Origin: Marinobacter excellens HL-55
GTDB taxonomy: Bacteria; Pseudomonadota; Gammaproteobacteria; Pseudomonadales; Oleiphilaceae
Direction: 5' to 3'
DNA: 64,000 nt
Assembly (NCBI GenBank): GCA_001314845.1
Contig: LJZQ01000003.1
Span: 1-64,000 of the forward strand
Part shown: in pieces, positions 1 through 64,000 of the stretch
Numbering within the stretch: position 1 is the stretch's first letter
Layout of the letters: the number at the start of each line of letters is the position of its first letter
Notes under the pieces: model-generated
Told to the model about the DNA's origin: nothing
The model's database searches: none
The model's input: only the letters and a program-made list of their open reading frames with translations
Translations under genes and position numbers: made by a program

Positions 1-558
1 GGACAGTTCTGAAATACGCTTCGGGGTGCCGTGGCGGGCCAGATAAGCCGGTGCTGCGCAAATGACCATTGGGCAGTCACCCATTCGCCGAGCTCTCAAT
101 TCACTGTTTTCCAGATGCCCAATGCGTATGATCAGATCCCAGCCATCTTTCAGCAAATCTTGGCGAGTATCGTTCAGGTCTAGCTCTACTTCGACCATTG
201 GATACTGATGGGTAAAAGCAGGAATGAGTGGTGCAATAAAGCGCAGCCCGAACGATAGTGGAGCATTCATCCGCAATAGGCCGGTGGCTTCGTGTCGTTG
301 GGCTGAGACATCGGACTCTACCTCATCCAGTTCCCGCAAAATGCGCTGGCATGCGTCCAGGTATTCGCGGCCGGTGTCCGTTAGCGTCAGCTGGCGGGTG
401 GTTCGATGCAGTAGCTTTACCCCCAGCCTCGCCTCCAGGGCATCTACGTGTTTGGTGGCCATAGCTGGTGACATATGTAGCTTCCGACCAGCGGCAGACA
501 GGCTGCCTTCAGCTGCGGCCTGAACAAATACGCGCATGCTTGTAAAACGATCCAGCAT
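1..558 (-). CDS. LysR-family transcriptional regulator, 3' end beyond window
   Basis: The reading frame is open from an ATG at 558 to the window edge, giving the first 186 residues. The N-terminus is a typical LysR winged helix-turn-helix (start MLDRFTSMRVFVQ, then SLSAAGRKLHMSPAMATKHV and a wing ending near residue 60), followed by the start of the effector domain (GLLRMNAPLSFG). LysR proteins are DNA-binding regulators of about 300 residues, so roughly 110 residues lie outside the window. It is divergent from the dioxygenase and cytochrome b561 genes, so it probably regulates them (inference). The effector is unknown. Confidence 0.9.
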   Translation of the reverse strand, partial: MLDRFTSMRVFVQAAAEGSLSAAGRKLHMSPAMATKHVDALEARLGVKLLHRTTRQLTLTDTGREYLDACQRILRELDEVESDVSAQRHEATGLLRMNAPLSFGLRFIAPLIPAFTHQYPMVEVELDLNDTRQDLLKDGWDLIIRIGHLENSELRARRMGDCPMVICAAPAYLARHGTPKRISELS

Positions 559-603
559 CTGTTTAACACTCTCGGTTAAAGCTCCTGGTAATAAAAGGCA
601 TGT

Positions 604-650
604 TCTCACACTTTAATGTGTTGGTTATAGTGCGTTCATTATTTGTGAGA
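604..650. promoter_or_regulatory. Inverted repeat in the LysR/dioxygenase intergenic region
   Basis: A perfect 7-bp inverted repeat (tctcaca at 604-610, tgtgaga at 644-650) lies between the divergent LysR gene and the dioxygenase gene, separated by 33 bp. AT-rich stretches between the arms could hold promoter elements. Its place fits an operator for the adjacent LysR protein, but the wide spacing is not the classical T-N11-A form, so this is tentative. Confidence 0.3.
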
Positions 651-666
651 GTTTAAGGACGGGTCC

Positions 667-1488
667 ATGAGCACATCTTCGACAGCCGCAGCCAAGCAGC
701 CTGTTTACTTTATTCCTCACGGCGCCGGCCCCTGTTTCTTTATGGACTGGAACCCGCTGGACACCTGGGATGACATGGCAGCCTTCCTGAAGGCCATCGA
801 AAGTGAACTGTCGGAGCGGCCCAAAGCAATTCTGCTGGTTTCCGCGCACTGGTTGGCCCCGGAGTTTTCGGTCACCTCCGGCCAGGCCCCGGAGTTGATC
901 CACGACTATTATGGCTTTCCCGAGCATACCTACGAGCTCAAGTACCCAGCGCCAGGCCATCCGGAACTGGCGAAGCAGGTGATTGCTCTACTGGAAAATG
1001 AAGGGCTAGCGGCGCGGGAGGAAAAGGAGAGAGGGTTTGACCACGGTATGTTTATCCCTTTGAAGCTGATGTTTCCGGAGGCAGATATTCCGGTCGTGCA
1101 GCTATCACTGGGCATGGACTTGGACCCCAAGGTCCACCTGGCTGCTGGCAAAGCGCTGGCATCGTTGCGTGACCAGGGGGTTCTGATCGTGGGCAGCGGT
1201 ATGAGCTTTCATAACATGCGCGGCTACGGCGACAACCGTTACACGGCTCCGTCGGAAGCATTTGATCGCTGGCTGACCGATACAGTCGAAGCAGGCGGTG
1301 AGGAGCGAACTCGACGCTTGGTCAACTGGATGGACGCGCCGCACGCGCTGGACTGCCACCCGCCCGGGCACGAAGAACATCTGATCCCGCTGATGGTGGC
1401 TGCCGGCGCCGCTGGTGACGACACTGGTCAACGGGTCTACACACAACAGGTGATGAAAACACAACTGTCTGGCTTCCGCTTCGGCTGA
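667..1488 (+). CDS. DODA-type extradiol aromatic ring-opening dioxygenase
   Basis: The 273-residue product belongs to the class III extradiol dioxygenases of the DODA/YgiD type (LigB-like fold), metal-dependent cytosolic enzymes that open catechol-type rings. Expected ligand regions are visible: HGAGPC with His18, SAHW with His61, the DHG motif at His126, SGMSFHN at His182, and a late H-PPGHEEH segment near residue 236. Length matches the family (about 260-280). A tight gap to the cytochrome b561 gene suggests one transcript. The true substrate cannot be read from the sequence; YgiD of E. coli acts on L-DOPA in vitro. Confidence 0.88.
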   Translation: MSTSSTAAAKQPVYFIPHGAGPCFFMDWNPLDTWDDMAAFLKAIESELSERPKAILLVSAHWLAPEFSVTSGQAPELIHDYYGFPEHTYELKYPAPGHPELAKQVIALLENEGLAAREEKERGFDHGMFIPLKLMFPEADIPVVQLSLGMDLDPKVHLAAGKALASLRDQGVLIVGSGMSFHNMRGYGDNRYTAPSEAFDRWLTDTVEAGGEERTRRLVNWMDAPHALDCHPPGHEEHLIPLMVAAGAAGDDTGQRVYTQQVMKTQLSGFRFG

Positions 1489-1510
1489 GCCCAATATTAG
1501 CAAGGAGAAA

Positions 1511-2035
1511 ATGATGATCAATGATTCTAAACAACGCTATGGCTCGGTCAGTAAATTCCTGCATTGGGGCATGGCTTTGCTGGTGATCTGGCAATTGCTC
1601 AAATTCGGGGACCGCATTACCGAAGGCGAGCACTGGGTGGGCCAGACACTGGTACCATTTCATATTTCCATTGGCTCTCTGATTCTGGTGCTGATCGTTG
1701 TGCGCCTGTTTTGGGCCGCCAGCCAGCGGGGCCAGCGCCCGGAACAGGACCCAGCCATGGCTACGCTGGTGAAAGCCGGCCACGGCCTGTTGTATCTGGG
1801 GCTGTTCCTAATGCCTGTTACCGGCATGCTGTTTATGGTGGGCAACGGCTATGGTGTTTCGGCCTTCGGTGTCGACATTTTCGCCAAGGGTGACGAAATC
1901 GCCTGGGCCGCCACGCTAGGCCAATTACACTCACCGCTGGCCTGGGCCCTGACAGCACTGATCGTTGGTCATATCGGCATGGCGCTGATCCACCACTTTG
2001 TGAAGCGGGACGACACCCTTAAACGCATGCTTTGA
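1511..2035 (+). CDS. Cytochrome b561 family membrane protein
   Basis: A 174-residue integral membrane protein with four hydrophobic segments (about 17-33, 50-70, 90-112 and 138-162). Histidines at 18, 51, 91 and 140 sit at membrane-helix positions used for two b-type haems in the CybB-like cytochrome b561 family. Such proteins move electrons between quinol and other carriers in the inner membrane. The start is ATGATG at 1511/1514, preceded by an AAGGAG ribosome-binding site at about 1502, so either Met may be used. It lies 22 bp after the dioxygenase gene and probably shares its transcript. Confidence 0.88.
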   Translation: MMINDSKQRYGSVSKFLHWGMALLVIWQLLKFGDRITEGEHWVGQTLVPFHISIGSLILVLIVVRLFWAASQRGQRPEQDPAMATLVKAGHGLLYLGLFLMPVTGMLFMVGNGYGVSAFGVDIFAKGDEIAWAATLGQLHSPLAWALTALIVGHIGMALIHHFVKRDDTLKRML

Positions 2036-2458
2036 GGGTTTGGCTCACAAACCGATCCGGTTAATTGAGTCAAACGATTCAGGAGAATGCCAAGAAAGTT
2101 CTAGCCATCAGCGGCAGTTATCGCACCATCTGAATGTTCGCTTTGCGACAACGCCGAACATTGGCTTTCTTCGCACCAATCAGGCTGCACATGGCCGATT
2201 TGCTCTGGGTTTTCTAGCTTTTACGCTCAGTATTCACCCACCGCGGAATCCAGTCCAAAGCACCTTCCGAATGGTTGGAATTACACACCCCACGAAACTC
2301 ACCAAGCACCCACGGCTTGTTCTCCGCTAATCCTGCGGCCGGAGGAGTTTGATCTGTAGCTGGATCCGGAGTTTAACGCGACGGATGCGTTTCAAGGGCT
2401 GATGAGAATGCATATCTCCGCACCTCCGGTGTGTGAGCCGGCGCGGAGTACCAAATTG
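2036..2458. other. Gene-poor stretch between cytochrome b561 and metallopeptidase
   Basis: These 423 bases carry no intact gene. The only interpretable piece is a short remnant of a flavin reductase at its 5' side (2087-2134, listed separately). The rest shows stops in all frames, no recognisable protein and no clear terminator. Confidence 0.6.
2087..2134 (+). pseudogene. Remnant of the 5' end of an NAD(P)H-dependent FMN reductase
   Basis: AGGAG (2081-2085) is followed by an ATG at 2087. After one apparently missing base the next codons read KKVLAISGSYRT, the hallmark N-terminal strand and phosphate-binding loop of NADPH-dependent FMN reductases/flavodoxin-like oxidoreductases. The frame then stops at TGA (2132-2134) and nothing recognisable follows. 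This fits a gene that lost a base after the start codon and most of its body. The match is only about 12 residues, so confidence is moderate. Confidence 0.45.
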
Positions 2459-3424
2459 TTAGAGCCCCTGAGCCCCCCGCCGCAGCCAGCCGTGCACGAA
2501 GGCAAGCTTGTGGCGGGCATAGCTGGACAACACGAATGGATACAGGTCCGATAGCCCCATAGACCGGTTGACATGATTCACGCCGACAGCAATTGAAGCG
2601 GCAATGTGAATCAGGCGCTGGGGGTCGGTTTCTGAGTAGGGATCCCAACCGGGGCTTGGTAACTCAGGTGACGTCAGCCCTGAGGCCACGAAGCTGTCGG
2701 TCAGGTCTGTCAGGTGGAGCAGATGCGCCGCCGTTTCTGCCCAATCCTCGTGCGGATGCGCCGAGGCGTAGCTGGTCAGATAGTAATTTCTCCAGTCTTG
2801 TGGTGGGCCGTTTTGGTAATGGTGCTGTAACGCATCGGGATAACTGATGCGCTCGTCACCGAATATCTCACGAAACGCGTCCAGAAAATCTTCACGCAAG
2901 CTCAGGCGCCACCAAAGCATGTGTGCGATTTCATGGCGCATGTGGCCAATCATGGTTCTGTAGGGCTCTTCCAGTGCCTCCCGGCGCGTCGTGCGCAGCA
3001 CCGGATCGGCCTCTGCCACACTGATCGTGACCACCCCCTGAGCATGGCCCATTGGTACGGGCGTAGGGCCTTCGGCAAGCATGTGGAAAACCGGGCGTGC
3101 ACCGGGATCTTCCGGACGGAACCAGTGCCAGCGGCCAAGGTTATCGATTGCCCAGCGTTTGGCGGCTTCTGTTTTTGCCCAATTGAGCATGGCGTTGTCG
3201 ATGGACGGATCAGGTGCCAGCGCTGTTATGGCGCAGGCTCGGCAAAAGGCACCTTGCTCGGGTGCAATCCAGTTACAGCCAATCACGCTGCGATTGGCGC
3301 AGAAGGGCGGCATGGGGAGAAAGGCCCGCGCCTGAGGGTCGTAAGCGACGGGAGTTCCGTCAGCTGTCGAGAGGTTATCAAACCAGAGTGTGCCGGAACC
3401 GACCGGGTTTGCGAAAACACGCAT
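2459..3424 (-). CDS. Putative zinc-binding metallopeptidase (DUF2248-like) with lost N-terminal ribbon
   Basis: A 321-residue protein of the family annotated as zinc-ribbon and putative zinc-binding metallopeptidase. The catalytic-type motif HEIAH is present in the segment EPYRTMIGHMRHEIAHMLWW. A second cysteine set (FCANRSVIGCNW and FCRAC) and the family region SYASAHPHEDWAETAAHLLH are kept. The usual N-terminal CxxC...CxxC ribbon is gone: the first 35 residues (MRVFANPVGSG...) have no cysteine. The ATG at 3424 is preferred over an upstream TTG at 3442 because family members start with a similar M-K/R-x-F. The function of the family is unknown. Confidence 0.8.
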   Translation of the reverse strand: MRVFANPVGSGTLWFDNLSTADGTPVAYDPQARAFLPMPPFCANRSVIGCNWIAPEQGAFCRACAITALAPDPSIDNAMLNWAKTEAAKRWAIDNLGRWHWFRPEDPGARPVFHMLAEGPTPVPMGHAQGVVTISVAEADPVLRTTRREALEEPYRTMIGHMRHEIAHMLWWRLSLREDFLDAFREIFGDERISYPDALQHHYQNGPPQDWRNYYLTSYASAHPHEDWAETAAHLLHLTDLTDSFVASGLTSPELPSPGWDPYSETDPQRLIHIAASIAVGVNHVNRSMGLSDLYPFVLSSYARHKLAFVHGWLRRGAQGL

Positions 3425-3985
3425 ATGTTCGTCATCCAGCAAAGTGAGTTTTGAGTATGGAAGCTACTGGCATCCTCTGTCCAACATGGAGAGAGGTGGG
3501 CAACCCTATTGGGGGATTCTCGAAGGCCAATAGCGCGCTATGGCTGGCTTTACGCTGCCCCATATATAACAGGTCTGAAGGAGATAGTCGGTTCGTCACC
3601 GCACACAGTGCTCAAGGTTTCAGTCAACCTCCTTCGTGCCCTAGCGAACAGACCGGGCTATTCCACTGACGTAGTCTGGCACCCAATCCAGCGCGGTACA
3701 GCGCGCTAAAAGGCACAAGAGAGATCGCTCGCCGCGCAATCCATCTTTGCGGTGGGTCCTGATGCTGCCGAGAGTTCCAATTACCAGCCAGCAGCTTGAA
3801 GAGCTTTCCAGGTTCCATGAAGCCATAGAACAGGCTGTTGCAGAATCGCTTGAGCCGTTTGCGACGGACCAAGAGATGGAAACCCGGCTGTTTGGTGCGA
3901 TATTAGTGCTCAGTCGATGAACTCGAGAGGCCTGTTGCCTGAGTCCAGAAAACTGAACATATGGGTCTTCACTGAATAGATGCTG
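3425..3985. other. Gene-poor stretch with at most one small ORF
   Basis: About 560 bases separate the metallopeptidase gene and the decayed sigma-54 activator. Apart from the 52-codon ORF at 3762-3920, I see no recognisable protein, RNA or repeat. ORFs around 3451-3709 have no ribosome-binding site and unnatural composition. Confidence 0.5.
3762..3920 (+). CDS. Small hypothetical protein (52 aa)
   Basis: ATG at 3762 runs to TGA at 3918-3920. The product begins MLPRVPITSQQLEELSRF and continues with an acidic, amphipathic helical composition (HEAIEQAVAESLEPF) and a short hydrophobic end (LFGAILVLSR). Its composition looks protein-like, unlike the surrounding frames. GGTGGG five bases before the ATG could be a weak ribosome-binding site. 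No family is recognised; it may be a remnant of a larger gene. Confidence 0.35.
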   Translation: MLPRVPITSQQLEELSRFHEAIEQAVAESLEPFATDQEMETRLFGAILVLSR

Positions 3986-5022
3986 TCAGACATCGTTAAG
4001 GTGTTCATATTGCTTGAGCAGGTTATAGAGAGTTTTCATGCTGACCCCGAGAATATTGGCGGCTCTCTCTTTTTTCCCCGGCACTCTTGCAAGGTCGCGA
4101 AGATCAGAGTCTTTTCTGCCTCTGCCACTGACGAGCCAATCATCACAGTTACAGAGGGTCCGTCGTTGATGGCGTTTTCCAGCGGATGAACGACATCCTC
4201 AGGTATCTCATCCGCAGTAATTAGCCGATCGGCCATGATGTAGGCTCGCTGAACTGCATTTTTTAATTCGCGCAGGTTTCCTGGCCATGAGTGGTTTTCC
4301 AGTATTCGTAACGCCTTTTCTGAGAAATCGATCTTGCGCCCGTCCTGATCGTTGAGCTCTCGCAGAAATTGTTTGGCAAGTATTCGGATATCCTCCTTCC
4401 TTTCTCTCAAGGGAGGCATGGCTATGGTGAAAACCTATAGACGGTAGAGCAGGTCGGCTCTCAGATTGCCTTCTTTCACTTTGGATTCCGGGCAGCAATT
4501 TGTGGCGGCCACGATACGCACATCGGCCGCAGTGTCTCCGTCGCTGCCGACACGGTTGAATCTTCTGGTTTCCAGGACACGCAGTAGCTTGACCTGTAGA
4601 TCAACAGGCATCTCAGTGATTTCATCAAGGAATAGGGTGCCGCCAAAGGCTCGCTCGAAAACCCCTTTGTGTTCTCTGACCGCGCCGGTGAAGCTGCCTT
4701 TCTCGTGCCCGAATAGCTAACTTTCAATCAGGTGAGGCGAGAAGGCACCGCAATTCACAGCTATAAAAGGGCGGTCACATCGATGACTAAGTTTGTGGGT
4801 TGCCTGGGCGATGATTTCTTTGCCCGTGCCGCTTTCGCCCCGTATAAAGACATTGGTGGTGGTTGGGGCAACCCTTCTAACCTGTGCTGCGACTTGCTGC
4901 ATCCTGACGGAAGCACTCGAAGCCAGGCTAAACTCAGCGCCGACGGGTCGGGCTTTTAATTCCACGAGCTTCATGAATCGTTCCTTTTCACTTAGATTCG
5001 GCCCAATTTCGAATGGGCCCAT
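3986..5022 (-). pseudogene. Decayed sigma-54-dependent activator (NtrC/AAA+ family)
   Basis: Reading through the breaks gives a near-complete bacterial enhancer-binding protein. It has Walker A GESGTGKE, the sigma-54 contact loop as GSFTGA, a Walker B segment (GGTLFLDEI), the arginine-finger segment (LRADLLYRL), PPLRERKEDI, and a C-terminal Fis-type helix-turn-helix (AANILGVSMKTLYNLLKQYE). Three lesions disable it. An amber TAG (4717-4719) sits where family members have Glu or Gln (LIES-x-LFGHEKG). A second TAG (4435-4437) replaces a residue usually Asn or Lys (LLYRL-x-VFTI). A single-base deletion near 4062 throws the helix-turn-helix out of frame. Only about 30 residues precede the AAA+ domain, so a sensory domain is absent or already lost. 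It faces away from the sigma-54 promoter at 5231. Confidence 0.85.
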
Positions 5023-5230
5023 TCCGTCTATTTAAGCTAACACGGTAATAAAGTCCGCCTCTGTGCGATTGCCAACGCAGCTGAAAACATACCTTTGCAG
5101 GGCCCAATGAAGCCGTTTAAGTAAAATTTTCCGATTGCTTGCACATCTTGCCGTCTTTATCTCTATCAACCCTGCCTGGCGGCTTTCTCTTTCACGCGTC
5201 GGGTCTTGTGCCACGCGACATCAAAACCTT

Positions 5231-5246
5231 TGGCACGTGCTATGCA
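5231..5246 (+). promoter_or_regulatory. Sigma-54 (RpoN) promoter, -24/-12
   Basis: The sequence TGGCACGTGCTATGCA fits the sigma-54 consensus (TGGCAC-N5-TTGCA) with one mismatch and the invariant spacing GG-N10-GC. It lies 64 bp before the ATG of the gene at 5311 and is divergent from the AAA+ sigma-54 activator remnant. Motif and context support each other. Confidence 0.7.
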
Positions 5247-5310
5247 CGGTTTACTTGTGTTCAAACACTAATAGTTTGCCGATGTCATTCAGCGTCTCAG
5301 GAGAAACGTG

Positions 5311-5688
5311 ATGGAACCAAGCAATCCGAATACTCAGCAAGGCAGAGGTACGCAGCCACCGCCTAAATCGCCGCCACAGCCAGGCGCCTCGGTGCCGCAG
5401 ACGGGTGCCGCCGAAGGCCGTTCCAGCGAGTTCGCCGTCGAAATGAAGGAAGCCGCAAAAGCCAAAGTTAAAGAAGGCACGGATAACGCAAAAAGGGCGG
5501 TTACCAGTACCGTTAGTCACGGCTCTGAGGCCTTGGGGCGGGCGGCGGACACTCTTCGGGACCAGGGGGAAGAAACGTTGGCTAAGACAACCACCTCCAT
5601 CGCGACCGGCCTGTCTGAATACGCCGAACGACTTGAAAAACGTTCCGCTGAAGACCTGATTCAGGATCTCGCTCGCCTGGCTCGGTAG
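5311..5688 (+). CDS. Alanine/lysine-rich amphipathic stress-type protein, cut by an amber codon
   Basis: ATG at 5311 follows CAGGAG with good spacing; a GTG three bases earlier is less likely. The 125-residue product has a Pro/Gln-rich N-terminus (PNTQQGRGTQPPPKSPPQPG) and a long amphipathic helix (EMKEAAKAKVKEGTDNAKR), ending DLIQDLARLAR. After the TAG at 5686-5688 the same frame continues for 31 codons (to a TGA at 5782-5784) with NPTIFVLGSVGIGIALSRFF. That hydrophobic tail is what related stress or nutrient-deprivation proteins carry at this point. The protein is therefore probably truncated just before its membrane segment. It is first in a probable sigma-54 transcript with the gene at 5826. 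Confidence 0.65.
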   Translation: MEPSNPNTQQGRGTQPPPKSPPQPGASVPQTGAAEGRSSEFAVEMKEAAKAKVKEGTDNAKRAVTSTVSHGSEALGRAADTLRDQGEETLAKTTTSIATGLSEYAERLEKRSAEDLIQDLARLAR

Positions 5689-5825
5689 AACCCAACGATT
5701 TTCGTGCTTGGCAGTGTCGGGATTGGCATCGCCTTGAGTCGGTTTTTCAAAGCATCGGCAAGATCGACTCGTGGACATGGCTGACTGACCAAGACCACCC
5801 CAACAAGGAACTCCAGGAGGCTAAC

Positions 5826-6383
5826 ATGGCAGATGCCGCTCACAATGGAAATCTCGATTTGCCCAGGTCAAATGGAGGAGTTCAACCTGCCAACCCGCAC
5901 GAGGACAAGGTTCGGTTCTATGAGCTGGTCCGGCATCTGATCGACGATCTCGCACTCCTCTTTCGCAAGGAACTGGCTCTGGCGGGTTCGGAGGTTTCCC
6001 AAACACTCAGCGACTCCAAAAAAGGTCTCTCACGCCTGCTCAGCGCCGTGGTGGTATTTGAACAGCCCTTGCTGATCGGCGCCCTGGCAATGGCAGCCGG
6101 CGCTGCTCTTGGAACTCTACTGCCCAAGACATCGACGGAGGACCGTGTGATGGGAGATTGGAGCGATAAGGGATCGGACGCTATCAAGGAAAAGGCAGAG
6201 GAAAAGCTTCAAGATTTGCAGGGCAAGTCTTCCTCTGACAGTTCAGGCCGCGATGATGCCCCCCCAAGTGGCGATGACTCGTCAGATGGAAAGGGCCCCG
6301 GGCCATCTGCCGCGCCCCCGCCACCGACATCGCCGGGAACTGCCCGGGACTCTGGTAACAGCCATCGTGGAGCTAGCTATTAG
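5826..6383 (+). CDS. Phage-holin-family / DUF3618-like fusion membrane protein
   Basis: A strong AGGAGG precedes the ATG. Residues about 25-80 (ELVRHLIDDLALLFRKELAL, AGSEVSQ) resemble the cytoplasmic N-terminus of the DUF1469/putative holin-X family. From about residue 80 (QPLLIGALAMAAGAALGTLL, PKTSTEDRVMG) the sequence instead resembles the C-terminal membrane and TEDRxxG segment of DUF3618-type proteins. The second and later holin-family membrane helices are missing. The tail is low-complexity Ser/Asp/Pro. In related bacteria these families are often separate neighbouring genes, so I infer a deletion fused two of them. Function is unknown; an envelope stress role is a guess from the sigma-54 context. 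Confidence 0.6.
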   Translation: MADAAHNGNLDLPRSNGGVQPANPHEDKVRFYELVRHLIDDLALLFRKELALAGSEVSQTLSDSKKGLSRLLSAVVVFEQPLLIGALAMAAGAALGTLLPKTSTEDRVMGDWSDKGSDAIKEKAEEKLQDLQGKSSSDSSGRDDAPPSGDDSSDGKGPGPSAAPPPPTSPGTARDSGNSHRGASY

Positions 6384-7690
6384 GGAAATACGGACGTGGA
6401 GGGCGGTCGAGTCGACGCGCCTCTGCACGAACTAGATCGATATCGTCAGACAGTGTCAACGCCACTTCAGAGTGGGACAGGGCTCTTCGTGAATGCTTTT
6501 TAGCAGCCTCAGCCATTTGAGTGTCGCCAGTTTCGGCAAGGGCACGGAAGGCTTTCTGCAATCGGATCGACACCTCCACCATGCCTGCGCCGTCACGGGC
6601 AATGGCGGTGAAGGCATCGTCGAACAGATCATCGGTCATTAATTCCGGAACCCATACTCGGTCATACGTGGTGGCCTGTAAGTTCTGGGGTTCTGGCGGG
6701 GTCTGCCAAAGGGTGAACAGCCGTACAAATGTGCCGATGACGTTTATAGCAGTTCCCGGATCATTAATGCCCAGCGATAGTGCCTTGTCGGCGATCTCGG
6801 ACAGCGCGAGCAGCCCGAAGCGGGGGTCATCTTCAAAGGTGCGGTTTGAACTGATGGTGAAGGCACTGACAAGACTCCCAGACAAAGCATCGGGTTCCGG
6901 CCGGTCACGGGCGTCAATACACCCTGCAGTCTCCCTTGTGATACGAATCAGTGGACGGTTGGCGTGAACGAACGTACCAGGCAGCGCGGTCACCATCAGA
7001 TGGCAGTTGAATGATTCGGCGGTGGATTGCAACGTTTCCATATCGATGTGCTGAACATAACCAACCGTCGATGAGAATACCGGTATCGACTTGGCTTCGG
7101 CTTCGTTCGGGGGCACAGTCAAAGCACCCAGCGTCGGCGCATGACGTCGGCGATCGAGCGTCTCTGGTAGCCTTTTCAACTTGTTCGATGGTATTCACCA
7201 CACGGCCAAGCCGGGCGATTCGGTCCACCCAGCGAACGAATGTGATGATGACGATGGTAAATACCAGGAGGGTAAGCACGAAAATCGCAAACCGGCCCGC
7301 AGATCCAAACATCTCATTTTGGACGGCTATCAGAGAAACAATACTGAAGATAAAGGCACCGATAAACGCAGATAATGCGTTCTGGGTGACGTCGTCGGCA
7401 ATGACCAATGGTATGGAGCGGGGAGTCGAACCGGTGCTGGCGGAAGCATAGGCAGCCACCATGGAGCCCACCGCAAAGGTCGCAATCACCAACATGCTGA
7501 ACGCCATAATAGACAGCAGGGTTTCGACCGATTCCAGAGTGATTTTGGGCAGCGTTCCGGAAAGGCCAGCATCGTCAGCCAGCATAGCCATGAAGGTCCC
7601 GCCAACGGATAATACACAAATCACCAATGGCTTGATCCACAGTCGCTCTCTAATCCGGCTGAAAAAGAACCGCAGCCTGTCTGAAGTCAA
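6373..7690 (-). pseudogene. DUF2254 family membrane protein, frameshifted
   Basis: Two overlapping frames together give one DUF2254 protein of about 439 residues, the normal family size. The 5' frame (TTG at 7690, MTSDRLRFFFSRIRERLW) has four hydrophobic segments and ends its homology at VEKATRDA. The second frame resumes with LDRRRHAPTLGAL and continues with the soluble domain (GYVQHIDMETLQ, FGLLALSEIADKALSLGIND). The switch lies near 7157 and fits loss of two bases or gain of one. The 3' end overlaps the convergent gene at 5826-6383 by 11 bp. DUF2254 proteins are inner-membrane proteins of unknown function. Confidence 0.8.
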
Positions 7691-7944
7691 GACGGTGACG
7701 TCATCATTTCGTCCCCCTGGCCATGTGTTGCCATGTGCCCGATAAGGTTCCAGTTCTGTTTGTCGCCATGGATCGTCTCGACGTTAATTGACGGCTGGGG
7801 TGCGCTTCGTTTCTGCGAACCCTGGCACTTAACTATGGCGCTCTTGGCAAGGGCGCTCTGTGCGCCAACGAACGCAGCAGCAGGAATTTTTGCGTTTACC
7901 AAACTACAACCGACAACCGGCGGCGCTGCCGGTAACCTTTGGCC

Positions 7945-8724
7945 ATGCATCGATCATCGGCACTGCGGGAACGTGTTTTTCGGTCAGGGAATATCATCAG
8001 AGCACTGATAATAGTGAGCTTTTCGCTACTGTCGCTGCCACTACTTGGCTCAGCAAAGCAGGACGGCTATCGGCTGCTTGAGCTGGAAGGTTATCTGGTT
8101 AAATGGGGCGAGCAGCGGCTGGGCACCGGGGCAAGGATAACTTACGCCTTCGCGGATGAAACGCTGAACTTTGATGATGCCCGTAATTGCGGTGTTCTGG
8201 CGCCGATGGACGCGCTCTCCGGTGAGGATTTGGCCTTCGAGACGCTGGTACAGGAAACTGCTGCAGCGTTCCGGGTTTGGGAGCGTGCTGCTGACCTTTC
8301 ATTTCAACGGGTTTCGAATGCCCGCGATGCAGACATCATTCTCGGGGCCCAGGGCAATCCACAGCGGCGGGCCTTTGCCAATGTCACCTTTTCAACTGAT
8401 GGAACAGGGGATGTACGCGCCATTGACCAGGCTTTGATATGTCTGAATCCCGAACATAAGTGGAAGGTCGGTTTTGGTGGAGACCCCGAAATCTACGACA
8501 TACGCTACACGCTTATTCATGAGATCGGCCACGCCATCGGTCTGGATCATCCTGGCCCGTCAGGGCAAGTAATGGGCTTTCGCTACACCGAAAACTTCCC
8601 CGGATTGCAGCCTGGCGATTTGCTTGGCATACAACAGCTTTATGGGCACAGTGCCAGTGACCGTCAACTGGCCACCGGCAACACTTTTACTGAATCAGCA
8701 CTTAATCCGGTTCAGAAGTTATAG
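7945..8724 (+). CDS. Matrixin-like secreted metalloprotease (metzincin)
   Basis: The 259-residue product has a hydrophobic N-terminal segment (IIRALIIVSFSLLSLPLLG) that looks like a signal peptide or anchor after a basic stretch. The full metzincin zinc site HEIGHAIGLDH is present (His192, Glu193, His196, His202), followed by a Met-turn candidate in QVMGFRY. It therefore resembles M10-type matrixins, zinc endopeptidases that act outside the cytoplasm. ATG 7945 is preferred to a TTG at 7939. Its 3' end overlaps the convergent beta-barrel gene by 13 bp. The substrate is unknown. Confidence 0.8.
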   Translation: MHRSSALRERVFRSGNIIRALIIVSFSLLSLPLLGSAKQDGYRLLELEGYLVKWGEQRLGTGARITYAFADETLNFDDARNCGVLAPMDALSGEDLAFETLVQETAAAFRVWERAADLSFQRVSNARDADIILGAQGNPQRRAFANVTFSTDGTGDVRAIDQALICLNPEHKWKVGFGGDPEIYDIRYTLIHEIGHAIGLDHPGPSGQVMGFRYTENFPGLQPGDLLGIQQLYGHSASDRQLATGNTFTESALNPVQKL

Positions 8725-9260
8725 CCCAAACCCACTGTGTAGGCCCAGATTCCGTCGTCCTGAAACGCATCATTGGCATCACTGGTGTCGCTGAACAGGA
8801 ACTGATACTCGGCGCGAGCAAGGAAATACGTCTTGGTCTGCACGTAGTACTTTAATCCGGCTTCCAGGCCGGCAAAGGCACTGTCCTTGACGCCATCGCC
8901 ATAGATGCCGCCAAGGCTGGCACCGACAAAAGGCCGTGCGCGATCATTCAGGAATTGATAGTCGAGATAGCCACGGGTTGAGCCGTTCCAGAAGTCATCC
9001 GTGACACCTTCACCCTCGATATCAGCATAATTTACGCTCTGGCGAATGCCGGCTACGACATCATTCCGCAGATACCAGCCTAGATCACCGGTTACACCGA
9101 AGCTGCCACTATTAAAATCCCGGTCGTTACTGCCAGTTCCGGATAGGGAGAATTCACGGTCACCCTCGATTGGGCCAAACTCAGCCGATTGAGCGGATAC
9201 TGCCAGGGGTAGGGCGCTCAGAAGACAGAAAGTGATCGCTGCAGTCTTGATTCTGATCAT
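8712..9260 (-). CDS. Outer-membrane beta-barrel protein
   Basis: A 182-residue protein with a clear signal peptide (MIRIKTAAITFCLLSALPLA, cleaved after VSAQSA or nearby), alternating hydrophobic strands, and a C-terminal aromatic end (YTVGLGYNF) as recognised by the BAM machinery. This fits a small eight-stranded OmpA/OmpW-like porin-fold protein. The start is set by AAGGAG eight bases before the ATG at 9260. No specific ligand is apparent. It is convergent with the metzincin gene. Confidence 0.82.
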   Translation of the reverse strand: MIRIKTAAITFCLLSALPLAVSAQSAEFGPIEGDREFSLSGTGSNDRDFNSGSFGVTGDLGWYLRNDVVAGIRQSVNYADIEGEGVTDDFWNGSTRGYLDYQFLNDRARPFVGASLGGIYGDGVKDSAFAGLEAGLKYYVQTKTYFLARAEYQFLFSDTSDANDAFQDDGIWAYTVGLGYNF

Positions 9261-9474
9261 GACAAGCTCCTTGCTCACATTATTCAGATTGCATCTTGAT
9301 AATGCGCCAATGAAAGTATGGCGCGGGGTGTGGCGTAGCAAATGGTGCTAAGGTTGTTTATTGCATGCGCACTGGAACAGGATGAGTGACGGACCAGTCT
9401 GCCGTCTGTTCGCAAGCACACACATGCTTTGTTCGGTAGCGTAAAGAGCCCACAAGACCTCTTTTCAGTCATCG

Positions 9475-9789
9475 CTATTTTCGCCCCATGCTGTTTTCAA
9501 CTGATTTGACACCCTTCACTTCGCGGGCCAGCTTTACGGCGGTATCGATGTCGGCCTGTGAATTGACGAAGCCTGACAGTTGAACAACACCCTTGTAGGT
9601 CTCAACGTTAATTTCGGCGCTCTTCAATGTTGTCTCGTTGAAAATTGCAGCCTTAACCTTGGTGGTAATCACTGTATCGTCGATGTACTCACCGGTGCCC
9701 GAACTGGACTCTGTAGAGGCGCATCCGACGAGCAAAGCCAACAGCATGATTGCCGCCAGCATCGGGACTGATCGCATTATCCGTTCCAT
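9475..9789 (-). CDS. BON-domain lipoprotein
   Basis: A 104-residue protein with a lipoprotein signal (LLALLVGC, Cys23) followed by one BON domain (DTVITTKVKAAIF, then INVETYKGVVQLSGFVNS and VKGVKSVENSM). BON domains bind phospholipid or peptidoglycan, and OmsY/DolP-type proteins of this form act in the periplasm in envelope stability and osmotic stress. A second Met at residue 5 could be the start. It is monocistronic, with about 215 and 260 bp of apparently non-coding sequence on its two sides. Confidence 0.88.
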   Translation of the reverse strand: MERIMRSVPMLAAIMLLALLVGCASTESSSGTGEYIDDTVITTKVKAAIFNETTLKSAEINVETYKGVVQLSGFVNSQADIDTAVKLAREVKGVKSVENSMGRK

Positions 9790-10050
9790 AGCTTAGTCTC
9801 CTGTCGCAGCCAACCCCATTCGTTCTGTTGCTCCATTGGAGCCGCGCCTCGGCGGTTGACTGACCGGGGGCAAAGCGAGAATAACGCGGTCCCTGAAAGC
9901 GAGTCTGTTCGTTGGCCAACAGTCCGGCTCGCTACCGTATACAGTTTCGATCACCTGGCACCAACGCATCCTGCTATGCTTCAATGACTAGCCAACAGTC
10001 AGACCAGCCAACAAGGCGGTCTCGCGTATTCCTGGGTCTGGTCAAAAATA

Positions 10051-11766
10051 ATGAAAATACACGATAAGATGGTCAAACCCCGGCGATCTTCACCTCGGGG
10101 GCGCCAACTGGAGCCTGTCATACTCGACGAGCTTCGCGGCCTGATTGGTGACGAACGCATCGATTCGTCACTGCGCCGACGGGATCATCTGATCGAACAC
10201 CTGCACGCTGTTCAGGACACCTACGGTTACGTCTCAATACCCCGGCTCAGGGCCTTGGCGGCTTTCATGAATCTTCCCATGGCCGCTGTTTACGAAACCG
10301 CCACTTTTTACGCTCATTTTGACGTTATTCACGACGAACAGGCACCGCCGCCTTTGTTGACCCTGCGGGTGTGTGACTCACTATCCTGCCATCTGGCCGG
10401 GGCAGAAGCACTGCATCAGGCGTTGACTGACGGTGTTGATCCGGCCCGGGCAAGGGTAAAGCGGGCACCCTGCATGGGGCGGTGCGACACAGCACCGGTG
10501 GTGGAAGTTGGCCGCCATCATGTGGGCCATGCCAATGTCCAGAATGTGGGTGCGGCGGTGGAAGACGGCCAGATTCACCCGGAAGAGATTCACTGGCAAC
10601 GCCTGACGAATTACTGTTCTACCGGCGGTTATGGACTGCTGGCCGATTGCCGTGAAGGCCGGGTGAGCGTCGAATCGCTGGAGCAGGAACTAGAGCATGC
10701 CGGCCTGCGGGGTCTTGGCGGCGCCGGTTTCCCAACCTACCTCAAATGGCGGGCGGTGCGGGCCGAGCCGGGGCCACGCTATGCCGTAATCAACGCCGAC
10801 GAGGGCGAACCGGGCACTTTCAAGGATCGCTATTACCTGGAGCGTGAACCCCATGTTTTTCTGGAAGGGGCCCTGGTTGGCGCCTGGGCAGTGGACGCAA
10901 AGGCCCTTTATATCTATCTGCGGGATGAATACCCGGGCTTGCATAAGGTGCTGACCGAGGCCTTGGCCGAGCTGGAAGCCGCCGATCTCGTCGAGCCGGG
11001 CTTCATTATTTTGCGCCGTGGCGCTGGAGCCTACATTTGCGGCGAAGAATCCGCCCTGATCGAATCTCTGGAGGGTAAAACCGGCAAACCGCGTCATCGC
11101 CCACCGTTTGTCGCCCAGAAAGGCCTGTTTGATCAGCCAACCCTGGTAAACAACGTGGAGACGGCTTACTGGATCCCCCGCATCCATGCCCAGGGCGCCG
11201 AATGGTTCGCGAGCCAGGGGCGCCACGGTCGAAAGGGGCTTCGCAGCTTTTCAGTCTCCGGCCGGGTGGCCCGGCCGGGCGTCCATCTTGCACCTGCAGG
11301 GATCACCCTCAATGAACTAATAGAGGAACACTGCGGCGGCATGGCCGAAGGGCACCGCCTTCTGGCCTATCTGCCCGGCGGGGCTTCCGGCGGAATCCTG
11401 CCCGCCAGCAAAGCTGACATCCCGCTGGACTTCGACACTCTCCAGGAGCACGGCTGCTTTATCGGCTCTGCCGCGGTGATCGTGCTATCGAATCAGGACA
11501 ACCTGCAAGCCGCGGCAACCAACCTTCTGGGTTTTTTCGCGGATGAGTCCTGCGGGCAGTGCACCCCCTGCCGTGTGGGCACCGAGAAAATGCTCACCTT
11601 GCTGGAACGCACAACCTGGGATGAGGACACGCTCCAAAACCTGGCCCGGGTAATGGCGGATGCCTCCATCTGCGGCCTGGGCCAGGCCGCACCCAACCCG
11701 GTGCTGAGCCTGTTGCGGGATTTTCGCACCGAACTCGCCAGCCAGAACCTGATCGCTAAAGGGTAG
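10051..11766 (+). CDS. Formate dehydrogenase, fused gamma/beta subunit (NuoE-NuoF-like)
   Basis: A 571-residue fusion. Residues 20-185 form a NuoE-type thioredoxin-fold [2Fe-2S] domain with Cys108, Cys113, Cys141 and Cys145. From about 200 onward is a NuoF-type diaphorase: glycine-rich FMN/NADH site (GLRGLGGAGFPTYLKW), conserved GEESALIESLEG, and the [4Fe-4S] ligands of SCGQCTPC (Cys501, 504, 507) with Cys541. The partner downstream is the molybdopterin subunit, so this is the NAD-reducing module of a cytosolic FdsABG-type formate dehydrogenase, with FdsG and FdsB joined. It oxidises formate to CO2 and reduces NAD+, and the reaction is reversible in some relatives. The next gene starts 7 bp after its stop. 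Confidence 0.9.
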   Translation: MKIHDKMVKPRRSSPRGRQLEPVILDELRGLIGDERIDSSLRRRDHLIEHLHAVQDTYGYVSIPRLRALAAFMNLPMAAVYETATFYAHFDVIHDEQAPPPLLTLRVCDSLSCHLAGAEALHQALTDGVDPARARVKRAPCMGRCDTAPVVEVGRHHVGHANVQNVGAAVEDGQIHPEEIHWQRLTNYCSTGGYGLLADCREGRVSVESLEQELEHAGLRGLGGAGFPTYLKWRAVRAEPGPRYAVINADEGEPGTFKDRYYLEREPHVFLEGALVGAWAVDAKALYIYLRDEYPGLHKVLTEALAELEAADLVEPGFIILRRGAGAYICGEESALIESLEGKTGKPRHRPPFVAQKGLFDQPTLVNNVETAYWIPRIHAQGAEWFASQGRHGRKGLRSFSVSGRVARPGVHLAPAGITLNELIEEHCGGMAEGHRLLAYLPGGASGGILPASKADIPLDFDTLQEHGCFIGSAAVIVLSNQDNLQAAATNLLGFFADESCGQCTPCRVGTEKMLTLLERTTWDEDTLQNLARVMADASICGLGQAAPNPVLSLLRDFRTELASQNLIAKG

Positions 11767-11773
11767 GGCCACC

Positions 11774-14638
11774 ATGAGCAACACCAACAGAAGCTTCATC
11801 CTGACACTGGACGACGTGGAAGTTCAGGCCTATCCCGGCGAAACCCTCTGGCAGGTGGCCAAACGCGCCGGCGAGACCATTCCGCCCCTGTGCTTCAAAG
11901 ACGCCCCCGGTTATCGAGCGGACGGCAACTGTCGAGCCTGCATGGTAGAAGTGGAAGGCGAACGGGTACTCGCCGCCAGCTGTATTCGCGAGGCAACCCC
12001 CGGCATGGTCGTTCGCAGCGCAGGCTCCGGCCGTGTTCAGGCCGCCCGCAAAGCGGTGCTGGAATTGCTGCTGGCGGACCAGCCAGAACGCGCAGACAGC
12101 CCGGACCGCTCCAGCCACCTCTGGGATACGGCGGATCAATTGGCCATTGATGTGGGGTCTGTGCGCCAGCGCATCCCGTCCCGCTCGGATCGGGCAGAGC
12201 CCACGGTTCACCATGTCGAGCCAAGATCCGATGCGCTGCCCCATGCCCGGGGCCAGGACACCACCCATTCGGCCATGAACGTCAACCTGGACGCCTGCAT
12301 CACCTGCGGTTTGTGCGAGCGCGCCTGCCGGGAAGTGCAGGGCAATGACGTGATCGGTCTGGCACACCGGGGCGCCGCATCCAAAGTGATCTTCGACTTC
12401 GACGATCCCATGGGCGACAGCACCTGCGTGGCCTGCGGCGAATGTGTCCAGGCCTGCCCGACCGGGGCGTTGATGCCTGCCACGCTGATTGATGAAGAAG
12501 GTCGCGGCGATTCCGCCATAGCCGATCGAACAGTGGACTCCGTCTGCCCCTATTGCGGCGTGGGCTGCCAGCTCACCTATCACGTCAAAGACGAACCAGC
12601 GCAAAGCGGAAGCGGCAAGCAGACCAGCCGCATCCTTTTTGTGGAAGGCAAAGACGGCCCCTCCAACCAGAATCGGTTGTGTGTGAAAGGCCGCTTCGGC
12701 TTTGATTACCCCGCGCACCCGGCACGGCTGACTAAACCGCTGATTCGTAGGGACGGCGCGGCCAAAGGCGTGGACCCTGGGTTTGACCCGGCCAATCCTT
12801 CGACCCATTTTCGGGAGGCAAGCTGGGAAGAAGCACTGGAATTTGCGGCCAGCGGGCTGAGGGATCTTAAAAACCAACACGGCCCCAGCGCACTCGCCGG
12901 TTTTGGCAGCGCCAAGTGCTCCAACGAAGAAGCCTGGCTGTTCCAGAAACTGGTGCGCACCGGTTTCGGCTCCAACCACGTTGACCACTGCACGCGGCTT
13001 TGTCACGCCAGCTCCGTGGCGGCGCTGATGGAATGCCTGGGCTCTGGTGCTGTAACCGCCTCTTTCATGCAGGCGCTTCAGTCCGATGTGGTGATCCTTA
13101 CCGGCTGCAACCCCGCCGTCAACCACCCGGTGGCCGCCACCTACTTCAAGCAGGCGGCCCGCAATGGCACCAAACTGATCATCATCGACCCCCGGGGCCA
13201 GGCATTGGACGCCTACGCCTGGCGCAGCCTGCGGTTTACGCCGGGGGGCGACGTGTCGCTGTTCAACGCCATGCTCAACGTGATCATCAGCGAAGGGCTC
13301 TATAACCAAGCCTACATCGATGAACACACCGAAGGCTTCGAGGCGCTGGCCGCCAGTGTTGCGGACATGACCCCGGAAGCCATGAGCCCGGCCTGCGGCG
13401 TTGAACCCGACACCATCCGCGAAGTGGCCCGGGCCTACGCCGGTGCCGAAAGCGCCATGATTTTCTGGGGCATGGGCATATCCCAGCACGTACACGGCAC
13501 CGACAACGCCCGCTGCCTGATCTCCCTGGCCCTGACCTGTGGCCATACCGGCCGCCCCGGCACCGGCCTGCACCCGTTGCGTGGCCAGAACAACGTTCAG
13601 GGCGCCTCCGACGCCGGTCTGATTCCCATGGTGCTGCCAGACTACCAACCGGTCGGGGATACCCAGCTGCGCGCCGCCTTCGAAGAACTCTGGAACACCG
13701 AACTGGACCCGGAACCCGGGCTCACCGTGGTGGAAATCATGGACGCCATCACTGCAGGCACCATCAAGGGCATGTACATCCTCGGCGAAAACCCCGCCAT
13801 GTCCGACCCGGACCTGACCCACGCCCGGGCCGCGCTGGGCGCGCTGGAACACCTGGTAGTGCAGGACCTGTTCGTCACCGAAACCGCCCAGTTTGCCGAC
13901 GTCATCCTGCCCGCCGCCGCCTGGTCGGAAAAATCCGGCACTGTCACCAACACCAACCGCCAGGTGCAGATGGGTCGCGCCGCGCTGACGCCGCCGGGGC
14001 AGGCAAAGCCCGACTGGTGGATCATCCAGGAAATCGCCCGGCGTTTCGGCCTGGAATGGGACTACGCCGGCCCGGAACAAGTCTTCGCTGAAATGAAGCA
14101 GGGCATGCACTCCCTGGATCATATCTCCTGGTTCCGTCTTGAGAGCGAAGGCTCCGTAACCTACCCATGCCCGGCGGACGATCAACCGGGGCAGGACGTG
14201 GTCTTCTCCGATGCCTTCCCCCGCGCTGGAGGACGGGCCAAACTCTCGCCCACCCGCCCGCTGCCGCCAGACGAACCGGTGGATGAAGCCTACCCCATGG
14301 TGCTAACCACCGGCCGATTGCTGGAACACTGGCACACCGGCGCCATGACCCGGCGCAGCAAAGTACTGGACGAACGCGAACCGGAAGCCGCGGCTTACCT
14401 GGCACCGGCGGAGCTGCACCGCCTGGGCGTGACACCGGGCAACGCCATTCAGGTCGCCACCCGCCGTGGCAGCATCACCCTGACCGCGCGGGCCGATCAG
14501 ACCATGCCAGAGGGTATGGTGTTCATACCCTTCGCCTTTGCCGAGGCGGCCGCAAATTTGCTCACCAATCCGGCGCTGGATCCGTTTGGGAAGATTCCGG
14601 AGTTTAAGTATGCAGCCTGTCGGTTGAGCCTCCTTTAA
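11774..14638 (+). CDS. Formate dehydrogenase alpha subunit, Mo/W-bis-MGD
   Basis: A 954-residue catalytic subunit. The N-terminus is a NuoG-like [2Fe-2S] ferredoxin (GYRADGNCRACMVEVEGE). Two [4Fe-4S] clusters follow (CITCGLCERAC and CVACGECVQACP). The molybdopterin oxidoreductase body begins with CPYCGVGCQL and the paired LCVKGRFG. The active site HCTRLCHASS has Cys410 as the metal ligand, so the enzyme uses cysteine rather than selenocysteine, with His411 next to it. The C-terminal dinucleotide-binding domain includes TTGRLLEHWHTG. Together with the upstream fused subunit it forms a soluble NAD-dependent formate dehydrogenase. No fdhD or accessory subunit lies beside it. Confidence 0.92.
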   Translation: MSNTNRSFILTLDDVEVQAYPGETLWQVAKRAGETIPPLCFKDAPGYRADGNCRACMVEVEGERVLAASCIREATPGMVVRSAGSGRVQAARKAVLELLLADQPERADSPDRSSHLWDTADQLAIDVGSVRQRIPSRSDRAEPTVHHVEPRSDALPHARGQDTTHSAMNVNLDACITCGLCERACREVQGNDVIGLAHRGAASKVIFDFDDPMGDSTCVACGECVQACPTGALMPATLIDEEGRGDSAIADRTVDSVCPYCGVGCQLTYHVKDEPAQSGSGKQTSRILFVEGKDGPSNQNRLCVKGRFGFDYPAHPARLTKPLIRRDGAAKGVDPGFDPANPSTHFREASWEEALEFAASGLRDLKNQHGPSALAGFGSAKCSNEEAWLFQKLVRTGFGSNHVDHCTRLCHASSVAALMECLGSGAVTASFMQALQSDVVILTGCNPAVNHPVAATYFKQAARNGTKLIIIDPRGQALDAYAWRSLRFTPGGDVSLFNAMLNVIISEGLYNQAYIDEHTEGFEALAASVADMTPEAMSPACGVEPDTIREVARAYAGAESAMIFWGMGISQHVHGTDNARCLISLALTCGHTGRPGTGLHPLRGQNNVQGASDAGLIPMVLPDYQPVGDTQLRAAFEELWNTELDPEPGLTVVEIMDAITAGTIKGMYILGENPAMSDPDLTHARAALGALEHLVVQDLFVTETAQFADVILPAAAWSEKSGTVTNTNRQVQMGRAALTPPGQAKPDWWIIQEIARRFGLEWDYAGPEQVFAEMKQGMHSLDHISWFRLESEGSVTYPCPADDQPGQDVVFSDAFPRAGGRAKLSPTRPLPPDEPVDEAYPMVLTTGRLLEHWHTGAMTRRSKVLDEREPEAAAYLAPAELHRLGVTPGNAIQVATRRGSITLTARADQTMPEGMVFIPFAFAEAAANLLTNPALDPFGKIPEFKYAACRLSLL

Positions 14639-14693
14639 AAAATGTCTGTAGAACGGTTTAGAACCCCACTTTCAAAACCATCAGGATAGAGTT

Positions 14694-16016
14694 ATGCCCC
14701 AATCACCACTCGCCCAATCCCTCAAACTCCCCTGCGGAGCAGTCCTGCCAAACCGGCTTGCCAAAGCTGCCATGACCGAAGGGCTGGCAGACGATCAACT
14801 CCATGCTACACACCGCCATGAAACCCTCTATCGGCGCTGGTCCGATGGCGGGGCAGGGCTGTTGATTACCGGCAACGTGATGATTGACAACAGCGTGCTG
14901 GAGCGGCCTGGCAATGTGGCGATTGATCCGGCGCCGGAAGGCGAAGAGCCGGAAGGAATGGCGCAGTTACGCGCCTGGGCGAAAGCGGGCACCCGCAACG
15001 GCAACCATTTATGGATGCAGATTTCCCACGCCGGGCGGCAGTCGCCCCGTTACGTGACTACGCGCCCGGTGGGGCCATCAGCGGTGCAGCTGTCGTTAAT
15101 GGGCAACTATGCCCGCCCGCGGGCACTCACGGAGCCGGAGATCCTGGACTTTATCCAGCGTTTTGCCAATGTGGCCCGGATTGCCAAAGCCGCCGGTTTT
15201 ACCGGCGTTCAGGTGCATGGGGCTCATGGGTATCTGTTGTCGTCTTTTCTGTCTCCGGTCACCAATCAGCGCACAGATCGCTGGGGAGGATCGCTGGAGA
15301 ATCGCGCCCGCTTCCTTCTTGAGGTGGCGCGGGCGACTCGCGCCGCTGTGGGGCCGGAGTTTCCGGTGGCGGTAAAGCTGAATTCCGACGATTTCCGCAA
15401 GGGCGGGTTTACGCTTGATGAGTCTGTGCGCGTGGTGCGCTGGCTCAATGAGGAGGGTATTGATCTGCTGGAGGTGTCCGGCGGCACCTACGAACAGCCT
15501 CGGCTGCTCGGGTACAGTGGCGATGCTGACACGGCGAGCGACGGGCCAGATATGCGGGAAAGCACGCGCAAGCGGGAGGCCTATTTTCTTGATTATGCCC
15601 AGACGATTCGTGAGGTGTGTGACTGCCCGTTGATGGTCACCGGTGGCTTCCGTACGCGCACATTTATGGAGGAGGTGGTTGTGAGTGGGGAAACCGACGT
15701 AATTGGCCTTGGCCGGCCGCTCTGCACGGATCCGGACACCCCTGAGGATCTGCTTGAAGGGCGCATCGATAAGACGGTTTGCCACGAAGATCACATCAAG
15801 CTCGCCCAGCGCGGCTTTTTCTCGCCAGCGAGTCCGCTGATGCCGCTTAAAGTCATTAACGTGCTGGGCGGCCAGGCCTGGTACTACCAGCAGATTTTCC
15901 GGCTGGCAGATGATGGTAAGTCTGACCCGGACCTCAGTATTTTCAAGGCCATTGGGGCTTACTTGAAGGATGAGCTGAGCCGGTCCCGGCGCGTGAAAAA
16001 GGCCCGGCTTAGCTGA
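14694..16016 (+). CDS. NADH:flavin oxidoreductase (old yellow enzyme family)
   Basis: A 440-residue FMN-dependent TIM-barrel protein. Family features are clear: LPNRLAKAAMTEGLAD at the N-terminus, QISHAGRQ, the substrate/flavin region VQVHGAHGYLLSSFLSP followed by TNQRTDRWGGSLENR, and the phosphate-binding part (VTGGFRTR, DVIGLGRPL). It lacks the C-terminal FeS and Rossmann domains of 2,4-dienoyl-CoA reductase, so it is the short form. It probably reduces activated C=C bonds with NAD(P)H, but the substrate is unknown. It starts 55 bp after the formate dehydrogenase gene. Confidence 0.9.
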   Translation: MPQSPLAQSLKLPCGAVLPNRLAKAAMTEGLADDQLHATHRHETLYRRWSDGGAGLLITGNVMIDNSVLERPGNVAIDPAPEGEEPEGMAQLRAWAKAGTRNGNHLWMQISHAGRQSPRYVTTRPVGPSAVQLSLMGNYARPRALTEPEILDFIQRFANVARIAKAAGFTGVQVHGAHGYLLSSFLSPVTNQRTDRWGGSLENRARFLLEVARATRAAVGPEFPVAVKLNSDDFRKGGFTLDESVRVVRWLNEEGIDLLEVSGGTYEQPRLLGYSGDADTASDGPDMRESTRKREAYFLDYAQTIREVCDCPLMVTGGFRTRTFMEEVVVSGETDVIGLGRPLCTDPDTPEDLLEGRIDKTVCHEDHIKLAQRGFFSPASPLMPLKVINVLGGQAWYYQQIFRLADDGKSDPDLSIFKAIGAYLKDELSRSRRVKKARLS

Positions 16017-16563
16017 AGATGATTCTCTGGCTCAACCTCCAATCCTGCATTCTCAGCCGAAATTCACCAACTTGCCGTCCGGAAACGAAAAGGCTCACTG
16101 AAGCCAGGTGCTCAAGATCCAGTGGTCCCGCATCGGTCACTGTCTTGCCGCGCCAGGTCGGTATGAATTCACTGAATGGCAGGCGGATGCGGCTCCAGTC
16201 TTCCGTACCCGGGGTGAACGCATGCTGGTACACAATGCTGCTCCGGTCGGTGCTGTTCCGAAGACCGATCTTGTAGGTTTTGCCGTCGCCCAGAGCAAGG
16301 AGCTCGACACCCGTATAATTGGATGCATCGAACACTTCCGGCAGGTCCGCTTTGACGGAAGCAAAGCCGCCTCCGTTATCCAGTCGCACGGTGCCGTGAA
16401 AGAGGCCGACTCCTTTCTTAGAGTTAATGAGCGTTCCGTCCGATCGTCCGCCCATCACCTGGTCACCGAGTGAGCTCCACTCCAATCCCCCGTCTCGAGA
16501 ATCGAACGAAACCAGGGTGGGGTTGGCGCGGGCAGAGGCGTTTCGATCGACCTGAAGATTCAT
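16009..16563 (-). CDS. CIA30 family protein
   Basis: A 184-residue protein with one CIA30 domain, a jelly-roll/galactose-binding-like fold. Typical features are LEWSSLGDQVMGGRSDG near the start and a C-terminal strand series ending GEFRLRMQDW. Bacterial homologues are uncharacterised; the name comes from a mitochondrial complex I assembly factor. The only usable ATG (16563) and the first 11 residues lie inside a 60-bp repeat of the tail of the TOPRIM gene on the opposite strand, and no Shine-Dalgarno precedes it. The domain itself is complete. The 3' end overlaps the oxidoreductase gene by 8 bp. Confidence 0.75.
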   Translation of the reverse strand: MNLQVDRNASARANPTLVSFDSRDGGLEWSSLGDQVMGGRSDGTLINSKKGVGLFHGTVRLDNGGGFASVKADLPEVFDASNYTGVELLALGDGKTYKIGLRNSTDRSSIVYQHAFTPGTEDWSRIRLPFSEFIPTWRGKTVTDAGPLDLEHLASVSLFVSGRQVGEFRLRMQDWRLSQRIIFS

Positions 16564-16589
16564 GGAAGAGGAGATAACTCTGGATGAAT
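16530..16589. repeat. 60-bp direct repeat, copy A (degenerate tail of the TOPRIM gene)
   Basis: By eye this stretch matches 17953-18012 at about 51 of 60 positions without gaps. In the plus-strand frame it reads RAEAFRST, stop, RFMEEEITLDE, clearly related to LAEAFRATGKFMEQELILDE at the end of the gene at 17232. It is a remnant of a second copy of that gene end, and it now overlaps the 5' end of the CIA30 gene in antisense. Confidence 0.8.
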
Positions 16590-16633
16590 TTTATGGGGGA
16601 ATGTCGCTCTCTGCCCGGACGCGTTCATAAGCC

Positions 16634-17017
16634 CTAACCGATAGCTCTCTGAACGGCCACATAATGCGTGACTTCGTCGCCATCCATCACCGGTGCGATC
16701 TTCCATTCAATGACAAAAGAGGAGCCGTCCTTACGGTAATTAATGGTGTCGCCGTGAAAGGTCCGTTTATTTTTCAGATCGTCAGCCAACCTCTCTTTGA
16801 CTCCGCTCTCTGTTCTCGGTCCCTGAAGCAATCCCGGTGTTTTTCCGATTACTTCATCTGCAGAATAGCCGGTTAGATTGCTGAAGGCCTGGTTTACATA
16901 GATGATCACAGAGTTTGTATGATCAGACGTCGCTTTGGTCACCATGATCGATTCAAAAGCCAAGTCGGCGACGGTTTGAAACAGCGGAGATTGAAGAATA
17001 TCTTCAGAATTGTTCAT
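16634..17017 (-). CDS. Single PAS-domain protein
   Basis: A 127-residue protein that is almost entirely one PAS domain (IIYVNQAFSNLTGYSADEVI, then a helix after GPRTESGVKE, then YRKDGSSFVIEW and the last strand HYVAVQRA). The segment GKTPGLLQG lies where LOV photoreceptors have the flavin-binding cysteine motif GRNCRFLQ. The cysteine is absent, so it is not a photocycling LOV protein. No output domain is fused, so it must act through a partner. It is transcribed away from the TOPRIM gene across a 214-bp divergent region with no other feature seen. Confidence 0.85.
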   Translation of the reverse strand: MNNSEDILQSPLFQTVADLAFESIMVTKATSDHTNSVIIYVNQAFSNLTGYSADEVIGKTPGLLQGPRTESGVKERLADDLKNKRTFHGDTINYRKDGSSFVIEWKIAPVMDGDEVTHYVAVQRAIG

Positions 17018-17231
17018 ACATATCCCTCTGCGTTAAAAATGGTTTTGATTGGTAACGCCCTTCTAGTGTACGAACTGCTTCTGTCACTGTATCAGTTGGG
17101 TGTGACGTCGAACTCAGCACGGCCCGGCGGGTTAAATTGTCTGACGGCGTCCCACAGGGGATGCAACCAACGTTACACTAATCATTAAATATACGTTTAA
17201 AAACACTGTTCAGAGTGATTATGGTGCGCCG

Positions 17232-18014
17232 TTGAACGATTACCTCCAGAAAATCCTGCGTGGGCAGCCCATTAACTACGAAGCCTTCCTGAAGAAACTT
17301 CCGGAGCTGTTTCGCCGTCGCCATCGCGAACTGTTTGCCACGGAAAAAGTGCAAACCAACCGCTGGCTGGTCACGATCCTCGATGAAGTCGCGTTTGCGG
17401 AACTGCAGAATACAGCGGAGGCTCCGGTCAGCAGGGTAGGTGCCGCGAGAAAGGGTAACTCCCACCGCCATGGTACCAATGTCAGTTTTTTGCTGGTTTA
17501 CCATCAGGGGCTGGCGTCCAATCGCCCGGACGTTGTGGTTATCGGGAACGAGTATGTTGATACGGGGTTTCACCGCGCCAGGTCTGTGCTGGTGGTAGAG
17601 AATGAGCGGAATTTCTACCAGTATCGACAGATGCTCGACTTTGCCAGTGAGGCTCGGGGCATTGATTTTCGGCTAGCGAATTGCGATGTGGTGTTGGGCG
17701 GTGGCAACCGGGTGACCAGCAGCGCAGTTATCGACTGGTTGAAGGACTACGACGACGTATTCTGCGCATTCGATTACGATGTCGGTGGTCTGCAAATGTT
17801 CTCGACGATAGCCGCGTCGCTCGGTGATAAAGCCAGGTTTGTGCAGCCGCGTGACTGGCAATCGTGGTTGGATCGGTTCTGTAAAATACCAGACACCACC
17901 GAGCGGTTTACAAGAGCTTTATCGCTCGCGGAGAAGCTTGGTTTTATGGCTCTGGCAGAGGCGTTTCGAGCCACCGGAAAATTCATGGAACAGGAGCTGA
18001 TTCTGGATGAATGA
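17232..18014 (+). CDS. Solitary TOPRIM-domain protein resembling JetD (DUF2220-like)
   Basis: A 260-residue protein of uncertain role. The C-terminal half has the TOPRIM pattern: a strand ending in an acidic residue (SVLVVENERNF, Glu123), a glycine turn (VVLGGGNRV, 156-158) and a DxD with following glycines (FDYDVGGLQMF, Asp181 and Asp183). This layout matches the DUF2220 domain of JetD, the nuclease of the Wadjet plasmid-defence system, and more distantly Spo11/topo VI-A. The N-terminal 100 residues look like a helical DNA-binding region (Arg/Lys rich) but are not recognised. No jetA, jetB or jetC is nearby. The start is TTG at 17232; an ATG-GTG-CGC-CGT-TGA mini-ORF overlaps it and might couple translation. 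Confidence 0.6.
   Translation: MNDYLQKILRGQPINYEAFLKKLPELFRRRHRELFATEKVQTNRWLVTILDEVAFAELQNTAEAPVSRVGAARKGNSHRHGTNVSFLLVYHQGLASNRPDVVVIGNEYVDTGFHRARSVLVVENERNFYQYRQMLDFASEARGIDFRLANCDVVLGGGNRVTSSAVIDWLKDYDDVFCAFDYDVGGLQMFSTIAASLGDKARFVQPRDWQSWLDRFCKIPDTTERFTRALSLAEKLGFMALAEAFRATGKFMEQELILDE
17953..18012. repeat. 60-bp direct repeat, copy B (intact end of the TOPRIM gene)
   Basis: The last 20 codons of the TOPRIM gene. Copy A at 16530-16589 is about 85 percent identical by eye. The copies lie 1.4 kb apart in direct orientation and flank the PAS gene. Confidence 0.8.
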
Positions 18015-18087
18015 TTGCGGCTGCCCGAGCGCCTGTGCTGAGGGTGACAATGACCGACTGGCTCCTGTTAAGCTCAAGTTTGCGGCA

Positions 18088-18105
18088 CGCCGGTTGAGCC
18101 CGGCG
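18088..18105. terminator. Possible hairpin between convergent genes
   Basis: CGCCGG (18088-18093) and CCGGCG (18100-18105) form a 6-bp GC stem with a 6-base loop between the convergent TOPRIM and DUF3581 genes. No T-run follows on either side, so termination is only suggested by position. Confidence 0.3.
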
Positions 18106-18110
18106 TAGCC

Positions 18111-18839
18111 TTAGCCCGCGTCGTCCATGCCGAGCCGGGTACCTCTTGCCTTGAGCCGGTAAAACTCCTCGACAATGCCTGCCATGGTATCGGGACAATA
18201 CTCACGAAGACTGCCCAGCAACAGCTTTTTGGACACCTCTCCAACCACCTTGCCAGCAGACATCAGGTGGTAATCAAGAGTGACGTTACCGCGCTTACCG
18301 GCGATGTCCAGGCTGGCCTTGTTGAGCTCGAGGTCTGCCTCTGAGTTATCGAGATGGCTGAGCGCCAGGCTCATGCTTTCGTACATCACCATGGGACGAT
18401 CGGGATTGAACATCACGCCATGGGATTCCATCAGCGGCTGAAGGGTGTGAGGGAAGTTCTTGCCTGACGCTGCCACGTAGCAACGTATAAACGCTTCGAT
18501 TACCTGCTCGTCTCGTGTGACTGCCCCTGCGCGACTGACCTCAAGGTATATCTTGCCGGCATCGTCACAGACTTGCACTGTGCCATCATCGCTCTCTTTA
18601 AACCCCAGCGGCACCTCAGCTGAAAGCAGATTTTTGAAGCGAAACGTCATCTGCTCATGCAGGCCAAATCGTGTCAACACAATGGCAAATAGCAGGTCAC
18701 CGGGCACACAGAACCGACGGGCACCCGGATCGTGGATCGGGTTGAAGTCGCCGGCCACTTCCTTTGCAAAATGGCTGGCCTGTATTTCCGTAACCACGAT
18801 GCGTTCGTTCTGAACGGAGTAAAAAGAGTCTAAAAACAT
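18111..18839 (-). CDS. DUF3581 family protein
   Basis: A 242-residue protein recognised by its family start (MFLDSFYSVQNERIVVT) and the block FAKEVAGDFNPIHDPGARRF, which resembles the catalytic-helix region of hotdog-fold MaoC-like hydratases (NPIHD). A second hotdog-like half may follow after residue 140. The family is widespread in marine gammaproteobacteria and has no known function; acyl-CoA or acyl-ACP binding would be the natural guess from the fold. It is monocistronic. The 275 bp upstream (18840-19114) hold nothing recognisable besides promoter space. Confidence 0.75.
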   Translation of the reverse strand: MFLDSFYSVQNERIVVTEIQASHFAKEVAGDFNPIHDPGARRFCVPGDLLFAIVLTRFGLHEQMTFRFKNLLSAEVPLGFKESDDGTVQVCDDAGKIYLEVSRAGAVTRDEQVIEAFIRCYVAASGKNFPHTLQPLMESHGVMFNPDRPMVMYESMSLALSHLDNSEADLELNKASLDIAGKRGNVTLDYHLMSAGKVVGEVSKKLLLGSLREYCPDTMAGIVEEFYRLKARGTRLGMDDAG

Positions 18840-19114
18840 GTTCTTCCTTTCCGAATCGCAACAGTGAGATGGCGATTTCGTATTGAGCGGGCTTAGACCT
18901 GTATTCTAGGCGGTTGCCAGCGATAACAGGAGAGCTACCTTAGTGGAATACATGATAACGTTGGTGGGTAACAGGAACAAACGGCGCGGCTTAAGGCCTG
19001 ATCGGGTTTGCTTCAGGCTGCACGAAGCACTAGCCTGAAGTGGTCATGAATGAGCGGTGCCGGATGTGATTCCGCGTGCATTGTCGCCAAATCATAGGAT
19101 AAGGAATTTCTGAA

Positions 19115-19402
19115 ATGAGCATGAAAGACACTTACATCAAGAAGCTTCGGGCCAAACTGGATGAATGGAACGCAGAGATCGACAAGCTGAAAGCCAAGGC
19201 TGACTACAAGGAAGCGGGCGCGCAGCAGGAGTACTACAAGCAGATCGAAGAGCTTAAATCCATGCGCGAAGACGTCAGAAAAAAGCTAGATGAACTGAGC
19301 GACGCAGGTGACGACGCCTGGGAAGATCTAAAAGCTGGCGTAGACAGCGCCTGGGACTCTGTAAACCGCTCGATAAAGCAGGCGACCTCTCGTTTCAAGT
19401 GA
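19115..19402 (+). CDS. Small coiled-coil stress-response-type protein
   Basis: A 95-residue, highly charged helical protein (IKKLRAKLDEWNAEIDKLKA, later KSMREDVRKKLDEL and a second amphipathic helix DDAWEDLKAGVDSAWDS). It matches small coiled-coil proteins annotated as sll1863-type stress-response proteins. There is no signal peptide or membrane segment. AAGGA lies about 10 bases before the ATG. Function is unknown; the last helix could bind membrane. Confidence 0.7.
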   Translation: MSMKDTYIKKLRAKLDEWNAEIDKLKAKADYKEAGAQQEYYKQIEELKSMREDVRKKLDELSDAGDDAWEDLKAGVDSAWDSVNRSIKQATSRFK

Positions 19403-19427
19403 TGTGCAACGAAGGCGCTAACCGGGT

Positions 19428-21185
19428 TCAGGTTTGTGATCGGTCAGTCAGGAATTGCGGTAATGCGCTGGCTGGCATGGGCTTGGCGTACAGAAAACCT
19501 TGTGCCAGATCGCAGCCTAGCTCCTTGACCAAATTGTTTTGTTCTTCGGTTTCAACGCCTTCGATAACCACACCAAGGCCGAGGCGGTGCCCGACGGTGA
19601 TGATGGCCTGCATGATGGCCATATCGCCGTCGTCTTCCATGGCATGATGCAAGAAACTCCGGTCGATCTTCAGGCTGCACACGGGTAGCTTTCTCAAGTA
19701 CACCAACGATGAATAACCGGTGCCAAAATCATCAATGGAGATATGAACTCCCGCTTCTTTGAGCCGCTCCAGTTGGCCTATTTGCTCTGGATCTCCGCCA
19801 ATCACTTCATTCTCTGTGAGCTCAACGCCCAGTTGCGACGGCAGTAGGTGATATTTCCGCAGGGTGTTGAGGATATGATCAGCCAGGTTCAGGTTATTCA
19901 GTTGCTTGCCGGATAGATTGATGTCCACCCGCATGTTCGCAAGCTGAGTGCCTTTCCAGGCACTCAGCTGATTGCACGCAGCCTCAATCACCCAATCACC
20001 AACACGATTGATGAGCCCCGACTTCTCTGCCACCGGAATAAAAACATCCGGAGAGACGGGCCTGGCGTTGTTATCAAAACATCTAAGCAACGCTTCAACG
20101 GATCGGATCTGCCCATCCTGAAGGTGGATCTGCGGCTGAAAGTACAGTTGCAGGCGATCGGTGGAGAGGGCAGTACGGAGAAGGGCCGTCATCTGCTGGT
20201 AGTGAATGAGACGGTCATTGATGTCTGAAGTATAGAAGCAGACGTTGTTCTTACCCTTCTCTTTGGCTTGATACATGGCGGCATCAGCATTTCCCATTAG
20301 CTCTGAGACGGTTTTACCGTCCTGGGGAAACTGGCTTACGCCGAAACTGGCAGTCACCTGATAGCAAGCGTCATCCAGCAGGAATCCCTGGTCAAGAACG
20401 GTAATCAGACGCCGAAGCAGTTCATGAATACCTTCCGGTCCATCGGCGTCAAACAGCAACAACACAAACTCATCGCCGCCAAACCGGCTTAGAAGGTCGC
20501 AACTTCTAATTTCGGCTTTCAGGCCATCAGCAACCGCCAGCAAGAGCTCGTCGCCGTGATGATGGCCCAGTGTGTCATTGATCAACTTAAAGTTGTCCAG
20601 ATCAATAAACACGACCGTTACCTGACCGTTTAGTCTTCGTTCAGCCTCGGCCAGTCGAGCAGAAAGTTCGACTTCCATAAACCGCCTGTTGGGAAGCTGC
20701 GTTAGATCATCGAAGCTGGCCATCAAGTGCAGTCTTTCATTAGCTTTTTTCTGTTCTTGCAGGCTGATGTCTATGCAAAACATTTCGCAGTCACCGGTAT
20801 CCTGTTTGATCAGCACGTGGCTTGAGTAAACGGGTACCAGATGGCCGTCTTTGTGTTTGAGTTCGATTTCTTCCGCGGGGATGCTGATGTTGTGGTCCAG
20901 CCAGTCCTGATGGGCAGTTATGACGCTTTCTCGCATAGCGTCCGGGATAATCAAGTTTTCCAGCAACTGGCCCTCGGCTTCTTGTCGCGTGTATCCGTAA
21001 AGCCGTCTGCTTGCGTCGTTCCAATAGATTACCCGACGATGCCGATCATAGCCTTGCACCGCGACCATCGGCAGGCTCTCAATCAGCTCGTAAAAATTTT
21101 GTTCACTTTGTTTCTTGGCAAACGGGGGATGCGGAACAGGGTCAGCGGAGGGTTGAGGTGTTTTCTGGCCGCGTTTGCCGGGCAT
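19428..21185 (-). CDS. PAS-GGDEF-EAL cyclic-di-GMP signalling protein
   Basis: A 585-residue cytosolic protein: PAS domain (about 30-150), GGDEF domain (160-320) and EAL domain (335-580). The GGDEF motif is intact (SRFGGDEFVLLL), with a product-inhibition RxxD five residues before it (RSCD). The EAL side has EALLR, DDFGTGYSSL, KIDRSFL and EGVET, so both diguanylate cyclase and phosphodiesterase activities are possible. No membrane segment is seen, so the PAS domain is the likely input. It is convergent with the coiled-coil gene. Confidence 0.92.
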   Translation of the reverse strand: MPGKRGQKTPQPSADPVPHPPFAKKQSEQNFYELIESLPMVAVQGYDRHRRVIYWNDASRRLYGYTRQEAEGQLLENLIIPDAMRESVITAHQDWLDHNISIPAEEIELKHKDGHLVPVYSSHVLIKQDTGDCEMFCIDISLQEQKKANERLHLMASFDDLTQLPNRRFMEVELSARLAEAERRLNGQVTVVFIDLDNFKLINDTLGHHHGDELLLAVADGLKAEIRSCDLLSRFGGDEFVLLLFDADGPEGIHELLRRLITVLDQGFLLDDACYQVTASFGVSQFPQDGKTVSELMGNADAAMYQAKEKGKNNVCFYTSDINDRLIHYQQMTALLRTALSTDRLQLYFQPQIHLQDGQIRSVEALLRCFDNNARPVSPDVFIPVAEKSGLINRVGDWVIEAACNQLSAWKGTQLANMRVDINLSGKQLNNLNLADHILNTLRKYHLLPSQLGVELTENEVIGGDPEQIGQLERLKEAGVHISIDDFGTGYSSLVYLRKLPVCSLKIDRSFLHHAMEDDGDMAIMQAIITVGHRLGLGVVIEGVETEEQNNLVKELGCDLAQGFLYAKPMPASALPQFLTDRSQT

Positions 21186-21346
21186 TATTAGTACCTCCAG
21201 ATATCTTTCCGAACACGTAACATAAACAACGACAAGTTGGGGCCGCGTTTTGGCAGTATAGAGCAGGATCAGAAGTTTGGCCGGTCAAAACGGTGCGGAT
21301 TGCGTGGTAGTGTGAGCTTGGCGTGAGCGGGGGAGGGACAGAAACG

Positions 21347-21372
21347 AAAAAAGGCAGCCGAAGCTGCCTTTT
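21347..21372 (-). terminator. Rho-independent terminator of the cold-shock gene
   Basis: GGCAGC-CGAA-GCTGCC forms a 6-bp stem with a stable tetraloop; in the minus direction it is followed by six T. The A-run and T-run on either side would let it work in both directions. It lies 23 bp after the cold-shock gene's stop codon. Confidence 0.88.
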
Positions 21373-21394
21373 CAAATCGTATTCGGGCTGTTAT

Positions 21395-21601
21395 TTACAG
21401 ACCGATTACGTTTTCCGCCTGAGGACCTTTCTGGCCCTGAGATACGGTGAATTCTACCTGCTGGCCTTCAGCCAGAGTCTTGAAGCCGCCGCCCTGAATG
21501 GAGCTGTAGTGAACAAAAACGTCCGGGCCGCCTTCACGAGTGATAAAACCAAAACCTTTGGATTCGTTGAAAAACTTAACAGTACCGGTAACAGTAGACA
21601 T
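21395..21601 (-). CDS. Cold-shock protein, CspA family
   Basis: A 68-residue single cold-shock domain with both RNA-binding motifs intact: RNP1 KGFGFI and RNP2 VFVHY. It begins [20 protein letters not shown], the standard family form, and is full length. These proteins bind single-stranded RNA and DNA and melt structure at low temperature or in stationary phase. Upstream lies a gene-free region that probably includes the long leader typical of the family. A hairpin terminator follows directly. Confidence 0.95.
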
Positions 21602-21964
21602 ATTTTACTATCCTGAATTCAATCTTTTAATATGCCGTCCAACATCGTTGTGATGCCAGATCAGCGGTATGCGGAAACAAAAAACTTGCGTGATCAAAAA
21701 CAGGACGAAAGCTACATATTACTACTGAGATGCGTCTTATTGATGAATGCTTTGCTAAATCTTTCCAACGGGACCAACTGTACTCCTGCTCACTCCGAAT
21801 AGATAGCTTTTTTTCATAGGGGATAACCCGAGGTATAAAACAATCTACCCCTTTCGTTAAAACGCTCCGTTATGACCAGATCACCAAGGCAGTAAGATTG
21901 TGCCTGTCATTGTTTTGTGACCTATAATCTGTGCAAACCCATACAGATACTAGGATTTCTGTTA
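21602..21964. other. Non-coding region between the cold-shock gene and a broken receptor gene
   Basis: These 363 bases hold no gene. The half next to the cold-shock gene is AT-rich and probably transcribed as its leader, and the other half must hold the promoter of the receptor gene. I did not find a convincing -35/-10 pair by eye. Confidence 0.5.
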
Positions 21965-23338
21965 ATGCGCAATAACTTGCCGATTACAGACCGAGAGAAG
22001 ACCTACCCGGCTGAACAGAAACTCATTTCCTCCACAGATCTGACTGGCAAGATTGTTCACTGCAACCAGGCTTTAGTAGAGGTGAGTGGCTTTACTCGGG
22101 AGGAACTGATCGGGCAGCCCCACAACATCGTGCGGCACCCGGACATGCCTCCTGAGGCCTACGCTAAAATGTGGGGCCAGCTTAAAGCTGGCCAACCCTG
22201 GATGGGACTGGTAAAAAACCGTTGTAAAAATGGAGATTACTATTGGGTTAGTGCCTACGTCACACCGGTGACCGAAAAAGGAAAGGTCATTGGATTTGAA
22301 TCGGTGCGGTCTCGCCCGACATCGCAAGACGTTGCGCGTGCTGAGAAGCTCTACGCCCGTATTCGTGCAGGAAAAAAAGGCGTGTTTTCCCTCAGGAGCT
22401 TGCCGGCTCGGGAGCTACTCAGCGTTGTTGTCATTGTGCTGGCGATTGCTTTATTTGCCTCCGGCTTTGAACGCAGCGGGTTATCGACTGTCTCGGTTGG
22501 CCTGCTTGGATTTGTGCTCTGGTCCCGGGCTAATTAAAAACACCTGACTACGTCCTTGTTGAAGTTGATGGGAAAAGCTTCACGGATGACCTTGCCGCCA
22601 TGAGCTATACCGATGACGACAAAGCCGTTGGTCGGTTAAAAGTAGCTGTAAAGTCACAGCAGGCCCACCTGGATGCTGTATTAACCCGGATTGAGGACTC
22701 CTCCGGCAGTGTTCGAACCCAGGCCTCCCGAGGATTGTCCGTTGCTGATGAGATCCAGTGCACGCTACACCGGCAGGAATCAGAGATTGAGCAGATTGCG
22801 GCTGCGATTCATGAGATGTCTCAGAGTATCTCTGAGGTGGCCGGCAGCGTGCAGTCAACCGCCGAGAGAGCGGAGGGTGCCAGCGAGTTTGCGGAAAAAT
22901 CCCGGGGTGTTGTCGTTTCTACCCGACAATCCATAGAGAATTTGAAAGCCCGGGTTCATGGCATCAGGTCTTCGGTGAATGAGCTTGCAACGCAAACAAC
23001 TCAAATTCGGAATGCAGCTGCAACCATTGACGACATTGCCGAGCAAACTAACCTGCTCGCCTTGAACGCCGCCATTGAGGCAGCAAGGGCTGGCGAACAC
23101 GGGCGGGGTTTCTCTGTGGTTGCAGATGAGGTACGTAATCTTGCCAAGCGCACCAGAGAGTCAACACGCGAGATTCATGAGATTGTTGAGCACCTGGTTG
23201 CAAAAGCGGATCATTCTGTTCAAGGCGCAAGCCATGGCGTCAGAAAATCTGGATAAAGGTGAAGAGTCCACCCAGAGTGTCAGGGCGGTGGAGAAAATTG
23301 CAACGGATCTGCACGAGTTGGTCGTGCGGTTCAAGTAA
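21965..23338 (+). pseudogene. PAS-containing methyl-accepting chemotaxis receptor (Aer-like), broken
   Basis: The N-terminus is Aer-like: a PAS domain (MRNNLPITDREKTYP, later GFTREELIGQPHNIVRHPDM and YYWVSAYVTPV), then a hydrophobic segment near residues 155-185. One missing base near 22535 shifts the frame; the next frame continues with [13 protein letters not shown] and a signalling domain whose tip is intact ([40 protein letters not shown]). A 7-base insertion at about 23224-23230 shifts it again. The final frame ([14 protein letters not shown] ending DLHELVVRFK) lacks about 60 residues of the return helix. With two frameshifts and a deletion it cannot make a working receptor, although the signalling half might still be translated from the ATG at 22600. 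Confidence 0.85.
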
Positions 23339-23375
23339 CGCAGTGGTGGTATTTCTCTAGTGGAGCGCAACCTGT

Positions 23376-25730
23376 ATGTCCATGGGCCCTATCGAAAAAC
23401 GGCGTCTCGCCGCGCTGGAGAAGTTGGGGATTCTGGATACCCCCCCGGAGGAACGTTTTGACCGGTTGGTTCGGATAGCACGCCAGTTCTACGGAGTTAA
23501 GACCGCCTTATTTTCCATCCTTGACGATGAGCGTCAGTGGTTTAAATCCAGGGTTGGGCTGGATGTTACTGAAACTCCGCGTTCACTGGCTTTTTGTGAC
23601 CACGCCATTCGCCAGGACAAAGCATTTGTCATTGAAGATGCCAGCACCGATCCAAGGTTCAAAAACAACCCGCTGGTCACCGGCTTTCCGAACATCCGGT
23701 TTTACGCGGGCATTCCCGTGCGCGAGCCAAGCGGCTTCAAGTTGGGCTCTCTATGCATTATTGATGATAGACCGCGCCAGATCCGGGAAGTGGACCTGGA
23801 CGTGCTGCGCACTCTCGCCAGCGTTATTGAAGATGAGCTGGAGGCTGCGTACCTGTCAGGAAACGGCGACAGTGATATTCAGGTATCGCACTTGAGCCGA
23901 GCAATTCAGCGCGCCCAGAACGTCTTTCTGACCAACGAGAGTGAAAGGGCAGCCTTTGAATTGATGTTGGCGGATTTATTGGCCCTGACCGGGAGTCAGT
24001 TTGGTTTCATTGGTGAGGTCATGCGCAGAGACGACGGCACACCCTATTTAAAAGTGGGTGCGATCACCAACATAGCCTGGAGCCCGCAAACCCAGGCACT
24101 GTATCAGCAGGTTGAGCGCAGGGGCATGCTGTTCGAGCGGCTGGATAATCTGCTGGGTGCAGCGCTGATCAGCGGCGAGGTGGTTCTTGCCAATCAGTAC
24201 ACCAGCGATTCACGGCGTGGTGGTTTGCCTCCGGGGCATCCGACGATTGACTGCTACATCGGTTTACCAGTCTATTCCGGTCAAGAAATGATCGGTCTGG
24301 TCGGTTTGGCAAACAGGGCTGGTGGCTACCAGCTGAAGATTGGAGAGGACCTGGCGCCCCTGTTGCAGACGGTTGGCACCCTCCTTGAGCGCAAACGCTT
24401 GTATCAGGAAAAACGCGAACATCAGCAAAGTCTTGAGCAGGCCGCAAACTACGATGCGCTTACCGGATTGCCAAACCGCAGGCGATTAACCGAACTGTTT
24501 GAACAGGAAATCTACGAAGCCGTCCAGCGCAATGGCAAAGTGGCCGTCTGCTTTATCGATCTGGATGGTTTCAAGGACATTAACGATGAACACGGCCATT
24601 CGGTGGGCGATGCTGTGCTCAAATGTGTTGCTGAGCGGCTGAAAACCACGGTGCGAGCCCACGATGTGATTGCACGCCTGGGGGGCGACGAGTTCGTCGC
24701 GATACTGCGCGATGTAGACGACGAACGAGTCTATTCCCGCCTTCTTGAGGCCATTCGGCAACCCATCAGCTATCGGCACTTTGTACTGCATATCTGTGGC
24801 AGTATGGGCGTCACGGTGTACCCGGATGATGATGTGGATGCTGACATGCTGCTGCGCCATGCAGATCAGGCAATGTATGCCGCCAAAGAAGCCGGCAAAA
24901 ACGCCTATACCATTTTTGATCTTCAGTCCCATTTTAACCGCAAGGAGCGGGTACGGGTGCTTGAACAAATCGGACGGGCGGTCAGCAACAAAGAGTTGGA
25001 GCTCTACTACCAACCCAAGATTGATCTTAAGCGGCAAGTGGTCGCGGGTTTCGAGGCGCTGATTCGATGGAACCACCCCGAGGATGGTCTGCTTGGCCCG
25101 GGCAGCTTCCTTGATCATATTGAATACACCGAGTACGCCCGCTCGGTTGGTAATCTGGTCATTAACGAAGCGGTCGACCGGCTGCTGGCCTTCGACAGTG
25201 AAGACCTGGAGTATTCCGTCAGCGTTAACCTGAGCCCCTCGCATTTTCTGGGCCAATCGTTCATCGACGACCTGACCGGAGCGGTCGAACGATTACCCGT
25301 TCCGATCAGGCATCGACTGATCCTGGAATTGCTGGAAACCACCGCCATGGACGACACCCAGGTTGTCATGAAAACCCTAACCGACTGCCGCAATCTTGAG
25401 GTAGTGATTTCGCTCGACGACTTTGGTACGGGGTATTCCTCGCTCGATTATTTCCGCAAGCTGCCAGTGCAGGAAATCAAGATCGATCGGTCCTTTGTTA
25501 ACGACATGATGGAGGATCCAGACGCAGAAAGTGTGGTGAATGCCATTCTTGGGTTATCGAACAGTTTCCGCCGGCGGGTGGTGGCTGAGGGCATAGAAAC
25601 CGAAGGCATGCACCAGCGCCTTGTGGCCCTGGGTTGCGATTTGGGGCAGGGCTTCTATTACGCGCGCCCACTGCCATTTGATGATGCAATGAGCTGGGCA
25701 AGGGCTTTTTCCTGGCCAGCATCGTCGTAA
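23376..25730 (+). CDS. GAF-GAF-GGDEF-EAL cyclic-di-GMP signalling protein
   Basis: A 784-residue protein. Residues 10-165 form a first GAF domain (ERFDRLVRIARQFYGVK, FCDHAI, GSLCIIDDRPR) and about 180-345 a second. GGDEF spans 350-510 with the intact motif RLGGDEFVAIL and an RxxD inhibitory site (RAHD) before it. EAL spans 525-775 with FEALIRW, DDFGTGYSSLDY, KIDRSFV and AEGIET. No transmembrane segment is present. Both enzymatic halves look competent. The ATG lies 37 bp after the broken chemotaxis receptor; the two may have been one unit. Confidence 0.93.
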   Translation: MSMGPIEKRRLAALEKLGILDTPPEERFDRLVRIARQFYGVKTALFSILDDERQWFKSRVGLDVTETPRSLAFCDHAIRQDKAFVIEDASTDPRFKNNPLVTGFPNIRFYAGIPVREPSGFKLGSLCIIDDRPRQIREVDLDVLRTLASVIEDELEAAYLSGNGDSDIQVSHLSRAIQRAQNVFLTNESERAAFELMLADLLALTGSQFGFIGEVMRRDDGTPYLKVGAITNIAWSPQTQALYQQVERRGMLFERLDNLLGAALISGEVVLANQYTSDSRRGGLPPGHPTIDCYIGLPVYSGQEMIGLVGLANRAGGYQLKIGEDLAPLLQTVGTLLERKRLYQEKREHQQSLEQAANYDALTGLPNRRRLTELFEQEIYEAVQRNGKVAVCFIDLDGFKDINDEHGHSVGDAVLKCVAERLKTTVRAHDVIARLGGDEFVAILRDVDDERVYSRLLEAIRQPISYRHFVLHICGSMGVTVYPDDDVDADMLLRHADQAMYAAKEAGKNAYTIFDLQSHFNRKERVRVLEQIGRAVSNKELELYYQPKIDLKRQVVAGFEALIRWNHPEDGLLGPGSFLDHIEYTEYARSVGNLVINEAVDRLLAFDSEDLEYSVSVNLSPSHFLGQSFIDDLTGAVERLPVPIRHRLILELLETTAMDDTQVVMKTLTDCRNLEVVISLDDFGTGYSSLDYFRKLPVQEIKIDRSFVNDMMEDPDAESVVNAILGLSNSFRRRVVAEGIETEGMHQRLVALGCDLGQGFYYARPLPFDDAMSWARAFSWPASS

Positions 25731-25837
25731 AAGGTGACTGCTCTGTAAAGGTTTGGCAAAACCCTGAGACCTCTCTTTTTTTACTCCCTGAGCTTCTCTA
25801 TGGTTGGCTCTGATTTGAGCACACGGAGAGTTTCTGA

Positions 25838-26989
25838 ATGGCAGCATTGACCAGTTCCACCCGAAGATGGCCTAAGTGGCCAGGCGTTGTCGTTCTCTTG
25901 ATAGTTGCTGGTTCTAGCTGGTGGTACCTTCAGAGCGGCGCCAATCAAGGTGCGCCTTTGAACACGATCGAAATAACCCGGGGCGACATTCAGCAGCTGG
26001 TCAGCGCCACCGGCATAATGGAACCCAGTAACTACGTGGATGTAGGTGCCCAGGTTTCCGGCCAGGTGGAGACGATCCACGTGAGAGTCGGGCAAACGGT
26101 GGAGCAGGGTGATTTGCTGGCGGAAATCGACCCTACCGTATACGTGGCCAAAGTGGATGCAACGCGCGCCCAGCTGAAAAACCAGCAAGCCCAGATTCAG
26201 GACCGTAATGCCCAGCTCAAGCTTGCGGAGATCCAGTTCCAGCGTCAAGAAAATCTGTTCCGGGAAGAAGCCACTACCCGGGAATCACTGCAAATGGCCG
26301 AAGCCTCATTGGCCTCTGCCAGTGCTCAACTGGCGATGCTGCAGGCTCAGATCGAGCAAACCTCCTCAACCCTTCGCGCGGAGGAAGCAAACCTTGGATA
26401 CGCCCGTATCTATGCGCCCATGGACGGCACCGTGGTGTCGATTGAAGCCCGCCAGGGCCAAACCCTGAACGCGACCCAGACTGCACCTGTGCTGATGCGC
26501 ATAGCGGATTTGGCCACCATGCGGGTTCGCGCCCAGGTATCGGAGGCGGACGTCAGTAAAATCCAGTCCGGGATGAAGGTGTACTTCACCACCCTGGGAG
26601 ACCCGGACAGCAAACTCTACGGCACCCTGGACTACGTTGAGCCTACCCCAGAAGTCACCAACAACGTCGTGCTCTACAACGCATTGTTCGATGCTGACAA
26701 CACGCACGGGCGATTGTTGCCAAACATGACCGCTCAGGTGTTCTTCGTTCAACAAGAAGCTCTGAATGTGTTGCGGGTACCGGTGAGTGCCGTGCAGGGA
26801 ATACAGGTTCAGGTTGTCGGTACCGACGGTAAGACTCAGGGCCGCGATATCGAAACCGGCCTGAGTAACCGGGTTCATTATGAGGTGCTATCCGGCCTTA
26901 ATGAGGGCGACCGGGTTGCCCTCATTACTCGCGACCCCAGAGCGGCTGCGGCCAACCGCACGGCCAACTTCCGGGGTGTCCTGAGATGA
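25838..26989 (+). CDS. macA: MacA-like periplasmic adaptor of a tripartite efflux pump
   Basis: A 383-residue HlyD-family adaptor. It has an N-terminal membrane anchor ([15 protein letters not shown]), a lipoyl half ([32 protein letters not shown]), a long coiled-coil hairpin (about 100-200, rich in Gln and Ala), the second lipoyl half ([18 protein letters not shown]), and beta-barrel and membrane-proximal domains. It couples the ABC transporter to the outer-membrane channel. It is first in the operon macA-macB-OMF and overlaps macB by four bases (ATGA). The layout also fits PvdRT-OpmQ-type siderophore export, so the cargo is open. Confidence 0.88.
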
Positions 26990-28923
26990 CCGCCCAACGG
27001 CCGGTGATCGAGCTGCGGGGGATTGGTCGGTCGTTTGGTGAGGGTGATCTGGCTGTGCCCGTGCTAAAAGACGTTGGGCTGACAATCTACTCCGGTGAGT
27101 TCGTGGCGATTATGGGGCCCTCCGGGTCGGGCAAATCCACCTTGATGAACATTCTCGGGTGTCTGGACCAGGCCAGCGCCGGGCAATACTGGTTCGACGG
27201 CCAGGACGTTTCCTCGCTTGACCGCGATGAGTTGGCGTTGCTACGCCGAGAGGCCTTCGGCTTTGTGTTCCAGAGCTACAACCTTTTACCCGGCATGACC
27301 GCCCGGGAAAATGTCGAAATCCCGGCCATTTATGCGGGTAAAGCGTTAGCTCAACGTCGTCAGCGTGCTGAACAACTGCTGACGGAGCTCGGACTGGGCG
27401 AGCGCTTGTTGCACCGGCCCTCGCAGTTGTCTGGTGGTCAGCAGCAGCGGGTCTCCATTGCCCGAGCATTGATGAATGGCGGCCAGGCTATCTTTGCAGA
27501 TGAACCCACTGGGGCTTTGGATAGCACCAGCAGCCGGGAAGTGATTCGCCTGCTGACACAGTTGTCTGATCAAGGTCACACCGTTATTTTGATCACCCAC
27601 GATCAGGATGTCGCAAATGTGGCTCGCCGTCAGATTCACATCTCCGATGGCGAGATTGTCAAAGACACCGGTGAAGACCTCGCTCGAAACGCCAATCACA
27701 CGTCAGAGTCCAAGAGTCCACATGGGGCGAAGTTTAGTGATTGGCAGGAAGCCTTCAAAAGCGCCCTGAGGTCGTTACGGAGCAACCTTTTTCGTACCGC
27801 GTTAACGTTATTGGGCATCGTTATTGGTGTTGCCTCAGTTATCACCATGCTAGCGATCGGTGAAGGCGCCAAAAAAGACGTGGTCGACCGTATCAGTACC
27901 ATGGGCAGTGACCTGCTACTGGTTCGCCCAGGCGGCCCCGATCAGCGCGGCGGGCGCTGGAGTGTTACGACGCTGGTGCCGGATGATTTCAAGGCAATCA
28001 ATGAAGTACCGGGTGTTCTTGCAGCGATACCTGAACTTACTGGTGGTCAAACCCTGCGTTATTCGAATCTGGATCACCAGGCGGAAATCAACGCCACGTC
28101 GTTCGAGTTCCCGTTGGCCCGGCAATGGCCAGTGGTTGAAGGCACTTTCTTTAGTGAACAGGATGAAGCCAACTATGCTGCGGTGGCAGTGTTGGGGCGA
28201 ACCACTGCGGATGCGCTGTTTCCCGATGTCAGTCCCTTGGGCCAGCATTTGATGGTGAACAACGTGTTGTTCCAGGTCATTGGCGTGATGGCGGAGAAGG
28301 GCGCATCGCCCATGGGCCAGGATCAGGACGATGTGGTTTTTGTGCCTTACACCACCGGCAGCCTGCGAATTTTTGGCCAGACCCACCTGCGCAACATCAC
28401 CGTGGCAGTGGCGGATATCGAAAGAATATCAGATGTGGAAGCGGTGATTCACGAAACATTGCTGGCTCGCCATGGCACCGAAGATTTCACCATCCGCAAC
28501 ATGGCTTCGCTCATCGATACCATCTCGGCAACCCAGAACACTCTGACCTGGCTGTTGGGTTCGATCGCAGCGATCTCCTTGCTGGTTGGCGGCATCGGAG
28601 TGATGAACATCATGCTGGTCAGTGTGACCGAGCGCACTCGCGAAATCGGCATTCGCATGGCCACGGGCGCCCGTGCCTGGAATATTCTTCAGCAGTTTTT
28701 AACAGAGGCCTGGCTGGTTTCCGCAATTGGCGGCTTGATTGGTGTTGTTCTGGGTATCGCTGCCACCCAGTTAATCGGCTCTCTGGGCACTCCAGTGTAT
28801 ATGACCGTGCTACCTATGGTGCTGGCGTTCAGCTGCGCCTTTGCGACCGGCATTATTTTTGGCTTTCTCCCGGCCCGAAAAGCCGCCCATCTCGACCCGG
28901 TTCACGCCCTGGCTTCGGAGTAG
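26986..28923 (+). CDS. macB: MacB-like ABC transporter (ATPase plus permease)
   Basis: A 645-residue fusion of an N-terminal ATPase and a C-terminal FtsX-type permease. ATPase motifs are complete: Walker [10 protein letters not shown], signature LSGGQQQR, Walker [13 protein letters not shown] and the switch His in LITHD. The permease has one membrane helix near residue 275, a large periplasmic domain, then three helices ([18 protein letters not shown], and later segments near the C-terminus) with the typical [16 protein letters not shown]. MacB uses mechanotransmission to drive substrates out through the outer-membrane channel. Confidence 0.92.
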
Positions 28924-28927
28924 ACCT

Positions 28928-30334
28928 ATGAACAAGCGATTGTATGCACTGGTACCCGTGCTGTTGATGGCAGGTTGCGCAACCTTTGAACCCGAGCCGG
29001 TCAGCTTGCCGCTGACACCACCAGATCAATGGGCCCATAAGGACACATCCGGAGCCACGGTGGATGCAGATTGGTGGCAGGCTTTTGATGATGGCCACCT
29101 GAATCAGTTGATTAACAGGGCGATCGCAGCGAACCCCGGTTTGGCGGCGACGGCGGAATCGGTCATTCAGGCGGATCTGCAGCTGCGAAACGCGGGCACG
29201 GCCCTGCTACCGTCGGTGTCCGCCTCAGCAAGCAGCGGACGTCAGGCCTCAAAAGCGCCGGGGCAGGGCACGGTTACCGGAGGCTCCACCAGTGCCGGAG
29301 TTGCTGTGGATTATGAACTGGATTTATGGGGCAGGTTGTCGGCTGTTGAGGGCGCCGCCCTGGCGAATTTCCAGGCGACTCGATTTGATTACGATACGGC
29401 GCGCATTACCCTGGTCGCTGCGGTCGCCACCAGCTGGTTTGAATGGCTGGAGTTGCGCCAGCGGGTTGAGGTTGCCAATCGCAACCTCGAGCTGGGTGAG
29501 AGAACACTCAGTCTTGTAGAGGTGCGCTACCGCAACGGTGTTGCCAGCCGAGCCGAACTTGCCCGTCAGCAAACCGCCGTACTTGGCCTGCGCAATGCAG
29601 TGCCTCCGTTGGAGTATCAGGCGCGGCAACGTCTGGCGGCCTTGCGGGTATTGACCGGTGAAGTGCCATTTGCAGGAACACCGCCAGTGGCTGACATTGC
29701 CGCGGTGAGCATACCGAAAATAAACCCGGAAACACCGTCCGACCTGGTCACGCGCCGACCGGACCTAGCCGCAACCGAGGCTCGGTTGACCGCCGCCAGC
29801 GCGGATATCATGCAAGCGCGTGCGGCGCTGCTACCGGCTGTTTCGCTAAGCGCCGCGGCCCGGCTGTCTGCAGATGGCTTTCTGAGCCTGACCGACCCTG
29901 TCCGAAGTGTGAATGGTCTGGTCGGCCTGAGCCAGGCGTTGTTCGATGGCGGCCAGCGCCGTAATAACGTGGCGATATCCCAGTCCCGGCAGATCGCACT
30001 GTTGGAAAGCTATCGGGGCAGTCTGCTGGCGGCATTTCAGGAAGTCGGCGATGCGCTGGATCGCGAGGCGCTGTTTCAGGAACAGGAAGAGCGCTTGCAG
30101 GATATCCTGGCCCGGGCGGAGGAATCACTCAGGCTGACAGAGGTGCGTTACCGGGAGGGCGCTGATGAACTGCTGACCCTGCTGGACAGCCAGCGCAGTG
30201 TTTTTGACGTTCGCCAACAACTCAGCCAGGCCCGGCTGAGCCGATTGCTTGCTGCAGTGGATCTCTACAAAGCCTTGGGTGGCGGTTGGGAGCGCGAAGA
30301 ATCTCGTCTGGTTACAGCGCAGGCTCAGGAATAA
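28928..30334 (+). CDS. Outer-membrane efflux lipoprotein (NodT/OprM family)
   Basis: A 468-residue TolC-like outer-membrane factor. The signal ends in a lipobox (LLMAGC, Cys17). Two family repeats are visible, each with the alternating helical and strand regions (VAVDYELDLWGRL and VNGLVGLSQALFDGGQ). ATG at 28928 is chosen because a longer frame back to 28841 would run inside macB. It lies 4 bp after macB, so the pump carries its own channel. Its 3' end overlaps the convergent RES toxin gene by 23 bp. Confidence 0.9.
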   Translation: MNKRLYALVPVLLMAGCATFEPEPVSLPLTPPDQWAHKDTSGATVDADWWQAFDDGHLNQLINRAIAANPGLAATAESVIQADLQLRNAGTALLPSVSASASSGRQASKAPGQGTVTGGSTSAGVAVDYELDLWGRLSAVEGAALANFQATRFDYDTARITLVAAVATSWFEWLELRQRVEVANRNLELGERTLSLVEVRYRNGVASRAELARQQTAVLGLRNAVPPLEYQARQRLAALRVLTGEVPFAGTPPVADIAAVSIPKINPETPSDLVTRRPDLAATEARLTAASADIMQARAALLPAVSLSAAARLSADGFLSLTDPVRSVNGLVGLSQALFDGGQRRNNVAISQSRQIALLESYRGSLLAAFQEVGDALDREALFQEQEERLQDILARAEESLRLTEVRYREGADELLTLLDSQRSVFDVRQQLSQARLSRLLAAVDLYKALGGGWEREESRLVTAQAQE

Positions 30335-31106
30335 CGCCGTTTACCAGATACTCAGATTTGTTGAAGTTATGAACCTGTTTGCCGCCATGGTCCAGCGCCA
30401 GACTCATGGAAACCTGGTGGTCAGATGTCGCCACAATCAGCTTTTGATAAGACTTTGGGGTGCGGTCCCGGAATGGGCCGGGTGAGAACAGGGCGACGTT
30501 AAGCCCTGACATACCCTGTTCAAGGTTCCAGGGCAGCTGGTAGAGACCGGCCTGTAATGCTCTCGCCGACAGAAACTGAAAGACATCAACCCCGCTGTGA
30601 CGCATGTCCGTGCCCAGGGACTGGGTTTCCCTGTAGCATGTGGGATCGGTCAGAGTTTCGTGAAGGTCTTGCCAGTCCGGGCATTGCAATCGCACCGCAT
30701 GCGCCGAACGGAACCGGGCTGAAAAAAGCGTATGCAGGGTGGTCAACGGACGCGGGAAGGGCACGGAAAGGTGACTGGTGAACACAAACCGGTAGAAGGC
30801 TGTTTCTGCCAATACCGTCGGCACACTCATGGCGCCGTAGAACAGACTCGGCTCAAAGCTGCGGCCAAAACGGGAGCCATGCTTCAGGGGCGGGTAACGA
30901 AACGGCGTTGTCAGTAAGTAATGGAGGTTATCAGCGCCGGCGGGCGCAGCTGGTTTGCTGGCATCCAGCAGTTGTTCCAGGCGTGCTTGCTCCTGCATGT
31001 TGTCCACGATGCGTGAGGTGGCAATTTCTTCCTGACTTTCAACGACCCGGTAGAGAATGCCCTGAACACTGCCGATTGCCGCAGAGATACGTTCCTTGTA
31101 ATTCAA
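30312..31106 (-). CDS. RES-domain toxin of a type II toxin-antitoxin system
   Basis: A 264-residue protein with the RES fold: ILYRVVESQEEIATS at the N-terminus, then SRFGRSFEPSLFYGAMSVPT and LAETAFYRF, the conserved Arg, Tyr and Glu-containing core of the family. RES toxins resemble ADP-ribosyltransferases and act on NAD+ (degradation/phosphorolysis) or, as ParT, on a metabolic enzyme. This one has an N-terminal extension of about 60 residues, so it is longer than the shortest relatives. It overlaps the antitoxin gene by four bases and is co-transcribed after it. Confidence 0.85.
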   Translation of the reverse strand: MNYKERISAAIGSVQGILYRVVESQEEIATSRIVDNMQEQARLEQLLDASKPAAPAGADNLHYLLTTPFRYPPLKHGSRFGRSFEPSLFYGAMSVPTVLAETAFYRFVFTSHLSVPFPRPLTTLHTLFSARFRSAHAVRLQCPDWQDLHETLTDPTCYRETQSLGTDMRHSGVDVFQFLSARALQAGLYQLPWNLEQGMSGLNVALFSPGPFRDRTPKSYQKLIVATSDHQVSMSLALDHGGKQVHNFNKSEYLVNGVIPEPAL

Positions 31107-31471
31107 ATGCGCCCTCGCATGGCATCAAGATAGTGCACCACCCTCACCAGTCCTTCGGTGGACTGGATCAGATCCCTCGGGACAGCATGAAAGTAATCGT
31201 TGGACGTGTTCAGCCAGTGCGCCATCGCATCAGCGTCTCCGCCTGTCAGCGCGTAAATGCTGCGATAAACCCGGACGAACAAAAGCGCCAATTCACCGGA
31301 TTTGCTGGCGGGATCGATGCCATCGCGCGTCAGCCCGCTGCGATTGCGGCCAATAATGGCCGCAGCTTCGGCCTGGGGAAGGCCAAACGCCTTGGCCGCA
31401 TTCAGCAGCGCCTTCGCCAGCAGGGCCTTGTCGTTGATTTGTGGTGCTAATACGGCGGATTCTGTCATCAC
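31103..31471 (-). CDS. Xre/MbcA/ParS-type antitoxin (DUF2384)
   Basis: A 122-residue antitoxin. The N-terminal half is an Xre-like helix-turn-helix (KALLNAAKAFGLPQAEAAAI, GRNRSG) for operator binding. The C-terminal half is the DUF2384 toxin-binding domain (HWLNTSNDYFHAVPRDLIQS, TEGLVRVVHYLD). GGAGGG precedes the start; MM at the start leaves two possible Met. It is first in the operon and its ATGA junction couples it to the toxin. It lies directly after a promoter and palindrome that fit autoregulation. Confidence 0.88.
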   Translation of the reverse strand: MMTESAVLAPQINDKALLAKALLNAAKAFGLPQAEAAAIIGRNRSGLTRDGIDPASKSGELALLFVRVYRSIYALTGGDADAMAHWLNTSNDYFHAVPRDLIQSTEGLVRVVHYLDAMRGRI

Positions 31472-31487
31472 TTGCCCTCCGTGATCA

Positions 31488-31525
31488 TTTCAACATTATA
31501 GACTATTTTGTTGAAAATGCGACAA
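31488..31525 (-). promoter_or_regulatory. Promoter and operator of the toxin-antitoxin operon
   Basis: On the minus strand a consensus -10 TATAAT (31495-31500) is paired with TTGTCG (31520-31525) as -35 at a 19-bp spacing. A perfect 8-bp inverted repeat, TTTCAACA (31488-31495) and TGTTGAAA (31509-31516), brackets the -10 box. Binding there by the antitoxin would block the promoter, as expected for autoregulation. Confidence 0.65.
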
Positions 31526-31540
31526 TAGAACTGTCTGCCA

Positions 31541-32200
31541 TCAAGGGCGAAGCGCATCGGTCAGGCGATCGTTGAGATCTCGCCACCGATCAAGTTTTTG
31601 GGCGTCACCAATCCGTGAACGATCACCGGATGAACGATTAAGCCACAAACCCTCGCCGTTAAAGCTGTAAACCGGCTCTAGATCCGTTCGTTGGGAGGCA
31701 GGCCTTATGTCGTTGATCAGGTTGTCCAGAATCAGTGGGTCGGCATCGGGTGTTTCGTACCAGGCCAGCACCATGTGGGCCTGGTTCAATTCCAGAGCTT
31801 TTACATAGATGATTCTAAGCTCATCGTCTGGCACGCCCATTGCCCTGAGGGAGAGGTACTTGGCAATCGAAAAGTCTTCGCAATCACCTCCATTGGTGGT
31901 AAGCAATTCGACCGGGGTCGCCCAATAGTCCTCTTCGCCCCAGTGCTTAATGTCGCTGACAAAGCGAACCCGATTAAAAAACGAGTTGACCAGTCTTAAC
32001 TGGCGATCTATCGGGGCGTTGCTGGCCAGCAGGTGCAGCCGCTGCCAGTCTTGCAGTCGCTGGTGGGCCTCCGGGCCAAAATCCCGGAGCACGTAATCCA
32101 TCAGTCGATCACTGAGCTCTATGGCACCCGCAAGAGACACAACAAGTAACAGAGGGATAAGCAGGGAACGGCGACACTGGAAGTAAGTTGCCGTTGTCAT
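31541..32200 (-). CDS. LapG-type periplasmic cysteine protease (BTLCP family)
   Basis: A 219-residue protein with an N-terminal membrane/signal segment (LLIPLLLVVSLAGAIE). The transglutaminase-like catalytic triad is complete: Cys107 in NGGDCEDFS, His142 in QAHMVL and Asp159 in LILDNL. LapG cleaves the N-terminal retention module of giant RTX adhesins and releases the biofilm adhesin; the c-di-GMP receptor LapD normally holds it inactive. No lapD or adhesin gene is in the window. Here it starts 8 bp after the gspC stop on the same strand, so it is probably co-transcribed with a secretion gene. Confidence 0.85.
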   Translation of the reverse strand: MTTATYFQCRRSLLIPLLLVVSLAGAIELSDRLMDYVLRDFGPEAHQRLQDWQRLHLLASNAPIDRQLRLVNSFFNRVRFVSDIKHWGEEDYWATPVELLTTNGGDCEDFSIAKYLSLRAMGVPDDELRIIYVKALELNQAHMVLAWYETPDADPLILDNLINDIRPASQRTDLEPVYSFNGEGLWLNRSSGDRSRIGDAQKLDRWRDLNDRLTDALRP

Positions 32201-32208
32201 TACGGGCC

Positions 32209-32877
32209 TCAGTTACTGTTCTGTAGCCGTTGACGTAATTGCTCCAGTCGCTGACGAATCTCCTCTCGTCGTTGTTGATCACCCGCTGAGGACGGTGTGC
32301 TGCTGGATGAGGTTTGTTGTGTGGGCTGGGCCGTTTGTCGTTCTTGTATCTGTTGGTCGAGTGATTCGGCGGCTGTGCTGCTTGCCAGCGCGACCCCAGA
32401 GCGGTCGTCCAGCTCCGGGAAATAGAGATTTTCGAGCTTGCCGGCTCGCTCAATAATAATGCGGTTGGGGAATACGGTTCGAAGCTTGGCGCTTCCCGGC
32501 AGCTCGTTACCCACCAGGTAGGCCTCGGTTTTGCCTTTGTCATCTTCAATCAGGGCGCTTCCAGGGAACTCGCCGTCGGCAGCCAGAACGCCACGCAAAA
32601 ACAGGCGGAGATTGGTCTCAGGCAGGTTCTCGGTATCCAGCTCAGGAGTGCCATTGCTTGCGGCTGCTGTGCCAAACACCGTCAGGCTTGCCAACTGGAC
32701 ATTGGGTACCGTCTGGCGGGCATCACTTGCCTCTGTTCCGGCTACCTGTACACGCGGAAGCGTACGCTCGGTTTCGGTCTGCCAAAACTGATAACCCTGC
32801 CATCCTGTCAAGCCAAGCATGGCGATCACAGCGACCAAGGCAAGTAGTGGCGGAATCCGTTTATCAAGAGCGTACAT
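32209..32877 (-). CDS. gspC: Type II secretion system inner-membrane protein GspC
   Basis: A 222-residue protein with one N-terminal membrane helix (LLALVAVIAMLGLTGWQGYQF) and a periplasmic homology region (NLRLFLRGVLAADGEFPGSA, EAYLVGNELPGSAKLRTV) that contacts the secretin GspD. The C-terminus is not a PDZ domain but a short Gln/Ser-rich linker and a charged helix (QRREEIRQRLEQLRQRLQ), so it is of the short or coiled-coil type. It is divergent from gspE across a 186-bp region that must hold both promoters. Confidence 0.85.
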   Translation of the reverse strand: MYALDKRIPPLLALVAVIAMLGLTGWQGYQFWQTETERTLPRVQVAGTEASDARQTVPNVQLASLTVFGTAAASNGTPELDTENLPETNLRLFLRGVLAADGEFPGSALIEDDKGKTEAYLVGNELPGSAKLRTVFPNRIIIERAGKLENLYFPELDDRSGVALASSTAAESLDQQIQERQTAQPTQQTSSSSTPSSAGDQQRREEIRQRLEQLRQRLQNSN

Positions 32878-33063
32878 TGATGATCCTGAGTGATTGATCG
32901 TAAGCGTAAAAAGCCCACAGGTTATCAGACTGCAATGAATTAGTGGCAGTATAGTGTATAGAGTTGTTCAGTGGTTCCCATTCCTGTGGTAGCCTTTTTT
33001 GAAGCGACTGCGTAACGCACGATTTAAAGGGTTTTCGGGTAACATCGAGGCCCAAGAAGAATA

Positions 33064-34605
33064 ATGAGCTATCTGACGGAAACAACGAGGAAGTCCTTGA
33101 CCATCGAGACCGAAATTCAGCCGCAGGATGCGCCGCTGGGCCGTCTGCCTTTCACCTTTGCCAAACGCAACGGTGTCATCCTGACCCGTAACGAAGACGG
33201 CGAGCCGGTTGTTATGGTGCGCCCGGGTGCGTCACATTCGGCACTTGCCGAGGCCAACCGTATCAGCGGCGGTCGTGCCCGTTTCACCACGATCGAGGCG
33301 AGCCGGTTTGATCAGGCCCTCAATGCGGCGTACCAGAACGATTCCGCCGAAGCCATGCAGATGGTGGAGGGCATCGGTGACGATATGGATCTGGCTTCGC
33401 TGGCGGATTCGGTTCCGGAGACCGAAGATTTGCTGGAGCAGGAAGACGACGCGCCGATCATCCGTTTGATCAACGCCATTCTGACTGAGGCTGTCAAAAC
33501 CAACGCCTCTGACGTTCACATCGAAACCTATGAGAAACAGTTGGTGGTGCGCTTCCGCATTGACGGGGTGCTGCGCGAAGTTGTCCAACCCAAGCGAGCC
33601 CTGGCACCTTTGCTGGTTTCTCGTATCAAGGTTATGGCCAAGCTGGATATTGCCGAAAAGCGTGTGCCACAAGATGGGCGTATTGCCTTGCGGGTAGCCG
33701 GGCGCGAGGTGGATATCCGGGTGTCGACCATGCCATCGTCCAGTGGCGAGCGAGTGGTTTTGCGACTGCTCGACAAGCAAGCGGGCACCATTCGTCTTGA
33801 ATCCCTTGGCATGGCCGGTAATGACCTTAAAACCCTGCGCAAGCTGATCTTTCGGCCCTATGGCATTTTGCTGGTGACCGGCCCCACCGGTTCGGGTAAG
33901 TCGACCACGCTGTATGCATCGCTCCAGGAAATCAACGACCGCACCCGGAACATTTTGACGGTTGAAGACCCCATTGAGTACAACCTGCCTGGCATCGGGC
34001 AGACCCAGGTCAATACCAAAGTCGATATGACCTTTGCCCGTGGGCTTCGCGCGATCCTGCGACAAGATCCGGACGTTGTGATGATTGGTGAAATCCGGGA
34101 TCTGGAAACGGCAGAGATCGCTGTTCAGGCCAGTTTGACTGGTCACCTGGTGTTATCAACCCTGCACACTAACACCGCGGTGGGTGCCATCACCCGGTTG
34201 ATGGACATGGGTATTGAGCCATTCCTGATATCTTCCAGTCTGGTGGGTATAGTTGCCCAGCGCCTGGTCAGGGTGTTGTGTACACATTGTCGGGAGCCTT
34301 ACACACCGACAGAAGAGCACTGCGAATTTCTGCAGCAAAGTGCCGCCAATCCCCCGACCATCTATCGTGCCAAAGGCTGCGAACATTGCAACCATCTAGG
34401 CTATCGGGGCCGGATTGGTATCTACGAGACAGTTGAGATCACAGAGGAAATCAGCACCTTGATTCACAAACGGGCCGGCGAGCTGGATCTTGAAAGAGCG
34501 GCTCGGTTGCACAGCCCCAGTATTCATGCGGATGGCGTTAAAAAGATCCTCGAAGGCATCACCACCGTGGAAGAAGTTCTGCGCGTTACCCACCGGAGCC
34601 AGTAA
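33064..34605 (+). CDS. gspE: Type II secretion ATPase GspE
   Basis: A 513-residue cytoplasmic AAA+ secretion ATPase. It has an N-terminal GspL-binding region, Walker [10 protein letters not shown], an aspartate box ([10 protein letters not shown]), Walker B ([12 protein letters not shown]), the histidine box ([10 protein letters not shown]), and a tetracysteine zinc site (CTHC and CEHC). It powers pseudopilus assembly. It is the first gene of a plus-strand run of nine gsp genes, and gspF starts 3 bp after it. Confidence 0.95.
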
Positions 34606-34608
34606 TTC

Positions 34609-35820
34609 ATGCCAGCCTACGTTTATAAAGCGCTGGACCAGAGGGGAAAGCAAAAGCAGGGCGTTGTTGAAGCAGACGCGCCGCGCGCCGTTCGTCAGCA
34701 ATTGCGGGATAAAGGCTTGACGCCACTGACCGTTGAGGCTGCGGTAGAAAAGCAGGCTCAAACCAGTCCGTTCAGTAATCGGGGGTCGTTGAGCGCGGCG
34801 GATCTCGCTTTGGTTACCCGGCAGCTTGCGACCCTGATTCAGTCTGGCATTCCAATCGAGCAATCGCTCAGCGCTGCGGCACAACAGTCCAGCAAACCTC
34901 GCATTCGCAGCATGCTGATCGCCATCCGTGCCAAGGTCATGGAAGGCTACACGCTGGCGGACAGTTTTGGCGAATTCCCCAGAGCTTTCCCCCGGCTGTA
35001 TCGTTCCACTGTGGCCGCCGGTGAGCATGCGGGTCACCTGGACCTGGTGTTGAATCGATTGGCGGATTACACCGAGAACCGCCAGGAGGCCCGCCAGAAA
35101 ATACAGCTGGCAGCGATCTACCCCCTGATTCTCAGCTTTGTGGCCATTGCCATTGTGGTGTTTTTGCTCACGTACGTTGTGCCTGACATCATCGAGGTGT
35201 TCGTGCGCCAGGGGCAGGATCTGCCTGGCCTCACGGTTGCCATGTTGTCTGTGTCGGAATTTCTCGGCGCTTACGGTGTCTATCTTCTTATTGCGTTGGC
35301 ATTGGCCATTGTGGGTTTCCGGATAGCACTGACCAAGCCGGCATTCCGGATGCGGTTTCATAAACAGTTATTACATTTGCCGCTGTTTTCGGGAATGGTG
35401 CGGGGCGTCAATACCGCTCGGTATGCCAGCACGCTGAGTATTCTGACCACCAGTGGCGTACCGTTGGTCGAAGCGATGAAAATTGCCGGTGAGGTGCTGT
35501 CAAACGACTATCTGCGCAAGGAATTGAAAGATGCCGCCCGCAAAGTCAGCGAAGGGGGATCGTTACATCGGGCACTGGACCAGTCCGGCTATTTTCCTCC
35601 AATGATGCTGCACATGATTGCCAGTGGCGAGGCCAGTGGTGAACTCGACAGCATGCTGGAGCGGACCGCCCGCATGCAGGAAAACAGCCTGCAATCCAAA
35701 ATCGCAGCGATTGTCGGTTTGTTTGAACCGCTGATGCTGCTGGTAATGGGTGTGGTAGTGCTGATTATCGTGCTCGCAATCATGCTGCCGATCCTGAACA
35801 TGAGCAACCTGGTGGGCTGA
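34609..35820 (+). CDS. gspF: Type II secretion platform protein GspF
   Basis: A 403-residue polytopic inner-membrane protein with the two repeated cytoplasmic GspF domains (RQLATLIQSGIPIEQSLSAA near residue 75 and LSILTTSGVPLVEAMKIAGE near 280), each ahead of membrane segments. It begins MPAYVYKALDQRGK, the usual start. It anchors GspE and the pseudopilus machinery. Confidence 0.95.
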   Translation: MPAYVYKALDQRGKQKQGVVEADAPRAVRQQLRDKGLTPLTVEAAVEKQAQTSPFSNRGSLSAADLALVTRQLATLIQSGIPIEQSLSAAAQQSSKPRIRSMLIAIRAKVMEGYTLADSFGEFPRAFPRLYRSTVAAGEHAGHLDLVLNRLADYTENRQEARQKIQLAAIYPLILSFVAIAIVVFLLTYVVPDIIEVFVRQGQDLPGLTVAMLSVSEFLGAYGVYLLIALALAIVGFRIALTKPAFRMRFHKQLLHLPLFSGMVRGVNTARYASTLSILTTSGVPLVEAMKIAGEVLSNDYLRKELKDAARKVSEGGSLHRALDQSGYFPPMMLHMIASGEASGELDSMLERTARMQENSLQSKIAAIVGLFEPLMLLVMGVVVLIIVLAIMLPILNMSNLVG

Positions 35821-35873
35821 TGCGCTGCCATAAACCGTTTAACCCAAGACCTGAATCAATGACGAGTGACACT

Positions 35874-36326
35874 ATGAACATGAAGAACAACCTTAACCCC
35901 GCCAAGAGCAAAGGCTTCACCCTGATTGAGATCATGGTAGTAATGGTTATTCTTGGTTTGCTGGTGGCTATCGTAGGGCCAAACATCATGGGCCGCGGCG
36001 ATCAGGCCAGAGTGACCGTGGCTGAAACCCAGCTCAACAATCTTGCCAACGCACTGGACCTCTATCGACTGGATAACAGTCATTATCCCTCCACCCAGCA
36101 GGGCCTGGATGCATTGGTCCAACGGCCCAGTGGCAGTCCTGAGCCCCGCAACTGGAATGCGGATGGCTACCTCAAGAGCGTGCCACAAGACCCCTGGGGC
36201 AACGAGTATCAATACGTTAGCCCTGGTACGGAAGGTCCTTACGATCTCTATTCTTACGGATCAGACGGTCAGGAAGGTGGTGAAGGTGATGCCGCCGACC
36301 TCAGCGTATGGAAAGTCGGGAACTAA
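35874..36326 (+). CDS. gspG: Major pseudopilin GspG
   Basis: A 150-residue pseudopilin. The prepilin leader ends at Gly before FTLIEIMVVMVILGLLVAIV, with Glu at mature position 5. The C-terminal Ca2+-binding loop region (DPWGNEYQYVSPG, DLYSYGSDGQ) is present. I chose the ATG at 35874 (MNMKNNLNPAKSKG leader) because it gives a normal-length basic leader; ATGs at 35859 and 35880 are alternatives. It needs the GspO/PilD peptidase, which is not in the window. Confidence 0.93.
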   Translation: MNMKNNLNPAKSKGFTLIEIMVVMVILGLLVAIVGPNIMGRGDQARVTVAETQLNNLANALDLYRLDNSHYPSTQQGLDALVQRPSGSPEPRNWNADGYLKSVPQDPWGNEYQYVSPGTEGPYDLYSYGSDGQEGGEGDAADLSVWKVGN

Positions 36327-36332
36327 GCGATC

Positions 36333-36860
36333 GTGAAACCCAGGGCAAACCAAAGCGGCTTTACGCTGATTGAAATCCTGGTTGTCCTGATTATCGTCGG
36401 GCTGCTGGCCGCGTTGGCCGTGTTCAATATGGCGGGCAGCTCTCAGCAGCGCGAACTCGAGAACACCGTACAGGATCTGTATCTATTGATGCAGACGGCC
36501 TCGGAACAGGCGGTGCTGAACAATTCCGAGTTGGGATTGCTGTTGGATGAGGACAGTTATCGCTTTGTGGCGTTTCAGGACGACACTGGTGAATGGGAAA
36601 TGTCCGGTGAACGACTGTTCCGGTCCCGTCCATTGCCAGAATGGTTGGTTCTCACCGATTACATTGAAAATGATGCGCCCCGGCTGACCTCCTCAGAAGA
36701 TCAGCTGCGCCCGGATGTGGTGTTTTTTTCCAGCGGTGAAACCACGCCCTTTATTCTTGAGTTTACCCTTGGTCGCGATACCGACAACATGCACACTCTC
36801 GAATCGGACGGTTTAGAGCCGATGCAGTGGCGCAAACCCGGCGGTGAGGGCGAGACATGA
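36333..36860 (+). CDS. gspH: Minor pseudopilin GspH
   Basis: A 175-residue minor pseudopilin with a short leader (MKPRANQSG) before FTLIEILVVLIIVGLLAALA. It starts with GTG at 36333, seven bases after gspG. The globular part is acidic. The 3' end overlaps gspI (ATGA). Confidence 0.92.
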   Translation: MKPRANQSGFTLIEILVVLIIVGLLAALAVFNMAGSSQQRELENTVQDLYLLMQTASEQAVLNNSELGLLLDEDSYRFVAFQDDTGEWEMSGERLFRSRPLPEWLVLTDYIENDAPRLTSSEDQLRPDVVFFSSGETTPFILEFTLGRDTDNMHTLESDGLEPMQWRKPGGEGET

Positions 36861-37234
36861 TCAAAAACGCTCGTGGATTTACGCTGCTGGAGGTGTTGAT
36901 CGCTTTGCTGGTGTTCGGCTTGATTGCTACCGCCGCCGCGGAAGTGGGTAGTCAGTACATATCCAGCTACGAGCGGGTGCGTGACAAAACACTTGCCGGT
37001 TGGTTGGCCGATAATCGAATAAATGAGCTGAGGCTTCAGGAAGATCTGCCGGGCATATCTGAAAATTCTGATGACCGGGACTACGGTACCTACCGCTGGC
37101 AGGTAACCACCGTTGTGCAGGGCACCGAAGAGCCCTCCATGCGCCGTGTTGAAGTGACGGTTGCTCGTTATACCAGCGGTCGGACAGAAGCAACACCGGT
37201 GCATACGCTGTCTGCGTTTCTGGGTGAAAAGTGA
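36857..37234 (+). CDS. gspI: Minor pseudopilin GspI
   Basis: A 125-residue minor pseudopilin, leader MIKNARG then FTLLEVLIALLVFGLIATAA with Glu at mature position 5. GspI initiates the tip complex with GspJ and GspK. Its stop codon shares a base with the gspJ start codon. Confidence 0.92.
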   Translation: MIKNARGFTLLEVLIALLVFGLIATAAAEVGSQYISSYERVRDKTLAGWLADNRINELRLQEDLPGISENSDDRDYGTYRWQVTTVVQGTEEPSMRRVEVTVARYTSGRTEATPVHTLSAFLGEK

Positions 37235-37983
37235 TGGTTCGCTCCAATTACGCTCTAACTGGCAGGTACAACGCCGGTTTTACCCTGATGGAAGTGCTGA
37301 TCGCCGTCACCATTACCGCCGTCATCGGCCTGGGGGTCTGGCAGGTCATCAATAGTGTGGTGACTTCTCGCGACAGGGTGAATGAAGTAGCCGATGAATT
37401 CGAAGGCCTCCAGAAAGCCATGTTGTTTTTGGAGCGGGATCTGACGCAGCTGGTCAATCGTCCGGTGCGTGATGTTTACGGGGACTTTCAGCCCGCCCTG
37501 AGCAGTCGCGAAGACGCCTTTGTGCTGCAATTGACGCGGCAAGGCTGGCGGAATCCGCTTGGTCTACGGCGTAGCGGTTTGCAGCGGGTAGCCTGGGAAT
37601 ACACCGGGTCTGAACTGCGCCGGCGTTACTGGCCATCGGTTGATCAGGCCCAGGATGACAGCAGCCGCGATATGCTGATGCTGGAAGGGGTACAGGCTTT
37701 TGATATCCGGTTTTTAACAAGCGAATTGACCTGGCAGGAGGAGTGGCCTGCCGACCGGGAGTTGGCGAATTTGTCTCCCGGTGCCAGACCAACGCTGCCT
37801 ATGCCTCGGGGTATAGAAGTCACCCTGGAACATGAACGGTTTGGCGAGCTGGTGAGAACGTTTGCGCTGCCAGACTTTGATGTGACTCAGGCTCAGGTTG
37901 TTGTGAATCAGCAAATGGAGGCCGCCAGCGAATCGGATACCGATAACGAAGAAAGCCAGGAACAGCAGGGTACCGAGCCATGA
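37234..37983 (+). CDS. gspJ: Minor pseudopilin GspJ
   Basis: A 249-residue minor pseudopilin from the ATG at 37234 (a GTG three bases earlier is possible). The leader is rather long (MVRSNYALTGRYNAG) before FTLMEVLIAVTITAVIGLGV. The C-terminal tail is acidic and Glu/Gln-rich (ESDTDNEESQEQQG). It overlaps gspK by four bases. Confidence 0.92.
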   Translation: MVRSNYALTGRYNAGFTLMEVLIAVTITAVIGLGVWQVINSVVTSRDRVNEVADEFEGLQKAMLFLERDLTQLVNRPVRDVYGDFQPALSSREDAFVLQLTRQGWRNPLGLRRSGLQRVAWEYTGSELRRRYWPSVDQAQDDSSRDMLMLEGVQAFDIRFLTSELTWQEEWPADRELANLSPGARPTLPMPRGIEVTLEHERFGELVRTFALPDFDVTQAQVVVNQQMEAASESDTDNEESQEQQGTEP

Positions 37984-38993
37984 AAACGTCGGTAGCGCTA
38001 AACAGGATTTCCAGGCGGCAAAATGGCGTTGCACTGATTATGGTGCTGTTAGCCATGGCATTGGTGGTTATGCTGGCCACGGGCATGACCCAGAAGCAAA
38101 GCATTCGGGTATTCAAGGCCGGGCATTATCTTGCGCAGCAACAAGGCCATAGCATAGCGCTCGGTGCCGAAGAATTTGCGCGTCGGATCTTGATTCAGGA
38201 TTTTGAACAGGATCGGGAAGACGGCCTGATGGTTGATAGCCCGGATGAGTTCTGGGCGATGTACGCCGCGATATTGCCCCTGAACACTAATGGCGTGGCC
38301 GAGGTCCAGATTGACGACCTGAGTGGGCGAATCAACCTTAATGATCTCGTCAGCGCCAATGGCCAGTTGGATACCATGACCAGAGACCGCCTGATCCGCT
38401 TGTTCAGGGCGCTAGGTATCACCACGGTGTCTGTGGATGCATTGATCGACTGGATCGATGCGGATGACCAGACTATCAGTGCCTTTGGTGCAGAAGATGG
38501 CCAATACCTGATGGCGGAGCAACCCTATCGAGCGGCCAACCAGCCATTTCTATCGATCACGGAATTAAGACTGATCGAGGGCATGACGGAAGAGATTTAC
38601 GTTGCGCTCAGACCTCACGTCATTGCCTTGCCGGTCAGTGGTATTGGTATTAATGTGAACACCGCGACGGGTCCGGTGCTCATGTCTTTGCACGACGAAG
38701 TAACCGAGGCTCAGGCTGCGTCCATTCTCGCCCAGAGAGAAGGGCAGCGTTTTGAAAACCTGCAGGACTTTCTCGCATTGCAGGAATTTGCGGGCATGGG
38801 CCTCAAAGCTGCGGGGCTCTCTCTGCAATCACGGTTTTTTGAAGTTGTCTCAAGGATTACCTACGATGATCGTGTTGTCACTATGGTCAGCACTGTTTTT
38901 CGTAATCCGGAGGGAGAAGTCCGGACGGTTCACAGGGATTCCGGGCAGAAGAATCGCATTACCAAAGAACCCTATTCAATCTCGGAAGGATAG
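37980..38993 (+). CDS. gspK: Minor pseudopilin GspK
   Basis: A 337-residue protein, the large tip pseudopilin. After the leader (MKTSVALNRISRRQNG) the mature start is VALIMVLLAMALVVMLATGM, without the Glu5 of other pseudopilins, which is normal for GspK. The insert contains helix-hairpin-helix-like repeats (NVNTATGPVLMSL, RFENLQDFLALQEFAGMG). Confidence 0.93.
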   Translation: MKTSVALNRISRRQNGVALIMVLLAMALVVMLATGMTQKQSIRVFKAGHYLAQQQGHSIALGAEEFARRILIQDFEQDREDGLMVDSPDEFWAMYAAILPLNTNGVAEVQIDDLSGRINLNDLVSANGQLDTMTRDRLIRLFRALGITTVSVDALIDWIDADDQTISAFGAEDGQYLMAEQPYRAANQPFLSITELRLIEGMTEEIYVALRPHVIALPVSGIGINVNTATGPVLMSLHDEVTEAQAASILAQREGQRFENLQDFLALQEFAGMGLKAAGLSLQSRFFEVVSRITYDDRVVTMVSTVFRNPEGEVRTVHRDSGQKNRITKEPYSISEG

Positions 38994-38995
38994 CC

Positions 38996-40303
38996 ATGTC
39001 TTATCGCCTTTTTGTCCGGCCGGTTCCGCCCTTTGCGGACACGGAGCAAAACCCGGAGTCACAATTGTTCAGCTGGTTGCTGCAGGATGCCAGTGGCGAC
39101 GCGCAGGCCAGAGGGGCTGCAGATTCCAGAGAGGTTATTGAGCAGACATTGGCTCAGAATGCACTGGATAAAGTGCTGATGATTGGCCTGATTCCTGGTG
39201 ATGAGGCGCTGTTTTGTGTAGCGGATATTCCCGCAAAGCAAAGCCGCTTTGTGCTTCAGGCATTGCCATTCGCGGTCGAAGAGCAAGTCGCCCAGGACAT
39301 TGAATCGGTGCACCTGGCACTGGGTCGTCACACACCCGATGGCTACCAGGTAGCTGCTATCGATCAGCAGCAGATGGGACGTTGGCTGGCGTTGTTCTCA
39401 GGCTGGGAACACGTCCGTCTGGATGCAATTTTCCCTGACGCCGCTCTGCTTCCGGCCACTGAGGGAGGCTGGACTGCCTGCCTGGATGGCGACGGTGTCA
39501 TGTTGCTCAGTCAAAGAGGTGAATGGTTGCGTATGCAGACCAGTAACCTCGGAATGTTGGGCATCACGCTGGCGGCACCTCCTTCGGAGGAGGTGATCGC
39601 AGAGATTCCAGTCACTGTTTATGGCACAGACTCAGATCTGGAAAACTATCAATCGGTAATTGTGGAATTGGGCAGCGGTGACGGCCGCCTGCGATTGAGC
39701 CAGAAGCCCCTTGAGTTCTCTACCTTGGAGTTTCTGGCTTGGGCTTACCACCACCATATGTGTAATCCGGTCAATCTTTGCCAGGGCCCTTTCGCAGTGA
39801 ATAGAGATGGCAGCAGCCCGCTGAAACCATGGAAGCCGTTAATAGCCGTGGCCTCAGTCTGGTTTGCTGTACAACTAGCCCTGAACACAGGAATGGGCAT
39901 TTATCACAATCAAGAAGCCGAGAAGCTCCAGGAGCAGGCTCTGGCCATATATCAGTCAGCCTTCCCGGGCGATCGTCGCACCCACGCTGGCAATGTGCGT
40001 CGGGTTATTGAAGGTCAGTTGCGAGTGGCGGGTTCCGGGCAGCAGGAAGTTGATTTTGTCACTTTGCTCAAATACACCGGCGACCAATACAGCCGCCTGC
40101 CGTCGAGCGGAGCGGTCACTTTCAATTCGATCAACTACAGCCGAAGCCGCGGCGAGTTAGTGGTGGATGTGCGGGCGGACAGCTACGAGCGGATGAGCAG
40201 TTTGAGAAATGGGCTAGCTAACCAGGGGCTGCAGGCTCAGATTGGCTCTGTGGTCAATGAAAGTTCCGGCTCTCGTGGCCGTTTGACGGTCTCTGGAGGC
40301 TGA
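38996..40303 (+). CDS. gspL: Type II secretion protein GspL
   Basis: A 435-residue bitopic protein. The first 270 residues form the cytoplasmic actin-like domain that binds GspE (FCVADIPAKQSRFVLQALPF, AVEEQVAQD). A membrane helix lies near residues 282-302 (LIAVASVWFAVQLALNTGMG), followed by the periplasmic ferredoxin-like domain. It begins 2 bp after gspK. Confidence 0.92.
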   Translation: MSYRLFVRPVPPFADTEQNPESQLFSWLLQDASGDAQARGAADSREVIEQTLAQNALDKVLMIGLIPGDEALFCVADIPAKQSRFVLQALPFAVEEQVAQDIESVHLALGRHTPDGYQVAAIDQQQMGRWLALFSGWEHVRLDAIFPDAALLPATEGGWTACLDGDGVMLLSQRGEWLRMQTSNLGMLGITLAAPPSEEVIAEIPVTVYGTDSDLENYQSVIVELGSGDGRLRLSQKPLEFSTLEFLAWAYHHHMCNPVNLCQGPFAVNRDGSSPLKPWKPLIAVASVWFAVQLALNTGMGIYHNQEAEKLQEQALAIYQSAFPGDRRTHAGNVRRVIEGQLRVAGSGQQEVDFVTLLKYTGDQYSRLPSSGAVTFNSINYSRSRGELVVDVRADSYERMSSLRNGLANQGLQAQIGSVVNESSGSRGRLTVSGG

Positions 40304-40307
40304 TATC

Positions 40308-40841
40308 ATGTGGACCCGAATTAAAGACCAGCCAGCGGTGGGCAAACTGATCGCCCGATACGACCAACTTCCCGTCAGGGACCGGCAGGCGCTGGGTATT
40401 CTCACCGTCGCCTTGGTGCTGGCAATAATGTACTTTGCCATCTGGAGCCCGGTGTCGGATTTTCGTGCCCAGGCGGAGTCCGGCCGGGAAAATGCAGAAC
40501 AGCTGTTGGCCTGGATGCAGGCGAACGAGTCCAGCATTCGCCAACTGGCTGGAACAGACTCGGCAAGCTCCGGAAGTGCCGCCGTCGATAAGCCTGCAGA
40601 CGGGCGTGCATTGATGGCGCTGGTCACTCGCTCGGCTGGCGAGGCGGGTCTGTCTCTGCAAAGGTTTGAGCCCAGTGGTGAGAACGGCGTACGTGTCTGG
40701 CTTGAGGGTGCTCCGTTCGCAGACGTCGCAGCCTGGATTGAACAACTTGATTCACGCAATGGCGTGATTATTGACCAGGCTGCATTGGACAGAGCCAATG
40801 AGCCGGGCCGGGTTTCGGTCCGGCTTACCTTGACGATCTGA
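40308..40841 (+). CDS. gspM: Type II secretion protein GspM
   Basis: A 177-residue bitopic protein with an N-terminal membrane helix (ALGILTVALVLAIMYFAIW) and a periplasmic ferredoxin-like domain ending VSVRLTLTI. It partners with GspL. It is the last gsp gene of this run; gspN and gspD are not present here. Confidence 0.92.
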   Translation: MWTRIKDQPAVGKLIARYDQLPVRDRQALGILTVALVLAIMYFAIWSPVSDFRAQAESGRENAEQLLAWMQANESSIRQLAGTDSASSGSAAVDKPADGRALMALVTRSAGEAGLSLQRFEPSGENGVRVWLEGAPFADVAAWIEQLDSRNGVIIDQAALDRANEPGRVSVRLTLTI

Positions 40842-40889
40842 ACGGGCGTGAACCCAACGTTGACCGGAGTTCCGGAGGAGCACGAGAAA

Positions 40890-41567
40890 ATGCGTGATAC
40901 GCAAGAAAACAATAATAATACCGATGCCGTCGTAGTTCGGCTTGATGAGACGGCGCGTAACGAGGCCCAGTCCATTCTTTGTAGTGCCTACCGGGAAGAT
41001 CCGACGTTCCAGTACCTTTTTGATCACCGTCGGACAGGCTATGACCAGCGAGTGAGGGCGACGGTCAGAGAACTGATTGATCTGTACCTCGATCTGAATC
41101 AGGACGCCGTCGGCGTTATGAAAGGGGAGACCCTTATCGCCGTGGCGTTCATTGGCGACCCGGAATTGCGAATGAACCTGGCCGGTCAGTTCAGCTGGAG
41201 AATTCGCATGGTGCTGACGGCCGGCTTCGCCTCAACCCGTCGTTACCTGGATTATCATCAGAAAATCCGCGACTTATTGCCACACCCGCAGGCTCATCAG
41301 TTGCCTTTGATGGGGGTTAACCCAAAATACCAACATCAGGGCTACGGTCGGGTGTTGTTAAAGGCGGTAGAAAAACTCTGTGAGGAGAACCCTCGCGGCA
41401 GCGGGCTGGTTCTGGATACCGGTAACAGCCGATACCTGCCTTTTTATGAGTCTGAGGGGTTCCAGAGCCTGGGCAAGATTCGCCTCGGTGATTTCGAAGA
41501 TCACGTACTTTATCGCGAGATCAAAGCGGATTCAGATGAACGCCGAAGCGAGGCAGCCCAGCATTAA
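40890..41567 (+). CDS. GNAT-family N-acetyltransferase
   Basis: A 225-residue acetyltransferase. The acetyl-CoA loop is visible in GVNPKYQHQGYGRVLLKAVE (Q-x-x-G-x-G/A pattern), followed by LVLDTGNSRYLPFYESEGF typical of the family's last motif. I set the start at the ATG 40890 because GGAGGAG lies about ten bases before it; an upstream GTG at 40848 has no such site. It follows gspM by 48 bp but is unrelated to secretion. The substrate is unknown. Confidence 0.85.
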   Translation: MRDTQENNNNTDAVVVRLDETARNEAQSILCSAYREDPTFQYLFDHRRTGYDQRVRATVRELIDLYLDLNQDAVGVMKGETLIAVAFIGDPELRMNLAGQFSWRIRMVLTAGFASTRRYLDYHQKIRDLLPHPQAHQLPLMGVNPKYQHQGYGRVLLKAVEKLCEENPRGSGLVLDTGNSRYLPFYESEGFQSLGKIRLGDFEDHVLYREIKADSDERRSEAAQH

Positions 41568-41592
41568 TGTCTTTTTGTAAACAGGAGAGAGT

Positions 41593-42954
41593 GTGTCTGA
41601 CAGCCAGGATTTCGATCTGATTGTAATTGGTGCTGGGTCCGGCGGTGTCCGGCTGGCGAGAATGTCTGCACAGCGAGGCGCCCGCGTGGCCGTCGTGGAG
41701 TCGCGCTATCTCGGCGGAACATGCGTCAATGTAGGGTGCGTTCCGAAAAAGCTGTTTGTGTACGGGGCCCATGTCCATGACGACCTTGAGGATGCTGCTG
41801 GTTATGGCTGGCGCGTGCCAATGGACGACGTGAGCTTCGATTGGCCAACCCTGGTTGCCAACAAGAATGCTGAGATTGAGCGGTTAAACGGCATCTACGG
41901 TCGCCTGCTTGAGAACGCAGGAGTGGAGATTATTCGGGGTACTGCCAGCATTCAGGACGCTAATACCGTTGTAGTCGGTGACCAAAGCTATTCCACCAAA
42001 CACATCACCGTAGCGACAGGAAGCTGGCCGGTGGTTCCGGATGTACCCGGCAAAGAATGCATACTGACCTCCAATGAGATGTTCTATTTGCCCCAATTGC
42101 CCCGTCACGCCGTAGTGTGGGGTGGCGGTTACATCGCGGTGGAGTTTGCCGGCATTCTGGCGGGGCTGGGAGTGAAAACCACGCTGTTATACCGGGGTGA
42201 CTTGTTCCTGCGGGGTTTTGACGATGACATTCGCCGCTTTACCGAGCAGGAAATGCGCAAGAAAGGCATTGATCTGCAGTTCAACGTTACGATCGAGTCC
42301 ATTGAAACCGAAGGCGCGCACTATCAGGTAAATCTGTCCAACGGTGAGCAGCTGGAGACTGGACTGGTGATGGCCGCAACCGGTCGCAGGGCACTGGTTG
42401 ACGGCCTTGGGCTGACTGACCTTGGCATCGAGCTTAACGCCTCCGGGCATGTTGTGGTGGATGATCAGTTCCAGACTTCGGTGCCGTCGATATCCGCGCT
42501 GGGCGATGTGATTGGTACCCCACAATTGACGCCTGTCGCACTTGCTCAGGCGATGGTGCTGTCACGCAGGCTGTTTGGCGATGGTCAGGGTGAGATGGAT
42601 TACAGTGCTATTCCTACCGCGGTCTTCTGTCAGCCTAACATCGGAACGGTGGGCCTGACGGAAGAGCAGGCGAGAGAGGCTGGCCACAAGCTCAGGATCT
42701 ACCGTTCTGAATTCAGGCCGATGAAATATACCCTCAGTGGTCGGGATGAGCGTTGCCTGATGAAACTGGTGGTTGATGATCAGACCGACAAGGTGCTGGG
42801 CGCCCACATGGTGGGGCCGGATGCTGGTGAAATCACTCAGGGATTGGCGGTGGCGATTAAAGCGGGCGCGACCAAGGCCCAGTTTGACGCCACTATTGGT
42901 ATCCACCCGACGTCTGCAGAAGAGTTTGTAACCATGCGCGAGCCGGTGGCCTGA
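41593..42954 (+). CDS. gor: Glutathione-disulfide reductase
   Basis: A 453-residue class I pyridine nucleotide-disulfide oxidoreductase. It has the FAD Rossmann motif ([16 protein letters not shown]), the redox-active disulfide [13 protein letters not shown] (Cys44, Cys49), the NADPH Rossmann motif ([14 protein letters not shown]), the second FAD motif ([10 protein letters not shown]) and the C-terminal catalytic HPTSAEE. The arrangement matches GorA rather than dihydrolipoamide dehydrogenase. It reduces glutathione disulfide with NADPH in the cytosol. The start is GTG at 41593 after AGGAG. Confidence 0.92.
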
Positions 42955-42970
42955 GCTGACAGCGCGCCCG

Positions 42971-43002
42971 CCTGACTCACTGCAGTGATGCAGTGAGTCA
43001 GG
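42971..43002. terminator. Perfect 14-bp hairpin between convergent genes
   Basis: CCTGACTCACTGCA (42971-42984) and its exact complement (42989-43002) flank a 4-base loop. It sits between the stop codons of gor (plus) and the hybrid kinase (minus), as expected of a shared bidirectional terminator. No strong T-run follows on either side. Confidence 0.6.
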
Positions 43003-43014
43003 GCAGTGGTCGGC

Positions 43015-44958
43015 TTATAGACGAACCCAGCGGCTGAGCACTTCCCGAAGGGTTTCACGACGGACTGGTTTCGGGATGTAATCGTTCATACCTGAGGCCA
43101 GGCAAAGTTCTTTGATTTGGTGTGACACATCGGCGGTCAAGGCAATGATGGGCACGCCAGACTGACCGTTACTTTGTTCCCATTCACGAATGATGCGGGT
43201 TGCCTCATAGCCGTCCATGATCGGCATCTGACAATCCATCAGGATCAGCTCATAGCCCTCATGTTTGCTTCTTACCTTCTCTATGGCTTCCTGGCCATTG
43301 TGGGCTGACTCCACCTGAAAGCCCAACTTGCTGAGCAGTGTGACGGTGACCTTCTGGTTCACTGCGTTGTCCTCTACCACCAGAGCGCGGGCTGTGCTCC
43401 CGATGGTTTCCCGAGGGCTATGGGGCGGGGTAGGTTGCGCCCCGTGCTGCTGCTCTGCGAGCTCGAACGGTACTTCAAAGCGAAATGATGAACCTTCCCC
43501 GATATCCGACTCTACCTGTATATGGCCGCCCATCAGCTCCACCAGGCGCTGAACTAGAGACAGACCCAGCCCCGTGCCACCGTGTGTACGAGTGTTGCTA
43601 TTGTCAATCTGTTCAAAGGTATGGAAAATGTTGGTCAAGCGGTCGCCAGGTATTCCGTTCCCGGTGTCGCTGACTGAGCACTTGAGCATCAGACAGTTGG
43701 ATTCGAGGGGAAGCCAGCTTGCGCGAACACTCACAAAACCGTTATTGGTAAACTTGAGCGAGTTGTCGAGCAGGCAGGCGAGAATTTGCCTGACCCTTGG
43801 CGCATCACCGATAACCAACGGTTTTTCAGGCCACTCGCCCAGAAAGTTCACATCCAGTGCCAATCCCTGTTGCTCCGCCGCATAGCGGTACGATGCTGCA
43901 CAATTGGTGATCAGAATGCGCAAGTCAAACTCCTGATTTTCGAGCTCAAGGCTACCGCTGTCCATTCGAGCGTAATCCAGAATGTCTGATATCACCGTGA
44001 GCAGATCTTCTGTCGCCTGCCGTGCCGTGCCCAGATAGTCTCTTTGGCGTTTGGTAAGCGGTTCTTCCTGAATCAGGTCTACCATGCCAAGTACACCGTT
44101 CAATGGCGTTCTAAGCTCATGGCTCATGGTTGCAAGAAACTCAGATTTGGCCTGACTGGCCAGTTCTGCTCTCTCCCGTGCGGATTCCGACATGGCCAAG
44201 GTCTTGTCTCTGGCCGACCGCAACTTCTCGAGGTGTTGTGCCAGCTCATTTAATTGGTGCTGGATGGCCACGATTTCTTTGGAATTGCCCCCGGTAACAA
44301 CCTTCTGGTCGGAATAATCGCCGCCGATGAGCATACTGACCCGACTGGCCAGCTTCCGGATTGGCTGAAGAATGCTGTTGAGAAAGTGATTGACCATGAG
44401 GATGGTGAACAGCAGCATGGCGACGCCTACGGCCATAGAGGACCACAGGATATCCTGTTGCCGATCCGCCAGTACTTCAGGATCAACGCCTACCTCAACC
44501 GTGCCAACACGCAAAGAACCGGCGCTGAATCCGTAACCGGGGTTGAACCAGTCTGTGCCGCTGCCAAGCTCCAACGGCTCCTGTAATATCTCGGCCTGAT
44601 AAAGGTTGAACCCATTACTTCGCATTGACGAGTCTTGCAGGTTATTGCTCACAAACCCCAGTTCCTCGCCAACCACGTCGGTTACCCGAATCCACTCCGC
44701 TTTGCTTCGACGCAGGGACTGGCTCAACACCTGATCCAGTGCCAGAGTGTTCCCTGAAACAACCGCGTATTCGAGTGCCGGCGCCAGGCTGTCTGCCAGC
44801 ATCTGAGCGTTCCGCGCCAGATCAATACGGGCATCGTCCAGTCGTGCTGACGTAAAGAATGCCATCAGCGCCACGAACATGACCACTGCAGGCAGAGCGC
44901 CAAGCAATAGGAGTTTTCTGGACAGTGATACACCGAGACGGGTGGCAGATCGACTCAT
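43015..44958 (-). CDS. Hybrid sensor histidine kinase with C-terminal receiver
   Basis: A 647-residue inner-membrane kinase. It has membrane helix 1 at about 15-36, a periplasmic sensor of about 130 residues, membrane helix 2 at about 172-190, a HAMP-like linker, HisKA with the phospho-acceptor His280 (ATMSHELRTPLNG), HATPase_c (N-box LLDNSLKF, G-boxes DTGNGIP and GGTGLGLS), and a receiver with Asp575 (ILMDCQMPIMDG). No HPt domain is fused, so a separate phosphotransfer partner or response regulator is needed. Its ATG overlaps the stop of the binding-protein gene upstream (ATGA), so both are co-translated. Confidence 0.92.
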   Translation of the reverse strand: MSRSATRLGVSLSRKLLLLGALPAVVMFVALMAFFTSARLDDARIDLARNAQMLADSLAPALEYAVVSGNTLALDQVLSQSLRRSKAEWIRVTDVVGEELGFVSNNLQDSSMRSNGFNLYQAEILQEPLELGSGTDWFNPGYGFSAGSLRVGTVEVGVDPEVLADRQQDILWSSMAVGVAMLLFTILMVNHFLNSILQPIRKLASRVSMLIGGDYSDQKVVTGGNSKEIVAIQHQLNELAQHLEKLRSARDKTLAMSESARERAELASQAKSEFLATMSHELRTPLNGVLGMVDLIQEEPLTKRQRDYLGTARQATEDLLTVISDILDYARMDSGSLELENQEFDLRILITNCAASYRYAAEQQGLALDVNFLGEWPEKPLVIGDAPRVRQILACLLDNSLKFTNNGFVSVRASWLPLESNCLMLKCSVSDTGNGIPGDRLTNIFHTFEQIDNSNTRTHGGTGLGLSLVQRLVELMGGHIQVESDIGEGSSFRFEVPFELAEQQHGAQPTPPHSPRETIGSTARALVVEDNAVNQKVTVTLLSKLGFQVESAHNGQEAIEKVRSKHEGYELILMDCQMPIMDGYEATRIIREWEQSNGQSGVPIIALTADVSHQIKELCLASGMNDYIPKPVRRETLREVLSRWVRL

Positions 44959-45974
44959 TCTGAATCCTCCCGGCCGGATATGATCATTGTGTTCACCTGC
45001 TCGGCAATCCATTCCCGTTCAGGTAAGGGAATGTTGAGTGAGCGACCAACCTGCTGATTTATTTCGACCCGATACTCATCCGGGTAGTCCGGCTCTGGAA
45101 AGCGACGCTCGGCAAGAAACGCCCGAACATAGGTGCCTGCCTTTGCGACGATGGTAGGAAATGGCGCATAACTGGAGGCCAGAACGCCAGCTTTGACGTA
45201 AGCCTGACTAGGACCAATGACAATCTTGTTACGTCGGTAGGCGGTCAGCAGGATGTGTTTGATATTGCGAGGGTTATAAATGGCGTCGTCGGAGGCGGCC
45301 AGAACAAAATCACCATAGGTGAGCGCCCTGACAAGGGTAGGGATGAGCTGTTCATCACTGTCTGTGATGAATACCCGAGCGCTCAGGTTGTAAGCTGCAA
45401 GTTGGTCAACGAGGTCTTCATAGAGCTCGACGGTTTCTGTCGACGCCAGCAGCGCGATCTGTGTTGCCTGCGGAAGGATGGTTGTCCCCGTCAGCGCCTG
45501 CCTTAGCAATGGCACATCATAATAGATCGCAGATACCTGGCCTGGCGTGCGAGTGGCGTAACCCTGGAAGAAGGTTTTTTCAACCATCAAAGCGAGAATG
45601 GGTGCGTCTCGATTCATCTGGCGAATTTTTGAAAAGGCCACCGGTCCGATGGTAATGATCGGGCTGTCAGTGCCAATCATGCTTTGATCATCTCGCACCG
45701 GTACCAGCGACGCCTCGTCACCAAACTCGTCGGTAAGCAAACGGGTAATGTGAAGATCAAGAGCCTTGTTGCCAGAACCGGCAATGTAGATAACGGTAGA
45801 GCCAGGCTCGCTCATCTGAGAATAGCTGGTGGACGGTAGTATGGATAATAGAAGCCAGAACAGCGCCAACCTGACCGACGGCCGCCTTTGAAAATGGTAC
45901 GACTGAATGAATTCAGCAAATTTGGTTGAGATCATACCGTCCCGATTGGTGAGCGATCTTGTTGTTACGTCCAT
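44955..45974 (-). CDS. Periplasmic ABC-type substrate-binding protein (PF04392-like)
   Basis: A 339-residue protein, or 326 if translation starts at the second Met (45935). A hydrophobic signal segment (RLALFWLLLSILPSTSYSQ) is followed by a two-lobed periplasmic-binding fold with features of the ABC substrate-binding family PF04392: IITIGPVAFSKIR, ALLASTETVELYEDLVDQLA and VIGPSQAYVKAGVLASSYA. No ABC permease or ATPase lies near. Instead it sits between a TonB receptor gene and a hybrid kinase gene, 11 bp after the first and overlapping the second, so a sensing role is likely (inference). Confidence 0.82.
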   Translation of the reverse strand: MDVTTRSLTNRDGMISTKFAEFIQSYHFQRRPSVRLALFWLLLSILPSTSYSQMSEPGSTVIYIAGSGNKALDLHITRLLTDEFGDEASLVPVRDDQSMIGTDSPIITIGPVAFSKIRQMNRDAPILALMVEKTFFQGYATRTPGQVSAIYYDVPLLRQALTGTTILPQATQIALLASTETVELYEDLVDQLAAYNLSARVFITDSDEQLIPTLVRALTYGDFVLAASDDAIYNPRNIKHILLTAYRRNKIVIGPSQAYVKAGVLASSYAPFPTIVAKAGTYVRAFLAERRFPEPDYPDEYRVEINQQVGRSLNIPLPEREWIAEQVNTMIISGREDSE

Positions 45975-45985
45975 TTATCATAGCG

Positions 45986-48193
45986 TCAGAAGCGGACTCC
46001 CGCCTCTACGAAGAACTGGTTATGATTTTTGATATTATTGTCTGAGCTCAGTTCCGGATCCCGATTCATATAGTGCTGCATGGTGAAGGCAAGTTCAGCG
46101 GTGTAGCGGGGCTGGTAGATTCGCTTGGCTATTCTTGCATCTATACGTTCGAACTGGCTCCGGCCAAACTCATCGGCCCAGTAAAAAGCGGACGAGGCCT
46201 TCAGCCCCCAGGGTAAATCGTGGATAACAGCAACGCTGCCAGAGTGGCGGACGGACATCCGGGTTAGCAGGGCCACCGCCTGATTCTGCTTCCGGGTGTC
46301 TACATCGCCGTCGTCATTGATAATAGGCTCGCCGGTGTACCGTGTGTGCTGATCCAGATATCCGTAACTGGTCCGGAGCAGGGTACCCGGGAATTCGAGC
46401 GAGGCTTCGACCTCAAAACCTTTTTGATCGATCGCAACGTTATTATCAACGCTCCAGTCCTTGAGCTGGATGACGCCACTGATCATGTCTCGGAGGTCGT
46501 CTTTGAACCCCCGGACTTCGACAGACAGCATGGCTTGCTCGAGGGGAAACTGCCCGAAGTAACTGATTTCACGTGAGGTGATGCGTTCTTCATCAAGATC
46601 TTTGTCCAGGGTGAGCCAGCCCAGTACCTCATAGGCGTCAAACGCTGTAATTCGGCGGCCTTCAAGGTTTGAGTACTGGCTTGGCCTGACATTCTTGAGG
46701 GTGTAGCCCCAGTCAGGGTTTTGCTCAAAACCATCCGGAGTGCGAACCGCTTCGGAATAAACCAACCGAAGTGCATGTCGATTGTTGAGGGTGAAGTTTG
46801 CCGCTAGCCGGGGTGAGAAGTAACTATTATCGGTGGTGCTGGTTCGCTCCCAATTGCCGCCAGCATTCAATGTCAGCCAGGACAGGGGTGTATATTCGAG
46901 GTTGCCAAAGAATCGGGACTGGTAATTATTGCCACGGCCATTGAAGTAGGTTTCCGAACGATACGTGTCTTTGCGGAAGCCGGCACCAGAAACCATCTTG
47001 ATATCGTTAGTGATAATCAGGGAATCCTGCAGCTCCAACTCGAGGCGGGTATCTTCTGAGTCTGCGTCTACCTCTGCGAAACCGCCCATCGAAGCATCAT
47101 CCGGAAAACAGACAAAATCACGATTGCTGTCCCGCCTGAAAAGAGGTGTTTCACTAGCCAAACAGGCGACGGCTTCATCCGGGAAGGCAACGGTGTAGGG
47201 TTGGCGCCGGTTGAAGTTTTCGACAGCCGCCATCACATGAAAAAAATGACGATCCGAGGTGCTGATGTTCAGCTTGGACTGCACATAGTAATCACGAACA
47301 TCAATGTCGGGGTCAGTAAAGGGGTTCAGTTCGCCGGTTTTGTCCTTATCGTTGTACTTGGTGCCGTCAACCATGCCAACTCGTAGCTCGAGATCCATTT
47401 GCTCATCGAATTTCAGACGAGAATCGTAGGTAAAGGAATTGATGTCATGGCCATTGCGAAACGGCAATTCTTCGCCGTCGTCTACCTGGTAGTCAAAGCC
47501 GTCAAATTTCCGCTTCTCGTAGGTTAGCCGCCAGTCAAGATCCGGGCCGGCGTTGCCGACGGAGCCAAAGGTGCGCAAGTAACCTCTGGATCCGCTGACC
47601 ACCCGGGTTTCGACACCGGCAGTGTCGGCTGGGTCGCGGGTAATGATGTTGATGGTGCCAAGAAAGGCATTGATACCGTAGGCGGCAGAGTTGGGGCCGC
47701 GGGCAACCTCAATGCGCTCTATCATCTCCAGCGGGACTGGCATGGTTTCCCAGTCCATGTCTGATAGAGTGGCCTTGTGAGACGTTCGACCATCCACGAG
47801 CACCTGCATTCGCCGCTGCTCGTAATGGACGGTGCCATGATAGGTGGTGACCGGCTGGTGACTGCCAACAAAATTGACCACCATACCCGGCACCAGGCGG
47901 AAAACCTCGTACAGGTTCATGATGCCTAGATCGCGTATCATATCTCCGGTGATTACCGTGGTCGTGCCGGGCACCCGGGTTTTTGGCTGGCGCAGCCGGG
48001 TGGTGGTCAGTACTTCCGGGATGTCATCGCCGAAGGCGACCAAGGCCGGGTCGAAGTCTTGCGGGGTCATTTCTGCGCCGGCGTCTATGGCGACCATGCT
48101 GATCAGGGCCGAGGCCAGCAACGAGAGGGGAAATCTGATGCGTGAGCTGCGCACGCTCGACCGGTTTGCTGACAGGTAATTCGTAATGAGCAT
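45986..48193 (-). CDS. TonB-dependent outer-membrane receptor
   Basis: A 735-residue protein from the ATG at 48193: signal peptide (LSLLASALISMVAIDAGAE), plug domain (PGTTTVITGDMIRDLGIMNL, LVDGRTSH, IERIEVARGPNSAAYGINAF, then GTINIITRD) and a 22-stranded barrel ending in an aromatic residue (FFVEAGVRF). It imports a substrate across the outer membrane using TonB. A TonB box candidate lies just after the signal (IPEVLTTT). The ligand is not readable. It is the first gene of a three-gene minus-strand operon with a binding protein and a hybrid kinase. Confidence 0.9.
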   Translation of the reverse strand: MLITNYLSANRSSVRSSRIRFPLSLLASALISMVAIDAGAEMTPQDFDPALVAFGDDIPEVLTTTRLRQPKTRVPGTTTVITGDMIRDLGIMNLYEVFRLVPGMVVNFVGSHQPVTTYHGTVHYEQRRMQVLVDGRTSHKATLSDMDWETMPVPLEMIERIEVARGPNSAAYGINAFLGTINIITRDPADTAGVETRVVSGSRGYLRTFGSVGNAGPDLDWRLTYEKRKFDGFDYQVDDGEELPFRNGHDINSFTYDSRLKFDEQMDLELRVGMVDGTKYNDKDKTGELNPFTDPDIDVRDYYVQSKLNISTSDRHFFHVMAAVENFNRRQPYTVAFPDEAVACLASETPLFRRDSNRDFVCFPDDASMGGFAEVDADSEDTRLELELQDSLIITNDIKMVSGAGFRKDTYRSETYFNGRGNNYQSRFFGNLEYTPLSWLTLNAGGNWERTSTTDNSYFSPRLAANFTLNNRHALRLVYSEAVRTPDGFEQNPDWGYTLKNVRPSQYSNLEGRRITAFDAYEVLGWLTLDKDLDEERITSREISYFGQFPLEQAMLSVEVRGFKDDLRDMISGVIQLKDWSVDNNVAIDQKGFEVEASLEFPGTLLRTSYGYLDQHTRYTGEPIINDDGDVDTRKQNQAVALLTRMSVRHSGSVAVIHDLPWGLKASSAFYWADEFGRSQFERIDARIAKRIYQPRYTAELAFTMQHYMNRDPELSSDNNIKNHNQFFVEAGVRF

Positions 48194-48316
48194 AGGTGTC
48201 GTTCTATAATTTGCCGGGCTGACAGCCTTGTTTTGGTTCTTCCTGAATCCTAGGGTAGAAAAAACAGTTTGTCTCCACAAAGATGACAGATTTTACATTT
48301 CCGGAGTTACGCGTAT

Positions 48317-48994
48317 ATGACTTGCTGGGACATTCTGGGTATTGAGCCAACTGGGGATCTGGAGCGCATTCGTGAGGCTTATGAGCGCCAAATGAAGTTC
48401 GCTTCAGATGCGGAGGCTCGAACTCTGGAGCAAGCGTTCAGGGAAGCCATCGGTGATGAACCGTTGAAACCGCAGTCCATGCAGAGCATTGACGAGGACC
48501 CGGAGTCAGAGCGCTATCAATCGGCGGAGAAAGGTCAGCCCACTGCTGCGGTGCGCGAACTGGATGCCAGTGAGGTTCAGATTGCCCGTGAGGTAGTGAT
48601 ACAGATCAAAGCGCTGATGAACGACGATCAGCGCCAGCAGGACGTGGCCATCTGGAAAGCAATACTGTGCGAGCCACCGGCCGACCAGTTGGCACTTCGG
48701 CGCGAGGTGGGGCGGCAGCTCGAATCCAGAATTCGGCCAATGGCTGAAAACGGAGCTTTTCCTGGCCCGGTGGCCCACTTTTTGGGGGACTGGTTCGAAT
48801 GGTCCAGTGTGCGCGAAGCCAGCCAGGCGGCTGAGCCACGCAACGCCGACCCCCGCAACTATCCGGAGTCTGACATGGCGCCGGATCAGGACTTCCCGGA
48901 ACAGCCACCAATGACCAACTTCTGGCCGGCAGTCATCGGGTGGATTGTAGGTATCATCATATTAGCGACGCTGTTCGGCGGCATGGGCGGCTGA
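48317..48994 (+). CDS. J-domain-like tail-anchored protein
   Basis: A 225-residue protein. The first 30 residues (CWDILGIEPTGDLERIREAY) have the helix I-II pattern of a J domain, but the His-Pro-Asp motif that stimulates Hsp70 is absent. The middle is helical and acidic with conserved-looking REVGRQLESRIRPMAEN. A Pro/Asp-rich linker leads to one C-terminal membrane helix (FWPAVIGWIVGIIILATLFG), so it is tail-anchored in the inner membrane. Function is unknown. It is divergent from the TonB receptor gene, and its 3' end overlaps the transporter gene on the other strand by 33 bp. Confidence 0.65.
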   Translation: MTCWDILGIEPTGDLERIREAYERQMKFASDAEARTLEQAFREAIGDEPLKPQSMQSIDEDPESERYQSAEKGQPTAAVRELDASEVQIAREVVIQIKALMNDDQRQQDVAIWKAILCEPPADQLALRREVGRQLESRIRPMAENGAFPGPVAHFLGDWFEWSSVREASQAAEPRNADPRNYPESDMAPDQDFPEQPPMTNFWPAVIGWIVGIIILATLFGGMGG

Positions 48995-49969
48995 CGCCTG
49001 TTCTATTTTTGCACGGTATTTCTGGGCGAGAATGGCGCCGACAATCACCTGGATCTGGTTGTAACACATGATCGGTAACACGATCATGCCAAAGCCAGGG
49101 TGACCCGAAAACAGCACCTTTGCCATAGGCAGTCCCGATGCAAGACTCTTTTTGGAGCCGCAGAATACTACGGCGGCTTCGTCTTCAAGGCTGAACCCCA
49201 GCTTCCTCACCATTAACTGCGCAATCAGCATAAACAGCCCAAGCAAACCGAAACAAAGCATGATCGTCAGTACGATGGCTTGAATCGGTAAATTCTGCCA
49301 CAGCCCGCTGACCACGGAATGAGAGAACGCCGAGTACACGATCAACCAGATCACGCATTGGTCATACCGGGTCATCAGGCTTCCGTTGCTTGACAAGAAT
49401 CCGCCCAGCCAGGGCCTCATGGCATGGCCCACCGCAAACGGAAGTAACAACTGCAGCACGATATCTTTTAACGCTTCGGTAACGGAAAAGTCTGCTGCGC
49501 CCGAGGTAGACACTAGGAAGAGCAGAAGGAACGGAGTCAGCATCATCCCGAATACGTTTGATGCAGCGGCGCTGCAGATCGCCGCAGGCACATTGCCTTT
49601 GGCCATCGCCGTATAGGCAATCGAAGAAGACACGGCCGACGGCAAAACCCCCAGATAGAGAAAGCCGAGGCCAAGATCTTTCGGCATCCACTCCGGAATC
49701 AGATTGCTCAGACCATTAATGGGCAACACGGCCAGAGGGAAAAACACGAAGGTGAGGGCAGTGATCAGTATGTGAAGCCGCCAATGGGTTGCACCATCGA
49801 CGATCTGCTGTCGCGACAGAGCCGCGCCATGGAAAAAAAACAGCAGAGCGACCGCAAGGGTACCTACTGTCGCCAGAGTATCGGCTGCCTGGCCGGTGAC
49901 CGGCAAGAACGATGCCAGAGCAATCGCGCCCAGTAACAACAACGTGAAGGTATCGATACGGAACTTCAT
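48962..49969 (-). CDS. Bile acid:sodium symporter family transporter (SBF-like)
   Basis: A 335-residue polytopic protein with about ten membrane segments. The PF13593-type features are present: FHGAALSRQQI after helix 2, the crossover segments LPSAVSSSIAYTAMAKGNVP and FCGSKKSLASGLPMAKVLF. These proteins import organic anions with Na+, but bacterial substrates vary widely (bile acids, pantoate, steroids, amino-acid derivatives). It starts 3 bp after the stop of a GntR/FCD regulator gene, which probably controls it in response to the same substrate. Confidence 0.88.
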   Translation of the reverse strand: MKFRIDTFTLLLLGAIALASFLPVTGQAADTLATVGTLAVALLFFFHGAALSRQQIVDGATHWRLHILITALTFVFFPLAVLPINGLSNLIPEWMPKDLGLGFLYLGVLPSAVSSSIAYTAMAKGNVPAAICSAAASNVFGMMLTPFLLLFLVSTSGAADFSVTEALKDIVLQLLLPFAVGHAMRPWLGGFLSSNGSLMTRYDQCVIWLIVYSAFSHSVVSGLWQNLPIQAIVLTIMLCFGLLGLFMLIAQLMVRKLGFSLEDEAAVVFCGSKKSLASGLPMAKVLFSGHPGFGMIVLPIMCYNQIQVIVGAILAQKYRAKIEQASAAHAAEQRR

Positions 49970-49972
49970 GGT

Positions 49973-50647
49973 CTATTTCTGTCCTGTCAGCGCGCTTAGG
50001 CTTGGTTTGAGCAGGGCTCTTGAAAGCGCCTCGGCCTTGCCTGCATCTTTACGGCGAATAGCTGCTAACAACAGTTCGTGACCTTCCTGTGAGGGCTCAG
50101 GCAGATCTTCATCTCGCTCAGTACGTTCGATGGTTTGGCTCACCGCATGGGAGAAATATTCATAAAGCTCGGTCAGTGCCGAGTTATGGGAGGCGCGGAC
50201 GAGGGCATGGTGGAACCATTCATCGTGACAAATCCGGTCGTTAAGATCGTTGCCAGCTGCGGCCCTGGCATCCAGCGCATCGCTCATGGCCTTGAGGTCT
50301 TGTTCCGTTCGCCGGCTAGCGGCAAGTCGCGCCGCCTCGGTTTCCAGCATAATGCGCACCTCAAGCTGCTCTGCCAGTTTGCTTCTGGATATGCGGCGGA
50401 GTGTTTCGCCGGCATCCCGGTTGGCGCGGACATAGGTTCCATCGCCTTGCCGGGTTTCAAGCATCCCAACATGAACCAGTACTCTGACGGCTTCGCGAAT
50501 GGTATTGCGGCTGATGCCGAGGGCTTCTGACAGCTCTGCCTCAACGGGAAGACGAGTGCCGACGGGCCATTGTTCGCTTTCTATCGCTGCTCGCAGGCTT
50601 TCGATGGCTGTTTCGACCAGAGAGCCTTTTTTGATCGGTTTTAGCAT
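49973..50647 (-). CDS. GntR-family regulator, FadR/FCD subfamily
   Basis: A 224-residue repressor-type protein. It has an N-terminal winged helix-turn-helix (WPVGTRLPVEAELSEALGIS, RNTIREAVRVL) and a C-terminal all-helical FCD ligand domain (EQLEVRIMLETEAARLAA, DEWFHHAL, HELLLAAIRRKDAG) with the metal-binding Asp/His pattern. The FCD subfamily usually binds small carboxylates. It forms an operon with the downstream symporter gene, and a direct repeat lies just upstream of its start. Confidence 0.92.
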   Translation of the reverse strand: MLKPIKKGSLVETAIESLRAAIESEQWPVGTRLPVEAELSEALGISRNTIREAVRVLVHVGMLETRQGDGTYVRANRDAGETLRRISRSKLAEQLEVRIMLETEAARLAASRRTEQDLKAMSDALDARAAAGNDLNDRICHDEWFHHALVRASHNSALTELYEYFSHAVSQTIERTERDEDLPEPSQEGHELLLAAIRRKDAGKAEALSRALLKPSLSALTGQK

Positions 50648-50652
50648 TTCCT

Positions 50653-50684
50653 ATCATCCTGTAGCACTATGACCCAATCATCCT
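50653..50684. promoter_or_regulatory. Direct repeat upstream of the GntR regulator gene
   Basis: Two copies of atcatcct (50653-50660 and 50677-50684) lie 24 bp apart, start to start, just upstream of the GntR start codon. The spacing is near two helical turns and the position fits an autoregulatory operator, but FCD regulators more often bind palindromes, so this is tentative. Confidence 0.3.
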
Positions 50685-50737
50685 ATGTTTAAGTATAAAG
50701 CTCAAGACCACGGTTGGCTTTCAGCGTGAAATCTAGT

Positions 50738-52228
50738 TCAGTGGCCTGTTTCCGACGATGAAAACTGGTAATCCGTCGTGTCTACCGAGCGGGTGGCGAA
50801 GCGATAACTGAAGGTGAATCCTGGCCAGTTCACGGTGTTGCGACCGTGTTCATCCAGGTACCAGGATGTGCAGCCAGAATCCCAGACACTCCCCGAAAGC
50901 CCGTCCTGAACCGCCTGGCAGTATCTGGTTTGGGCTTCTTCCCGAACTTCCATGGCTTCACCCGGGTATCGTGAAAGTGCGTCCAGGGAACTGATAACGT
51001 AACAGAACTGAGACTCCAGCATATAAAGGATTGAATTGTGAGCCAGATTGGTATTTGGCCCATACAGAATAAACAAGTTGGGGAAACCATTCACGGTCAT
51101 GCCCTTGAATGCTTTACTGCCCTTTGCCCAGGCGTCATTCAACGACTGGCCATGGCGGCCGGTCACCTGAATCGGTGACAAGAATTCACTGGCCTTGAAC
51201 CCGGTGCCAAAGATAATGGCATCTACCTTCCGGTGTTCTCCGTTCGCACTGACCACGCCGGTCTCATCGATGTGTGAGACACCTTCCGTTATCAAATCGA
51301 GATGGGGCTGATTGATCGCGGGGTACCAATCGTTCGAGATCAGAATCCGTTTACACCCGATCCGGTAGTCGGGGATGATGTTTTTCAGTTTATCCGGATC
51401 TGTCACCCACCTGTTCGCCTCTTTTTTCGCCTGGCGGGAAAACAGATCGAGTATCCAGGAAAATCGGGTGAAAGCGAGGGCACGGGATTCATTTTTCCAG
51501 TAGATCAACGCACGGTAGGCGCGGTCCCAGAAGGGGAGTTTTTGGAAAAGCCTCTGCTCAAACGGGGTAAACCGCCGGTCAGGTTTCGGCAATACCCAGG
51601 CAGCCGACCGCTGATAAAGGTCCAGTTGGGCGACTTTCGGCGTGATTTGCGGCACAAACTGAATGGCGCTGGCCCCGGTGCCGATAACCGCAACCCGCTT
51701 GCCCGTTAGGTCAACCTCATGATTCCAGCGCGCGGAGTGAAACCAGCTGCCCTTAAACCGATCCAGGCCCGGTATTGCAGGCATGGCCGGTCGGTTCAGC
51801 TGCCCGGTGGCAGTTACCAACACGTCGGCCGTGTACTGATGACCGGATTCAGTGGTTACCTGCCATTGATTAGATTGGCCATCAAAGCTGGCTGACACAA
51901 CCGCGCGATTAAACTCAATGTGGTTATCAAGCCCGTGTTTGCTGACGCAGTATTCCATGTAGTCAAGAATTTCGGCCTGGCCACCAAACTTCCGACTCCA
52001 GTCATGTTTTGGTTCAAAGGAATAGGAGTAGAGGTGCGACTGCACATCACAGGCGGCACCGGGATAGGTATTGTCGCGCCAGGTACCGCCAACCGAGTCG
52101 GCTTTTTCCAGTAACGTGATTCGGTTGTACCCTGCTTTTTTCAGCTGGATCGCCATCCCGATCCCGCCAAATCCGGTGCCAATGATAAGAACCGAGGGTT
52201 TTTTGGGGGTGGGTCTGGGTTTGGTCAT
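50738..52228 (-). CDS. Flavin-containing Baeyer-Villiger-type monooxygenase
   Basis: A 496-residue flavoprotein. It has the FAD Rossmann motif (VLIIGTGFGGIGMAIQL), the second Rossmann for NADPH (VAVIGTGASAIQFVPQ) and between them the Baeyer-Villiger fingerprint F-x-G-x-x-x-H-x-x-x-W (FKGSWFHSARW). The TYPGAACDVQSH segment is also typical. It probably inserts oxygen into a ketone next to the carbonyl using NADPH and O2; the substrate is unknown. ATG 52228 is used because AGGAT precedes it at normal spacing. Confidence 0.9.
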   Translation of the reverse strand: MTKPRPTPKKPSVLIIGTGFGGIGMAIQLKKAGYNRITLLEKADSVGGTWRDNTYPGAACDVQSHLYSYSFEPKHDWSRKFGGQAEILDYMEYCVSKHGLDNHIEFNRAVVSASFDGQSNQWQVTTESGHQYTADVLVTATGQLNRPAMPAIPGLDRFKGSWFHSARWNHEVDLTGKRVAVIGTGASAIQFVPQITPKVAQLDLYQRSAAWVLPKPDRRFTPFEQRLFQKLPFWDRAYRALIYWKNESRALAFTRFSWILDLFSRQAKKEANRWVTDPDKLKNIIPDYRIGCKRILISNDWYPAINQPHLDLITEGVSHIDETGVVSANGEHRKVDAIIFGTGFKASEFLSPIQVTGRHGQSLNDAWAKGSKAFKGMTVNGFPNLFILYGPNTNLAHNSILYMLESQFCYVISSLDALSRYPGEAMEVREEAQTRYCQAVQDGLSGSVWDSGCTSWYLDEHGRNTVNWPGFTFSYRFATRSVDTTDYQFSSSETGH

Positions 52229-52306
52229 GGACAGATCCTGATCTTGTTGTTTTAGTTCACGACTATAACCGGCTGCCCAGGCAACCAAAAGACCGTTTCC
52301 ACCAGA

Positions 52307-53206
52307 TTAATTGTCCGGAAAGGTCAATAACTGTTCGGCCGGCTGGGACATCAACTGCTTAAGCGCTGATGATTCAAACTGTCGCCGAATGCGGATCGCA
52401 TAGAATTCTTCAAATACACCCGGTAAGACTCCGTAATCAAACAAGTTTCCGTTCTTAAGCTCGTCTCTCACTACAACCGGAGGAAGCACGGCAAGGTGGC
52501 CGCTGTCTCTGGTCAGCAGGCGCATCATCGCCATATCATCAACTTCCGCCAGAATAATGGGATGAATCTGATGGTAATCACACAGCTGGTCGAAAGCCTG
52601 GCGAATGTTGTTGTCCGGGCCCGGCAATATCAGCGGGCTGCCTTGCAACATTTCTGCAAATCCGCCGGATTTCTCGATTCCCGGTGGCCCGATAATACTC
52701 ACCGGCTGACGGGCTATTCGCCGGCAGAGCCAGGGGTTTTCGTCGTCGCCCTGCACAGGCTGATTTGAAAGAATCAAGTCCAGCCGGTGTGCCGACAGCC
52801 TGCGCAACAGGTCGTCCAGGCTGCCACTTTGGAGCTTCAGCTCTAGATCTTTTCTGCCCAGCAGCGGGCGCAGAAATCCCTCCTGGAAGTTTCGTGACAG
52901 GGTTGCCAGAGCCCCGACCTTCAATACCTCACGGTTGGTTTGTTGGCCTGTGCTGAACAGGGCCTGCAGTTCTGCGCCCTGACGAAAAATGTCTTCGGCA
53001 TAGGTGAAGGCAACGCGGCCCGCCTCAGACAGCTTTAAGCGCCGGCCCTCTCTCACAAAAAGATCGTGCCCGAGGTTTTCTTCGAGTTTTCGAATCTGCC
53101 CGGATAGCGCCGACTGTGAAATATGAAGCGATTCAGCGGCGCGCGTCAGGTGCCCCGTGCGGGCGACGGTCCAGAAATAGAACAGGTGATGATAGTTCAA
53201 GCGCAT
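52307..53206 (-). CDS. LysR-family regulator (NhaR-like), probable regulator of dabBA
   Basis: A 299-residue LysR protein whose start (MRLNYHHLFYFWTVARTGHL) resembles NhaR. The helix-turn-helix is at 18-37 (TRAAESLHISQSALSGQIRK). The effector domain is complete. It is divergent from the dabB-dabA operon with 115 bp between the start codons, an arrangement seen for LysR regulators of inorganic-carbon pumps in other bacteria. The effector may be linked to CO2 or bicarbonate status (inference). Confidence 0.9.
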   Translation of the reverse strand: MRLNYHHLFYFWTVARTGHLTRAAESLHISQSALSGQIRKLEENLGHDLFVREGRRLKLSEAGRVAFTYAEDIFRQGAELQALFSTGQQTNREVLKVGALATLSRNFQEGFLRPLLGRKDLELKLQSGSLDDLLRRLSAHRLDLILSNQPVQGDDENPWLCRRIARQPVSIIGPPGIEKSGGFAEMLQGSPLILPGPDNNIRQAFDQLCDYHQIHPIILAEVDDMAMMRLLTRDSGHLAVLPPVVVRDELKNGNLFDYGVLPGVFEEFYAIRIRRQFESSALKQLMSQPAEQLLTFPDN

Positions 53207-53259
53207 GTCAGGATACCTGATAGCCTATATGTTCTTTTTTAGTGAACGGTTTGATCTTT

Positions 53260-53273
53260 ATAAACCATTTTAT
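53260..53273. promoter_or_regulatory. Candidate LysR-binding palindrome between regulator and dabB
   Basis: ATAAA-CCAT-TTTAT (53260-53273) is a perfect 5-bp inverted repeat with the T-N11-A character of LysR sites. It lies roughly midway in the 115-bp divergent region. No experiment or comparison supports it beyond form and place. Confidence 0.4.
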
Positions 53274-53321
53274 CTATGTGTGCATCATCGGCAGAGTAGC
53301 TCCGTAAACCAAGGAGCGCTT

Positions 53322-54929
53322 ATGACCCTCATCACGTCTTTTTCGATGTTCGTGCTGGCCAGCTGGCTGGCTCTTCCGATTTCGCTTCTGGCGATTGCCG
53401 GGTTTGCCAACTGGACATCCACGCCGAGCAAACTCAATCACTGCTGGCGTATTGCTGAAACCATTTTAAAGGCGCTGCTAGTCGCCTCGGGTGTCGTGGG
53501 GCTGGGATTGGTAGCCAACGGGTTTGGGGTGAACACCGGTTTGCCTGAGATTGGCTCAACACTTGGGCTCTATCCGGATGGGCTGGCCGTATGGATGGCC
53601 GCGATGGTGAGCTTTATTGCCTGGATTATTTTGCGGTACGCCCGAGACTACCTGAGGGGTGACGTGGCTTCCCGAGGCTTCTTCCCCTGGTTTCTGGTCA
53701 CCGTTGCTTCCGTTCTAGTCCTGATATTTACCAACCACTTGCTGGTTCTCGCTGGCGCTTGGGTGAGTATTAGTCTTGCCTTGCACCACTTATTGACGCT
53801 TTATCCGGACCGCACCGAGGCTAGGTTGGCAGCGGTTCAGAAATTTATCACCAGTCGCCTTGGCGACCTTGCGGTCATTGCCGCCGTGATGCTTATCTGG
53901 CGGCATTACGGAAGCTTCCGGATACCGGATATCTATGCCTTGTCGTCTCAGGGAGCCATGTCTTCGATGGAATTAAATCTGGCCTCTGTCTTTCTGGCGG
54001 TGGCCGCGGCGCTGAAGTGCGCACAGATTCCCTTTCACGGCTGGTTGATTCGGGTGATGGAAGCGCCAACGCCGGTGTCTGCGTTACTGCACGCAGGCGT
54101 TATTAATCTGGGCGGGTTTCTCTGGCTGCGATTGTTTCCGGTCTTTGATGGCTTCACGGCGGGGCATCTGATTTTACTGGTGGTGGGTGGCACAACGGCC
54201 TTGGTGGCAGTGTTCACCATGATGACTCAAAGCTCAGTCAAACATGCTCTGGCCTGGTCCACCAACGCTCAGATGGGCTTCATGCTATTTGAAATTGCCC
54301 TGGGTGCTTACACCCTTGCGCTTCTTCATTTGCTGGCGCATTCGCTTTACAAAGCTCATTCGTTCCTGGCTTCCGGCCGGACAGTGCGCGTTTCCGCAAT
54401 GCATTTTACCGGTCGGCCCAACTGGTCCAACGGGGCGCTGGCCTGCCTGGCGGCGGCTGTTTCCGGATCGATCTTGTGGTTTGCTCCGGGCCTTGTTGAG
54501 AGCAAAAGCATTCTGGCTGGGCTATTGGTAATGGCGGTCGCAGCCACTGTAATGGGAGTGCCTGGCGAAAGTTCTTGGCGAGCCAAGTTAACGGTGTTTT
54601 TCATGGCGCTAACTCTGGTTCCACTGTATGGCTTGCTGAACCTGGCTCTAGGCCCGGCGGTCCAGACCAATGGCGGCGACGGTGCACCGATAATGGCCGA
54701 GGTATTCGGCTGGGGCCTGATCCTCTGTCTTGCGATGGTCTCGATAGTCACCCAGTTTTGGCCGAGTGCTGCCTGGATGCAGCGTTTACATCGTCCCGCA
54801 TGTCAGGGTTTCTATCTGGACCGTCCGTTTGAACAGTTTACCCGCCGCTGGGCCAAGCGCTGGCTGGCACCCAACACCAGGGGTCGAGTAAGCGATTCCT
54901 GTAGCGTAATGATCGGAGAGCGCTCATGA
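53322..54929 (+). CDS. dabB: DabB, membrane subunit of the inorganic-carbon pump (NuoL-like)
   Basis: A 535-residue polytopic protein of the proton-conducting NuoL/MrpA family, with about 13 hydrophobic segments. The antiporter-like core is visible (AGVINLGGFLWLRLFPVF, SVKHALAWSTNAQMGFMLFE) with a buried Lys and His. DabB supplies ion-coupled energy for DabA, which hydrates CO2 to bicarbonate inside the cell. AAGGAG before the ATG at 53322 sets the start; the longer upstream frame has no such site. It overlaps dabA by four bases. Confidence 0.9.
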   Translation: MTLITSFSMFVLASWLALPISLLAIAGFANWTSTPSKLNHCWRIAETILKALLVASGVVGLGLVANGFGVNTGLPEIGSTLGLYPDGLAVWMAAMVSFIAWIILRYARDYLRGDVASRGFFPWFLVTVASVLVLIFTNHLLVLAGAWVSISLALHHLLTLYPDRTEARLAAVQKFITSRLGDLAVIAAVMLIWRHYGSFRIPDIYALSSQGAMSSMELNLASVFLAVAAALKCAQIPFHGWLIRVMEAPTPVSALLHAGVINLGGFLWLRLFPVFDGFTAGHLILLVVGGTTALVAVFTMMTQSSVKHALAWSTNAQMGFMLFEIALGAYTLALLHLLAHSLYKAHSFLASGRTVRVSAMHFTGRPNWSNGALACLAAAVSGSILWFAPGLVESKSILAGLLVMAVAATVMGVPGESSWRAKLTVFFMALTLVPLYGLLNLALGPAVQTNGGDGAPIMAEVFGWGLILCLAMVSIVTQFWPSAAWMQRLHRPACQGFYLDRPFEQFTRRWAKRWLAPNTRGRVSDSCSVMIGERS

Positions 54930-57325
54930 CTGCTTCTGTATCTTCCCGACTTGCCGAACCAAGGGCGGTGGGTAAAAATCATGAAATCCTGACAACCCTT
55001 ATTGCTGCCTGCGAACGCATTGCGCCAACCTGGCCGCTGGACCGGTGGATTGCAGTCAATCCCTGGTGGGGGCACCGCCATCAGGCAATAGAAAAAGCCG
55101 ATACCGAACTGTGCACGCGCGCCAATATCGGCTTGCTGATGCCTGAAGACTTCTATCTGGATGCCTGGCAGGGCAGCCGGATTCGGGAGTGCGATTTGCT
55201 TGCTGCGGCAGGAGAACGGCAATCACATGCAAGCGCTGCTCAACTTGTCAATCAGCTGCGCACTGCCCGACGCCCACAGGCGGGCAGTAGGTCATCGTTG
55301 GCTTGTGGCGGCAATTTGGATTCCATTAATCGGCTATTGGGTGACCTTTGCGCTCGCTATTTTGACAAGCGCCAGGGTAGGTGGCGGGCTGACATCGGTG
55401 ATCAGAATCTCTACCAGTATTGGTTAGGACAGCAATCATTGGGTGGCGGTTCAACTGCCGGCGATTCTGAAGACCGGTTAGCTGATTTGCCGGCGGATTG
55501 GGAGCAGGCTGCCATTTTTGTCGCCACTGAGTTGGCTTGCGCCGGTACCCCGCTTGGGGCACTGGTTCACAAGTTGTTGCTCCGGCTACCTGGCTGGGCG
55601 TCCTGGTGCCGTGGTGAAGATTGGCGGGCCGGCCTTGAGGGGCAAGTGCTCTACCTGTGCCCACAGCTTGCAACGATTCTTTTGGTTTATGAATGGCTTG
55701 CGGTCATTGAGCTTTCCGAGAGAGATCTCAATGCCTGGCAGCTGTGGTCTGTCGGTGCGACTAACGATGCTGCTGGTGATTCAAAGCACATCCTCTGGAT
55801 CTGGCACCGTGCCTATGAAATGGCTTGGCAAAGGCAGTTTCTTGAACGGTGGCAAAGCAAACCCAAGCCTGAAAAACCGGAGACGGCCGCACCTGAAGTT
55901 CAAGCCGCATTCTGTATTGATGTCCGCTCTGAGGTGTTCCGCCGTCATCTTGAAAGTGCTTATCCAAAAGCCGAAACATTGGGGGTTGCCGGCTTTTTTG
56001 GGATGCCGGTGGTACACCAGACCCTCGGCCCATCTAGCGATGAGGCGCATCTGCCGGGACTGTTGGCACCGGTCTACCGTTTTGGTGAAACCCAGGGCTC
56101 GCATGCGGCTGACCTCGCTCTGAACAGGCAACTGGACAGGCGCGAGCAGGTGCGTGAGTCGGTCCGATCCGCTAAATATTCCAGCCTTTCGACCTTCACT
56201 CTGGTAGAAACGACCGGCTTGGCCTGGGCCTGGAAGCTTGTCCGCGACAGCCTCCATCGAAATCAGCCAAAACAGCCCCGGTCGCCTGAGGGCCGATTGT
56301 TCCATTGCCATGGCGGCGATCCGTTGTCGGATCGGGAGCGCGTTGATCTGGCTGAATCGCTACTCAGGGCCATGTCTCTCACTCGCCGGTTTGCCAGTGT
56401 GTTGTTACTGGTGGGCCACGGTGCCCACACCGACAACAACCCTAATCAGGCGGGTTTGGCCTGCGGTGCCTGTGGCGGCAAAAATGGCGGCGTTAATGCC
56501 AGTATTGCGGCCGACCTGTTGAATGATCGGAGCGTCAGAGCGGGTTTGGCACAAAGGGGCATTGTTCTGCCTGAGAGCACATTGGTGCTTGCCGCAGAGC
56601 ATTGCACGGTGACCGACGACGTGCGGATTTTTGAGGGCAAGGGCATTCCGCAAAGCCATCAGCGCATCTATGACACTCTGGTCAACCAACTCCGATCAGC
56701 CGGCAGCGCTTGTCGCCGCGAGCGCGCCACGGCGCTGAAGCTGAATGGTCATTCCGATCAGCAATTGCACGCCGAAATGCAGCGTCGAACCCATAATTGG
56801 GCAGAAGTGCGCCCCGAATGGGGGCTTGCGAACAATGCGGCGATGATCATCGGCCCCAGGCACGCAACCCGGGAACTCAACCTTGGCGGGCGTTGCTTTC
56901 TTCATGAATACAACCCGGAGCTAGACACAAACGGATCAGTGCTATCGGCCTTGATGTCGGCGCCAATGGTGGTCGCCAACTGGATTAACCTGCAGTATTT
57001 CGCATCTGTCAGCGAACCGGGGGTCTACGGCGCCGGCAATAAACTGCTGCACTCGGTGGTTGGGGGCAATCTCGGTGTGATTGAGGGCAACGGTGCCGAT
57101 TTAAGCATCGGCTTGCCCATGCAATCCGTCCACGACGGTGAGCGTTGGCGCCATGAGCCCATGCGTTTAACGGTGCTGATTGATGCCCCAGCAGCGCGTA
57201 TTGAGCAGGTGCTATCGGCGCACCCGGATGTCAGAGCCCTGGTTGATAACCAATGGCTCTGGCTTTGGCGGGTGGCCGATACCGGCATTGAGCAATACTG
57301 TGCAAGGGATTGGCAGGCGATCTGA
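54926..57325 (+). CDS. dabA: DabA, zinc subunit of the inorganic-carbon pump (DUF2309/UPF0753)
   Basis: A 799-residue member of UPF0753/DUF2309. The beta-carbonic-anhydrase-like zinc ligands are all present: Cys330 and Asp332 (FCIDVRSE), His498 (LVGHGAHT) and Cys513 (ACGACGG). The spacing agrees closely with characterised DabA. It forms a membrane complex with DabB that captures CO2 as bicarbonate. Its stop is only 3 bp from that of the convergent cysA. In a heterotroph the pump would feed carboxylases at air-level CO2 (inference). Confidence 0.92.
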   Translation: MTASVSSRLAEPRAVGKNHEILTTLIAACERIAPTWPLDRWIAVNPWWGHRHQAIEKADTELCTRANIGLLMPEDFYLDAWQGSRIRECDLLAAAGERQSHASAAQLVNQLRTARRPQAGSRSSLACGGNLDSINRLLGDLCARYFDKRQGRWRADIGDQNLYQYWLGQQSLGGGSTAGDSEDRLADLPADWEQAAIFVATELACAGTPLGALVHKLLLRLPGWASWCRGEDWRAGLEGQVLYLCPQLATILLVYEWLAVIELSERDLNAWQLWSVGATNDAAGDSKHILWIWHRAYEMAWQRQFLERWQSKPKPEKPETAAPEVQAAFCIDVRSEVFRRHLESAYPKAETLGVAGFFGMPVVHQTLGPSSDEAHLPGLLAPVYRFGETQGSHAADLALNRQLDRREQVRESVRSAKYSSLSTFTLVETTGLAWAWKLVRDSLHRNQPKQPRSPEGRLFHCHGGDPLSDRERVDLAESLLRAMSLTRRFASVLLLVGHGAHTDNNPNQAGLACGACGGKNGGVNASIAADLLNDRSVRAGLAQRGIVLPESTLVLAAEHCTVTDDVRIFEGKGIPQSHQRIYDTLVNQLRSAGSACRRERATALKLNGHSDQQLHAEMQRRTHNWAEVRPEWGLANNAAMIIGPRHATRELNLGGRCFLHEYNPELDTNGSVLSALMSAPMVVANWINLQYFASVSEPGVYGAGNKLLHSVVGGNLGVIEGNGADLSIGLPMQSVHDGERWRHEPMRLTVLIDAPAARIEQVLSAHPDVRALVDNQWLWLWRVADTGIEQYCARDWQAI

Positions 57326-57328
57326 CTC

Positions 57329-58450
57329 TCACATATTGCAGGCGTTTGCCGCCTCCACATACAGCCAGTCCACGGTCTTGGGCTGGCTGTTGTCGCCTGA
57401 AAACAGGTGACCGACATCAGGAACGGCAAACCAGAGTTCACCACGGCTGGGGTTTTGCTGGGCGAATTCGTTATGACTCATGCCGATTTCCCAGATTTCT
57501 TCGCTGTGCCAGCCTTCCGGCACTAACTCAATGCGGACTTCAGAGCCGATCAGGCTAACTGCATCTATCCGCAGTGGCAGGCGGGCATGGACACTGGGCG
57601 CTCGTGCCAGATGGACTTCATGGGGGCGCAGGTAGAGCTGAGCTTCCTGCTCGGAACGATTACCGGGCAAGGACACCCAGGCATCGCCTTGCACCAGTTT
57701 CTGGTTTTTCACAGCGCCCGAGAGCACATTAACGTGGCCCAGAAAATCGAAAACAAACCGGCTCTCAGGTTTAGCGTAAAGCTCTGTCGGCGTATTGACC
57801 TGCTCCACCTGGCCCTGGCTCATGACAACCACCTGATCTGACAGCTCCAGTGCCTCCTCCTGATCATGGGTGACGAAGATGCTGGTGAAGTGGAACTCAT
57901 CATGCAGGGCTCTCAGCCAGCGCCGGAGATCCTTGCGCACCTTCGCATCAAGCGCGCCAAACGGCTCGTCCAGCAGCAGAATACGGGGCTGCGTAGCTAG
58001 TGCCCGGGCTAATGCAACCCGTTGCTTCTGGCCACCGGAAAGCTGGGCGGGGTAACGATCTGCCAGTTGTGGTAGCTGGATCATCTCCAATAATTTTTCA
58101 ACACGCTGACGAATCTCCGCTTTCGAAGGCCGTTGCTTGCGGGGCAGGGATTCCAGGCCAAAAGCGATGTTCTCAGCCACGGTCAAATGCCGGAACAGGG
58201 CATAGTGCTGGAACACAAAACCGATATTACGGTCACGCACATGCAGGTTGCTGACGTCTTCGCCGCCAAACAGAATGCGGCCAGAGTCTGACGATTCCAA
58301 CCCGGCAATGATCCGCAGAAGCGTGGTTTTACCTGAGCCTGACGGGCCAAGGAGGGCAGTCAGCTTGCCTTCCGGAATGTCGAGCGCTACATCCCGCAGC
58401 GCATGAAAACGACCAAAGGTTTTGGAGATCTGGTCAATAGTGATGCTCAT
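57329..58450 (-). CDS. cysA: Sulfate/thiosulfate ABC transporter ATPase CysA
   Basis: A 373-residue ABC ATPase: Walker [10 protein letters not shown], signature LSGGQKQR, Walker [13 protein letters not shown], switch His in [10 protein letters not shown], and a C-terminal TOBE-like regulatory part ([14 protein letters not shown]). The start YxxIxKxF ([19 protein letters not shown]) is CysA-like. It is last in the operon cysP/sbp-cysT-cysW-cysA; its ATG directly follows the cysW TAG. Confidence 0.94.
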
Positions 58451-59308
58451 CTAAGACACCTCCTTTTCGGGCGTCGATACGATTGGTCGGGATTGCCGCC
58501 ACTCCACAAAGGCTTTGACCACCAGGGTGAGCATGGCAATGGCCGCCAGTAATGAAGCGCTGGCGAAGGCACCGACGACATTATAATCTTGATAAAGAAG
58601 TTCAACATGCAGCGGTAAGGTATTGGTTTCACCGCGAACGTTGCCTGAAACAACAGATACTGCTCCGAATTCACCGACGGCACGGGCATTGGTCAGCACC
58701 ACGCCATAGATCAGTGCCCACTTGATATTGGGCAGGGTAATCTTGCGAAAGATCCGCCAGCCGGACGCGCCAAGAACCACGCCGGCTTCTTCTTCCTCAC
58801 TGCCTTGTTGTTGCATTAACGGGATCAGTTCCCGCGCAACAAACGGACAAGTCACAAACACCGTCACCATCACAATGCCGGGCCAGGAAAACATCAGTTG
58901 CACATCGTGACTGGCCAGCCAGCCACCGAGCCAACCGTTACGGCCGTACAACAGCAGGTACAGCAGGCCAGCAATAACAGGCGACACCGCAAAGGGGATG
59001 TCGATCAGGGTAATCAGCAGTTTGCGGCCCGGAAACCGGAACCGGGTAACCGACCAGGCAAGCGCGGTGCCAAACACCAGATTCAAGGGTACGGTCAGGG
59101 CGGCAACAAACAAAGTCAGGCCGATGGCATGCACTGTGTACTCATCGGTCACATTGCCTGCAAAGGTCGACCAGCCAGCACTGAAGGCCTCGGCAAAAAT
59201 CACCACCACCGGTATGACCAGCATGAACATGGCCACCAGCAGGGCGATCCCGATCAATGTACGGCGAACCCAAGGCTGATCCCCTACGCGTCTATGACCG
59301 GTGTCCAT
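58451..59308 (-). CDS. cysW: Sulfate transporter permease CysW
   Basis: A 285-residue inner-membrane permease with six hydrophobic segments and the ABC permease EAA loop (EEEEAGVVLGASGWRIFRKI). The sequence GEFGAVSVVSGNVRGETNTL near the end is diagnostic of CysW. It pairs with CysT and starts immediately after the cysT stop. Confidence 0.94.
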   Translation of the reverse strand: MDTGHRRVGDQPWVRRTLIGIALLVAMFMLVIPVVVIFAEAFSAGWSTFAGNVTDEYTVHAIGLTLFVAALTVPLNLVFGTALAWSVTRFRFPGRKLLITLIDIPFAVSPVIAGLLYLLLYGRNGWLGGWLASHDVQLMFSWPGIVMVTVFVTCPFVARELIPLMQQQGSEEEEAGVVLGASGWRIFRKITLPNIKWALIYGVVLTNARAVGEFGAVSVVSGNVRGETNTLPLHVELLYQDYNVVGAFASASLLAAIAMLTLVVKAFVEWRQSRPIVSTPEKEVS

Positions 59309-60181
59309 CTAGCGACCCTCCAGGCGGCGCAGGTAGCGGCCTTGCCACAGGTTGATAGCGAACAACAGAACCAGTGACGCCAACAGTACAACGGAGGCAA
59401 TGGCACTGGCCGCTGCGTAGTCGTATTCCTGCAGTCGGATAAAGACCATCAGACTGGTTACTTCACTGACGTAAGGGGTATTGCCTGCGATGAAGATGAT
59501 GGCCCCGAACTCGCCCAGGCTGCGGGTGAATGACAACGCAACGCCCGTCACCAGTGCCGGCCAGAGGGAGGGAAAGATCACCTTGCGGAATACCCGGCCA
59601 TCACTGGCGCCCAGGCTGACCGCAGCCTCTTCATCTGCCGGTGACAGCTCTTCAAGTACCGGCTGAACAGTACGCACCACAAAAGGAATACTGGTAAAGG
59701 CCATCGCGACCACGATGCCAAGCGGCGTAAACGCAACCTCTACACCAAGCTTGGCCAGCCACTGGCCGTACCAGCCATTCTGGGCAAAGAGGGTTGCCAG
59801 GGTGATACCGGCAACGGCCGTCGGGAGCGCGAACGGCAGATCAACAAAGGCGTCCACAATGCGCTTGCCGGGGAACTCATAGCGCACCAGAATCCAGGCC
59901 AACAACAGCCCAAAAAAGCCGTTAAAGACGGAGGCCGCCAGTGCTGTCCAGAGAGTGACCTTGTAGGACTCCACAACCCGTGAGTCGGTGATCGTGAACC
60001 AGAACTGGTCCCAACCCATTCCAGAGGTTTCCACCACCAGGCCGGACAATGGCAGCAGCAATACCAGGCTGACAAAGAACAGCGAAATGCCGAGGCTTAA
60101 ACCAAACCCCGGCAATACGCGTTTGCTTCGACCAGAAAAGCGCCGCACGGGGCCGACGCCAGAATTAGCAGATGCCGACAT
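59309..60181 (-). CDS. cysT: Sulfate transporter permease CysT
   Basis: A 290-residue inner-membrane permease (CysT/CysU) with six hydrophobic segments and the EAA loop (DEEAAVSLGASDGRVFRKVI). The segment GEFGAIIFIAGNTPYVSEVT distinguishes it from CysW. It follows the binding-protein gene by 8 bp. Confidence 0.94.
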   Translation of the reverse strand: MSASANSGVGPVRRFSGRSKRVLPGFGLSLGISLFFVSLVLLLPLSGLVVETSGMGWDQFWFTITDSRVVESYKVTLWTALAASVFNGFFGLLLAWILVRYEFPGKRIVDAFVDLPFALPTAVAGITLATLFAQNGWYGQWLAKLGVEVAFTPLGIVVAMAFTSIPFVVRTVQPVLEELSPADEEAAVSLGASDGRVFRKVIFPSLWPALVTGVALSFTRSLGEFGAIIFIAGNTPYVSEVTSLMVFIRLQEYDYAAASAIASVVLLASLVLLFAINLWQGRYLRRLEGR

Positions 60182-60189
60182 GTCAGACC

Positions 60190-61194
60190 CTAGCGACGCC
60201 GCTGCAGCTGATCCAGCTTACCGCCGCTGGCGAAGTGCTCCGCCATAGCCTTTTCCCAGCCGCCAGCAATCTCATCGACAGACTTGAGCTTGAGCTCCCG
60301 AAAACGGTCGCTGGTTTCCTGTTTGACGGTTTCGTTGTGAATACGATAGTTAAATCCGGCCAGCAGGCGCTGGGAGTCTTCAGCGTACAGATGAGTGAGG
60401 TACTCTTTTGCCAATTCTTCGGTACCGTTCTGTTCGATATAGTCATCGATCCAGGTCACCGGAAACTCAGCAAGAAAGCTGACTTCGGGGGTGATAACCA
60501 GATACTCACCGTCTTCATAACGGTCCGCGATGTTCAGGACTTCCGATTCAAACGTCAACAGGGCGTCGCCGATGCCGCGCTCGATGAACGTGGTGGTTGC
60601 GCCGCGGCCACCGCTGTCGAAAACCCGGACCTGTCCCAGAAAATCTGCAAGGAACTGGTCAATCTTTTCCTGATCGTCGCCAAATTCGTCCTGCGCGTAG
60701 CCCAGAGCAGCCAGATAGGTGTATCGACCATTGCCCGAGGTTTTCGGGTTGGGCATCACCAGCGCAACGTCTTCACGCACCAGGTCATCCCAGTTTTGAA
60801 TGTTCTTCGGGTTATCCTTGCGAACCAGGAATGCCATGGTCGAGTAATAGGGTGAGCTGTTGTTTGGCAGGCGCTCAGCCCAGTTTTCCGGAATTAAATC
60901 ACCGCGGCTGTGCAGAATATCGATGTCGGTAACCTGGTTAAACGTCGCTACGTCTGCTTTCAGGCCCTGAATAATGGCTTGCGCCTGACGGGAAGAGCCA
61001 GCGTGGGACTGTTTGACCTCAAGGGTCTCGCCGGTTTTTTCCTGCCAATGCTCGGCGAACTCTTCGTTATAAGCGGCGAAGAGCTCCCGGGCGATATCGT
61101 AGGAAGTGTTGAGAAGCTCCCGGTCGGCGGCAAAGGTCGGTTGGGCGGAAAGCAGGGCGGTGCCCAGTGCCAATCCTTTAAGCAATGGTTTCAT
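60190..61194 (-). CDS. Periplasmic sulfate/thiosulfate-binding protein
   Basis: A 334-residue protein with a signal peptide (MKPLLKGLALGTALLSAQ, cleaved near PTFA-AD) and the family start LLNTSYDIARELFAAYNEEF. The sulfate site region is visible (QSHAGSSRQAQAI, SGNGRYTYLAALGY, and GGRGATTTFIERGIGDALL). It delivers sulfate or thiosulfate to CysTWA. It could be called sbp or cysP; sequence alone does not decide between them. It is the first gene of the operon. Confidence 0.92.
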   Translation of the reverse strand: MKPLLKGLALGTALLSAQPTFAADRELLNTSYDIARELFAAYNEEFAEHWQEKTGETLEVKQSHAGSSRQAQAIIQGLKADVATFNQVTDIDILHSRGDLIPENWAERLPNNSSPYYSTMAFLVRKDNPKNIQNWDDLVREDVALVMPNPKTSGNGRYTYLAALGYAQDEFGDDQEKIDQFLADFLGQVRVFDSGGRGATTTFIERGIGDALLTFESEVLNIADRYEDGEYLVITPEVSFLAEFPVTWIDDYIEQNGTEELAKEYLTHLYAEDSQRLLAGFNYRIHNETVKQETSDRFRELKLKSVDEIAGGWEKAMAEHFASGGKLDQLQRRR

Positions 61195-61260
61195 GATGAG
61201 CTCCTCAGAACCTGGAAGGTGAATCTGCGGAGCAAGTTAACAAAGGTTGCTAAGAACTAA

Positions 61261-61281
61261 AAATATTAAAAGAAAATATTT
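61261..61281 (-). promoter_or_regulatory. AT-rich inverted repeat in the sulfate operon promoter region
   Basis: AAATATT (61261-61267) and AATATTT (61275-61281) form a 7-bp inverted repeat about 70 bp upstream of the binding-protein start, in a very AT-rich stretch. CysB sites at sulfate-uptake promoters are similarly AT-rich and poorly conserved, so this is a plausible but unproven site. Confidence 0.3.
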
Positions 61282-61315
61282 AAATCGTTTTATGGAATAT
61301 GAGAGGCAACCTGTT

Positions 61316-62284
61316 TCAATACCGAAGCAACGCGGAACCCCAGGTAAAGCCGCCGCCAAAGGCTTCAAGCAGAACAACCTGGCCGCGTTTGATGCGGCCA
61401 TCTCTCACGGCTTCGTCCAGTGCCAGGGGAATGGAGGCCGCCGAGGTGTTGCCATGGCGATTAACGGTCATCACCACCTGGTCCATCGACATGTTCAGTT
61501 TGCGGGCGGTGGCAATAATGATCCTTAAGTTAGCTTGATGAGGCACCAGCCAGTCAATATCGGACTTCTGCATCTGATTCGCCTCGAGAGTTTCATCAAC
61601 GATTTGTCCAAGCGTGTTGACCGCTACTTTAAAGACTTCATTGCCCTTCATCTCGACAAAGGCTTGACCGGCCTTCACCGCATCAAAATCGTTAGCGACG
61701 CCACAAGGCACGTGCAGGAGCTTTTCATAGCGGCCATCGGCATGCAGGTGAGTGGACAGAATGCCGGTTTCCTCGTTGGCTTCGAGTACCACAGCGCCAG
61801 CGCCGTCTCCGAACAGGACACAGGTGGTGCGGTCGCTCCAGTTAAGAATTCGCGAGAACACTTCGGCACCAATCACCAGCGCCTTTTTACTGGTACCGGT
61901 ACGAATGAACTTTTCGGCGGTAGCCAGGGCGTACACAAAACCACTGCATACGGCCTGAATATCAAAAGCAGGGCAACCCTGAATGCCCAGGCGGGCTTGC
62001 AGGATACAGGCACAGCTGGGGAACACTTTATCCGGCGTGGTGGTGGCGAATATGATCAGGTCGATATCGGTCGCATCGATCCCTGCCGCTTCAATGGCGC
62101 GAAGTGCAGCCTGTTCGGCCAGGTCTACCGTGCTTTGGCCGGGGAGGGCGATGTGCCGTTGCTCAATACCGGTGCGGTCACGGATCCACTGGTCAGAGGT
62201 ATCCACCCGCTCTTCCAGGTCGCGATTGGTAACGATGTTGTCCGGCAGGTAAGAACCGGTTCCGGCAATGCGTGCAAAAGTCAT
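61316..62284 (-). CDS. fabH: Beta-ketoacyl-ACP synthase III
   Basis: A 322-residue condensing enzyme with the complete KAS III triad: Cys113 ([10 protein letters not shown]), His249 (LVPHQAN) and Asn279 ([10 protein letters not shown]). The N-terminal [18 protein letters not shown] and C-terminal [15 protein letters not shown] are typical of FabH. It condenses acetyl-CoA with malonyl-ACP to start fatty-acid synthesis. It stands alone, not in the usual plsX-fabH-fabD cluster, so it is probably a second copy. Confidence 0.93.
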
Positions 62285-62371
62285 GCGCTGTGTCCAGGGT
62301 CTGATACGGTAAACATAGACCCATGCTAAACCTTTGCAACCGGATTGGTTATTAGCGGATTGTCAAAGACA

Positions 62372-62398
62372 CCCGGGAGGCCAGATTTGCGTCCCGGG
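62372..62398 (-). terminator. Possible hairpin after the alcohol dehydrogenase gene
   Basis: CCCGGGA (62372-62378) and TCCCGGG (62392-62398) form a 7-bp stem with a 13-base loop, 18 bp after the alcohol dehydrogenase stop. Only a short T-rich stretch follows on the minus strand, so it is a weak candidate. Confidence 0.35.
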
Positions 62399-62415
62399 GA
62401 TGTGCGGCAGGAAAC

Positions 62416-63471
62416 TCAGCTTTCCTTGAGCGTCTTCATGTCGATCACGAAGCGATACTTCACGTCACCTTTCTTCATGCGCTCATAGGCTTCGTTGATG
62501 TTGTGAATATCGAGCATTTCCACATCACAGGTAATGTTGTGCTCGGCACAGAAGTCCAGCATTTCCTGGGTCTCTGGCATGCCACCGATCAGGGAACCTG
62601 CAACCGTACGACGCTTGGTCACCAGCAGTCCGGCCTGCAACGCCGGCTCAACCGGGGTCAGCAGCCCCACCAGAATATGGGTGCCGTCATACTTCAGGCA
62701 CTTCAGGTATGGGTTGAAGTCGTGGGCAACTGGAATGGTGTCGAGCAGAAAATCGAACGAGTCCGCCGCCGCTTTCATCTGAGCTTTGTCCGTCGAAATA
62801 ATGACGTGATCCGCGCCTTGCTTCTTCGCCTCAGCAACTTTGCTTTCTGATCGGGTGAAAATGGTGACCTCTGCACCCAAAGCTTTGGCAAGCTTCACAC
62901 CCATATGGCCGAGACCGCCCATGCCCAACACGCCGACCTTGTGACCTTTACCCACATTGAAATGCTTGAGCGGTGAGTAGGTGGTAATGCCAGCGCACAA
63001 CAAAGGTGCAGCACTGGCCGCATCGAGCTTCTCGGGCATCCTTACCACAAAGCGGTCACTGACGACGATTTTGTCGGAATAGCCGCCGTGGGTGACGGTA
63101 CCGTCGTGGCGGTCAAGGCTGCCGTAGGTCATGGTCGAGCCTTCAATGCAGTATTGCTCGAGGCCGGTTTCACAGGCGGAGCAGCTGCGGCAGCTATCAA
63201 CCATACAGCCGACACCCACGAGATCACCCACTTTATAGTTGGTGACACTTGCGCCCACCGCGGTAACACGACCCACAATCTCATGGCCGGGAACGACCGG
63301 GTACTGAGAGCCACCCCAGTCATTCTCAACGGTATGCAGGTCGCTGTGGCAGACGCCGCAATAGTCGATCTCAATAGCGACGTCATCTGGACGCAATTCA
63401 CGCCGGTCAAAGGAGTAGGGCGCCAGACCCGAAGTTGGGCTTGTGGCTGCGTATGCGCGTGTATTGGCCAT
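62416..63471 (-). CDS. Zinc-dependent NAD(P)-alcohol dehydrogenase (YahK/CAD type)
   Basis: A 351-residue medium-chain dehydrogenase. Catalytic zinc ligands are Cys41 (YCGVCHSDLH), His63 (PGHEIVG) and a Cys near 158 (APLLCAGITTY). Structural zinc ligands are Cys94, 97, 100 and 108. The Rossmann motif is GVLGMGGLGHMGV. It resembles broad-range aldehyde reductases of the YahK/cinnamyl-alcohol-dehydrogenase group that reduce aldehydes with NADPH. It is monocistronic. The 131 bp upstream of it hold nothing else recognisable. Confidence 0.93.
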   Translation of the reverse strand: MANTRAYAATSPTSGLAPYSFDRRELRPDDVAIEIDYCGVCHSDLHTVENDWGGSQYPVVPGHEIVGRVTAVGASVTNYKVGDLVGVGCMVDSCRSCSACETGLEQYCIEGSTMTYGSLDRHDGTVTHGGYSDKIVVSDRFVVRMPEKLDAASAAPLLCAGITTYSPLKHFNVGKGHKVGVLGMGGLGHMGVKLAKALGAEVTIFTRSESKVAEAKKQGADHVIISTDKAQMKAAADSFDFLLDTIPVAHDFNPYLKCLKYDGTHILVGLLTPVEPALQAGLLVTKRRTVAGSLIGGMPETQEMLDFCAEHNITCDVEMLDIHNINEAYERMKKGDVKYRFVIDMKTLKES

Positions 63472-63602
63472 GAAAGACTCCTTGATGAGTTAACTTCGAA
63501 CGTTCGGTGTAAGTTACGTAAACATTGTCATATAGACCATGCCAGACACAAATGCCTGTTGGAAGGTGCCCGAATTAAAAGCCGCGAACGGTGGACCAAC
63601 CG

Positions 63603-63887
63603 TTATTCAGCATCGGCGCTTTCGGGTTCACTCAGGATTTCGGGCTTTTTCAAAGCCTTCTGAAACAGATCCTTGTTTTCAGCAATCAACAGGGCGCACT
63701 GCTCTGCGTATTCTTCAGGCATCGCCGGGATTTTCTTCTCCAGCCACAGCTGAATGTTTTCAGAGAGCTCGAGCATTTTATCCCGGGCATCGGCTTCGGC
63801 TTTGGTCGTGAAGAGCATCGAATCGGGAGTTTTGAGTGCCATTTCGAGTCCGTCGCGGTCTGAGTAGAACAAAGATTGAACAGCCAT
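63603..63887 (-). CDS. yebG: YebG family SOS-induced protein
   Basis: A 94-residue YebG-family protein (MAVQSLFYSDRDGLEMALKT, then FTTKAEADARDKMLELSENI and QLWLEKK). YebG is a small DNA-damage-induced protein of unknown mechanism. The ATG at 63887 follows GAGGAAG and gives the family's usual start; a longer frame to 63977 would include the LexA site. A perfect LexA box lies 30 bp upstream of the start codon. Confidence 0.9.
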   Translation of the reverse strand: MAVQSLFYSDRDGLEMALKTPDSMLFTTKAEADARDKMLELSENIQLWLEKKIPAMPEEYAEQCALLIAENKDLFQKALKKPEILSEPESADAE

Positions 63888-63916
63888 TAAGAAGCTTCCT
63901 CGCTGTTTGTAGACGA

Positions 63917-63932
63917 CTGTATGAATATACAG
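63917..63932 (-). promoter_or_regulatory. LexA (SOS) box of yebG
   Basis: CTGT-N8-ACAG (CTGTATGAATATACAG) matches the gammaproteobacterial LexA consensus exactly, and its AT-rich core is typical. It lies 30-45 bp before the yebG start codon, where LexA would block transcription. Confidence 0.9.
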
Positions 63933-64000
63933 TCTCATCATAACGTAGTCTGTTGCAGTTATCGAGACATGCCCCAATTATGGTAGGTTCAAGACACAGG

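Follow-up and report, generated by a model that had tools for sequence, protein, structure and literature searches.

An orphan MksG/JetD-type TOPRIM protein of Marinobacter excellens, putative nuclease subunit of a divergent MksBEFG/Wadjet-like condensin

Introduction

In the JetABCD and MksBEFG systems, an SMC complex is reported to extrude DNA loops and to complete extrusion only on small circles, which the nuclease then cuts (PMC10586767, PMC12287153). In C. glutamicum MksBEFG (Wadjet type I), the nuclease MksG is reported to contact the complex via MksF (PMC7083940). P. aeruginosa MksBEF consists of an SMC-like protein and partners without nuclease, and it has been proposed in a review that it arose from Wadjet by loss of JetD (PMC10586767).

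The window analyzed here is the whole stretch of 64,000 nucleotides at positions 1–64,000 of contig LJZQ01000003.1 from Marinobacter excellens HL-55, the genome of which is coded G000. It encodes a protein, TOP, that shares with MksG the TOPRIM fold, the Glu/Asp centre and a C-terminal ExE pair. As in MksBEFG, the nuclease-type gene is encoded in relatives with SMC-like and MksE genes, whereas the gene order is G-B-F-E in Marinobacter and F-E-B-G in C. glutamicum (mksFEBG), and the SMC protein has 980 residues here versus the 1111 reported for C. glutamicum (PMC10123090). The system of G000 is moreover split over two loci. TOP shares the Pfam domain JetD_C and the fold with JetD of P. aeruginosa JetABCD (7til), but it has no DUF3322 match, and the third genes of the operons have no JetA match (22 of 22). 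The fold is also that of topoisomerase VI-A/Spo11; unlike topoisomerase VI-A, TOP is encoded with a condensin in relatives. By gene content, nuclease-less Marinobacter operons can be likened to MksBEF of P. aeruginosa, except that the loss in Marinobacter is recent and recurrent, with the tail of the nuclease gene still visible.

By analogy with these systems, TOP is probably the DNA-cutting part of a DNA-looping machine that destroys plasmids. We hold with high confidence that it is the nuclease-type subunit of a divergent MksBEFG/Wadjet-like condensin family, parted from its operon.

Results

Fold and conserved residues of TOP

The features of the window discussed below are the following.

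17232–18014, plus strand: TOP, orphan MksG/JetD-type TOPRIM nuclease subunit, assigned from JetD_C, the AlphaFold2 model and invariant residues.
17992–18009, plus strand: end of TOP, likely ribosome-binding site (AGGAG, 17992–17996) and start (ATG, 18007–18009) of the SMC gene in relatives.
16524–16589, plus strand: relic tail of a second TOP gene (codons ~239–260 and former SMC start), at the 5' end of the CIA30 gene.
16009–16563, minus strand: CIA30 gene (PF08547, 5.4e-41), left flank of site A, adjoining the operon in many relatives.
16634–17017, minus strand: PAS-domain protein (PAS_9, 8.3e-17), a neighbour outside the system.
19428–21185, minus strand: GGDEF/EAL gene ('EALd'), right flank of site A, directly after MksE in some relatives.

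The TOP reading frame is intact and encodes 260 residues from a TTG start codon; relatives also have a start codon here, TTG in most and GTG or ATG in some. A promoter search of the region yielded one promoter-like match, about the same as in shuffled sequences. The protein matches JetD_C (PF09983) with an E-value of 5.4e-5 and 23.0 bits, for a cut-off of 22, as do all 34 close relatives in the alignment, and it is the sole JetD_C match in the whole genome. The PADLOC JetD models match weakly (best E 0.0027), no DUF3322 match was found with Pfam at E≤1, and comparison of a TOP profile with PDB chains produced weak matches alone (E≥0.97, and E≥0.088 in a second search, T7 primase among them).

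The AlphaFold2 model has a mean pLDDT of 87.8. It superimposes best onto MksG (8b7f) with a Z-score of 14.4 and an r.m.s.d. of 2.9 over 152 residues, within residues 82–260, with 14% identity in the aligned fold. Topoisomerase VI-A follows (1d3y, Z 11.7), then, lower, JetD (7til, Z 10.3) and a second protein of the topoisomerase VI-A/Spo11 kind (8urq, Z 9.5), while in the Foldseek ranking topoisomerase VI comes first and JetD is eighth. All the structural matches cover residues ~80–260; residues 1–81, the part that would correspond to the 5Y-CAP region of topoisomerase VI-A, are barely compared, and the fold comparison provides no evidence against a CAP domain there. The preliminary description, which recognized a TOPRIM protein with a JetD-like centre and called for comparison with JetD and topoisomerase VI-A, is thus borne out, as is its remark that the protein is shorter than JetD (260 residues, versus 365–374 in 7til and 368 for MksG in 8b7f).

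E123, D181, D183, E253 and E255 are invariant in the 34 close and in 20 additional divergent sequences. The first three had been pointed out beforehand, their lack of conservation in homologues being named as a possible refutation, alongside a predicted structure lacking the TOPRIM fold; they are conserved, and the model does have that fold. In MksG, cleavage is reported to suffer drastically from the substitutions E236A and D279A, and a role as alternative nucleophiles is considered for E349/E351 (PMC10123090). We infer from order and spacing, rather than from alignment, that the conserved acids of TOP are putative equivalents of MksG E236, D279, E349 and E351. E123, D181, D183 and the E253-x-E255 pair are the putative catalytic residues.

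The TOP-SMC-F-MksE operon in relatives

When the partner proteins were mapped on the fetched loci, the usual place of TOP in relatives was found to be the first gene of a TOP-SMC-F-MksE operon. The search of the genus gave TOP matches in 63 of 124 genomes, amounting to 57 TOP genes (full-length, frameshifted or cut by a contig end) in 55 genomes. There are 68 SMC genes in 66 genomes, 73 genomes having been matched and seven left uncounted as weak (E about 1e-7; G021, G035, G039, G050, G062, G067, G112). TOP directly precedes SMC in 53 cases (51 genomes), a pair counting as adjacent when about 120 nt or less separates the end of TOP from the start of SMC; F and MksE follow SMC in those of the loci that were displayed. 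In 40 of these pairs, SMC begins inside the end of TOP, 4 nt ahead of the final base of the last TOP codon, so that the two genes overlap by 8 nt when the stop is included. Every one of the 55 genomes with TOP encodes SMC. At the level of the order, TOP matches were found in 12 of 293 genomes, and at each of the five loci fetched outside the family TOP is followed by SMC and MksE-like genes. The examination of homologous neighbourhoods recommended in the preliminary description therefore did reveal SMC-like partners.

In Marinobacter, two chromosomal sites are met repeatedly. Site A lies between OYE/CIA30 and a GGDEF/EAL gene, and site B is next to a metallo-beta-lactamase-like gene; the names OYE, GGDEF/EAL and metallo-beta-lactamase are our presumed assignments, read from the sequences. 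In one relative (L040), the MksE match ends at 15760 and the GGDEF/EAL homologue begins at 15783.

Other arrangements were encountered. A TOP-SMC-MksE operon only 26–29% identical to the G000 type is present at L073–L078 (G053, G048, G014, G097, G080, G123), G097 and G080 holding it besides a close one. At L189 and L190, the genes stand in the canonical order F-E-B-G, the SMC being short (923 residues) and the nuclease ~300 residues long; the nuclease of L189 matches DUF7281, a family with matches above the cut-off in 38 of the 124 genus genomes. In L142 (G002, which has no SMC gene), about the first 15 TOP codons are kept in a 104-residue reading frame beside CIA30 (7825–8139), an operon eroded from the opposite end. 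Contigs titled as Rhodopirellula and Halomonas MAGs (L070, L067) carry Marinobacter-like site-A genes or the operon with 69–94% identity and are probably mis-binned or mis-named. A phage or plasmid origin of TOP was considered and dropped, since the databases contained no matching phage record and a single plasmid record (Photobacterium, 28.8% identity).

Two complementary loci in M. excellens

The window corresponds to site A with TOP alone, the SMC gene being missing after it. The end of TOP (17947–18012) is repeated at 16524–16589 with 84.8% identity over 66 nt (E 5e-15), so the decayed tail copy noticed earlier is real. The left flank of this relic is the conserved start of CIA30, and the relic is absent there in the sister genome G088. 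It is read as the mark of a second operon copy once at, or recombined into, site A.

The partners are encoded on another contig, C30, which represents site B. There, SMC, F and MksE are preceded by the last 43–46 codons of another TOP, the second TOP match of the genome. The claim that jetABC are absent consequently holds for the window and fails for the genome. The SMC-like ATPase of 980 residues matches PADLOC JetC (1.7e-6) and Lamassu LmuB (1.8e-6) equally well, which counts against the MksBEFG/Wadjet-like account. MksE matches PF21980 (1e-24). The PADLOC JetB match is weak (1.8e-5). The third gene, F, is a candidate for the kleisin position and is likewise counted against the main account: its AlphaFold2 model has low confidence (pLDDT 53.6), JetA matches none of its 22 family members at E≤1 and no other PADLOC model does, Pfam gives weak and scattered matches alone, and its profile is negative against the F position of canonical F-E-B-G operons (five sequences on the canonical side). 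Neither the SMC and third-gene profiles nor the MksE sequence significantly matched PDB chains. No DUF7281 match was found in G000; as TOP is in addition the only JetD_C protein, this counts for TOP serving the C30 condensin. A canonical Smc is also encoded in G000, so that the C30 complex is not the sole condensin of the cell.

Other observations concern the neighbours of TOP. The PAS protein is LOV-like (YtvA family model, 5.2e-22, below the cut-off of that model). It reads GKTPGLLQ where LOV domains have a cysteine, and it is probably not light-sensitive. ARAGORN calls a tRNA-Gly at 16312–16389 on the minus strand, inside the CIA30 coding sequence; this call is probably false. A 95-residue coiled-coil-like protein (19115–19399, plus strand) shows 100% identity between G000 and G088, above its neighbours.

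Repeated separation of TOP from the condensin

In 15 cases, SMC is not preceded by a full TOP. A profile search recovered a TOP tail of 19–48 codons in 13 of these loci, with internal stops in three. At least 14 of the last 15 nt before SMC agree with the most frequent nucleotide among 39 operonic loci in 14 of the 15, and nine do in G040. The stretch contains AGGAG upstream of the SMC start and looks like the SMC ribosome-binding site, a dual role that may explain why the tail outlives the rest of the gene. Because the tails recur, the repeat had been considered as an integration (att) site; this was dropped, as the recognizable tails abut the SMC start and their conservation follows the pattern of a ribosome-binding site.

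Four TOP genes are orphans (G000, G088, G081, G040), and all four genomes belong to those with a TOP-less SMC, which counts for a split system. The distribution (4 of 15 TOP-less-SMC genomes versus 0 of 109 others) gives a Fisher probability of 1.5e-4 with kinship ignored, or 1.2e-3 with G000 and G088 taken as one lineage; the association is partly built in, since TOP leaving an operon makes that operon TOP-less. In the remaining 11 of the 66 SMC-bearing genomes a full TOP is missing altogether, indicating that the condensin can do without it. A DUF7281-type nuclease is present in three of these (G019, G045, G057) and in none of the other eight.

A tree was built from 64 SMC rows (TOP adjacent in 49, lost in 11, split in 4) by a quick method, 17 of its 61 inner branches being left open; it omits matches with no single piece of about 900 residues or more (such as G065, G074, G099), copies below 30% identity, and L066, where the contig starts inside TOP. 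Adjacency changes 12 times on this tree, at least eight of the changes being forced by well-supported branches, compared with a mean of 13.7 for shuffled labels; the state is therefore hardly clustered. Loss probably accounts for most changes, given that the tail persists in 13 of the 15 TOP-less loci; regain by recombination in some lineages may account for part of them.

The SMC gene is under comparable constraint with or without its neighbour. The dN/dS ratio lies between 0.022 and 0.058 in seven pairs of which one or both members are TOP-less (G057/L040 0.022, G001/G107 0.058, G078/L062 0.035, G022/L055 0.044, G055/G115 0.051 with both TOP-less, G000/G088 0.052, G000/L051 0.048), and between 0.031 and 0.058 in eight pairs with TOP adjacent in both. 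G045/G040 (0.125) was kept out of the range because its dS of 1.3 is near saturation. The segments GPGNLGKSS and LDELASVD, which we take to be the Walker A and B motifs, are invariant in a 10-row alignment including five TOP-less loci. The low ratios and invariant motifs point to strong purifying selection: judged from its sequence, the condensin of TOP-less relatives is kept without its nuclease.

Lineages and selection of TOP

The SMC genes of G000 and G088 group with site-B operons (L051, L053) with a support of 100. Their TOP genes lie inside a 26-row clade (96/93) from which the TOPs of these site-B operons are excluded, and the window TOP groups with site-A operons. In G040 and G081, TOP and SMC are also of unlike affinity, some forks being weak. 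Together with the relic tail, the complementary losses at the two sites agree with the history of duplication and loss that had been proposed for the locus.

Between the window and G088, the PAS gene and the stretch behind TOP are 88–98% identical at the DNA level and the CIA30 stretch 72–84%. Within TOP (17223–17722 against L129), the 5' two thirds are 74–85% and the 3' third 92–95% identical to the sister DNA, and dS is 0.83 for codons 1–164 and 0.11 for the 74 codons compared after. This contrast indicates that TOP is recombinant and thus that TOP alleles were exchanged after the split of G000 and G088. The non-recombined 3' part has five synonymous and eight non-synonymous changes, a dN/dS of 0.43 that fits relaxed constraint, with too few changes to tell it from normal; eight pairs of operonic TOPs give 0.116–0.262. 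In G088, TOP carries a frameshift near codon 238, which may be an assembly error, the neighbouring DUF3581 gene of the same MAG being frameshifted too. The weak signal of selection and the frameshift are counted against a function of TOP in trans.

Discussion

By sequence, TOP-SMC-F-MksE is close in kind to MksBEFG/Wadjet and is a divergent relative of it. It was not filed under Wadjet I–III, because the PADLOC models fail (JetA absent; JetB, JetC and JetD weak) and the gene order differs from mksFEBG. No split or trans-acting JetD/MksG, and no TOP-SMC-F-MksE operon of Marinobacter, is described in the titles and beginnings of abstracts that were searched, a scope outside which most subscription papers and bioRxiv lie.

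The explanation that we rate as rather likely is that TOP is the orphan nuclease of a split system and serves the C30 condensin. The ancestor of G000 and G088 would have carried the operon twice. At site A, SMC-F-MksE would have been lost while TOP stayed; at site B, TOP would have been deleted down to its 3' tail while SMC-F-MksE stayed. The C30 complex would load on DNA and use ATP to extrude loops. If the DNA is a small plasmid circle, extrusion would run to completion and the complex would stall, and the stalled complex would recruit or activate a TOP dimer supplied in trans, the metal-binding TOPRIM centre of which would cut both strands. The observed basis comprises the operon in relatives, the fold, the residues, the complementary loci, the unlike lineages of TOP and SMC, and the selection on SMC; we infer extrusion, activation and cutting by analogy with the known systems. 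It is uncertain whether TOP works in trans with a condensin whose lineage differs from its own.

TOP might instead be a leftover of the decayed site-A operon, the C30 condensin now being a nuclease-free, MksBEF-like chromosome organizer, a state that other nuclease-less relatives may share. We consider this a serious alternative, about one chance in three. It would account for the 11 SMC-bearing genomes without full TOP, eight of them also without DUF7281, for the similar SMC dN/dS ratios with and without TOP, and for the dN/dS of the 3' part of TOP and the G088 frameshift. The window TOP is nonetheless intact over 260 codons with all invariant residues retained, and orphan TOPs occur in none of the 51 genomes with adjacent TOP and SMC and in none of the 58 without SMC. 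The presence of SMC in all 55 TOP-bearing genomes of the genus, and of TOP directly before SMC in 53 of 57 cases, led us to drop the reading of TOP as a free nuclease or DNA-processing enzyme. MksG alone is reported to cut DNA in vitro with divalent metals (PMC10123090), but JetD alone reportedly does so only at artificially high concentration (PMC10586767), and we regard a free enzyme as very improbable. The candidate defence factor of the preliminary description thus keeps its defence-type origin and loses its stand-alone character, as TOP is a condensin–nuclease subunit in relatives. The suggestion that the PAS protein belongs to the unit, forming a sensor and nuclease pair with TOP, was abandoned on the gene neighbourhood and appears scarcely credible: the two are divergent neighbours in the window, G088 and G107, but the pair is absent from the other displayed TOP loci, and in G088 and G107 PAS is 97–99% and TOP 79–81% identical to the window, which speaks against joint evolution.

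Returning to the split system, the genus may hold a Wadjet-like condensin that repeatedly sheds its nuclease and stays on as an MksBEF-like complex, served in trans in a few genomes by an orphan of another lineage; this wider picture is quite conceivable, if somewhat short of even chances. Marinobacter provides a natural series of nuclease losses, with at least eight changes, together with close relatives in which the nuclease is retained, so that the step from plasmid killer to chromosome organizer can be tested in sister strains by Hi-C and plasmid maintenance. The likely defence system is barely visible to PADLOC models, and the partners of an apparently orphan defence gene should be sought elsewhere in the genome. 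If the wider picture is true, an MksBEF-like domestication has been caught mid-process within one genus.
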